A DNA stretch of 34,646 bases, from contig DYGC01000006.1 of assembly GCA_020724925.1 (NCBI GenBank), positions 1-34,646 of the forward strand, in the 5' to 3' direction. Both the position numbers and the translations under genes were made by a program. Of this stretch, positions 1 through 34,646 are shown in pieces. A model generated the notes under the pieces. That model saw only the letters and a list, made by a program, of their open reading frames with translations. It did no database searches and was not told where the DNA came from. Each line of letters begins with the position of its first letter. Positions within the stretch are counted from its first letter, which is position 1. This DNA comes from Candidatus Paceibacter sp. (GTDB taxonomy: Bacteria; Patescibacteriota; Patescibacteriia; DYGC01).

Positions 1-35
1 GCACTCTTCGGGTGTGGGGTGATAAATTTTTTCCA
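1..35 (-). CDS. 5' end of a truncated minus-strand CDS (MEKIYHPTPEEC...), product unknown
   Basis: The reverse complement of the first 35 nt reads ATGGAAAAAATTTATCACCCCACACCCGAAGAGTGC, open to the window edge, preceded by an SD-like AAAAAGGAGAGG. Confidence 0.55.
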
Positions 36-158
36 TTTTCCTCTCCTTTTTAGCGCGCCGAAGCCATTTGTGGCGGAGGCGGCTTGGTTGTTAGAAAACA
101 TTGAAATTATAAATATTTTTCCAAATTTTGTCAACTTCTTTTTTCTGTAATTTCCGTC

Positions 159-164
159 TATAAT
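159..164 (+). promoter_or_regulatory. candidate -10 box (TATAAT) upstream of the 202-576 CDS
   Basis: TATAAT located 38 nt before the ATG; no convincing -35 at 17 bp. Confidence 0.35.
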
Positions 165-201
165 ATTAGCGAAGCTTATTTTAATTTTTAAAAATTATTT
201 T

Positions 202-576
202 ATGGAAGAGCAAAATCAACAAGAAAAAAAGGTTGTAAATGAAGTGTTCACTAAAGAAGATGCGGAAAAGAATAAAGTTATGGCCATTATGGCTTATATT
301 ATTTGGTTGGTGCCTTATTTGGCGGCCAAAGATAGCAAGTTCGCGATGTATCATGCTAAACAAGGTTTGGTTTTGTTTTTAGCCGGTGTCGCTTTGTATA
401 TTGGCTATTGGTTATTATGGAGAATTTTGCCTTGGTCCATGTGGGGTTTTATTAGTTTGATTTCGACAGTTTTTTCTTTGGGAATTTTGGCTTTGGCGAT
501 TATCGGTATCATCAATGCTTCTCAAGGTGAAGCCAAAGAATTGCCAATTATTGGTAAATATTCCAAAAAATTCTAG
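202..576 (+). CDS. small multi-pass membrane protein, DUF4870-like
   Basis: 124-aa ORF; about three hydrophobic segments; pattern AYIIWLVPYLAAKDSKFAMYHAKQGLVLFL resembles DUF4870/Tic20-like small membrane proteins. Confidence 0.7.
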   Translation: MEEQNQQEKKVVNEVFTKEDAEKNKVMAIMAYIIWLVPYLAAKDSKFAMYHAKQGLVLFLAGVALYIGYWLLWRILPWSMWGFISLISTVFSLGILALAIIGIINASQGEAKELPIIGKYSKKF

Positions 577-599
577 TTATTAATTTTTTTATATAGTTT

Positions 600-1457
600 A
601 TGAAGATTTTTCTGTGTGGGGCCGGCGGTATGCTCGGTCAGTCTTTATTACGTTTGTTTTCCAAAACAAAATATGAAGTAATTCCTAGTACTCAAGATAC
701 TTTGGATTTGACAGATGAATTAGCGGTGCAGGCCGCAATTTTGAATGTTAAACCGGATTTTGTAATTAACGCCGCTGCTTATACTAAAGTGGATGCGGCT
801 GAAACGGAGAAGGATTTGGCGTTCGCGGTCAACGAGTTGGGCGTGGCTAATTTGGTTAAGGCCGTTAAAGCTTTGGACATTCCCTTAATTCATATTTCCA
901 CTGATTATGTCTTCCGTGGTGATAGAGCACTTGGTTATGATGAACAATCCATTGAATATGGACCTTTGAATGTTTATGGACAATCAAAATTGGCCGGTGA
1001 GTGTCAGGTTATCAATAATTTGAATAAGTATTATTTGATTAGAATTTCCTGGCTTTACGGAGAATTTGGTCCGAATTTTGTCAGTTCAATGTTAAATTTG
1101 GCACAAACTCAACCTTTGTTAAAAGTGGTCAATGATCAAATCGGTCGTCCGACTTATGCTGAAGATTTGGCACAAATGGTTTACGGTTTACTTGAGGGTT
1201 TTTATCCTTGGGGAATTTATCATGGTGTTAATGAAGTTAATGGTGGAGAGATTCCAGGAATTTCTTGGTATGATTTTGCCCAAGAAATTTTTAATATTTC
1301 CGGAATTAAGGTTAATTTGGAGGCGGTTGATTCCAGTCAATTTGTTCGTCCAGCCAAGCGCCCCCCATATTCCATCCTTTTAAACACAAAATATCCCGCC
1401 CTCCCTGATTGGCGGTTTTCTTTAAAGCAACATTTGTCAATTAATAAGAAGTTGTGA
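600..1457 (+). CDS. rfbD: dTDP-4-dehydrorhamnose reductase (RmlD/RfbD-like SDR)
   Basis: N-terminal GAGGMLGQSL nucleotide-binding motif, VINAAAYTKVDAAE, STDYVFRG, YGQSKLAGE catalytic YxxxK. Confidence 0.9.
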   Translation: MKIFLCGAGGMLGQSLLRLFSKTKYEVIPSTQDTLDLTDELAVQAAILNVKPDFVINAAAYTKVDAAETEKDLAFAVNELGVANLVKAVKALDIPLIHISTDYVFRGDRALGYDEQSIEYGPLNVYGQSKLAGECQVINNLNKYYLIRISWLYGEFGPNFVSSMLNLAQTQPLLKVVNDQIGRPTYAEDLAQMVYGLLEGFYPWGIYHGVNEVNGGEIPGISWYDFAQEIFNISGIKVNLEAVDSSQFVRPAKRPPYSILLNTKYPALPDWRFSLKQHLSINKKL

Positions 1458-1458
1458 T

Positions 1459-3066
1459 TTATCGACGAAATATTTTTTCAATTTCTTTTAAAGGATATCC
1501 ACCATTTTTTTGTAAGTGTCCGTAGGCATCAATAATATCTATTGGTTTGATGTTGTGTTTTTTTATAGCATTTTTGAGTGTCGACCAATTGGTCTCAAGT
1601 TTTTTGGCGATTGCACTTGCAGTTCCCCAAAGGTTTCCCTGTTCGTCAGTGTAAAAATTTGCAAATTGATTTAGTTTTTCATTATCTATTTTTGCGACTT
1701 GAGGAATGCCTTCTTTCTCTTTTATAAAATCAGCATTTTCAATGTCCTCGTATTTATAGGCGGTAATCTCACTATTTCTAGAGTCAAGAATTTTTTTGCT
1801 TGCAAATGAGTATGGGGATGTAGTTTTGTTTTTGTTCAAAATATTGTTTGTGATCGTATTTGGATTTTCTCTTAATTTTTTTGCTATTGTGCTAATTGAA
1901 GCCCAGTGCCCTCCCTGTCCATCGTCAAAAAAATTTTCCCATTCATCATCATCTTCCGTATTTGTTCTTTCGTACTCGATATATTTTTGCAAATCACAAA
2001 TTTCTTGCATGTTTTGAAGCGAGTGTAGATTGAATCGGACGTTTTTGGTCGTTGCAACTAATTTTGTTTTGAGTTTGTCTTTATATTTTCGGATTAATTT
2101 TTTGTAAGTATTATTGCCAATTTTCAGTTTTGCGCATAAGGCATCGGATGTTCCCCAGTGCTCGCCATTTTCGTCAGTATAAAAACCATACCATTCATCA
2201 TTTTTATCAGTTGATATTTTAGGTACTGGTTCTTGTTTTTGTAAATCGAAAATTGGTTTTAGCTCTTTTTCCGGGTTGTTTTCAAGATAATTTAAATCTT
2301 CACTTGAAAGTAGCTTAGTCATTCTTTCCCTCCAATACTTACTTTGATTTATTTTGGTCCCCATTTGCGGGTTTTTTGTTAGCATTTTACGGCGTTCTTT
2401 TTTGCTTTTTTCATCTAGAGTTTCAGTTTGTACACCAAGTTGTTTTAATTCTTTTTGGTCAAAAATATAGGTCACGTTTCCTTCTTCGATACAGATATAA
2501 ATTAATTTTTGTAAATCATCAATTTCAATTCTAAAATATGGTTCTTTTCGCATTTGTGTATTTAGGGTAACTCCTTCTGTTAATTTGACGTTTTCTTTAG
2601 GAATACCGAAATCATTTTCTAGTAGATATAAAAGCATAATTAAGCGGGGGATGTTCTTTTTTCTTTCCCACGTTGTGTCACCCTTGGCTGTTTGGAACAT
2701 GTCTTTTTGGCTAGCAGGGACAAAAACCCGCGGGTCCATCTTTGTTTCGTTGAATATGAACAGTTTTAATTCTTCAATTTGTTGATATTTTTGCTGTATT
2801 GTCGTTAATAAATCATCAATCCTATTAATTTGATAGAAATCATAAGCCAGGTCTTCGAGCCGTTTTCCAGAGGACCTCTCGGTAGAAATATTTTTATAAC
2901 TTGAGGTTATTTCGTCGTTTAGTTCAATCAATTTATTGAGCGCTGTATTGGCAAAATTATTAATATTTTCAGTCGTGATGTGGCTCTCGGTAATTTCTTT
3001 TAGCATTTTCCCAAATTTTTGTTTTTGCTGCTCAAAATCATTTATAGTTTTGATTGTTTCTGTCAT
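1459..3066 (-). CDS. hypothetical 535-aa protein with three tandem HTH-like repeat modules at the C-terminus
   Basis: Long ORF on the strand opposite to all neighbours; repeats DEWYGFYTDENGEHWGTSDALCAKL / DEWENFFDDGQGGHWASISTIAKKL / NQFANFYTDEQGNLWGTASAIAKKL. Confidence 0.8.
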   Translation of the reverse strand: MTETIKTINDFEQQKQKFGKMLKEITESHITTENINNFANTALNKLIELNDEITSSYKNISTERSSGKRLEDLAYDFYQINRIDDLLTTIQQKYQQIEELKLFIFNETKMDPRVFVPASQKDMFQTAKGDTTWERKKNIPRLIMLLYLLENDFGIPKENVKLTEGVTLNTQMRKEPYFRIEIDDLQKLIYICIEEGNVTYIFDQKELKQLGVQTETLDEKSKKERRKMLTKNPQMGTKINQSKYWRERMTKLLSSEDLNYLENNPEKELKPIFDLQKQEPVPKISTDKNDEWYGFYTDENGEHWGTSDALCAKLKIGNNTYKKLIRKYKDKLKTKLVATTKNVRFNLHSLQNMQEICDLQKYIEYERTNTEDDDEWENFFDDGQGGHWASISTIAKKLRENPNTITNNILNKNKTTSPYSFASKKILDSRNSEITAYKYEDIENADFIKEKEGIPQVAKIDNEKLNQFANFYTDEQGNLWGTASAIAKKLETNWSTLKNAIKKHNIKPIDIIDAYGHLQKNGGYPLKEIEKIFRR

Positions 3067-3172
3067 ATATTTTATTTTTTTAAGGTTTTTGTTATTATAT
3101 CAGATTTTAAAAAATTTTATAATTTTTTTTATGTTCTTTTTAAGAGCTAATTCTCGTTAAAATTCTCTTCGT

Positions 3173-3201
3173 TTGTCAGAAGCGGCTTTTTTTTATATAA
3201 T
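3173..3201 (+). promoter_or_regulatory. candidate sigma70-type promoter, TTGTCA-17-TATAAT
   Basis: TTGTCA at 3173-3178, TATAAT at 3196-3201, 17-bp spacer, 37 nt upstream of the 3238 ATG. Confidence 0.65.
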
Positions 3202-3237
3202 GAAATTGATTTAAGGAAAATAAAAATCCAAATTTTT

Positions 3238-3801
3238 ATGAGTATTCCTGATCCACAAACGACAGTGGGGGAATTGGAGCAGGTTGATTATGGAGATCTT
3301 GAATATCTTCCGATGTTTCAATTGGCACAGCAAAGTTCCGAATTGGGAATTATGGATTTGTTGGATTCGCCTTTGTTCTCGTTGATTGAATTGAAGAATT
3401 ATTTTGATCGTTTACCAGATGATACTTTGTCTAAATATCAAAAATTTTTATTTGATGAATTGTCTTTTTACTTGCGTTTAAGTCCCCTCCGCCCCCGCCC
3501 CGAGCAGTGGGAAAATTTGTTACGGTCTTTGCCCCATGGAACAGAGCCTTTGTGGCAATCCTGGTTACGACGACAAATCATTCTGTTGTTGGAAATTGAC
3601 GAAGATCTTTTAAAGGCTGTTTATTATTATTATGCTCGTTACATCAAACAAGGATATCCTTTGAGAATAAATCATTTACTTGAAGTTTATGATGATTTAC
3701 AAGCACAGGGACGTTTTGAGTTGTCTGATTTTAGAAAAGTGGTAGAGGCTTTTGATAAAATTATGAAGAAAGTCATGGTGGCGGCGGATTTGACAGCTTG
3801 A
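3238..3801 (+). CDS. hypothetical 187-aa protein
   Basis: Intact ORF with a promoter upstream; no family recognised. Confidence 0.75.
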   Translation: MSIPDPQTTVGELEQVDYGDLEYLPMFQLAQQSSELGIMDLLDSPLFSLIELKNYFDRLPDDTLSKYQKFLFDELSFYLRLSPLRPRPEQWENLLRSLPHGTEPLWQSWLRRQIILLLEIDEDLLKAVYYYYARYIKQGYPLRINHLLEVYDDLQAQGRFELSDFRKVVEAFDKIMKKVMVAADLTA

Positions 3802-3818
3802 GAATTTTCTTATATTAT
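3790..3818 (+). promoter_or_regulatory. candidate promoter for the str operon (TTGACA-17-TATTAT)
   Basis: Consensus TTGACA at 3790-3795, overlapping the 3' end of the 187-aa ORF; AT-rich TATATTATATT at 3811-3821. Confidence 0.55.
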
Positions 3819-3836
3819 ATTTTTTGTACTGCTTGT

Positions 3837-3898
3837 GAAGTTTGTTTGAGCGCTCATATTCATTTAAGGTGTAACAAATGAATGTGTTGCGAGACTTC
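3837..3898 (+). promoter_or_regulatory. structured 5' leader upstream of rpsL
   Basis: Outer arms GAAGTTT/AGACTTC and an inner perfect 8-bp inverted repeat ATTCATTT(3858-3865)/AAATGAAT(3876-3883). Confidence 0.5.
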
Positions 3899-3962
3899 TG
3901 ATTTAAATCGTGGCTGGTTTAAGTCTTTTTTATTTTATAATTTTAGTAGAGAAAAAATTACT

Positions 3963-4382
3963 ATGCCTACAATTAATCAATTATTGCGCAAACCACGCAC
4001 CCAGGCCAAGAAGAAATCCAAAACTCCGGCTTTGCAATCGGTGTATAACACTTTGCGTCGTAAAATCACGGTTTTGCCAAACGGCTCTCCTTTTAAACGA
4101 GGCGTTTGTGTGAAGGTTTATACCACTACTCCAAAGAAGCCAAACTCCGCTTTGCGTAAAATCGCCAAAGTGCGTTTGTCTAATGGACAAGAAGTATTGG
4201 CCTATATCCCAGGTGAAGGTCACAATTTGCAAGAACACTCCATCGTTTTATTGCGAGGTGGTAGGGTAAAAGACTTACCTGGTGTGCGTTATCACATTGT
4301 TCGTGGTGTTTATGATACTCAGGGAGTGGCTAATCGAAAACAAGGTCGATCTTTATATGGTGCTAAAAGAGCCAAAAAATAA
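3963..4382 (+). CDS. rpsL: 30S ribosomal protein S12
   Basis: [12 protein letters not shown]..., [30 protein letters not shown]. Start placed at the internal MPTINQ; the listed ORF starts at 3882. Confidence 0.98.
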
Positions 4383-4411
4383 GCTATTAATCATTTAATT
4401 GGACAATATTT

Positions 4412-4912
4412 ATGCGAGGAAAACAAGCTCCGGTAAGAGAAATTTTACCAGATCCAAAATATAATAGCATCGTCATTGCTAAATTCATCAATTATATTAT
4501 GTTAGATGGTCAAAAGACCATTGCTCAAGGCATTATTTATGATGTGATGAATGAGATCGATCGTTTATTAAAGGAAAAAAAGATTGAAGGTGCTGAAAAC
4601 ATTAAAAATGCTCAAGAATTTCTAGATGTTTTACTAGAAAAAGTGACTCCAATGGTGGAAGTCAAGAGCCGTCGCGTCGGTGGTAGCAATTACCAAATTC
4701 CGTTGCCGGTTCGTGGCAATCGCCGTTATTATTTAGCGTTTACTTGGTTGATTGATGCCGCTCGTGCTCGTAAGGGTAAAGCGATGTATAAGCGTTTATT
4801 GGAAGAAATGTTGGACGCTTTCCATGGCACTGGTGCGACTATCAAGAAGAAAGAAGACGTTTATCGTATGGCTGAAGCCAACCGTGCTTTTGCTCATTTA
4901 GCTCGTTTTTAA
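4412..4912 (+). CDS. rpsG: 30S ribosomal protein S7
   Basis: [38 protein letters not shown]. Confidence 0.97.
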
Positions 4913-4941
4913 TTTTAATATTAAGCGAAAATAAAAAATTT

Positions 4942-7017
4942 ATGCCTAGACAATATCCTTTGGATAAGACTAGAAATCTCGGTATCATGGCGCACATTGA
5001 TGCCGGTAAAACCACGGTTTCCGAGCGTGTTTTGTTTTACACCGGTCGTAATTATAAGATCGGTGAAGTGCACGAAGGGGCGGCCACCATGGACTGGATG
5101 GAGCAGGAACGTGAACGTGGTATTACTATCACTTCTGCTGCGACCACTTGTTTTTGGAAGAATCATCGACTTAATTTGATTGATACTCCCGGCCACGTGG
5201 ACTTTACCGTGGAAGTGGAACGTTCTTTGCGTGTTTTGGATGGTGCGGTGGCGGTGTTTGATGCCTCTCAGGGCGTGGAACCGCAATCTGAGACCGTCTG
5301 GCGTCAAGCTGATAAATACATTGTTCCCCGTATTGCTTTTGTGAATAAAATGGACAAATTGGGTGCGGATTTCATTATGAGTTTGAATTCCATTCGCGAA
5401 CGTTTGTCAGATAAGGCTTTTGCTATTCAAATGACCATTGGTCAAGCTGATACCTTTAAAGGTTTGATTGATTTGATCACTATGAAAGCCTATCACTTTG
5501 AAGGTAAGAGCGGTGAAAATATTGTGGAAGTTCCAATTCCGGAAGAATTAAAAGCCCAGGCTGAACAGTTACGTGCCACAATGATTGAAGCTATTGTTGA
5601 GGTTGATGAAAATTTGACCAATAAATATTTGGAAGGCAAGGAAATTACCGAAGATGAAATTCATGCCGCTTTACGTAAAGGCGTGATTTCCAATACTTTA
5701 TATCCGGTAATGGCTGGTAGTGCTTTAAAAAACACCGGCGTTCAATTGATGTTGGACGCGGTGGTGAAGTACTTGCCATCTCCGTTGGATGTTCCTCCGG
5801 TGACCGGTACTGATCCAAAAACTTCAGAATCAATCACTCGTTTGGCTTCTGATGATGAACCATTGTCTGGTTTAGCCTTTAAGATTGCCACTGATCCTTA
5901 TGTCGGTCGTTTGACTTTTTATCGTTTATATTCCGGTAAATTGCAGAGTGGTACTTATGTTATGAACGCCAATACTGGCAATAAGGAAAGAATTGGTCGT
6001 TTGGTGCGTATGCATTCCAATTCTCGTGAGGAAATTGATGAAGCTTATGCCGGCGAAATCGTCGCAATTATCGGTTTAAAAGATACTAAGACCGGTCACA
6101 CTTTGTGTGATGAAAAAGCACCGATTGTTTTGGAAGAAATTACCTTTCCGGAACCGGTTATCTCTTTGGCGATTGAACCAAAAACTAAAGCTGATCAAGA
6201 GAAAATGGGTGTGGCTTTGCAGAAATTAGCGGAAGAAGATCCGACTTTCCGAGTCAGTTCTAACGAAGAAACCGGACAAACAGAAATTGCCGGTATGGGA
6301 GAATTGCATTTGGATATTATCGTTGATCGTATGCGCCGCGAATTTAGTGTGGAAGCTAATGTTGGTAGCCCACGAGTGTCTTATCGTGAAACTATTACCA
6401 AAGAAGCTGAAGCAGAAGGCAAATACATTCGTCAATCCGGTGGTCGTGGTCAATACGGTCATTGTTGGTTGAAGGTTCGTCCGTTAAAGGAAGACGGTGT
6501 CCATTTCCGCTTTAACGATGAAGTTAAGGGTGGTGTTATTCCTCGAGAATTTATCAACCCGATTGAAAAAGGCATTAAGGAGTCCTTGGATAAAGGTATT
6601 TTAGCCGGTTATCCGGTGGTGGATGTGGAAGTTGACGTTTTCGATGGTTCTTACCATGATGTTGACTCTTCTGAAGCGGCCTTTAAAATTGCCGGTTCGA
6701 TGGCTTTCAAGGAAGCTTGTATGAAGGCCGGTATCGTCTTAATGGAACCGATTATGAAGGTGGAAATCGTTACTCCGGAAGAATACATGGGAGATATTAT
6801 CGGTGATATGAACAGTCGTCGTGGTCAGATTACTGAAATGACACAACGGGGAACTGCTCGCGTGGTTCACGCGATGGTGCCGTTGGCTTCAATGTTTGGT
6901 TATGCCACTGATTTACGTTCCAAATCTCAAGGACGTGCTAGCTATAATATGGAATTTGATCATTATATTGAAGTTCCACGTAATATCGCTGAAGAAATTA
7001 TTAAGAAAAACCAATAA
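4942..7017 (+). CDS. fusA: elongation factor G
   Basis: [58 protein letters not shown]. Confidence 0.99.
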
Positions 7018-7036
7018 AGACAAGGGTTTTTCTCTC

Positions 7037-7064
7037 TTGCAAAAAAAAATTGATGTGTTATAAT
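7037..7064 (+). promoter_or_regulatory. candidate tuf promoter (TTGCAA-16-TATAAT)
   Basis: TTGCAA at 7037-7042, TATAAT at 7059-7064, in the fusA-tuf intergenic region. Confidence 0.65.
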
Positions 7065-7136
7065 GGGAAAGAATTTTGCAAGGGTAACAAAAAAATGTTT
7101 TTTGTTTTTTTTGTTCTAAGTTAATTAATTAAAATA

Positions 7137-7156
7137 TTAAACGTTAAAACGTTTAA
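7137..7156 (+). promoter_or_regulatory. 20-bp palindrome TTAAACGTT-AA-AACGTTTAA upstream of tuf
   Basis: Perfect 9-bp arms with a 2-nt centre, ending 19 nt before the tuf ATG. Confidence 0.6.
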
Positions 7157-7175
7157 CTAACTAGAAGAAATAAAT

Positions 7176-8369
7176 ATGGCAGAACAATTTGATCGTTCTT
7201 TACCACACGTGAATGTGGGTACTATTGGTCACGTTGACCATGGTAAAACAACCTTAACCGCCGCCATTTTGCAAGTTTTGGCGACTAAAGGTTTTGCTCC
7301 TAAAATGAAGAGCGTGGGTGAAATTGACTCCGCTCCGGAAGAAAAAGCTCGTGGTATTACCATTAATACCGCTCATGTGGAATATCGTAGTGAAACTCGT
7401 CACTATGCTCACATTGACTGTCCGGGCCATGCTGACTATGTGAAAAACATGATCACTGGTGCCGCTCAAATGGATGGCGCGATTTTGGTCGTGGCCGCCA
7501 CTGATGGTCCAATGCCTCAAACTCGCGAGCACATTTTGTTGGCTCGACAAGTCGGCGTCCCTTATATCATTGTTTTCATGAATAAGGTTGATATGGTGGA
7601 TGATCCGGAATTGGTGGACTTGGTGGAAGCGGAAATTCGTGACTTGTTAAGTTCTTACAAGTTCCCTGGCGATACCACTCCAATTATTCGTGGTTCTGCT
7701 TTGAAAGCTTTGGAAAATCCAACTGACGAAGCGGCTGCTAAACCAATTTGGGATTTGTTGAAATCCTTGGATGAATATATTCCAACCCCACAACGTGACG
7801 TTGAAAAACCGTTCTTGATGCCGGTGGAAGATATTTTCTCCATTGAAGGTCGTGGTACTGTGGTGACCGGTCGTATCGAACGTGGTCAAATCAAAGTCGG
7901 CGATGAAATTGAAATCGTCGGTTTGGCTGAAGCTGTTAGCAAAACCACTGTTACCGGTATTGAAATGTTTAACAAGAGCTTGGATCACGGTGAAGCCGGT
8001 GATAATGCTGGTATTTTGTTGCGTGGTACCAAGAAAGATGATATTGAACGTGGTCAAGTTTTGGCTAAGCCAGGTTCAATCACTCCTCATACTGAATTTG
8101 AAACCGAAGTTTATATTTTAACTCAAGCGGAAGGTGGTCGTCATAAACCGTTCTTCAGCGGATACAAACCACAATTCTTTGTGCGTACCGCCGATGTTAC
8201 CGGTGATGTGACTTTGCCAGAAGGCACTGAAATGGTGATGCCTGGCGACACCGTTAACTTAAAGGTTAAATTGATGTCTCCGGTTGCTATGGAAGAAAAG
8301 ATGCGTTTCGCTATTCGTGAAGGTGGTCGTACCATCGGCGCGGGTGCGGTGACCAAGATTATCAAATAG
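7176..8369 (+). CDS. tuf: elongation factor Tu
   Basis: [57 protein letters not shown]. Confidence 0.99.
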
Positions 8370-8387
8370 TTTTTGATATCACTAATG

Positions 8388-8435
8388 CCCTTGCTGTCTA
8401 ATGATGGCAAGGGTATAGTGGTTTTAAAGACCACT
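8388..8435 (+). terminator. two tandem hairpins between tuf and rpsJ (terminator/attenuator-like)
   Basis: CCCTTGC(8388-8394)/GCAAGGG(8407-8413), then AGTGGT(8417-8422)/ACCACT(8430-8435), followed by TGCAATTTTT. Confidence 0.5.
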
Positions 8436-8463
8436 TGCAATTTTTGAAGTTTTCAATTAAGAT
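8435..8463 (+). promoter_or_regulatory. candidate rpsJ promoter (TTGCAA-17-TAAGAT)
   Basis: TTGCAA at 8435-8440 (the same -35 hexamer as the tuf and tRNA-Gly candidates), TAAGAT at 8458-8463. Confidence 0.35.
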
Positions 8464-8491
8464 TAATTCAAATTTTTAAGTAATTTAACAA

Positions 8492-8812
8492 ATGTCTAAG
8501 AAAGAAACGAAACAACGAATCCGTATCAAGATTCGGGCGTATGACAACAAGGTTATCGATCAGGCTTCAATGACTATCATTGAAACAGCCGCGCGAACCG
8601 GTGCTGTGGTGCAAGGACCTATTCCGTTGCCAACTGACAAGAAAATTGTCACCGTGAATAGTTCTACTTTTGTGCATAAAAATGCCAGAGATCAATTTGA
8701 ATCTCGCACTCACAAAAGATTGATTGATATTATCAATCCTTCCGCTAACACCGTTGATGCATTGATGAACTTGAGTTTACCGGCCGGCGTTGATGTGGAA
8801 ATCAAGTTGTAA
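8492..8812 (+). CDS. rpsJ: 30S ribosomal protein S10
   Basis: [38 protein letters not shown]. Confidence 0.97.
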
Positions 8813-8849
8813 ATTTAATTAAGTAGTAGTTATTTTAATTAATTAGTTT

Positions 8850-8904
8850 TATCAAGAAAAACATTGGTAATCCAGAAATGGTAATGCCAGCGAGTTTTTT
8901 GATA
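8850..8904 (+). promoter_or_regulatory. candidate structured leader upstream of rplC
   Basis: TATCAAGAAA...TTTTTTGATA stem enclosing tandem mini-hairpins TGGTAATCCA and TGGTAATGCCA. Confidence 0.4.
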
Positions 8905-9040
8905 AAAAAGGATATACCCCCAACAATTTAAGCTAAGAAAAATTACAATTCGTTAAGTGTTTTGAGTAAGTGTTGATTATTTTTAGTTTATGATCGGGGC
9001 TATGTATCCTCGATTATTTTATTTATTAAAGAAAACGATT

Positions 9041-9658
9041 ATGAAGTTTATCCTGGGCAAAAAATTAGAAATGTCGCATCTTTACAATGAAGCGGGGCAG
9101 CAAGTTCCAGTGACCGTCGTACAAGCCGGTCCTTGTGTTGTTACACAAATCAAAAACAAGCAAACCGATTCTTATGATGCAGTTCAAATTGCCTTTATTG
9201 AGAAACGAAAGGTTACCCGACCGGAAGCCGGTCACATGAAAAAAGCGGGTGAAAAAGTTTACCGCTATTTACGAGAATTTGTTTTAAAAAATGCAAACGG
9301 CGAAGCTTTAACAGTTGGTAATGAAATTAAAGCAGATATTTTTAATGCCGGAGAAAAAATTAAAGTGGTGGGAACCTCCAAAGGAAAAGGTTTTCAAGGG
9401 GTGGTGAAACGCCATAAATTTGCCGGTGGTCGTGCTAGTCATGGTAACAAGGACCAAGAAAGACATTCTGGTTCTGTCGGTGCCAAAGGAATCGCCCATG
9501 TATTTAAAGGGACTCGTATGGGTGGTCGCATGGGTGGCGATCAAATTACCATCAGTAATTTATCAATTGTAAAAGTCGATCCAGAGAAAAATTTATTATA
9601 TATCAAAGGTAGTATTCCAGGTTCCAGAAATACCTTGGTGAAAATTATTGCCGCTTAA
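9041..9658 (+). CDS. rplC: 50S ribosomal protein L3
   Basis: MKFILGKKLEMSHLYNEAGQQVPVTVVQAGPCVV, GTSKGKGFQGVVKRHKFAGG, KGTRMGGRMG. Internal Met at 9041 preferred over the ORF start 8990. Confidence 0.96.
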   Translation: MKFILGKKLEMSHLYNEAGQQVPVTVVQAGPCVVTQIKNKQTDSYDAVQIAFIEKRKVTRPEAGHMKKAGEKVYRYLREFVLKNANGEALTVGNEIKADIFNAGEKIKVVGTSKGKGFQGVVKRHKFAGGRASHGNKDQERHSGSVGAKGIAHVFKGTRMGGRMGGDQITISNLSIVKVDPEKNLLYIKGSIPGSRNTLVKIIAA

Positions 9659-9685
9659 TTTAAATAAATGATAGATGAGAAATAT

Positions 9686-10315
9686 ATGCTTAAAGTAAAT
9701 GTTTACAATGTCAAAGGTGAAGTCGTGAGAGAAAAAGAATTAAATGACAAATTTTTTGGCATGGTGCCCAGTGTGGCTTTAGTTCACCAGGTGGTGGAAG
9801 CGCAATTAGCTAATGCTCGTTATCCATTTGCTCATACCAAGACCCGTGGCGAAGTGTCCGGTGGTGGTAAAAAGCCATGGAAACAAAAAGGCACTGGCCG
9901 CGCTCGTGCCGGTTCCACGCGCTCTCCGTTATGGGTGGGTGGTGGTACCACTTTTGGTCCACGTAATGAAGAAAATTTGACCAAAAAGATCAATAAAAAG
10001 ATGAAGGTTCGCGCTTTATATATGTGTTTGGCTGATAAAATCAATGATAAGAATTTCTTGTTATTGGATCAATTGGAATTATCAGCGATCAAGACTAAAG
10101 AAATGTTACAAGCTTTGAAAAACTTACCAGTTCAAAAAAAGGTTTTATTGGTTTTGCCAAAACAAGATCAAAAAATCGTTAAGGCTTGTGATAACTTGCC
10201 AAATGTTAAGGTCATTTTGGCGGATTCTTTAAACTGTGTGGATATTTTGAATTACAACACGGTTTTGGTCTTGGAAGCCGCGGTGGAAGTCATTGAAAAG
10301 ACTTACAAATTATAA
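9686..10315 (+). CDS. rplD: 50S ribosomal protein L4
   Basis: GGGKKPWKQKGTGRARAGSTRSPLWVGGGTTFGP; start chosen at MLKVNVYN (ORF opens at 9668). Confidence 0.95.
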   Translation: MLKVNVYNVKGEVVREKELNDKFFGMVPSVALVHQVVEAQLANARYPFAHTKTRGEVSGGGKKPWKQKGTGRARAGSTRSPLWVGGGTTFGPRNEENLTKKINKKMKVRALYMCLADKINDKNFLLLDQLELSAIKTKEMLQALKNLPVQKKVLLVLPKQDQKIVKACDNLPNVKVILADSLNCVDILNYNTVLVLEAAVEVIEKTYKL

Positions 10316-10336
10316 TTATTTTAAGTAGATAAAGTT

Positions 10337-10651
10337 ATGGCTAAGAATATCGATACCAAGAAACAATACGATATCAATGTCAAAGATATTATTGTCGCTC
10401 CATTTATTACTGAAAAGAGTAGTTATTTGGCCGGTGACAACAAGTATGTTTTTTTGGTCACTGCTAAGGCTAATAAGCCGGAAATCAAGAAAGCGATTTT
10501 GAATTTGTACAAGGTTGAACCGTTGAGCGTGAACATTGTTTCCGTGAAAGGTAAGACCGTTCGTCGTGGCAAAGTCCGTGGCCGCAAACAAGATTTTCGT
10601 AAAGCGATTGTCACTTTGCGAAAAGAGGACAAGATTGATTTAATGCAATAA
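10337..10651 (+). CDS. rplW: 50S ribosomal protein L23
   Basis: IIVAPFITEKSSYLAGDNKYVFLVTAKANKPEIKKAI. Confidence 0.95.
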   Translation: MAKNIDTKKQYDINVKDIIVAPFITEKSSYLAGDNKYVFLVTAKANKPEIKKAILNLYKVEPLSVNIVSVKGKTVRRGKVRGRKQDFRKAIVTLRKEDKIDLMQ

Positions 10652-10677
10652 TTTAATAAAAGTTTAATCACAGATAT

Positions 10678-11514
10678 ATGTCTATTAAGAAGTACAAACC
10701 AACTACGGCCGGTCGACGCTTTGCCAGCGTTGATGCCTGTGATGACGTCACCAGTCGCAAGCCGGAAAAAAGCTTGGTGTCTGCTTTGAAGAAAAAGAGT
10801 GGACGTAATGCACAAGGTAAAATTACTGTTCGTCATCAAGGTGGTGGCGTTAAGAAATTTTATCGTGAAGTTGATTTTAAACAAGATAAATATGATATTC
10901 CAGCGGTGGTAAAGACCATTGAGTATGATCCAAATCGTAATTCTCGAATTGCTTTGTTGGCATATCGTGATGGTGAGAAGCGTTATATCATTGCTCCGGT
11001 TGGCATGAAAGTCGGTCAAACCGTGTTGAGTTCTAAGAAAAATGCACCGATTGAAATTGGTAACCGTTTACCATTGGAAAAGTTGCCAATGGGTACAATG
11101 GTTTATGGTGTGGAATTGATTCCTGGTCGTGGTGCTAAGATTGCTCGTAGTGCCGGTGCGATGGTTCAATTTATGGCGATGGAAGGAAATACCGCTCAAT
11201 TGAAATTGCCTTCCGGTGAAATGCGTTTGGTTCCTAAAACCAGCATGGCCTCTATCGGTCAAGTTGGTAATTTAGATTATATGCATATTCGTTTGGGTAA
11301 AGCTGGTCGCAAACGACATATGGGGATTCGCCCGTCTGTTACTGGTAAAGCGATGAACCCAGTTGATCATCCACATGGTGGTGGTGAAGGTCATAATCCA
11401 ATCGGTTTGCGTGCTCCGAAAACCAAGTGGGGTAAGAAGGCGATGGGTGTTAAGACTCGTTTGCCAAAGAGTAAGAGCAATCAAATGATTGTTAAGCGTC
11501 GTCGAGGTAAATAA
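10678..11514 (+). CDS. rplB: 50S ribosomal protein L2
   Basis: MSIKKYKPTTAGRRF, GKITVRHQGGGVKKFYR, NPVDHPHGGGEGHNPIG. Confidence 0.98.
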   Translation: MSIKKYKPTTAGRRFASVDACDDVTSRKPEKSLVSALKKKSGRNAQGKITVRHQGGGVKKFYREVDFKQDKYDIPAVVKTIEYDPNRNSRIALLAYRDGEKRYIIAPVGMKVGQTVLSSKKNAPIEIGNRLPLEKLPMGTMVYGVELIPGRGAKIARSAGAMVQFMAMEGNTAQLKLPSGEMRLVPKTSMASIGQVGNLDYMHIRLGKAGRKRHMGIRPSVTGKAMNPVDHPHGGGEGHNPIGLRAPKTKWGKKAMGVKTRLPKSKSNQMIVKRRRGK

Positions 11515-11532
11515 TTAAGATAATATAATAAT

Positions 11533-11814
11533 ATGACTAGATCATTAAAGAAAGGTCCTTACGTTGATCCAAAGATCTTACAAAAGGTCTCTAAACGAAA
11601 ACCGAATGATGGTATCATCAAGACTTGGTCTCGTGATTGTACTATCACCCCGGAGATGGTTGCTTACACTTTTGGTGTTCATAATGGCAAAGAACATTTA
11701 CCAGTTTTGGTCACTGAAGATATGGTCGGACACAAGTTGGGTGAATTTTCTCCCACTCGTAAATTCGTGAGCCATGGCGGGAAAGCAGCTGCCAAAGCTC
11801 CTGAGAAAAAATAA
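11533..11814 (+). CDS. rpsS: 30S ribosomal protein S19
   Basis: [57 protein letters not shown]. Confidence 0.98.
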
Positions 11815-11836
11815 TCAAATTATTAATTGTTGACAT

Positions 11837-12343
11837 ATGATGATTAAAGCAACCTTAAACAATTGTCGCATTGCTTCACGTAAAGTTCGCTTGGTCGCGA
11901 ATTTGGTGCGTGGAAAAAAGACCAGCGATGCTTTGGCAATTTTGCAATTTGCTAACAAGCAAGCGGCTTTGCCGATTTCCAAATTAATCAAAACTGCGAT
12001 GGCTGATGCTAAGCATAATTATAATTTGGATGATAAGGATTTTGTAGTTCGTGAAATTTTTGTAAACGAAGGTTTGACTTATAAGCGTTGGATGCCTAAG
12101 GCGATGGGCCGGGCCACTCCAGTTCGTAAACGAGGCAGCAATATTGTTGTTGGTTTGGAACCGGTGAGCAACAAAACTGCTCAAGTGAGTGAAGAAGTCA
12201 AATCAGAAGAAAAAGTCGAGGTGAAAAAAGAAGTGAAGCGTGGTCGTAAGGCTACCGGAGCGGCTGTGAAAAAAGCCACTGTCAAAAAGACCGCCGGTGC
12301 CAAAACTACTCGCACTAAAAAAGCTGAAGATAGTAATAAATAA
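11837..12343 (+). CDS. rplV: 50S ribosomal protein L22 with long Lys/Ala-rich C-terminal tail
   Basis: RIASRKVRLVANLVRGKKTSDALAIL, YKRWMPKAMGRATPVRKRGSNIVV, then a low-complexity basic tail. Confidence 0.96.
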   Translation: MMIKATLNNCRIASRKVRLVANLVRGKKTSDALAILQFANKQAALPISKLIKTAMADAKHNYNLDDKDFVVREIFVNEGLTYKRWMPKAMGRATPVRKRGSNIVVGLEPVSNKTAQVSEEVKSEEKVEVKKEVKRGRKATGAAVKKATVKKTAGAKTTRTKKAEDSNK

Positions 12344-12353
12344 TTGAAATAAT

Positions 12354-13082
12354 ATGGGTAAAAAAGTCAATCCAAAGGGATATCGTCTTAGCTCCATTTT
12401 CACCTGGGACTCCAAATGGTTTGCTCGAAAAAGTGATTATAAAAAGGCTTTATCTTTAGATATTAAGATTAAGGATTTTTTAAGAAAAGAATTAAAGAAT
12501 TTTTCCATTTCCAAAATTGGTATGGAAAAAACCGCCAATTCTTTGGTGGTCAATATTTATACTGCCAAGCCGGGGGTATTGATCGGTAAGGGTGGTGCTG
12601 GAATTGAAGATTTGAAAAAGAAAATCAAATATAATTTTTTCGCCAGTGAAAAAGTTAATTTGGAAGTTAATATTTTGGAAGTTTCCAAGCCAGCCTTGAA
12701 TGCTGAATTAGTTTTACAGGGTGTGGCAGCAGAAATTGAAAAACGTGTTCCTTTCCGAAAAGTGATGAAACAAGCCATTGGTAAAGTGGAACGCGCCGGT
12801 GGTAAGGGGGTTAAAGTTTCTGTGTCCGGACGTTTGAATGGTGCGGAAATTGCTCGCCGCGAAGTTTTGAGTGCTGGTAAAATTCCTTTACAGACTTTGC
12901 GTGCTAATATTGATTATGCACAGGGCGTGGCTAATACCATTTACGGGGCAATTGGTATCAAAGTTTGGATTTATAAAGGAGATATTTTCTCTGGCGTAGT
13001 TCAAAATGTGTCTGAAAAAGAAGGTCGTGGTGATACCAAAAAACGAGCGTTTCGTCCTCGACGTAATGTCAAAGCGGAATAA
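12354..13082 (+). CDS. rpsC: 30S ribosomal protein S3
   Basis: MGKKVNPKGYRLSSIFTWDSKWFA, KPGVLIGKGGAGIEDLKK, GRLNGAEIARREVLSAGKIPLQTLRANIDYA. Confidence 0.98.
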   Translation: MGKKVNPKGYRLSSIFTWDSKWFARKSDYKKALSLDIKIKDFLRKELKNFSISKIGMEKTANSLVVNIYTAKPGVLIGKGGAGIEDLKKKIKYNFFASEKVNLEVNILEVSKPALNAELVLQGVAAEIEKRVPFRKVMKQAIGKVERAGGKGVKVSVSGRLNGAEIARREVLSAGKIPLQTLRANIDYAQGVANTIYGAIGIKVWIYKGDIFSGVVQNVSEKEGRGDTKKRAFRPRRNVKAE

Positions 13083-13112
13083 TTTTAATTAAATAAATAA
13101 GAGATAAATAAT

Positions 13113-13526
13113 ATGTTGATCCCAAATAAGGTAAAACATCGCAAATGGCAAAAGGGTCGTTCTCGCAATAAGGGAGTAGCGAGTCGTTCCTTGGAAGTAA
13201 GCTTTGGCGATTATGGTTTAAAGTCATTAGACCATGTTTGGGTTAATTCTCGCCAAATTGAAGCAGCCCGTCGCGCGATGTCTCGTTTTGTGAAGCGCAG
13301 TGGTCAAATTTGGATTAGAATTTTTCCTGATAAGCCAGTAACTCGTAAGGGTGAACAATCTGTAATGGGTTCTGGTAAAGGTAGTTTGGAATTTTACGTG
13401 GTGGTAGTGAAGCCGGGAACAGTGATGTTTGAAATTGGTGGTGTTCCGGAAAGCGATGCCAAAGAAGCTTTGCGTTTGGCCGCTCACAAATTACCATTGC
13501 GAGCGAAATTAGTCTCTAAACATTAA
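13113..13526 (+). CDS. rplP: 50S ribosomal protein L16
   Basis: MLIPNKVKHRKWQKGRSRNKG, IEAARRAMSRFVKRSGQIWIRIFPDKPVTRKG. Confidence 0.98.
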   Translation: MLIPNKVKHRKWQKGRSRNKGVASRSLEVSFGDYGLKSLDHVWVNSRQIEAARRAMSRFVKRSGQIWIRIFPDKPVTRKGEQSVMGSGKGSLEFYVVVVKPGTVMFEIGGVPESDAKEALRLAAHKLPLRAKLVSKH

Positions 13527-13537
13527 TTTCAATTATT

Positions 13538-13738
13538 ATGAAAATGGACGAATTAAAAGATAAAACCATTGATGAGCTAAAAGAAATTTTAGCCAGCCAA
13601 GAATTGAAATTAAATCAGTTGCAATTTAAAGCAGGCGTTCATCAATTGAATACCATGCATGAGTTCACGGTAGCTCGTCGGACAATTGCCCGTATCAAAA
13701 CTATTTTAAGAGATAAAGAATTAAATAATATTAAATAA
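13538..13738 (+). CDS. rpmC: 50S ribosomal protein L29
   Basis: Position between rplP and rpsQ; LKDKTIDELKEILASQELKLNQLQFKAG, RRTIARIKTILRDKE. Confidence 0.94.
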   Translation: MKMDELKDKTIDELKEILASQELKLNQLQFKAGVHQLNTMHEFTVARRTIARIKTILRDKELNNIK

Positions 13739-13744
13739 TTCCAT

Positions 13745-14002
13745 ATGACAGAAGCTAAAATTGTCAAAAAGGATAGAAGTTTTGAGGGTTTAGTGGTGAG
13801 CGACAAGATGGATAAAACCGTGGTCGTCTTAGTGGAAACCTTTAAAATGCATCCGATTTACAAAAAGCGCGTGAAAGTGAGTAAGCGCTATAAAGTTCAC
13901 AGTGAGAATAACGAAGCGAAAGTGGGCAACGTCGTTCGTTTCGTGGAGTGTCGTCCTTTGAGTAAGGATAAACGATGGCGATTGGTAGAAATCGTTAGAT
14001 AA
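13745..14002 (+). CDS. rpsQ: 30S ribosomal protein S17
   Basis: [59 protein letters not shown]. Confidence 0.97.
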
Positions 14003-14020
14003 ATAATTAAGTATAAATAT

Positions 14021-14392
14021 ATGATTCAAGTTCAATCCTGGTTGCAGGTGGCGGACAATACCGGCGCGAAACAATTGCAATGTATCAAGGTGTTGGGAGG
14101 CAACAAGCGTCGTTATGCCCATGTCGGTGATATCATTACCTGTTCAATTAAGGAAGCGCAACCACATAGTATGGTAAAAAAGGGCGATGTGGTTCACGCG
14201 GTGATTGTGCGCACCAAAAAAGATATTAAACGAGTTGACGGTACGGTTGTTCGTTTTGATGATAATGCTGCCGTGATTGTTGATAAAACCAGTAAAGAAA
14301 TGAAAGGAACTCGTGTTTTTGGTCCAGTCGCCAGAGAATTAAGAAGCAAAGGTTTTAACAAAATTATTTCCTTGGCTCCTGAAGTTCTATAA
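14021..14392 (+). CDS. rplN: 50S ribosomal protein L14
   Basis: [50 protein letters not shown]. Confidence 0.98.
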
Positions 14393-14418
14393 ATAATTTA
14401 TAATAAGAGATCAAGAAT

Positions 14419-14736
14419 ATGAAATTTAAAATTAAGAAAGGTGATACCGTCGCGGTGCTTGCCGGCAAAGATAAGGGTAAAGAAGGAAAAGTGACCCAAA
14501 TCTTAGCTAAGGAAAATCGTATCGTGGTGGAAGGTGTCAACATTTCTTTCAAACATTTGCGTGCTAAACAAAGCGGGCAAGGTGGTCAAAAGATTCAATT
14601 TTTCGCGCCCATTGATATTTCCAATGTTCAATTGTTATGTCCTAAATGCAAAAAAAATAGTCGAGTAGGCATTCAATTGACTGATGACAAGAAACGCGTG
14701 AGAATTTGTAAAAAATGTCAGACAGCGATTGATTAA
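14419..14736 (+). CDS. rplX: 50S ribosomal protein L24
   Basis: MKFKIKKGDTVAVLAGKDKGKEGKVTQI (KOW), C-terminal CPKCKKNSRVG...CKKC. Confidence 0.97.
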   Translation: MKFKIKKGDTVAVLAGKDKGKEGKVTQILAKENRIVVEGVNISFKHLRAKQSGQGGQKIQFFAPIDISNVQLLCPKCKKNSRVGIQLTDDKKRVRICKKCQTAID

Positions 14737-14760
14737 TAATAACTTTAAAGCAAGAAGCTT

Positions 14761-15297
14761 ATGCGTTTAATGGAAAAATATAATAAGGAAATCGTTCCGG
14801 CATTAAAGGAAAAGTTTGGATATACAAATCTTAATGCTGTTCCTAAAATTAAAAAAGTGGTTTTGAATGTCGGTATCAATTCTGCCAAACGTGACGCCAA
14901 ATTTTTGGATGTGACGGAAAGCGTTTTGACTCGCATCAGCGGGCAAAAGCCGGTTAAAACCAGAGCACGCAAATCCATTTCTAACTTTAAAGTAAGAGAA
15001 GGAATGGTCGTTGGTATGATGGTGACTTTACGTGGCAAAAGAATGTATGATTTTTTGGATAAATTGTTAAATATCACTTTTCCGCGGGTTCGCGATTTTC
15101 GTGGTATTAGCAAAAGAATTATTGATAAACAAGGCAATTTGAATTATGGGTTTAAGGAATTTATTGCTTTTCCGGAAATTGGTGCTGATGAAGTGGAATT
15201 CATGCATGGTATTGAAGTGACCGTGCAAACTAATGCCGGCAATAAAGAAGTGGGGGAAACCTTGTTCCGTTTGTTGGGTTTTCCATTTAAAGATTAA
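14761..15297 (+). CDS. rplE: 50S ribosomal protein L5
   Basis: [58 protein letters not shown]. Confidence 0.97.
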
Positions 15298-15314
15298 TAA
15301 AATTAATTAATATT

Positions 15315-15503
15315 ATGGCAACTAAAGCTCAAATTGCTAAAACGTTTAAGCATCAGCCAAAATTTTCAACTAGAAAAGTTAATCGTTGCTGGCGTTGTGG
15401 TCGTCGTCATGGATATTTACGTGAGTATGGCGTTTGCCGTATTTGTTTCCGTGAGTTGGCCAATCGAGGCGAAATGCCCGGTGTTACTAAGTCTAGCTGG
15501 TAA
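15315..15503 (+). CDS. rpsN: 30S ribosomal protein S14, zinc-binding type Z
   Basis: [38 protein letters not shown] (CxxC...CxxC). Confidence 0.97.
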
Positions 15504-15538
15504 AGCTTACTCTTAACTAATAATAAGACAATAAAATT

Positions 15539-15928
15539 ATGATAACTGATCCAATTGCCGACATGCTTACCAGAGTGCGTAATGCTGGTGCAGCACAGAA
15601 GGCAGATGTCTTGGTGCCGTTTTCCAAGTTGAAATGGGAAATCGCCCGCATCTTAAAAGATGAGGGATATATTTCTGACGTGGAAAAAGTGCAAGATATT
15701 TTTCCGATGATTAAAATTACGTTGAAGTATGCTAATAAGAAATCTGCGATTAGCAAAATTACACGCGTAAGCAAACCAGGTCGTCGTGTGTATCGCAACC
15801 ATAAAGATTTACCAGTCGTGTTGAATCGTTTGGGAATTGCGATTGTTTCCACTTCCAAGGGAATTTTCACCAATAAGAAAGCTCGACAGATGAAGATCGG
15901 CGGTGAAATTTTGTGCGAAGTTGAATAA
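15539..15928 (+). CDS. rpsH: 30S ribosomal protein S8
   Basis: MITDPIADMLTRVRNAGAAQKADVLVPFSKLKWEIARILKDEGYI; GIAIVSTSKGIFTNKKARQMKIGGEILCEV. Confidence 0.97.
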   Translation: MITDPIADMLTRVRNAGAAQKADVLVPFSKLKWEIARILKDEGYISDVEKVQDIFPMIKITLKYANKKSAISKITRVSKPGRRVYRNHKDLPVVLNRLGIAIVSTSKGIFTNKKARQMKIGGEILCEVE

Positions 15929-15960
15929 ACCAGGGAATTTAATAACTAAGTATAAGATAT

Positions 15961-16506
15961 ATGTCCAGAATCGCGAAAAAGCCGTTGGCCATCCCTGCCG
16001 GTGTTGAAGTCCGAGTAGATGGAAATACGGTGACCGTTAAAGGTCCGTTGGGAGAATTGAAACAAGTTTTGCACGAACGAGTGTCCGTGACTGTAGACAA
16101 AGATAATAGTACTTTTAGCGTTTTTGTGAAAGATGCCAATGATGTTGGCGACAAAGCGTTATGGGGATTGTTCGCTCGCTTGATTCGTAACATGGTGATG
16201 GGGGTTTCCAAATATTTTGAAAAAACTTTGGAATTGAGCGGCGTCGGTTATCGTGTCAATTTGCAAGGAACAAAATTAGTTTTTGCTTTAGGGTTTTCTC
16301 ATCCAGTTGAATTTCCTTTGCCAGAAGGCATTAAAGCAGAAGTTAACAACAACGTGATTAAAATCATGGGAGTTGATAAACATCAGGTCGGACAAGTAGC
16401 GGCGAATATTCGTGCTTTGAAAAAACCAGAACCATACAAAGGAAAAGGTTTGAAGTATTCTGATGAAGTGATTCGTCGTAAGGCTGGTAAAGCGAGCGCT
16501 AAATAA
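15961..16506 (+). CDS. rplF: 50S ribosomal protein L6
   Basis: MSRIAKKPLAIPAGVEV, VKGPLGEL, LSGVGYRVNLQG, EPYKGKGLKYSDEVIRRKAGK. Confidence 0.97.
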   Translation: MSRIAKKPLAIPAGVEVRVDGNTVTVKGPLGELKQVLHERVSVTVDKDNSTFSVFVKDANDVGDKALWGLFARLIRNMVMGVSKYFEKTLELSGVGYRVNLQGTKLVFALGFSHPVEFPLPEGIKAEVNNNVIKIMGVDKHQVGQVAANIRALKKPEPYKGKGLKYSDEVIRRKAGKASAK

Positions 16507-16532
16507 TTTATATAATTAATAAGTAAGGGTTT

Positions 16533-16889
16533 ATGAATATTAATAAACAGAAACAAGCCTTGCGCGCGCGACGCCATCGTCGTGTCCGTGCCCGCGTCAG
16601 TGGGACGGTGAGCGCTCCTCGTTTGTGTGTGTTTCGTGGTTTGCGCACAGTGTATGCGCAGTTGATTGATGATTCCAAGGGAGTGACCTTGGCTAGCGCT
16701 TACAGCAAGGAATTAAAAGATTTCAAAGGAACAAAAACTGAAGAAGCGATGGCTTTAGGTAAATTAATCGCGGAAAAGGCTAAAGCTTTGAAAATTGAAG
16801 CGGTGGTTTTTGATCGCGGTGGTTATTTATATCATGGTCGAGTCAAAGCATTAGCTGATGGTGCCCGCGAAGGCGGATTAAAATTTTAA
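16533..16889 (+). CDS. rplR: 50S ribosomal protein L18
   Basis: [63 protein letters not shown]. Confidence 0.97.
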
Positions 16890-16905
16890 TCTTAATTAAG
16901 TTAAT

Positions 16906-17556
16906 ATGGAAGAAACTAAGAAAGGTAACCAAGAGAATAAAGAGAGAGGAAAGGGATTCGGTCGCCGTGGCGGTCGTGGTCCGTCTCGTGGTGCTGCCAA
17001 AGCGGAGAAAGAATTTGAGCAAAAAATCATTGATTTGGCTCGCGTGACCCGTGTGATGGCCGGTGGTAAACGTATGCGTTTCCGTGCGACTGTCGCGATC
17101 GGTGATCGTAATGGTACTGTTGGTTTAGGAACTGCTAAAGGTGCTGATGTGACTATCGCTATCAATAAAGCGGTGTCTCAAGCGAAAAAAGCTTTGATTA
17201 TCGTGCCGATTGTTAACGGTACTATTCCTAATCAAGTTACCATCAAATATAAAGCCTCTAAAATTTTGTTAAAACCAGCTCCAATTGGTACTGGTATTAA
17301 AGTTGGTGGGGTTGCTCGTATGATTATTGATTTAGCCGGCGTGCCAAACATCGTTGGTAAAATTTTAGGTTCTAATAATAAAATTAATATTTCACGATCA
17401 GTGATGGAAGCTTTGACTAGCTTTAAGGTCGTGCCGACCAAACAAGCGGTGATTGATGAAGAATCAATTAAGGTTAAGGCCACTGATGATATCGCGAAAA
17501 TCGCCAAAGCGAAAAAAATCGTTGATAAATCAGTTGAAAATAAGGATAACGAATAG
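16906..17556 (+). CDS. rpsE: 30S ribosomal protein S5 with RG-rich N-terminal extension
   Basis: RVTRVMAGGKRMRFRATVAIGDRNGTVGLGTAKGADV; preceded by RGKGFGRRGGRGPSRGAAK. Confidence 0.97.
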   Translation: MEETKKGNQENKERGKGFGRRGGRGPSRGAAKAEKEFEQKIIDLARVTRVMAGGKRMRFRATVAIGDRNGTVGLGTAKGADVTIAINKAVSQAKKALIIVPIVNGTIPNQVTIKYKASKILLKPAPIGTGIKVGGVARMIIDLAGVPNIVGKILGSNNKINISRSVMEALTSFKVVPTKQAVIDEESIKVKATDDIAKIAKAKKIVDKSVENKDNE

Positions 17557-17582
17557 TTTTAATTATTAAATAATATAAGTTT

Positions 17583-18026
17583 ATGACCTTGGGTTTACAT
17601 AACTTGTACCCTGGAATTGGCTCCAAAAAAACCAGCAAACGCCTTGGTCGTGGTAATGCTTCTGGCAAAGGAACAACCGCGGCTCGTGGTGTGAAAGGGC
17701 AAAAAGCTCGTACTGGTGGACGTGGTGGCTTAAAATTAATGGGTATGCGTGATTTGATGTTAAGCACGCCAAAATTACCGGGATTTACCAGTATTTATCC
17801 ACAAAATCAGGTTGTGAAGTTAAGTGATTTGGAAAAATCTTATAAGGCCGGAGAATTGGTTAATCCAATTTCTTTGAAATCTAAAAAATTGATTTTAGAT
17901 GCTCAAAAACCGGTTAAGATTTTAAGCACTGGTGAATTGACTAAAAAATTGAGTTTCGAAGGTTGTTTGTTTTCCAAATCTGCTCGTGCTAAAATCGAAG
18001 GAGTGGGTGGAGAGATTAAAGAATAA
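17583..18026 (+). CDS. rplO: 50S ribosomal protein L15
   Basis: KTSKRLGRGNASGKGTTAARGVKGQKARTGG; located between rpsE and secY. Confidence 0.96.
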   Translation: MTLGLHNLYPGIGSKKTSKRLGRGNASGKGTTAARGVKGQKARTGGRGGLKLMGMRDLMLSTPKLPGFTSIYPQNQVVKLSDLEKSYKAGELVNPISLKSKKLILDAQKPVKILSTGELTKKLSFEGCLFSKSARAKIEGVGGEIKE

Positions 18027-18036
18027 ATAGAAAAAT

Positions 18037-19311
18037 ATGTGGGACAAATTAAAAAGAATTTGGAAGTTGAAAGATTTACGAAATAGTATTTTGTTTGTCT
18101 TGGGAATGTTGGTCGTTTATCGTTTTGCCGCTCATATTCCGATCCCCGGTATTAATTTTGAAAACTTAAACAGTTTGTTGAATTCCAATCAAGCTTTAGG
18201 TTTTTTGGATTTGTTTTCCGGTGGTGGTATTCGCAATTTTTCCATTATGATGTTGGGCGTTGCCCCTTACATTACAGCTTCGATTATCGTGCAGTTGTTA
18301 ACAATGATTGTTCCGAAGTTGGAAGCGTTGTCTAAAGAAGGTGAATATGGACGTAAAAAAATCAATTCTTATACTCGTTGGTTAACCATTCCTTTGGCAG
18401 TGGTACAAACTTTCAGTATGATTTCTGTCTTAAGAAATTCCCCTTATCAAGTAATTGATAATATGAGTTCTTGGTCAATGTTTTTGGCGGTGATTGCCAT
18501 CACTTCCGGGACAGTCTTCTTGATGTGGTTGGGAGAATTGATCAGTGAAAAGAAGATTGGCAATGGTATTTCCTTGTTGATTTTCGTGGGTATCGTTTCC
18601 GCTTTGCCGGGAACTATTCAATCGTTGATTATTAACTTTGATAAATCGCAAATTTTGAACTTGGTTTTGTTCGGAATTATCGCAATTGCGACGGTCGTGG
18701 GTGTGGTTTTTATTACTCAAGGACAACGCAATATTCCAATCAGTTATACTCGTCACATGAGTGGCAGTAAAGTGTATGGTGGCGTTAATACTCATTTGCC
18801 TTTGCGTGTTAACCAAGCAGGTGTGATTCCGATTATCTTCGCGATTGCCATGATGATGTTTCCGCCGATGATTGCGTCATTGTTTATCAACGCTAAAACC
18901 GCTTGGATTGCCAGTTTCGCGACCAGTGTTAATAATTTGTGGTCTAATCAGATTTTCTATACCGCAATGTATTTTATCTTGGTTATTGCTTTTACTTACT
19001 TTTATACTTCGGTTATTTTTCATCCTGATAAAATTTCCGATAATTTGCAAAAACAAGGAGGCTTTATTCCGGGGATTCGTCCGGGACGTGAAACTGCCAA
19101 TTATTTGCATTATGTAAGTAATCGTATTTTGTTGCTTGGCGCGGTGTTTTTGGGCTTAATCGCGGTTTTGCCATTCTTGATTCAGGTTTTCTTCAGTATG
19201 GGCAATGTCAGTTTAGGCGGTACCAGCTTGTTGATCGTGGTGAGCGTGGTGATTGAAATCATCAAGCAAATCCAAGCACAGTTGGTAATGCGTGATTATG
19301 ATCAAGTATAA
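18037..19311 (+). CDS. secY: preprotein translocase subunit SecY
   Basis: VYRFAAHIPIPGIN, LGVAPYITASIIVQLL, FLMWLGELISEKKIGNGISLLIF, QGQRNIPI, FIPGIRPGRETANYL; about 10 TM segments. Confidence 0.99.
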   Translation: MWDKLKRIWKLKDLRNSILFVLGMLVVYRFAAHIPIPGINFENLNSLLNSNQALGFLDLFSGGGIRNFSIMMLGVAPYITASIIVQLLTMIVPKLEALSKEGEYGRKKINSYTRWLTIPLAVVQTFSMISVLRNSPYQVIDNMSSWSMFLAVIAITSGTVFLMWLGELISEKKIGNGISLLIFVGIVSALPGTIQSLIINFDKSQILNLVLFGIIAIATVVGVVFITQGQRNIPISYTRHMSGSKVYGGVNTHLPLRVNQAGVIPIIFAIAMMMFPPMIASLFINAKTAWIASFATSVNNLWSNQIFYTAMYFILVIAFTYFYTSVIFHPDKISDNLQKQGGFIPGIRPGRETANYLHYVSNRILLLGAVFLGLIAVLPFLIQVFFSMGNVSLGGTSLLIVVSVVIEIIKQIQAQLVMRDYDQV

Positions 19312-19328
19312 TTGAATTCTTGATATAT

Positions 19329-19363
19329 AAAAAATCGTCCCGATAATGGGACGATTTTTTTTT
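19329..19363 (+). terminator. intrinsic terminator after secY
   Basis: AAAATCGTCCC-GATAAT-GGGACGATTTTTTTTT hairpin plus T-tract. Confidence 0.9.
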
Positions 19364-19368
19364 GTATC

Positions 19369-19397
19369 TTGCCATTCAGTCGATTTCATTATACAAT
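19369..19397 (+). promoter_or_regulatory. candidate adk promoter (TTGCCA-17-TACAAT)
   Basis: TTGCCA at 19369-19374, TACAAT at 19392-19397, between the secY terminator and the adk ATG. Confidence 0.5.
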
Positions 19398-19423
19398 TTA
19401 GATATTAAAAATTAACCGGATTT

Positions 19424-20089
19424 ATGGATAAAGTACGAGTGGTTTTATTATTTGGGCCGCAATCCAGTGGAAAGGGTACTCAGGGAATGATGTTGGAAAA
19501 ATCCTTGGGAATACCACATATTTCTACGGGACGTTTGTTGCGTGTAAAAATGGAAAAAGATCTTGATTTTAGAGAAAAATTTAATAGTTTTGTGTTGCGT
19601 GGTGATTTGGTGCCGGATCAATATATTTATGAAGTATTGTTTGACCGTTTGCAAGAAGCGGATTGTCAAAAAGGTTTTATCTTAGATGGTTATCCACGGA
19701 ATTTGTCACAAATCAAAGCAATGGAGAAGTTTTTGGGCGATTATTTTGGTAGTTATGAATTATCGGTAGTTAATTTGTTAATTCCTTTTGAGAGTATCGT
19801 CCAGCGAGTTTCCGGTAGATTCGTTTGTAGCGATTGTGGCCAAACCTATAATATTTATTTGTATCCACCAAAAGTTGAAGGTGTTTGTGACAGCTGTGCC
19901 GGCGTTTTGGAAAAGCGAGCTGATGATCAACCGGAAATTATTAAGAATCGTTATGAGATTTTTAATCAACAAACTGTTCCGGTTTTGGATTATTATCAAA
20001 ACTTAGACAATGTTAAAATTTTTAATATTGATGGTGAACAAACAATCGATGAAATTTTTAAGAATATAATGGCTAAATTAAATGATTAA
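19424..20089 (+). CDS. adk: adenylate kinase
   Basis: VVLLFGPQSSGKGTQ P-loop, HISTGRLLR, GFILDGYPRNLSQ, zinc LID CxxC...CxxC, RADDQPEIIKNR. Confidence 0.95.
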   Translation: MDKVRVVLLFGPQSSGKGTQGMMLEKSLGIPHISTGRLLRVKMEKDLDFREKFNSFVLRGDLVPDQYIYEVLFDRLQEADCQKGFILDGYPRNLSQIKAMEKFLGDYFGSYELSVVNLLIPFESIVQRVSGRFVCSDCGQTYNIYLYPPKVEGVCDSCAGVLEKRADDQPEIIKNRYEIFNQQTVPVLDYYQNLDNVKIFNIDGEQTIDEIFKNIMAKLND

Positions 20090-20849
20090 GTTGAAGTCAA
20101 AACAAGAAATTGAGATTTTACGTGAAGGCGGTAAGCTCTTGGCGGGTATTTTGAAGCGCACGGCAGCGTTGGTGCATCCGGGTGTCAGCACGGCGGAGTT
20201 GAATCGTTATGCTGAAGGCGAGATCGCTAAAATTAACGGTCGTCCAGCTTTTAAAAACTATAAAATCCCAGGGCTTTTTCCGTATCCGGCCGGTCTTTGC
20301 ACTTCTTTGAATAATGTAATTGTTCACGGCATTCCTTCGGATAAAGTGATTTTAAAAGAGGGCGATATTATCAGTTTGGATATTGGAATGGAATACAAAA
20401 AATTATACACTGATATGTCCATAACCGTGGCTGTCGGGAAAGTTTCGACGGAAGTGAAAAAATTGATTAAAGTTACTAAAGAGTCATTATATTTAGGAAT
20501 TGATGCCATGAAAGTCGGTGGAACTTTGGCCGATATTGGCAGCGCTGTCCAGAAACACGCCGAGAAGCATGGTTATGGCGTGGTGCGGGATTTGGTGGGG
20601 CATGGTGTCGGTTATGACGTTCACGAAGCACCGCAAGTGCCAAATTATTTTACGGTGTCAGCGCAGCGTGTGAAGTTGGAACCAGGTTTGGTGATTGCTA
20701 TTGAACCGATGTTGACCGTGGGCGATTACGAAACCGTCACTTTAGCGGACGGTTGGGCGATTGCCACGCGCGACAATTCTTTGTCCGCTCACTGGGAACA
20801 CACCGTGGCGGTGACTGAAGAAGGTATTATTATCATTACTGAAGAATAA
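20082..20849 (+). CDS. map: methionine aminopeptidase type I
   Basis: NVIVHGIPSDKVILKEGDIISLDIGMEYKKLYTDMSITV, GHGVGYDVHEAPQVPN, IEPMLT, HWEHTVAVTEEG. Confidence 0.98.
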   Translation: MIKLKSKQEIEILREGGKLLAGILKRTAALVHPGVSTAELNRYAEGEIAKINGRPAFKNYKIPGLFPYPAGLCTSLNNVIVHGIPSDKVILKEGDIISLDIGMEYKKLYTDMSITVAVGKVSTEVKKLIKVTKESLYLGIDAMKVGGTLADIGSAVQKHAEKHGYGVVRDLVGHGVGYDVHEAPQVPNYFTVSAQRVKLEPGLVIAIEPMLTVGDYETVTLADGWAIATRDNSLSAHWEHTVAVTEEGIIIITEE

Positions 20850-20852
20850 ATT

Positions 20853-21254
20853 ATGAATTATTTGGGAATAGATTACGGCGATAAATTCGTGGGTTTGGCA
20901 CTGGCCAATAGTGATTTGAAATTGGCCGTTCCTTTGGCGTTGATGGAAAATCCAGGTATGGATGAATTGCTTAAAAAATTGGTGAAAGTGCTTAAGGATT
21001 ATCAAATCAACGAGATCGTTTTGGGTTGGCCACAGTGGCATAATGATCAGCAGGCAAAACAAGTGGAGCTTTTCAAAAATTCTTTGGCGACGATTTTTCC
21101 CGTTGAAAATATCAAGTTGGCGGATGAATCATTGACCAGTAAGATGGCCGATCAGTTGTTGGTTGAACAGAAAAAGCGTGGTGGCAGTCGTCAGGATGAC
21201 GTGGCGGCGATGTTGATTTTGCAAGCTTATTTAGATGAACTATGTTGCAATTAG
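20853..21254 (+). CDS. ruvX: RuvX/YqgF-family putative Holliday junction resolvase
   Basis: LGIDYGDKFVGLALANSD, DYQINEIVLGWPQ, DESLTSKMA, RQDDVAAMLILQAYLDE. Confidence 0.88.
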   Translation: MNYLGIDYGDKFVGLALANSDLKLAVPLALMENPGMDELLKKLVKVLKDYQINEIVLGWPQWHNDQQAKQVELFKNSLATIFPVENIKLADESLTSKMADQLLVEQKKRGGSRQDDVAAMLILQAYLDELCCN

Positions 21255-21991
21255 AATTTTTGAGCGCGGCCGTACCGTTATTAAAACGTCCGGCCAATAA
21301 AGATAATCAGATGGCGATTTTGTTTACGGAAAAATACGGCAAGGTCGGGGTTCTTTTGCAGTCTGGTAGAAAAATTACTAGTAAATTGACAGCCCATGTG
21401 GAGCCGGGGAGCGTGTCAGAAGTTTTGTATGTGCAAGGTAAAAAAATCAAACGTTTGATTGGCGCCAAACAGATTAAACGTTATGAAAATATTTGGGAAA
21501 ATTATTATAAGTTGGCGTCTTGTTTGTATTTTTTTGAGGTTTTTAATCAGTTGGTGAAAAATGATTATCCGGATACCCAGTTGTATCATTTATTAAGATA
21601 TTTTTTGGAAACTTTAAATGGTGAAGCCATTAAAGATGAATTGGAAAGTCGTTTTTTTACCGCTTTGATGATTTACCGTTTGCTGTATTTGTTGGGTTAT
21701 CAGTCGTTTGAAGGAACTTGTCAGCATTGTCAAAAAGAGATTAGCGGTGATGCTCGGTTTGTGTTTGATCGGGGAGAAATTCAGTGCACGGAATGTGCCG
21801 CGAACGTGGGTGAGCGGGGTAAAATTAATTTACCGGAAAATTTATTGGATATTTGCAAGCAGTTGAGCACGAGCAGTGATTTAAAAATTAAGTTGAGTGT
21901 GGTGGATAAGGAAAACTTTATTAATTTCAATCAGTTTTTGCTTGGTTACAATTTGGATTATCCGGTGGTCGGGCAAAAATTGTTTATTTAA
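21242..21991 (+). CDS. recO: DNA repair protein RecO
   Basis: N-terminal OB-like segment, Zn motif CQHC...CTEC; overlaps the 3' end of ruvX. Confidence 0.82.
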   Translation: MLQLEFLSAAVPLLKRPANKDNQMAILFTEKYGKVGVLLQSGRKITSKLTAHVEPGSVSEVLYVQGKKIKRLIGAKQIKRYENIWENYYKLASCLYFFEVFNQLVKNDYPDTQLYHLLRYFLETLNGEAIKDELESRFFTALMIYRLLYLLGYQSFEGTCQHCQKEISGDARFVFDRGEIQCTECAANVGERGKINLPENLLDICKQLSTSSDLKIKLSVVDKENFINFNQFLLGYNLDYPVVGQKLFI

Positions 21992-21995
21992 AAAT

Positions 21996-22811
21996 ATGTT
22001 GAAAATCAACGAAATTAAAGCGACGTCCATTATCAGCAAATCCAATTTGCCTGATTCGGATTATGTGATAAATCCTTATGTTGGATGTAATCACGCGTGT
22101 TTGTATTGTTATGCCCGTTTCATGAAGCGATTCACCGGTCATGATGAGCCGTGGGGAGAGTTTGTGGATGTGAAAATTAACGCGCCTGATTTGATTCCGA
22201 ATAACACTTTTAAATATCGTGGCAAGTCCATTTTTATCGCTTCGGTGACCGATCCATATTTGCCTTTGGAAAGAAAATATCAACTGACGCGTCGGGTTTT
22301 GGAAAAATTGATTCCTTTACGTCCGAAATTGGGGATTCAAAGTAAGTCAGATTTGATTGTGCGTGATATTGATTTATTAAAACAGTTTGACGATTGCGAG
22401 GTCGGTTTGACCATTACCACTTTGGATGAAAAGTTACAACAAGAGTTGGAACCGACTGCGTCCTCACCGGAGCGTCGCATTAAAGCTTTGGAAGAGCTAC
22501 ATCAGGCCGGTTTGAAAACGTATGTTTTTATCGGGCCGATTTTACCGTTGCTGACTGATTGGAAAAAAATAATTTTGGCTACCAAACATTGCACGGATTT
22601 TTATATGTTTGAAAATTTAAATTTGTCAGGCGGTGGAGTGAAGTCTTCGGTAGGGGCGTGGCTGGCGGCGTGCCACCCGGAATGGCAGACGGAATATGAT
22701 AAAATTTACGCGCGTGGTAGTGATTATTGGGATAAGATGGAAACCGAGATTAAAGAATTTTGCCGCGAACACCAAATTGAGGCAAGGGTGTATTTTCATC
22801 ACGGAAAATAA
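21996..22811 (+). CDS. radical SAM protein, SplB-like family
   Basis: YVINPYVGCNHACLYCYARF (CxxxCxxC), VTDPYLPLERKYQLTRRVLEKL. Start moved from 21897 to 21996 to avoid a long overlap with recO. Confidence 0.88.
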   Translation: MLKINEIKATSIISKSNLPDSDYVINPYVGCNHACLYCYARFMKRFTGHDEPWGEFVDVKINAPDLIPNNTFKYRGKSIFIASVTDPYLPLERKYQLTRRVLEKLIPLRPKLGIQSKSDLIVRDIDLLKQFDDCEVGLTITTLDEKLQQELEPTASSPERRIKALEELHQAGLKTYVFIGPILPLLTDWKKIILATKHCTDFYMFENLNLSGGGVKSSVGAWLAACHPEWQTEYDKIYARGSDYWDKMETEIKEFCREHQIEARVYFHHGK

Positions 22812-22832
22812 AAATAATTTTTAAAAAATTTT

Positions 22833-23315
22833 ATGGACAAAGAAAATTTAATCGCTTTTATCGCCAAGGCACATCGTAATACTTATGCCGCGCCGGCGGA
22901 AATTCAAAAACAAAATCGTTGCGCCGAAGCGATTTTACCTGGACATGTTGATTATGAATTTACGGATGGTGATTTTTCTTATCATGATTCTTACGCGGGA
23001 AACACTTGGGCACCTGGTAGGGAAGTGGTTTTTTATAAAGGGTCTCCGGTTTGGGCGATGGCTTATCAAGGTCATAGTCATGATAATTTTGATGAAAAAT
23101 TTTTCAACGAAGAAGCGTTTCCTTTTTTAAAAAAGGCATTAATGAATTTTGATGATAGTTTGCCGTTTCGTGGTCCTACGGAATTTTCTGAGGGTGATTT
23201 TAAATATGTTTTTACCGTGCAAGGTGATTACCAGTATTTTATCGGGCAGGAACGAGTGTATTTTAAAGGCGAGGAAATTTTTATGCAGGATGTGATGGGG
23301 TCAATTATAAAATAA
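22833..23315 (+). CDS. DUF5680-like domain protein
   Basis: 160 aa; YEFTDGDFSYHDSYAGNTWAPGREVVFYKGSPVWAMAYQG...LPFRGP...GDYQYFIGQERVYFKGEEIF matches the recalled DUF5680 pattern. Confidence 0.65.
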   Translation: MDKENLIAFIAKAHRNTYAAPAEIQKQNRCAEAILPGHVDYEFTDGDFSYHDSYAGNTWAPGREVVFYKGSPVWAMAYQGHSHDNFDEKFFNEEAFPFLKKALMNFDDSLPFRGPTEFSEGDFKYVFTVQGDYQYFIGQERVYFKGEEIFMQDVMGSIIK

Positions 23316-23321
23316 AAATTT

Positions 23322-23843
23322 ATGAGTTTTGTTAAATATTTTTTGGTGATTTTTTTGATGATTTTTGGTGGTTCGTGCCAGTTGATTGCTGATAATCAGC
23401 CGGCAGAAAACAGCGAAGGAGTGGCCATCAAAATTCCTTTGCCAGAAGGTAACTCGTTTACTTATCGGGATTTTTATTTTGTGATGCCTGAGGCTTGGAA
23501 AGTCATCAGTGAAGAGCCGCAAATGGTCTTGGTGGAGACAGCAAGCGAGCCCTATATTATCCGGACAAGCGTTTTGTTTAGTCGGGACGATCATTATTTT
23601 CCATCGGAAAACTCCCTGATTCACACCTCAGTGGATGGTTTGAAAGTTTACAATAGCCTTTGTTATGGCGGTTTGGCTTGTTATGCCGTGGAGAATGACG
23701 GCCAGTTTACCTTGATGACTTGGACTATGCCAAGCAGTACTGAGCCAATTCCCGCCGCCGCCCCGGCCGACTGGCAGCCAAGTGCTAATTTTACAGCTGA
23801 GGACGTGTTGGCGGTGGTGAAAACGATTCGTCTGGCGGAATAA
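23322..23843 (+). CDS. putative lipoprotein
   Basis: N-terminal hydrophobic stretch ending FGGSC (lipobox-like); 173 aa, no recognised family. Confidence 0.65.
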   Translation: MSFVKYFLVIFLMIFGGSCQLIADNQPAENSEGVAIKIPLPEGNSFTYRDFYFVMPEAWKVISEEPQMVLVETASEPYIIRTSVLFSRDDHYFPSENSLIHTSVDGLKVYNSLCYGGLACYAVENDGQFTLMTWTMPSSTEPIPAAAPADWQPSANFTAEDVLAVVKTIRLAE

Positions 23844-23874
23844 CGAGCGTCGGCCGGGGCGGCGGCTCATACCC

Positions 23875-24013
23875 TTGATTTTTAAAAATCAATCAGTTAT
23901 TATTAGGAAGTATTACAATTTATTTTATTAACTCTATTTTTTGCTTAATTTAGACAAAAAATAGAACTTGGACCGGATTAAGCCGGCCACAGGTTAAGTG
24001 CTATTTTTTTTTT
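23875..24013 (+). promoter_or_regulatory. structured leader of rpsA (several hairpins, alternative pairing)
   Basis: TTGATTTTTAAAAATCAA palindrome (23875-23892); TCTATTTTTTG(23933-23943)/CAAAAAATAGA(23955-23965); second CTATTTTTT copy at 24001-24009 directly before the ATG at 24014. Confidence 0.55.
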
Positions 24014-25177
24014 ATGAGTTTTGCAGACTTATTAAAGCAGTATGATTTGAACATCCCGAAGCCGGGTGACTTGGTTAAGGGAACAGTAATCACTGCTTCT
24101 TCCTCTGAAGTCCGTTTGGACATTGAGGGTTTTACCGTCGGTATTATTCGCGGTAAAGAAATGTATCGTGAATCAGAAGAGTATGCCAATTTAAAGCCGG
24201 GCGATGAAGTTGAAGCCACGGTTTTGGAGTTGGAAAATGAAATGGGTATTGTGGAATTATCTTTCCGTTATGCCGGACACAAGAAGGCCTGGAACAAGTT
24301 GCGCCAATTGAAAGACAGCGGCGAAATTATTCCGGTCAAGATTGTGGACGCCAACAAGGGCGGTTTGATGATCAAGGTGGATCATGTGGCCGGTTTCTTA
24401 CCGGTTTCTCAATTGACCCCGGAACATTATCCTCGTGTTCAAGGTGGCGATAAAAATCGTATCTTGGAAAGATTGAAGAGCTATATTGGTCAATATTTTG
24501 AAGCCAAAGTTTTGGATGCTAATGAAGAAGATGAAAAATTAATTGTTTCCGAAAAAATGGCTTGGGAAGAAAAGCAACGCGATGTTATTTCCAATTATCA
24601 AGTGGGTAGCATTGTGGAAGGTGTGGTGACTGCCATCACCGATTTCGGTGCTTTCGTGTCTTTCAATGACAATTTGGAAGGTTTGGTGCACATTTCTGAA
24701 ATCGCTTGGCAAAGAATTGACGATCCGAAGGAATTTTTGAAACCGGGACAAACTATCAAAGCCCAAATCATCAAGATTGAAGGTTCCAAGATTTTCTTAT
24801 CCATGAAGAGCTTGATTGATGATCCGTGGAAACACGTCTTTGAAAAATACAATGTCGGTGACATTGTGGAAGGTAAGGTTTTGAAAGCCAATCCTTTCGG
24901 CTTGTTCGTGGAATTGGATGCGGATATTCATGGTTTGGCACACGTTTCTGAGTTGTCCGAAAAGGCGATGACCGATCCGTTTGAGATCGCTCGTCCGGGC
25001 GACATGGTGAAATTCCGAGTTTTGACTATTGAACCTGATAAGCATCGTTTGGGTTTAAGTATCAAAGCTTTAAAAGCCAAGAAAGTGGAAGCCGCTCCGG
25101 CTGACGCTCCGGCCACTGCCGAAGCCAAAACCGAAGAGGTGAAAACTGAAGAGGTGAAGGAAGAAACAAAGGAATAA
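24014..25177 (+). CDS. rpsA: 30S ribosomal protein S1 (four S1 domains)
   Basis: Repeated S1 motifs such as GSIVEGVVTAITDFGAFVSFNDNLEGLVHISEIAW and GDIVEGKVLKANPFGLFVELDADIHGLAHVSELS. Confidence 0.95.
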   Translation: MSFADLLKQYDLNIPKPGDLVKGTVITASSSEVRLDIEGFTVGIIRGKEMYRESEEYANLKPGDEVEATVLELENEMGIVELSFRYAGHKKAWNKLRQLKDSGEIIPVKIVDANKGGLMIKVDHVAGFLPVSQLTPEHYPRVQGGDKNRILERLKSYIGQYFEAKVLDANEEDEKLIVSEKMAWEEKQRDVISNYQVGSIVEGVVTAITDFGAFVSFNDNLEGLVHISEIAWQRIDDPKEFLKPGQTIKAQIIKIEGSKIFLSMKSLIDDPWKHVFEKYNVGDIVEGKVLKANPFGLFVELDADIHGLAHVSELSEKAMTDPFEIARPGDMVKFRVLTIEPDKHRLGLSIKALKAKKVEAAPADAPATAEAKTEEVKTEEVKEETKE

Positions 25178-25192
25178 TATTCTTTGAGATAG

Positions 25193-25245
25193 AAAAATCC
25201 CCGCGTAGGGGCGTATTGCATACGCCATGTAAGCGGGGATTTTTT
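25193..25245 (+). terminator. nested-hairpin intrinsic terminator after rpsA
   Basis: AAAAATCCCCGC(25193-25204)/GCGGGGATTTTT(25233-25244) enclosing GGCGTAT-TGC-ATACGCC (25210-25226), followed by T-tract. Confidence 0.9.
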
Positions 25246-25248
25246 ATA

Positions 25249-25280
25249 TTGCCATTTTTCCCACATTATTATAATATAAT
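25249..25280 (+). promoter_or_regulatory. candidate ftsH promoter (TTGCCA ... TATAATATAAT)
   Basis: TTGCCA at 25249-25254; overlapping TATAAT-like boxes at 25270-25280. Confidence 0.55.
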
Positions 25281-25324
25281 AGCAAGACTTTTAAGGAGTT
25301 TTTTATTTATTTAAAATAATAATT

Positions 25325-27181
25325 ATGACTGTTAGAAAACGAGAAGTGTGGAAGAGTATTATCTCTTTTTTGCTTATTTTTGCCTTTTTAGGCTTTATTT
25401 TGTCATTGGATGAATTGAATTTGACTGCGCCGGGTGAAGATTTTTCGATGCGTCAAATGATTGAACAAATTAATAATGAAAACGTTAAAACCGTTGAGAT
25501 TAAAGATTCAACGATTGTTTTAACTTTAAATGATGATAGCACCCATGAAATTACCAAGGAATATGGTGAAACTTTTGGTGATATCATTGCCAATTACCAA
25601 ATTTCTACTGAAAAAATCAGTAAGATTCAAAACATTGAAGTGAAAACCGATTCGGTTTGGTACACGGTTTTGATTGAAGCTTTGCCGTTTTTAATTCCTT
25701 TGATTTTAGGAGTAGTGTTATTGATGTATTTTTTCCGTCAAGTGCAAGGTTCCAACAACAAAGCAATGAGTTTTGGGCAGAGCAAAGTTCGTAAATATGA
25801 TCCCAATAAAAATAAGAATACTTTTAAGGACGTGGCCGGAGCGCGCGAAGCCAAGGAAGAACTGAAAGAAATCGTGGAGTTTTTGAAAGAACCGAAAAAG
25901 TTTAGAAAATTGGGCGCGAAAATTCCCAAGGGTGTTTTGTTGATGGGCAGCCCGGGTACCGGTAAGACTTTGTTGGCGCGTTCCATCGCCGGTGAAGCCA
26001 ATGTGCCGTTCTTCATTATTTCCGGTTCGGAATTTGTGGAGATGTTCGTCGGTGTCGGCGCTTCCCGCGTTCGAGATTTGTTTACTCAAGCTAAATTAAA
26101 TAGTCCGTGCATTGTGTTTATTGATGAAATTGATGCTGTCGGTCGTCAACGCGGTTCTGGTTTGGGCGGTTCTCATGATGAACGCGAACAAACTTTGAAT
26201 CAAATTTTGGTGGAAATGGATGGTTTTGATGAAAACGTCAATGTGATTGTCATCGCCGCCACCAACCGCCCGGATATTTTGGACCCGGCTTTGTTGCGCC
26301 CGGGACGTTTTGATCGTCGCATTACTTTGGATTTACCGGATATTAAAGAAAGAATTGAGATTTTGGAATTGCACGCTAAAAATAAACCGATGGCTGAAGG
26401 GGTTGATTTGAAAAAAGTGGCCGCGCGCACTGTCGGATTTTCCGGCGCCGATTTGGCTAACTTGTTGAACGAAGCGGCAATTTTAACCGCTCGTAACAAT
26501 GAAACTTTGATTAAAGAGGAAACAGTTTTGGAAAGTATCGAAAAAGTCTTGTTGGGTCCGGCCCGCAAGAGCCGCGTGATGAGCGAGCATGAGAAAAAAA
26601 TCACCGCTTACCACGAAGCCGGCCACGCCGTGGTTGGTCATTTCTTGGAATATTGCGATCCGATTCAAAAGGTTTCTATTATCTCTCGTGGTCGCGCCAA
26701 TGGTTATACTTTGAATGTACCAGATGAAGATAGAAGCATGAAGACCAAAAATGAATTTAAAGATGAAATCGCAATGTTGTTGGGCGGTCGTATGGTGGAA
26801 AAAATTTATTTTAAAGATGTCACCACCGGTGCCAGCAGTGATTTGGAGCGTGCCACCGCCGACGCGCGTGCCATGGTTACTCGTTATGGCATGAGCGACG
26901 ATTTGGGTTTGCGTACTTATGGTAAGAGCGAAGAAATGGTTTTCTTGGGTAAAGAAATCCACGAACAACGCAATTACAGCGAAAAGATGGCCGAAGCGAT
27001 TGATAATGAAATTAATGTTTTGATTAAGGAAGCGGCCGATCGCGCCGAGACGATTATCAAAGATAAAAAAGATAAAATTGAGGAATTGGTGAAAGTTTTG
27101 TTGGAAAAGGAAATTGTGGAAAAAGAAGATTTTATCGCTTTGATGGGGCCGGGCGCCTGTCGTCCCGGAAAGGTGGTCTAA
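25325..27181 (+). CDS. ftsH: ATP-dependent zinc metalloprotease FtsH
   Basis: Two TM segments, [22 protein letters not shown] Walker A, SRH, HEAGH zinc motif. Confidence 0.98.
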
Positions 27182-27194
27182 TAAGAGCTTTCTG

Positions 27195-27203
27195 TGCTAT
27201 AAT
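27195..27203 (+). promoter_or_regulatory. extended -10 promoter candidate for tyrS (TGCTATAAT)
   Basis: TG-n-TATAAT in the short ftsH-tyrS gap. Confidence 0.5.
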
Positions 27204-27235
27204 ATAATTTAAGATAAAAAATAATTTTTGCGGTT

Positions 27236-28444
27236 ATGGATGAGCAACAAAAGAAACTAAAAGTGGAGGAATTGCTGACACGTGGCGTGGAAAATGTTTT
27301 CCCGAACGTGGATTTTTTGCGTGATTTATTGATGAGCGATAAGAAATTGACTTTGTATACCGGCTACGATCCGACCGCGCCCAGTTTGCATTTAGGGAAT
27401 GGCATAACCATGATGAAATTACGACAATTTCAAGATTTGGGGCATAAAGTGATTATGTTAATCGGTGATTTTACCGCCATGATCGGCGATCCCACTGATA
27501 AAAGCGCCGCTCGTCGTAAATTATCACCGGAAGAAGTGAAATCCAATTGGCAAAATTATAAAGATCAAGCCAGTCATATTTTGCGTTTTGATGGCGATAA
27601 TCCGGTGGAAGTTAAATTCAACAGTGAGTGGTTGGCGAAATTATCTTTTGCCGATGTGGTGGAATTAGCCTCACATTTTACCGTGCAGAGAATGATGGAG
27701 CGTGATATGTTTGAGAAACGTTGGGAAGCCGGACAACCGATTTATGTTCATGAATTTATGTATCCTTTAATGCAAGGTTATGATTCCGTCGCCATGAACG
27801 TTGACGGTGAAATTGGTGGCAATGATCAAACTTTCAATATGTTGGCCGGTCGTCATTTGATGCAAGATTTCAAGCAAAAAGAAAAATTCGTTTTGACCAT
27901 TAAATTATTGGCCGATAATACCGGTAAGAAAATGAGTAAGAGCGAAGGTAATACCATTGCCATGGATGACAGTCCGGAAGATATGTTCGGCAAAGTGATG
28001 AGTTGGCCGGATGAAATGATTATCAATTCTTTTGTTTTGTGCACAACGGTGCCGATGAATGAAATCAAGAAAATGGAGCAGGATATGGCGGACGGTGCCA
28101 ACCCACGTGATTACAAAATAAAATTGGCTCAGGAAATTACCGCCGCTTTTTTGGGTGCGGAAGCAGCCAAGAAAGGTTATGAATATTTCACAACGGTTTT
28201 TCAATCTAAAGAATTGCCGGATGAGATTGCCGAATTCGTGGTGGACTCGGATAGCGTGATTGAGGCGTTGCTCGTGAGCGGAGCGGTGGCCACCAAGAGC
28301 GACGCGCGTCGTCAAATTGATCAGGGTGGTGTGAAAATCAACGGTGAAACTGTCACTGATTATGAAGCCAAATTACCGACGAATGAAGATAAAATTTTAT
28401 TGCAAAAAGGTAAGAGATTTTTCGCTTATATTAAACAAAAATAA
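27236..28444 (+). CDS. tyrS: tyrosyl-tRNA synthetase
   Basis: TGYDPTAPSLHLGNG, LIGDFTAMIGDPTDKSAAR, GGNDQTFNMLAGR, KMSKSEGN, C-terminal S4-like domain. Confidence 0.96.
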   Translation: MDEQQKKLKVEELLTRGVENVFPNVDFLRDLLMSDKKLTLYTGYDPTAPSLHLGNGITMMKLRQFQDLGHKVIMLIGDFTAMIGDPTDKSAARRKLSPEEVKSNWQNYKDQASHILRFDGDNPVEVKFNSEWLAKLSFADVVELASHFTVQRMMERDMFEKRWEAGQPIYVHEFMYPLMQGYDSVAMNVDGEIGGNDQTFNMLAGRHLMQDFKQKEKFVLTIKLLADNTGKKMSKSEGNTIAMDDSPEDMFGKVMSWPDEMIINSFVLCTTVPMNEIKKMEQDMADGANPRDYKIKLAQEITAAFLGAEAAKKGYEYFTTVFQSKELPDEIAEFVVDSDSVIEALLVSGAVATKSDARRQIDQGGVKINGETVTDYEAKLPTNEDKILLQKGKRFFAYIKQK

Positions 28445-28464
28445 ATCATAAGAAACATAAAATT

Positions 28465-28752
28465 ATGTGGGAAAAAAGTTTAATGATCACCGGTGCCGTG
28501 GGGATTGTTTTTTCATTTTCGGCTTGCTCTTTGAATTTGAGCGTGCCCAAAGATGTTCCGCCACAGATTATTTTATCTGATAAAACTTTAAGTGAAAAAG
28601 TTAGCGAAGAACCGACACAACCGGTTTTAGAACCAGGTCGTAATGTGATGACTGAAGTTTTGCTTCCGGATGCTGAAAGAAAAACCGAAGCCTTGCTAAA
28701 GCAATATCAAGATAATTTGGAGGCATTGGAGAAAAATTTACCCAAAAATTAA
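28465..28752 (+). CDS. small putative lipoprotein
   Basis: 95 aa; hydrophobic N-terminus ending SFSACS (lipobox-like). Confidence 0.6.
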   Translation: MWEKSLMITGAVGIVFSFSACSLNLSVPKDVPPQIILSDKTLSEKVSEEPTQPVLEPGRNVMTEVLLPDAERKTEALLKQYQDNLEALEKNLPKN

Positions 28753-28770
28753 AATTTAAAATAAAATATT

Positions 28771-29835
28771 ATGAAAAATTATTTAAAATTTTTGGTGATG
28801 ATTGCCTTGCTTGTGGCTTTGCCTGTTCAGGCGGTAGTCTTCAATTTATCGTTGGATAGTATGATTATGTCCAATGAGGTTACTTTGGCCAGTGCTTTAC
28901 CAAATCCGGGGGATGTTGATTCTGATGATTATAGAATTGAGTTAGCTAATACCACTTTGGATATGGAACCTTTAATGATGTATAAAGAGGAATTTAACGC
29001 TTTTGATATTGGTATTTTGGCACCTTATGATTTGAAAATTTATAATGATTTACAAAATCAATTGGATATCGCGATGGCCCCAATGGTTTTCGCGGTTGAT
29101 GAACGAGTTTTTGACTCATCTTTAAATCTTTATCGCGATGATCGAATTAGAGAAATTAAACAAATTCATGCCGGGGACATTGCCACTGAAAATGATGAGT
29201 TAGGTCTTTTGGAAGATAGTGTAAAAGAATTTGCCATTACTTTACGAAATCAATTAGAAGCGAAGGCGGTTTTAATGGAAAAGGAACAAGAGCAGAGGAT
29301 TTTAAATTTGCAATTGAGTTTGCAGGATTTTAAAAAATATTATTTGGTTAAAAAAGAAGAAGATTCCAGTTTGCGTAGTGGCAGTTTGACTGATAGCCCG
29401 GTGGTGGCCGATATGGACGTGACTATGGAAAAAACCTCTTTAGCTTATAAATCATTAACTGAAAAGCAAACTGATTTTGTGGCTAGTGCATCGAGCACGA
29501 GCAGTGATGATTCTTTGAACGCCACCTATGTCGAGCAATTAACAACGCAGGTCAGCAATGATCTTGATACTTTTGCTCCAATGTTTGATAGCTTAAATGA
29601 GCAACAAGCAACCATCGTTTCTTTGAGTAATGATATTAAATTGTTGAGCGCTCCACTTGAATCGACAACCGGTTCTTATGATGATATGTGGGTGATGGAA
29701 GAGCAAGATGCTTTGTTGGCGGAAAAAGAATTACAATTGCAAGAAGAGTTAAATACCTATTATCAAATGCAATTGGAGACGCAAGATGCTTTGAATACCA
29801 GTTTGATGTCATTGAATACTTTTTCATTAAATTAA
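28771..29835 (+). CDS. predicted exported coiled-coil-rich protein, unknown function
   Basis: MKNYLKFLVMIALLVALPVQAV signal peptide; heptad-like E/Q/L-rich segments. Confidence 0.7.
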   Translation: MKNYLKFLVMIALLVALPVQAVVFNLSLDSMIMSNEVTLASALPNPGDVDSDDYRIELANTTLDMEPLMMYKEEFNAFDIGILAPYDLKIYNDLQNQLDIAMAPMVFAVDERVFDSSLNLYRDDRIREIKQIHAGDIATENDELGLLEDSVKEFAITLRNQLEAKAVLMEKEQEQRILNLQLSLQDFKKYYLVKKEEDSSLRSGSLTDSPVVADMDVTMEKTSLAYKSLTEKQTDFVASASSTSSDDSLNATYVEQLTTQVSNDLDTFAPMFDSLNEQQATIVSLSNDIKLLSAPLESTTGSYDDMWVMEEQDALLAEKELQLQEELNTYYQMQLETQDALNTSLMSLNTFSLN

Positions 29836-29845
29836 ATAAAAAAAT

Positions 29846-30097
29846 ATGGGTTGGATTGGAAGAATCATTGTCGGGGGATTGTTAGTGTTCGTTGGCTATT
29901 TATTTGTCCGCCATGCTACATGGTTTGTTTATAATGTAATGCGGATTCCTTGGGCGGAAAAATGGTTACGTAGCAGCCATAATTTTTATCGCTTGTTTGG
30001 TATTATTTTAATTTTTATTGGAATGTTGGTGATGACTAATTTGTGGGATTCTTTTTTGATGGCGACTTTAGGTCGTTTATTGGGGGCGAACAAATAA
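29846..30097 (+). CDS. small membrane protein, two predicted TM helices
   Basis: 83 aa with two hydrophobic stretches (IIVGGLLVFVGYLFV, LFGIILIFIGMLVM). Confidence 0.65.
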   Translation: MGWIGRIIVGGLLVFVGYLFVRHATWFVYNVMRIPWAEKWLRSSHNFYRLFGIILIFIGMLVMTNLWDSFLMATLGRLLGANK

Positions 30098-30112
30098 TTA
30101 ATATTTTGTTTT

Positions 30113-30652
30113 ATGGCACACAATACAGTGCTTTACTCTTACCCAGAATTACAAAAGTATCTTCACTTTAAGGAGGGAGATAAAATTTTGGATTTAGGAA
30201 GTGGCAAGCAAGGTTACTTTACTTTTTGGGCAGCCCAAAAGGTTGGTAAGCAAGGAAAAGTTTGGTCAGTCGACAAAGCGGATGTAGCAGTTTCCAATAT
30301 TGACAGCCTTTCAAAATTGTATAATTATAGTAATGTTAAGGCGTTAAAGGCAGATATTGAGGAATTGTCCGGTTTGCCTTTTGAGCAGGGTAGTATGGAT
30401 ACCATTTTGTTGGTTAATGTTTTAACCGAATTAAAACGACAAAATGCCTTATTGGCGGAAGTTCGTAACTTGTTAAAACAAAATGGTTCTTTATTGATTA
30501 TGGATTGGGCTGATAACAGTTTTCCGCAGGCACCCAAATCCTTGTTAAGCAAAGAACAGGTTAAAAATTGGCTTAAAGATAATTATTATCTAGTTAAGAG
30601 TGATTGGAAACCTGGTCCGTATCATTACGCTTTGCTCGCGACTAAATATTAA
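30113..30652 (+). CDS. class I SAM-dependent methyltransferase
   Basis: GDKILDLGSGKQGYFTFWAAQKVGKQGKVWSVDKA; MDTILLVNVLTEL; NGSLLIMDW. Confidence 0.85.
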   Translation: MAHNTVLYSYPELQKYLHFKEGDKILDLGSGKQGYFTFWAAQKVGKQGKVWSVDKADVAVSNIDSLSKLYNYSNVKALKADIEELSGLPFEQGSMDTILLVNVLTELKRQNALLAEVRNLLKQNGSLLIMDWADNSFPQAPKSLLSKEQVKNWLKDNYYLVKSDWKPGPYHYALLATKY

Positions 30653-30666
30653 AAAGGAACTTAATT

Positions 30667-31029
30667 ATGATTAATTGGAGCGAGATGTTCTCGGTGGATT
30701 ATTGGTTTTCTAGTAAAGCGTTATCCGGCCCTTTTCTCTGGGTTTTAGGAGCTTTATTTGCGGTTGTGTTGATCTCTGGAGTGGTGATTGATATTTTGTT
30801 GGCCATTCGCCAAATTATTAATTATAGAAGTGTTTTTCGCCAAATCAGCAGTTTTGCTTGGACCATGGGTTTGATTGGTTTAATTTGGTTGTTTTTCTTC
30901 TATCAGGGTGTGTATATTCTAAGTGCTCGCGTTTGGTTCTTGGTGTGGTTGGCGATTGCTTTAGTGTGGTTGTATTTTGTGTATAATTTCTATAAACAAA
31001 TAAAAGCCAAATATTTAGGCAAAAGATAA
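30667..31029 (+). CDS. membrane protein of unknown function
   Basis: 120 aa, about three TM segments; TGA/ATG-type close coupling with the next gene. Confidence 0.65.
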   Translation: MINWSEMFSVDYWFSSKALSGPFLWVLGALFAVVLISGVVIDILLAIRQIINYRSVFRQISSFAWTMGLIGLIWLFFFYQGVYILSARVWFLVWLAIALVWLYFVYNFYKQIKAKYLGKR

Positions 31030-31382
31030 TGTCAGCTTTAAAGTTAGGACAACAAGGGGAGCGTTGGGCAAGTGATTATTTATCAGAACAAGGGTTTCTT
31101 GTTAAGGAGAAAAATTATCACTGTCGTGGAGGCGAAATTGATATCATCGCTGAAAAGGCGGGCCGTTTACATTTTATTGAGGTAAAAACCCGTCGTCCGC
31201 AAGAATTGTGTTTTTCCGATGAATTGATTCCGGCTAAAAAACGTCAATGCTTAAATACTTGTATTAATAATTATTTGTTTAAGAAAGGGGTTAGCCATGA
31301 TAATTATCAGTTGGATTTGTTGTTGGTTTTAGTGGATCCACGAGGAAATTTAAAGCAAATTGATTTGTTTGAAGGGATTTGA
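31029..31382 (+). CDS. UPF0102 / YraN-family nuclease-like protein
   Basis: GQQGERWASDYLSEQGFLVKEKNYHCRGGEIDIIAEKAGRLHFIEVKTRR (PD-(D/E)xK-like). Confidence 0.92.
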   Translation: MSALKLGQQGERWASDYLSEQGFLVKEKNYHCRGGEIDIIAEKAGRLHFIEVKTRRPQELCFSDELIPAKKRQCLNTCINNYLFKKGVSHDNYQLDLLLVLVDPRGNLKQIDLFEGI

Positions 31383-31390
31383 AATAAGTA

Positions 31391-31418
31391 TTGCAAAAAA
31401 AAGATTATTTGCTATAAT
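31391..31418 (+). promoter_or_regulatory. candidate tRNA-Gly promoter (TTGCAA-16-TATAAT)
   Basis: TTGCAA at 31391-31396, TATAAT at 31413-31418; same architecture as the tuf promoter candidate. Confidence 0.7.
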
Positions 31419-31433
31419 AGGCAATAGTTAAAT

Positions 31434-31510
31434 GCGAGAGTAGCTCAGTTGGCTAGAGCGTCGCCTTGCCAAGGCGAAGGTCGCGGGTTCGAACCCCGTT
31501 TCTCGCTCCA
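31434..31510 (+). tRNA. tRNA-Gly (anticodon GCC), CCA encoded
   Basis: Cloverleaf: GCGAGAG acceptor, anticodon stem/loop TCGCC-TTGCCAA-GGCGA, GGTTCGAACC T-arm, TTCTCGC-T-CCA. Confidence 0.95.
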
Positions 31511-31515
31511 TTGAT

Positions 31516-31602
31516 GCGGGTGTGGTGGAATTGGTAGACACGCGGGACTTAAAATCCCGTGGAAGTGATTCCGTGTCGGTTCGAGTCCGACCATCCGCAC
31601 CA
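31516..31602 (+). tRNA. tRNA-Leu (anticodon TAA), CCA encoded
   Basis: Class II tRNA; CGGGA-CTTAAAA-TCCCG anticodon arm, long variable arm, CGGTTCGAGTCCG T-arm, 3' CCA. Confidence 0.95.
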
Positions 31603-31610
31603 GCGAATTA

Positions 31611-31632
31611 GAATCCGTAAGGGTTCTTTTTT
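31611..31632 (+). terminator. short intrinsic terminator after the tRNA pair
   Basis: GAATCC-GTAA-GGGTTC followed by TTTTTT. Confidence 0.7.
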
Positions 31633-31640
31633 GTTGGTTT

Positions 31641-31811
31641 GTCATTGCGAGGCATGAAACATCGGACATTGTCATTGCTTCGGCCGCCCGCAGGGCGGCC
31701 GAAGCAATCTCGTGAGATGTTGATTCACGAGTTTGCTTCTTTGTCCCTAAAGGGACGCCTCGCAATGACAATCGTTGTTCGCGTTTTGGTGTATCGTCGT
31801 CTCGCAATGCC
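31641..31811. repeat. REP/MITE-like composite palindromic repeat between tRNA genes
   Basis: Terminal GTCATTGCGAGGC(31641-31653)/GCCTCGCAATGAC(31757-31769); internal 16-bp stem ATTGCTTCGGCCGCCC/GGGCGGCCGAAGCAAT; a third partial end CGTCTCGCAATGCC at 31798-31811. Confidence 0.75.
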
Positions 31812-31829
31812 GATATTGTCGACTTTTTA

Positions 31830-31858
31830 TTTACATTTTCCATATTCTAACCTATAAT
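31830..31858 (+). promoter_or_regulatory. candidate promoter for tRNA-Leu(UAG) (TTTACA-17-TATAAT)
   Basis: TTTACA at 31830-31835, TATAAT at 31853-31858. Confidence 0.65.
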
Positions 31859-31870
31859 AATCCTAATCTA

Positions 31871-31951
31871 GCCGAGGTGGCGGAATTGGTAGACGCGCCT
31901 GCCTTAGGAGCAGGTACGATGAGTGTGCAGGTTCGAGTCCTGTCCTCGGCA
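31871..31951 (+). tRNA. tRNA-Leu (anticodon TAG), CCA not encoded
   Basis: GCCGAGG acceptor, CCTGC-CTTAGGA-GCAGG anticodon arm, AGGTTCGAGTCCT T-arm, CCTCGGC-A then CTGG. Confidence 0.94.
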
Positions 31952-31965
31952 CTGGTAAATATTTG

Positions 31966-31994
31966 AAAAAATCTCTTTTTGTAGGGATTTTTTT
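31966..31994 (+). terminator. intrinsic terminator after tRNA-Leu(UAG)
   Basis: AAAAATCTC...GGGATTTTTTT with T-tract. Confidence 0.7.
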
Positions 31995-32006
31995 GTTGTT
32001 TTGCGG

Positions 32007-32035
32007 TTGACATCAGCAAATAATCCTGTTATTTT
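32007..32035 (+). promoter_or_regulatory. candidate promoter for the M16 peptidase gene (TTGACA-17-TATTTT)
   Basis: Consensus -35 TTGACA at 32007-32012; weaker -10 at 32030-32035. Confidence 0.5.
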
Positions 32036-32086
32036 AAAATTAATGTTTTTTGACAACTAAACCAATCACAAAGGAGTTTTTTTTTC

Positions 32087-33364
32087 ATGGAAAAGACGTT
32101 TGAATTTGTTGTTGATTATCAAGAGCGGGTTTTGCCCAATGGGCTAACCGTTATCGCCGCTCAACGTCCGCAGGCTCAATGGCAGGAGCTGTTGATTTGC
32201 GTGCGGTCGGGGGCGAAAGATGACCCGGTCGGCCTGGAAGGGCTGGCTCATTTCTTGGAGCATCAAATCATGTGCGAAGCGGATTTGACTTGCTTCGAGT
32301 TTGAGGATTTTTTTATTAACCAGGGTGGCAACGCCAAATCCGGGGCAACCGGTATGTTGTTGACCTATTGGCGTTTCATGCTGCCTAAAGAAGTCTTTGC
32401 GACGGGCGTGGATCTGCTCGCTCGTTTTCTGTTTGCGCCTCGGTGGGATCACAGTGCGCTCTTTTCGCAAGAAAGGGAAGCGGTGCTCCGTGAGTACCAC
32501 GAGAAAAAGAGTTCTTTTCCGCAAGCGGAACTCTTGCGCTTGTACCAAGTTCTGTTTCCCAACAGGCTTGCCTTGCGCCATTTGAGAGGACCAATTGGGA
32601 CCTTAACCGGTATCAATTCCGTCACTTTGGCTGATTTGGCTAAATTCCATCAGCAACATTACCAGCCGAGCAACCTGGTTTTGTTTGCTGAAGGTGGTTT
32701 CTCCGCCGATGATTTGGTGGAGATTCTGGGAAAAAGCCAATTCGGTGCAGGAAACGAGCCGGCTTGGCAAAATCCTTTGGTCGAATTGTCCACGGAGCCG
32801 TATCCTCCCAAGTTCCGACGGGTGGAGTACCGGTTAAGCGATTGGGGTTACCCGGAAAGTGGCCAAACCGAGGTCACTTTGCGGGGAACGGTTCCTGCAA
32901 AACGGAGTCCGGTTAACGAACTGCTGCAAATGGCCATTGGTGACCAGGCTTTCCGGATTCTGCGGACCGAACGCAACCTGGTCTATTCCACCCAGCAGTC
33001 TTTTATGTCCGATTTTCCGCAGTCAAACCAATTCAAGTTTGTCGCGGTTTTGGACAAGGGGATTGATCCTGAGGTAGTGCCACAGGCGTGGCATGAATGC
33101 CTCAAGTGGGTGGAAAGCAAGGAATTTGAGGATTTTGTGCAGAAAAAACGAGCGAATTTTCTGTCAAAATCCCGGTTCCCTGATTACTACCAGTGGAATT
33201 ATCCGGGCTTGCTTGAGCTCGCTGAAGCTTACATCGAGTCCGTTCCCTTGTCAGTGCTTTCTCAGGCAGCGACGATTGCCCGTTGGGAAGCCCTGACCTT
33301 GGAGGATTGCCGTGCCTATATTACGTACTTGAAAGAGTATGTGATGGTTATTGGGCACAGATAG
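32087..33364 (+). CDS. M16-family zinc peptidase (insulinase/pitrilysin-like)
   Basis: LAHFLEHQIM carries the inverted zinc motif HxxEH; VLPNGLTVIA N-terminus; QREREAVLxEY-like segment; strong SD AAAGGAG. Confidence 0.9.
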   Translation: MEKTFEFVVDYQERVLPNGLTVIAAQRPQAQWQELLICVRSGAKDDPVGLEGLAHFLEHQIMCEADLTCFEFEDFFINQGGNAKSGATGMLLTYWRFMLPKEVFATGVDLLARFLFAPRWDHSALFSQEREAVLREYHEKKSSFPQAELLRLYQVLFPNRLALRHLRGPIGTLTGINSVTLADLAKFHQQHYQPSNLVLFAEGGFSADDLVEILGKSQFGAGNEPAWQNPLVELSTEPYPPKFRRVEYRLSDWGYPESGQTEVTLRGTVPAKRSPVNELLQMAIGDQAFRILRTERNLVYSTQQSFMSDFPQSNQFKFVAVLDKGIDPEVVPQAWHECLKWVESKEFEDFVQKKRANFLSKSRFPDYYQWNYPGLLELAEAYIESVPLSVLSQAATIARWEALTLEDCRAYITYLKEYVMVIGHR

Positions 33365-33375
33365 TTGTTTCATTG

Positions 33376-33401
33376 GCCTCACTTTCGAGTGGGGCTTTTT
33401 T
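33376..33401 (+). terminator. intrinsic terminator with TTCG tetraloop after the M16 gene
   Basis: GCCTCACT-TTCG-AGTGGGGC followed by TTTTTTATTT. Confidence 0.9.
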
Positions 33402-33430
33402 ATTTCTTACATTTATACTAAAATATAAAT

Positions 33431-34588
33431 ATGAAAAAAACTTTAATTTATTTTTTAATTTTGTTGCTGGCGGCGGTCGGCGTGGGCCTGACTTTTTTGA
33501 CTTTGTCACGCTCGGCTGATGAGAGAACGTTTTTATCTTTTTTGACCGAAGGTTTTAAACCGGCACCGACGGAAGAGGAGAGGATTCTGGCAGCGATTGA
33601 TGATCAAATTGAATCCATGACTTTGGAAGAAAAAGTCGGGCAACTGTTTATGGTGGGCTTTGCCGGCAAAACCGTGACGCCGGAATTGCGTGAGTCATTT
33701 GCCAAAAATCATTGGGGAGGCGTGATTTTATTAGGATACAATTTAGGTTCAACGGAAAATATTCAAACTTTGATTCGTGATTTGCAAACTTTGTCGTCGC
33801 TACCGCTGTTTGTCTCGGTGGATCAGGAGGGCGGGCCGGTCAGTCGTTTGAAAAATATCAATATGGTCGGGCAGGCCAAAATCACGAACGAAGCCGAGGC
33901 GCGCGCGGTGGCGTTGGAGCGTGGGGAGCAGTTGCGGGCTTTGGGTTTTAACGTCAATTACGCACCGGTTTTGGATTATGTAACTAAAAGTAATTCCTTT
34001 TTGTTTGATCGGGTTTTTCTGGGAACGTTGGCGGAGCGGACGGCTTTGGCGCAAGCGATGATCAGTGCTTATCAATCGGTTAAAATAATTCCCGTCACCA
34101 AGCATTTTCCCGGTCACCCCGACGATAAAATTGATTCCCATCAAGCTTTGCCAACGGCCCCTTTAAGCAAGTCCGAAGTCTTGGCCAACGCCCAAAGTTT
34201 TAAAGATACTTTAAACAATGGTCCGCTGATGGTGATGAGTGGCCATGTTTCTTATCCGCAAGTGGACGCACTTTATCCGGCGTCGTTATCATCAATTTTT
34301 TTGACCGATATTTTGCGGGGCGAGTGGGGCTATGAAGGTGTTATCATTACTGATGATTTGGAAATGGGAGCGTTGCAAAACAATTTTAGTAATGCGGAAA
34401 TCGCGCGCTTGGCATTTTTGGCGGGAAATGATATTTTGCTTTATGTCAGCACTTTGGAAAAACAGTTAGCCGCCTATGACGTGATTGTGCAAGCGGTTTT
34501 ATCGGGGGAAATTTCCGAGGAGCGTTTGCAGCAATCATTGCGTCGGATTTTACTTTTAAAACATAAAATTTTTAATCTATATGATTAG
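33431..34588 (+). CDS. GH3 family beta-N-acetylhexosaminidase-like protein, N-terminally membrane-anchored
   Basis: N-terminal TM; QLFMVGFAG, VDQEGGPVSRL, VTKHFPGHPDDKIDSHQALPT, VIITDDLEMGAL. Confidence 0.93.
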   Translation: MKKTLIYFLILLLAAVGVGLTFLTLSRSADERTFLSFLTEGFKPAPTEEERILAAIDDQIESMTLEEKVGQLFMVGFAGKTVTPELRESFAKNHWGGVILLGYNLGSTENIQTLIRDLQTLSSLPLFVSVDQEGGPVSRLKNINMVGQAKITNEAEARAVALERGEQLRALGFNVNYAPVLDYVTKSNSFLFDRVFLGTLAERTALAQAMISAYQSVKIIPVTKHFPGHPDDKIDSHQALPTAPLSKSEVLANAQSFKDTLNNGPLMVMSGHVSYPQVDALYPASLSSIFLTDILRGEWGYEGVIITDDLEMGALQNNFSNAEIARLAFLAGNDILLYVSTLEKQLAAYDVIVQAVLSGEISEERLQQSLRRILLLKHKIFNLYD

Positions 34589-34646
34589 TTGGTTGCATAC
34601 TAATTTACCGTAAGCGTTGTAGGGAACAATCGGGCCTTTGCAAATT

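Follow-up and report, generated by a model that had tools for sequence, protein, structure and literature searches.

A conserved, covarying RNA element upstream of rpsA in one class of Patescibacteria and its candidate role in the control of S1

By computational comparison of rpsA upstream regions, we found an RNA element of about 65 nt that has a covarying structure, is conserved, and occupies a fixed position before rpsA in one class of Patescibacteria, a phylum for whose uncultured members cis-regulatory RNAs are little described. The best reading of this element is an undescribed rpsA leader RNA. For the copy at 23933–24001 of the window, by which we mean the whole 34.6-kb stretch of DNA analyzed here, we lean towards a cis-acting 5′-UTR RNA element of rpsA that controls translation of the gene, most likely through feedback by S1 (Table 1).

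Table 1 Features of the rpsA leader region and adjoining DNA in the window.
Feature	Position	Strand	Basis or remark
Exact 18-bp G+C-rich inverted repeat	arms 23754–23771 and 23849–23866		one arm in the final part of the upstream ORF, the other immediately past its stop codon
Palindrome TTGATTTTTAAAAATCAA	23875–23892		9+9 palindrome
Predicted sigma-70-type promoter TTGATT-17-TATTAT	23875–23903	+	consensus scan; placement as in relatives
P1 5′ arm (UCUAUUUUUUG; TCTATTTTTTG in the DNA)	23933–23943	+	pair probability ~0.99; position conserved, covarying in relatives
P1 3′ arm (CAAAAAAUAGA; CAAAAAATAGA in the DNA), directly abutting P2	23955–23965	+	alignment of relatives, covariance model
P2 5′ strand ACUUG (class consensus rCU(U))	23966–23970	+	invariant C-G, then U.G pair
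Apical part of P2, CCGG-AUUAAG-CCGG	23973–23986	+	sequence, folding
CCGG/CCGG	23973–23976/23983–23986		
P2 3′ strand CAGGU with invariant tail UAA (class consensus (A)GGyUAA)	23990–23997	+	alignment of relatives
Second CTATTTTTT	24001–24009		T-run extends on to 24013
U-run between element and start codon	24004–24013	+	T6 or longer in 12/41 leader spacers vs 4.9 expected
rpsA-like gene	24014–25177	+	387 aa, four S1 domains

Results

The rpsA leader of the window

The gene that starts with the ATG at 24014 encodes an S1-type protein in which four stretches match the S1 domain (PF00575), and an S1 protein is encoded in 361 of the 383 sampled genomes of the class. An earlier note on this DNA had proposed a self-regulatory switch in the leader of this gene, and all the sequences it named are present where it placed them. 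For comparison, the 170-base intergenic region (23844–24013) was dinucleotide-shuffled 1000 times. A perfect 11-bp hairpin such as that between TCTATTTTTTG and CAAAAAATAGA arose in 0.4% of the shuffles and a 9+9 palindrome in 0.2%, both of which are unusual, whereas a repeated 9-mer arose in 23%. Therefore, the upstream hairpin merits attention, and the duplicate CTATTTTTT, although present as described, does not. The rpsA leader also folds better than its shuffles (z −2.9).

The same note had pointed out that no Shine-Dalgarno (SD) sequence precedes the rpsA ATG. This is true, yet equally so for 39 of the 41 window genes examined, with an SD-like sequence in only two; the missing SD is therefore this genome's rule. 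Several 16S genes of the class retain GGATCACCTCC, although the window genes are nearly devoid of SD sequences; the 3′ end of the 16S gene of the window's own genome was looked for and not found in the assembly. Genome G133 (L239, L245) has two 16S copies with differing 3′ ends, one of which has CCATCTCCTTTC in place of CACCTCCTTTC; this possibly reflects a contaminant contig. Separately, the rpsA start codon falls in a predicted 8-bp hairpin (24014–24032) and is the most closed start among 40 window genes. We rejected this hairpin as a general feature: it is the strongest among the window genes, but the starts of relatives are on average 0.46 unpaired.

A P1/P2 element shared by many rpsA leaders of the class

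Relatives were taken from the same Patescibacteria class as the window, all of them from outside its genus, family and order; named relatives are Uhrbacteria, Komeilibacteria, Kerfeldbacteria and Falkowbacteria. The 126 rpsA upstream regions collected, in which a few loci duplicate one genome, revealed a common layout: a hairpin of variable sequence (P1) directly followed by rCU(U), a second hairpin (P2), (A)GGy and UAA, with a short A/U-rich spacer leading to the ATG. Written as a descriptor, this layout matched 49 of the 126 regions, compared with 31 of 1260 shuffles (2.5%) and 9 of 126 reverse complements, so that chance should account for a few of the 49. According to our own tally by family labels, the element is found in at least 18 families of the class, and it is missing from over half of the class as sampled. 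The descriptor matched none of 40 rpsA leaders taken from the phylum's other classes.

Two families display further features. In an Uhrbacteria-like family (f9), the P1/P2 element is absent save for one doubtful descriptor match (L056). Tandem copies of ATTCATAA, spaced 11–13 nt, lie just upstream of rpsA in 12 of the 14 f9 regions (L003, L004, L018, L028, L030, L031, L040, L041, L045, L048, L052, L055; some from the same genome) and in 0 of the 112 others, possibly representing a different rpsA leader signal. Leaders of family f8 (L005, L035, L039, L043, L049, L085, L091) carry a further conserved segment after UAA, in which CCTTAAAT/ATTTAAGG overlaps TCTCC/GGAGA to give two hairpins that cannot form together; a U-rich stretch follows.

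Covariation was assessed in an alignment of 21 leaders from which the window was excluded (A2). Changes on both sides were seen in 13 of 15 pairs, with 85 double-changed cells, where shuffling left 33 and sliding the partners no more than 28. The C-G and U.G pairs at the base of P2, as well as UAA, showed no variation. The leaders in A2 had been chosen partly for pairing. Therefore, we repeated the test with selection on sequence and P1 only, and in leaders picked solely on rCUy...AGGyUAA and P1 the fifth P2 pair was complementary in 36 of 37. A 40-row alignment, fitted to the covariance model and including about four spurious rows, agrees (181 double-changed cells vs 66 shuffled). Judged by these alignments, both helices covary strongly.

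Within the window, folding a shorter stretch yields P1 and P2. When coding sequence is included in the fold, the closing pairs of P2 reach only ~10%, with a competing, window-specific pairing to codons; this contact between the P2 3′ strand and the coding region was rejected as a shared feature, as it is not conserved in relatives (5.5 vs 5.2 bp). Two further candidates were rejected for the invariant tail. One was a leader peptide ending at UAA: an in-frame stop lies just before UAA in L116, and the window has no ATG start for such a peptide. The other was mimicry of 16S rRNA: AGGyUAA does occur in 16S genes within the class, but to meet a given 7-mer in 1.5 kb is no surprise.

Probable membership of the window's copy in the class-wide element

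A covariance model built from A2, and hence without the window (R1), has its best match in the window at 23933–24001 (16.7 bits, E 0.088), a score that is modest because the window's P1 consists almost entirely of A/U; the next-best match (E 0.87) lies inside a gene and is presumably chance. Derived from the whole-window value, E for the 170-base intergenic region would be ~4e-4. A second model that includes the window (R2) scores it at 23.3 bits, as expected from its membership by construction. Across the 383 class genomes, all 14 R1 matches with E < 0.005 lie upstream of rpsA. Leaders outside the R1 training set (G196, G281, G280, G363, G168) were also matched, again before rpsA, and most of the remaining weaker matches fall in coding regions or ahead of unrelated genes and look like chance. 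In 40 leaders outside the class, R1 gave one weak match (11.7 bits, E 0.44).

The window sequence at 23933–23997 follows the layout, with P1 immediately followed by rCU(U)-P2-(A)GGy-UAA, and sits before rpsA and downstream of a sigma-70-type promoter as the class element does. Because of this placement, the contact between the two helices, the tail CAGGUUAA and the distance to the promoter, we consider the window's copy a likely member of the class-wide element. The modest R1 score in 35 kb would also fit a chance A/T look-alike in the window of an otherwise real class leader. This we regard as highly improbable: the exact position before rpsA, the junction of P1 with ACUUG, the tail and the spacing all concur, and the E derived for the intergenic region is low.

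The predicted promoter in the window ends 29 nt upstream of P1, so that transcription probably begins near 23910. A sigma-70-type promoter precedes P1 in 35 of 37 motif-bearing leaders, compared with 24% of shuffles, at a distance that spans 15–92 nt in relatives and is mostly 15–60 nt. A start of transcription downstream of 23965, the circumstance that the earlier note had named as fatal to its proposal, is made unlikely by this arrangement. The palindrome that it had counted among the leader structures is real and rare in shuffles; however, since it overlaps a good promoter placed as in relatives, it is more likely promoter DNA (−35 box and spacer) than part of the RNA.

Proposed alternative pairing and possible termination downstream of P1

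The mechanism originally suggested comprised one anti-arm and two competing arms, in which the AAAAAATAG strand would pair either within P1 or with the U-run at the start codon. The window does allow nine perfect pairs for this alternative, but the second arm is not conserved: over 41 leaders, the P1 3′ arm could form on average 4.80 bp with the spacer before the ATG vs 4.65 bp with shuffled spacers, and in the window itself this pairing was unexceptional (p = 0.2 vs shuffled spacers). The alternative has a predicted probability of ~0.0002 in the window and is 6.5 kcal/mol worse, with P1 at ~0.99, and the chance frequency of the CTATTTTTT repeat in shuffles also speaks against it. We consider such a switch extremely unlikely.

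P2 and the downstream U-run could alternatively form an intrinsic terminator, making the leader a transcription attenuator. U-runs do follow the element in several families, and the additional pair of hairpins in f8 could act in this way. There is very little probability left for attenuation, however, given that the U-run of the window begins ~9 nt after P2, that a consensus scan finds no terminator, and that several families have no U-run.

Discussion

The element probably controls how much S1 is made, and translational feedback by S1 is its likely mode of action. In the mechanism we propose, the leader RNA would fold into P1, coaxially abutting a P2 hairpin with a near-invariant base and tail (rCU(U)...(A)GGy-UAA), followed by an A/U-rich spacer, often with a U-run, and the start codon. 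Free S1 would bind the structured leader and the U-rich spacer, the U-run serving as a putative S1 site, and would thereby exclude the 30S subunit that carries S1. We infer S1 as the ligand, and the link is supported by the identity of the downstream gene, which is rpsA in every confirmed case, by the enrichment of U-runs in the spacer, and by the precedent of E. coli S1 (see below). Of the earlier proposal of an S1-type leader, the structured and conserved RNA with its own predicted promoter stands, but the switch does not; a regulatory leader analogous to that of E. coli is therefore plausible.

More tentatively, S1 may recognize a specific folded junction on its own mRNA (P1/P2, rCU.GGy-UAA) and in this way set its own level and, with it, initiation. 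S1 is usually a reader of unstructured RNA and prefers single strands. If the idea is true, recognition of the junction would set the S1 level, and hence initiation, in bacteria largely without Shine-Dalgarno sequences; as the window genome nearly lacks them, the S1 level could affect its translation at large.

The main rival to S1 feedback is a constitutive role, in which the leader protects the 5′ end or acts as a ribosome standby site or translation enhancer for a highly expressed gene. We rate it as possible but rather doubtful. In many leaders P1 begins ~10–20 nt downstream of the predicted start of transcription, as 5′-stabilizing hairpins do, and a standby structure could matter in a genome whose genes start without SD sequences. 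On the other side, the invariant C-G/U.G base and the UAA tail are more than a stabilizing hairpin needs, and confident genome-wide matches occur only before rpsA.

That the element senses not S1 but a different ligand, for example a small molecule or some other ribosomal protein, is in our view improbable. An invariant specific sequence is unusual for S1 as a single-strand binder, and the C-G and U.G pairs, which lie side by side next to a helix junction, recall the GU/GC motif that S15 recognizes (PMC4684408). However, the gene here is rpsA rather than rpsO, and there is no three-way junction: the GU/GC of rRNA lies about one helical turn from such a junction, whereas the pairs of the present element are located directly at the junction of its helices. 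The absence of an Rfam match likewise argues against a ligand of this kind; in the window and 20 relatives, Rfam 15 yielded no family at the gathering threshold and chance-type matches only. Feedback by S1 is the reading we prefer.

In its general form, the element resembles the ribosomal-protein leaders of Rfam, which are likewise structured 5′ UTRs before a ribosomal-protein gene maintained by compensating changes. In the papers searched, we found nothing on rpsA leaders in Patescibacteria; an earlier mention outside Rfam, for example in a 2017 survey of 224 candidate RNAs, is possible. Leader control of S1 is already known in gamma-proteobacteria. In E. coli, S1 acts on a structured leader without an SD to repress its own mRNA, with free and 30S-bound S1 in competition (PMC10931766). 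The translation initiation region of rpsA in E. coli and other gamma-proteobacteria shares with the element described here a structured leader, the lack of a canonical SD, A/U-rich single strands and the encoded protein, S1 (PMC10931766). It differs in that our element has a two-hairpin core with the invariant rCU/GGy-UAA, and R1 finds no match in the rpsA leader of E. coli K-12 (L252); no homology in fold or sequence was found. That a distant lineage carries a leader of unrelated structure on the same gene suggests that leader control of rpsA has been invented repeatedly.
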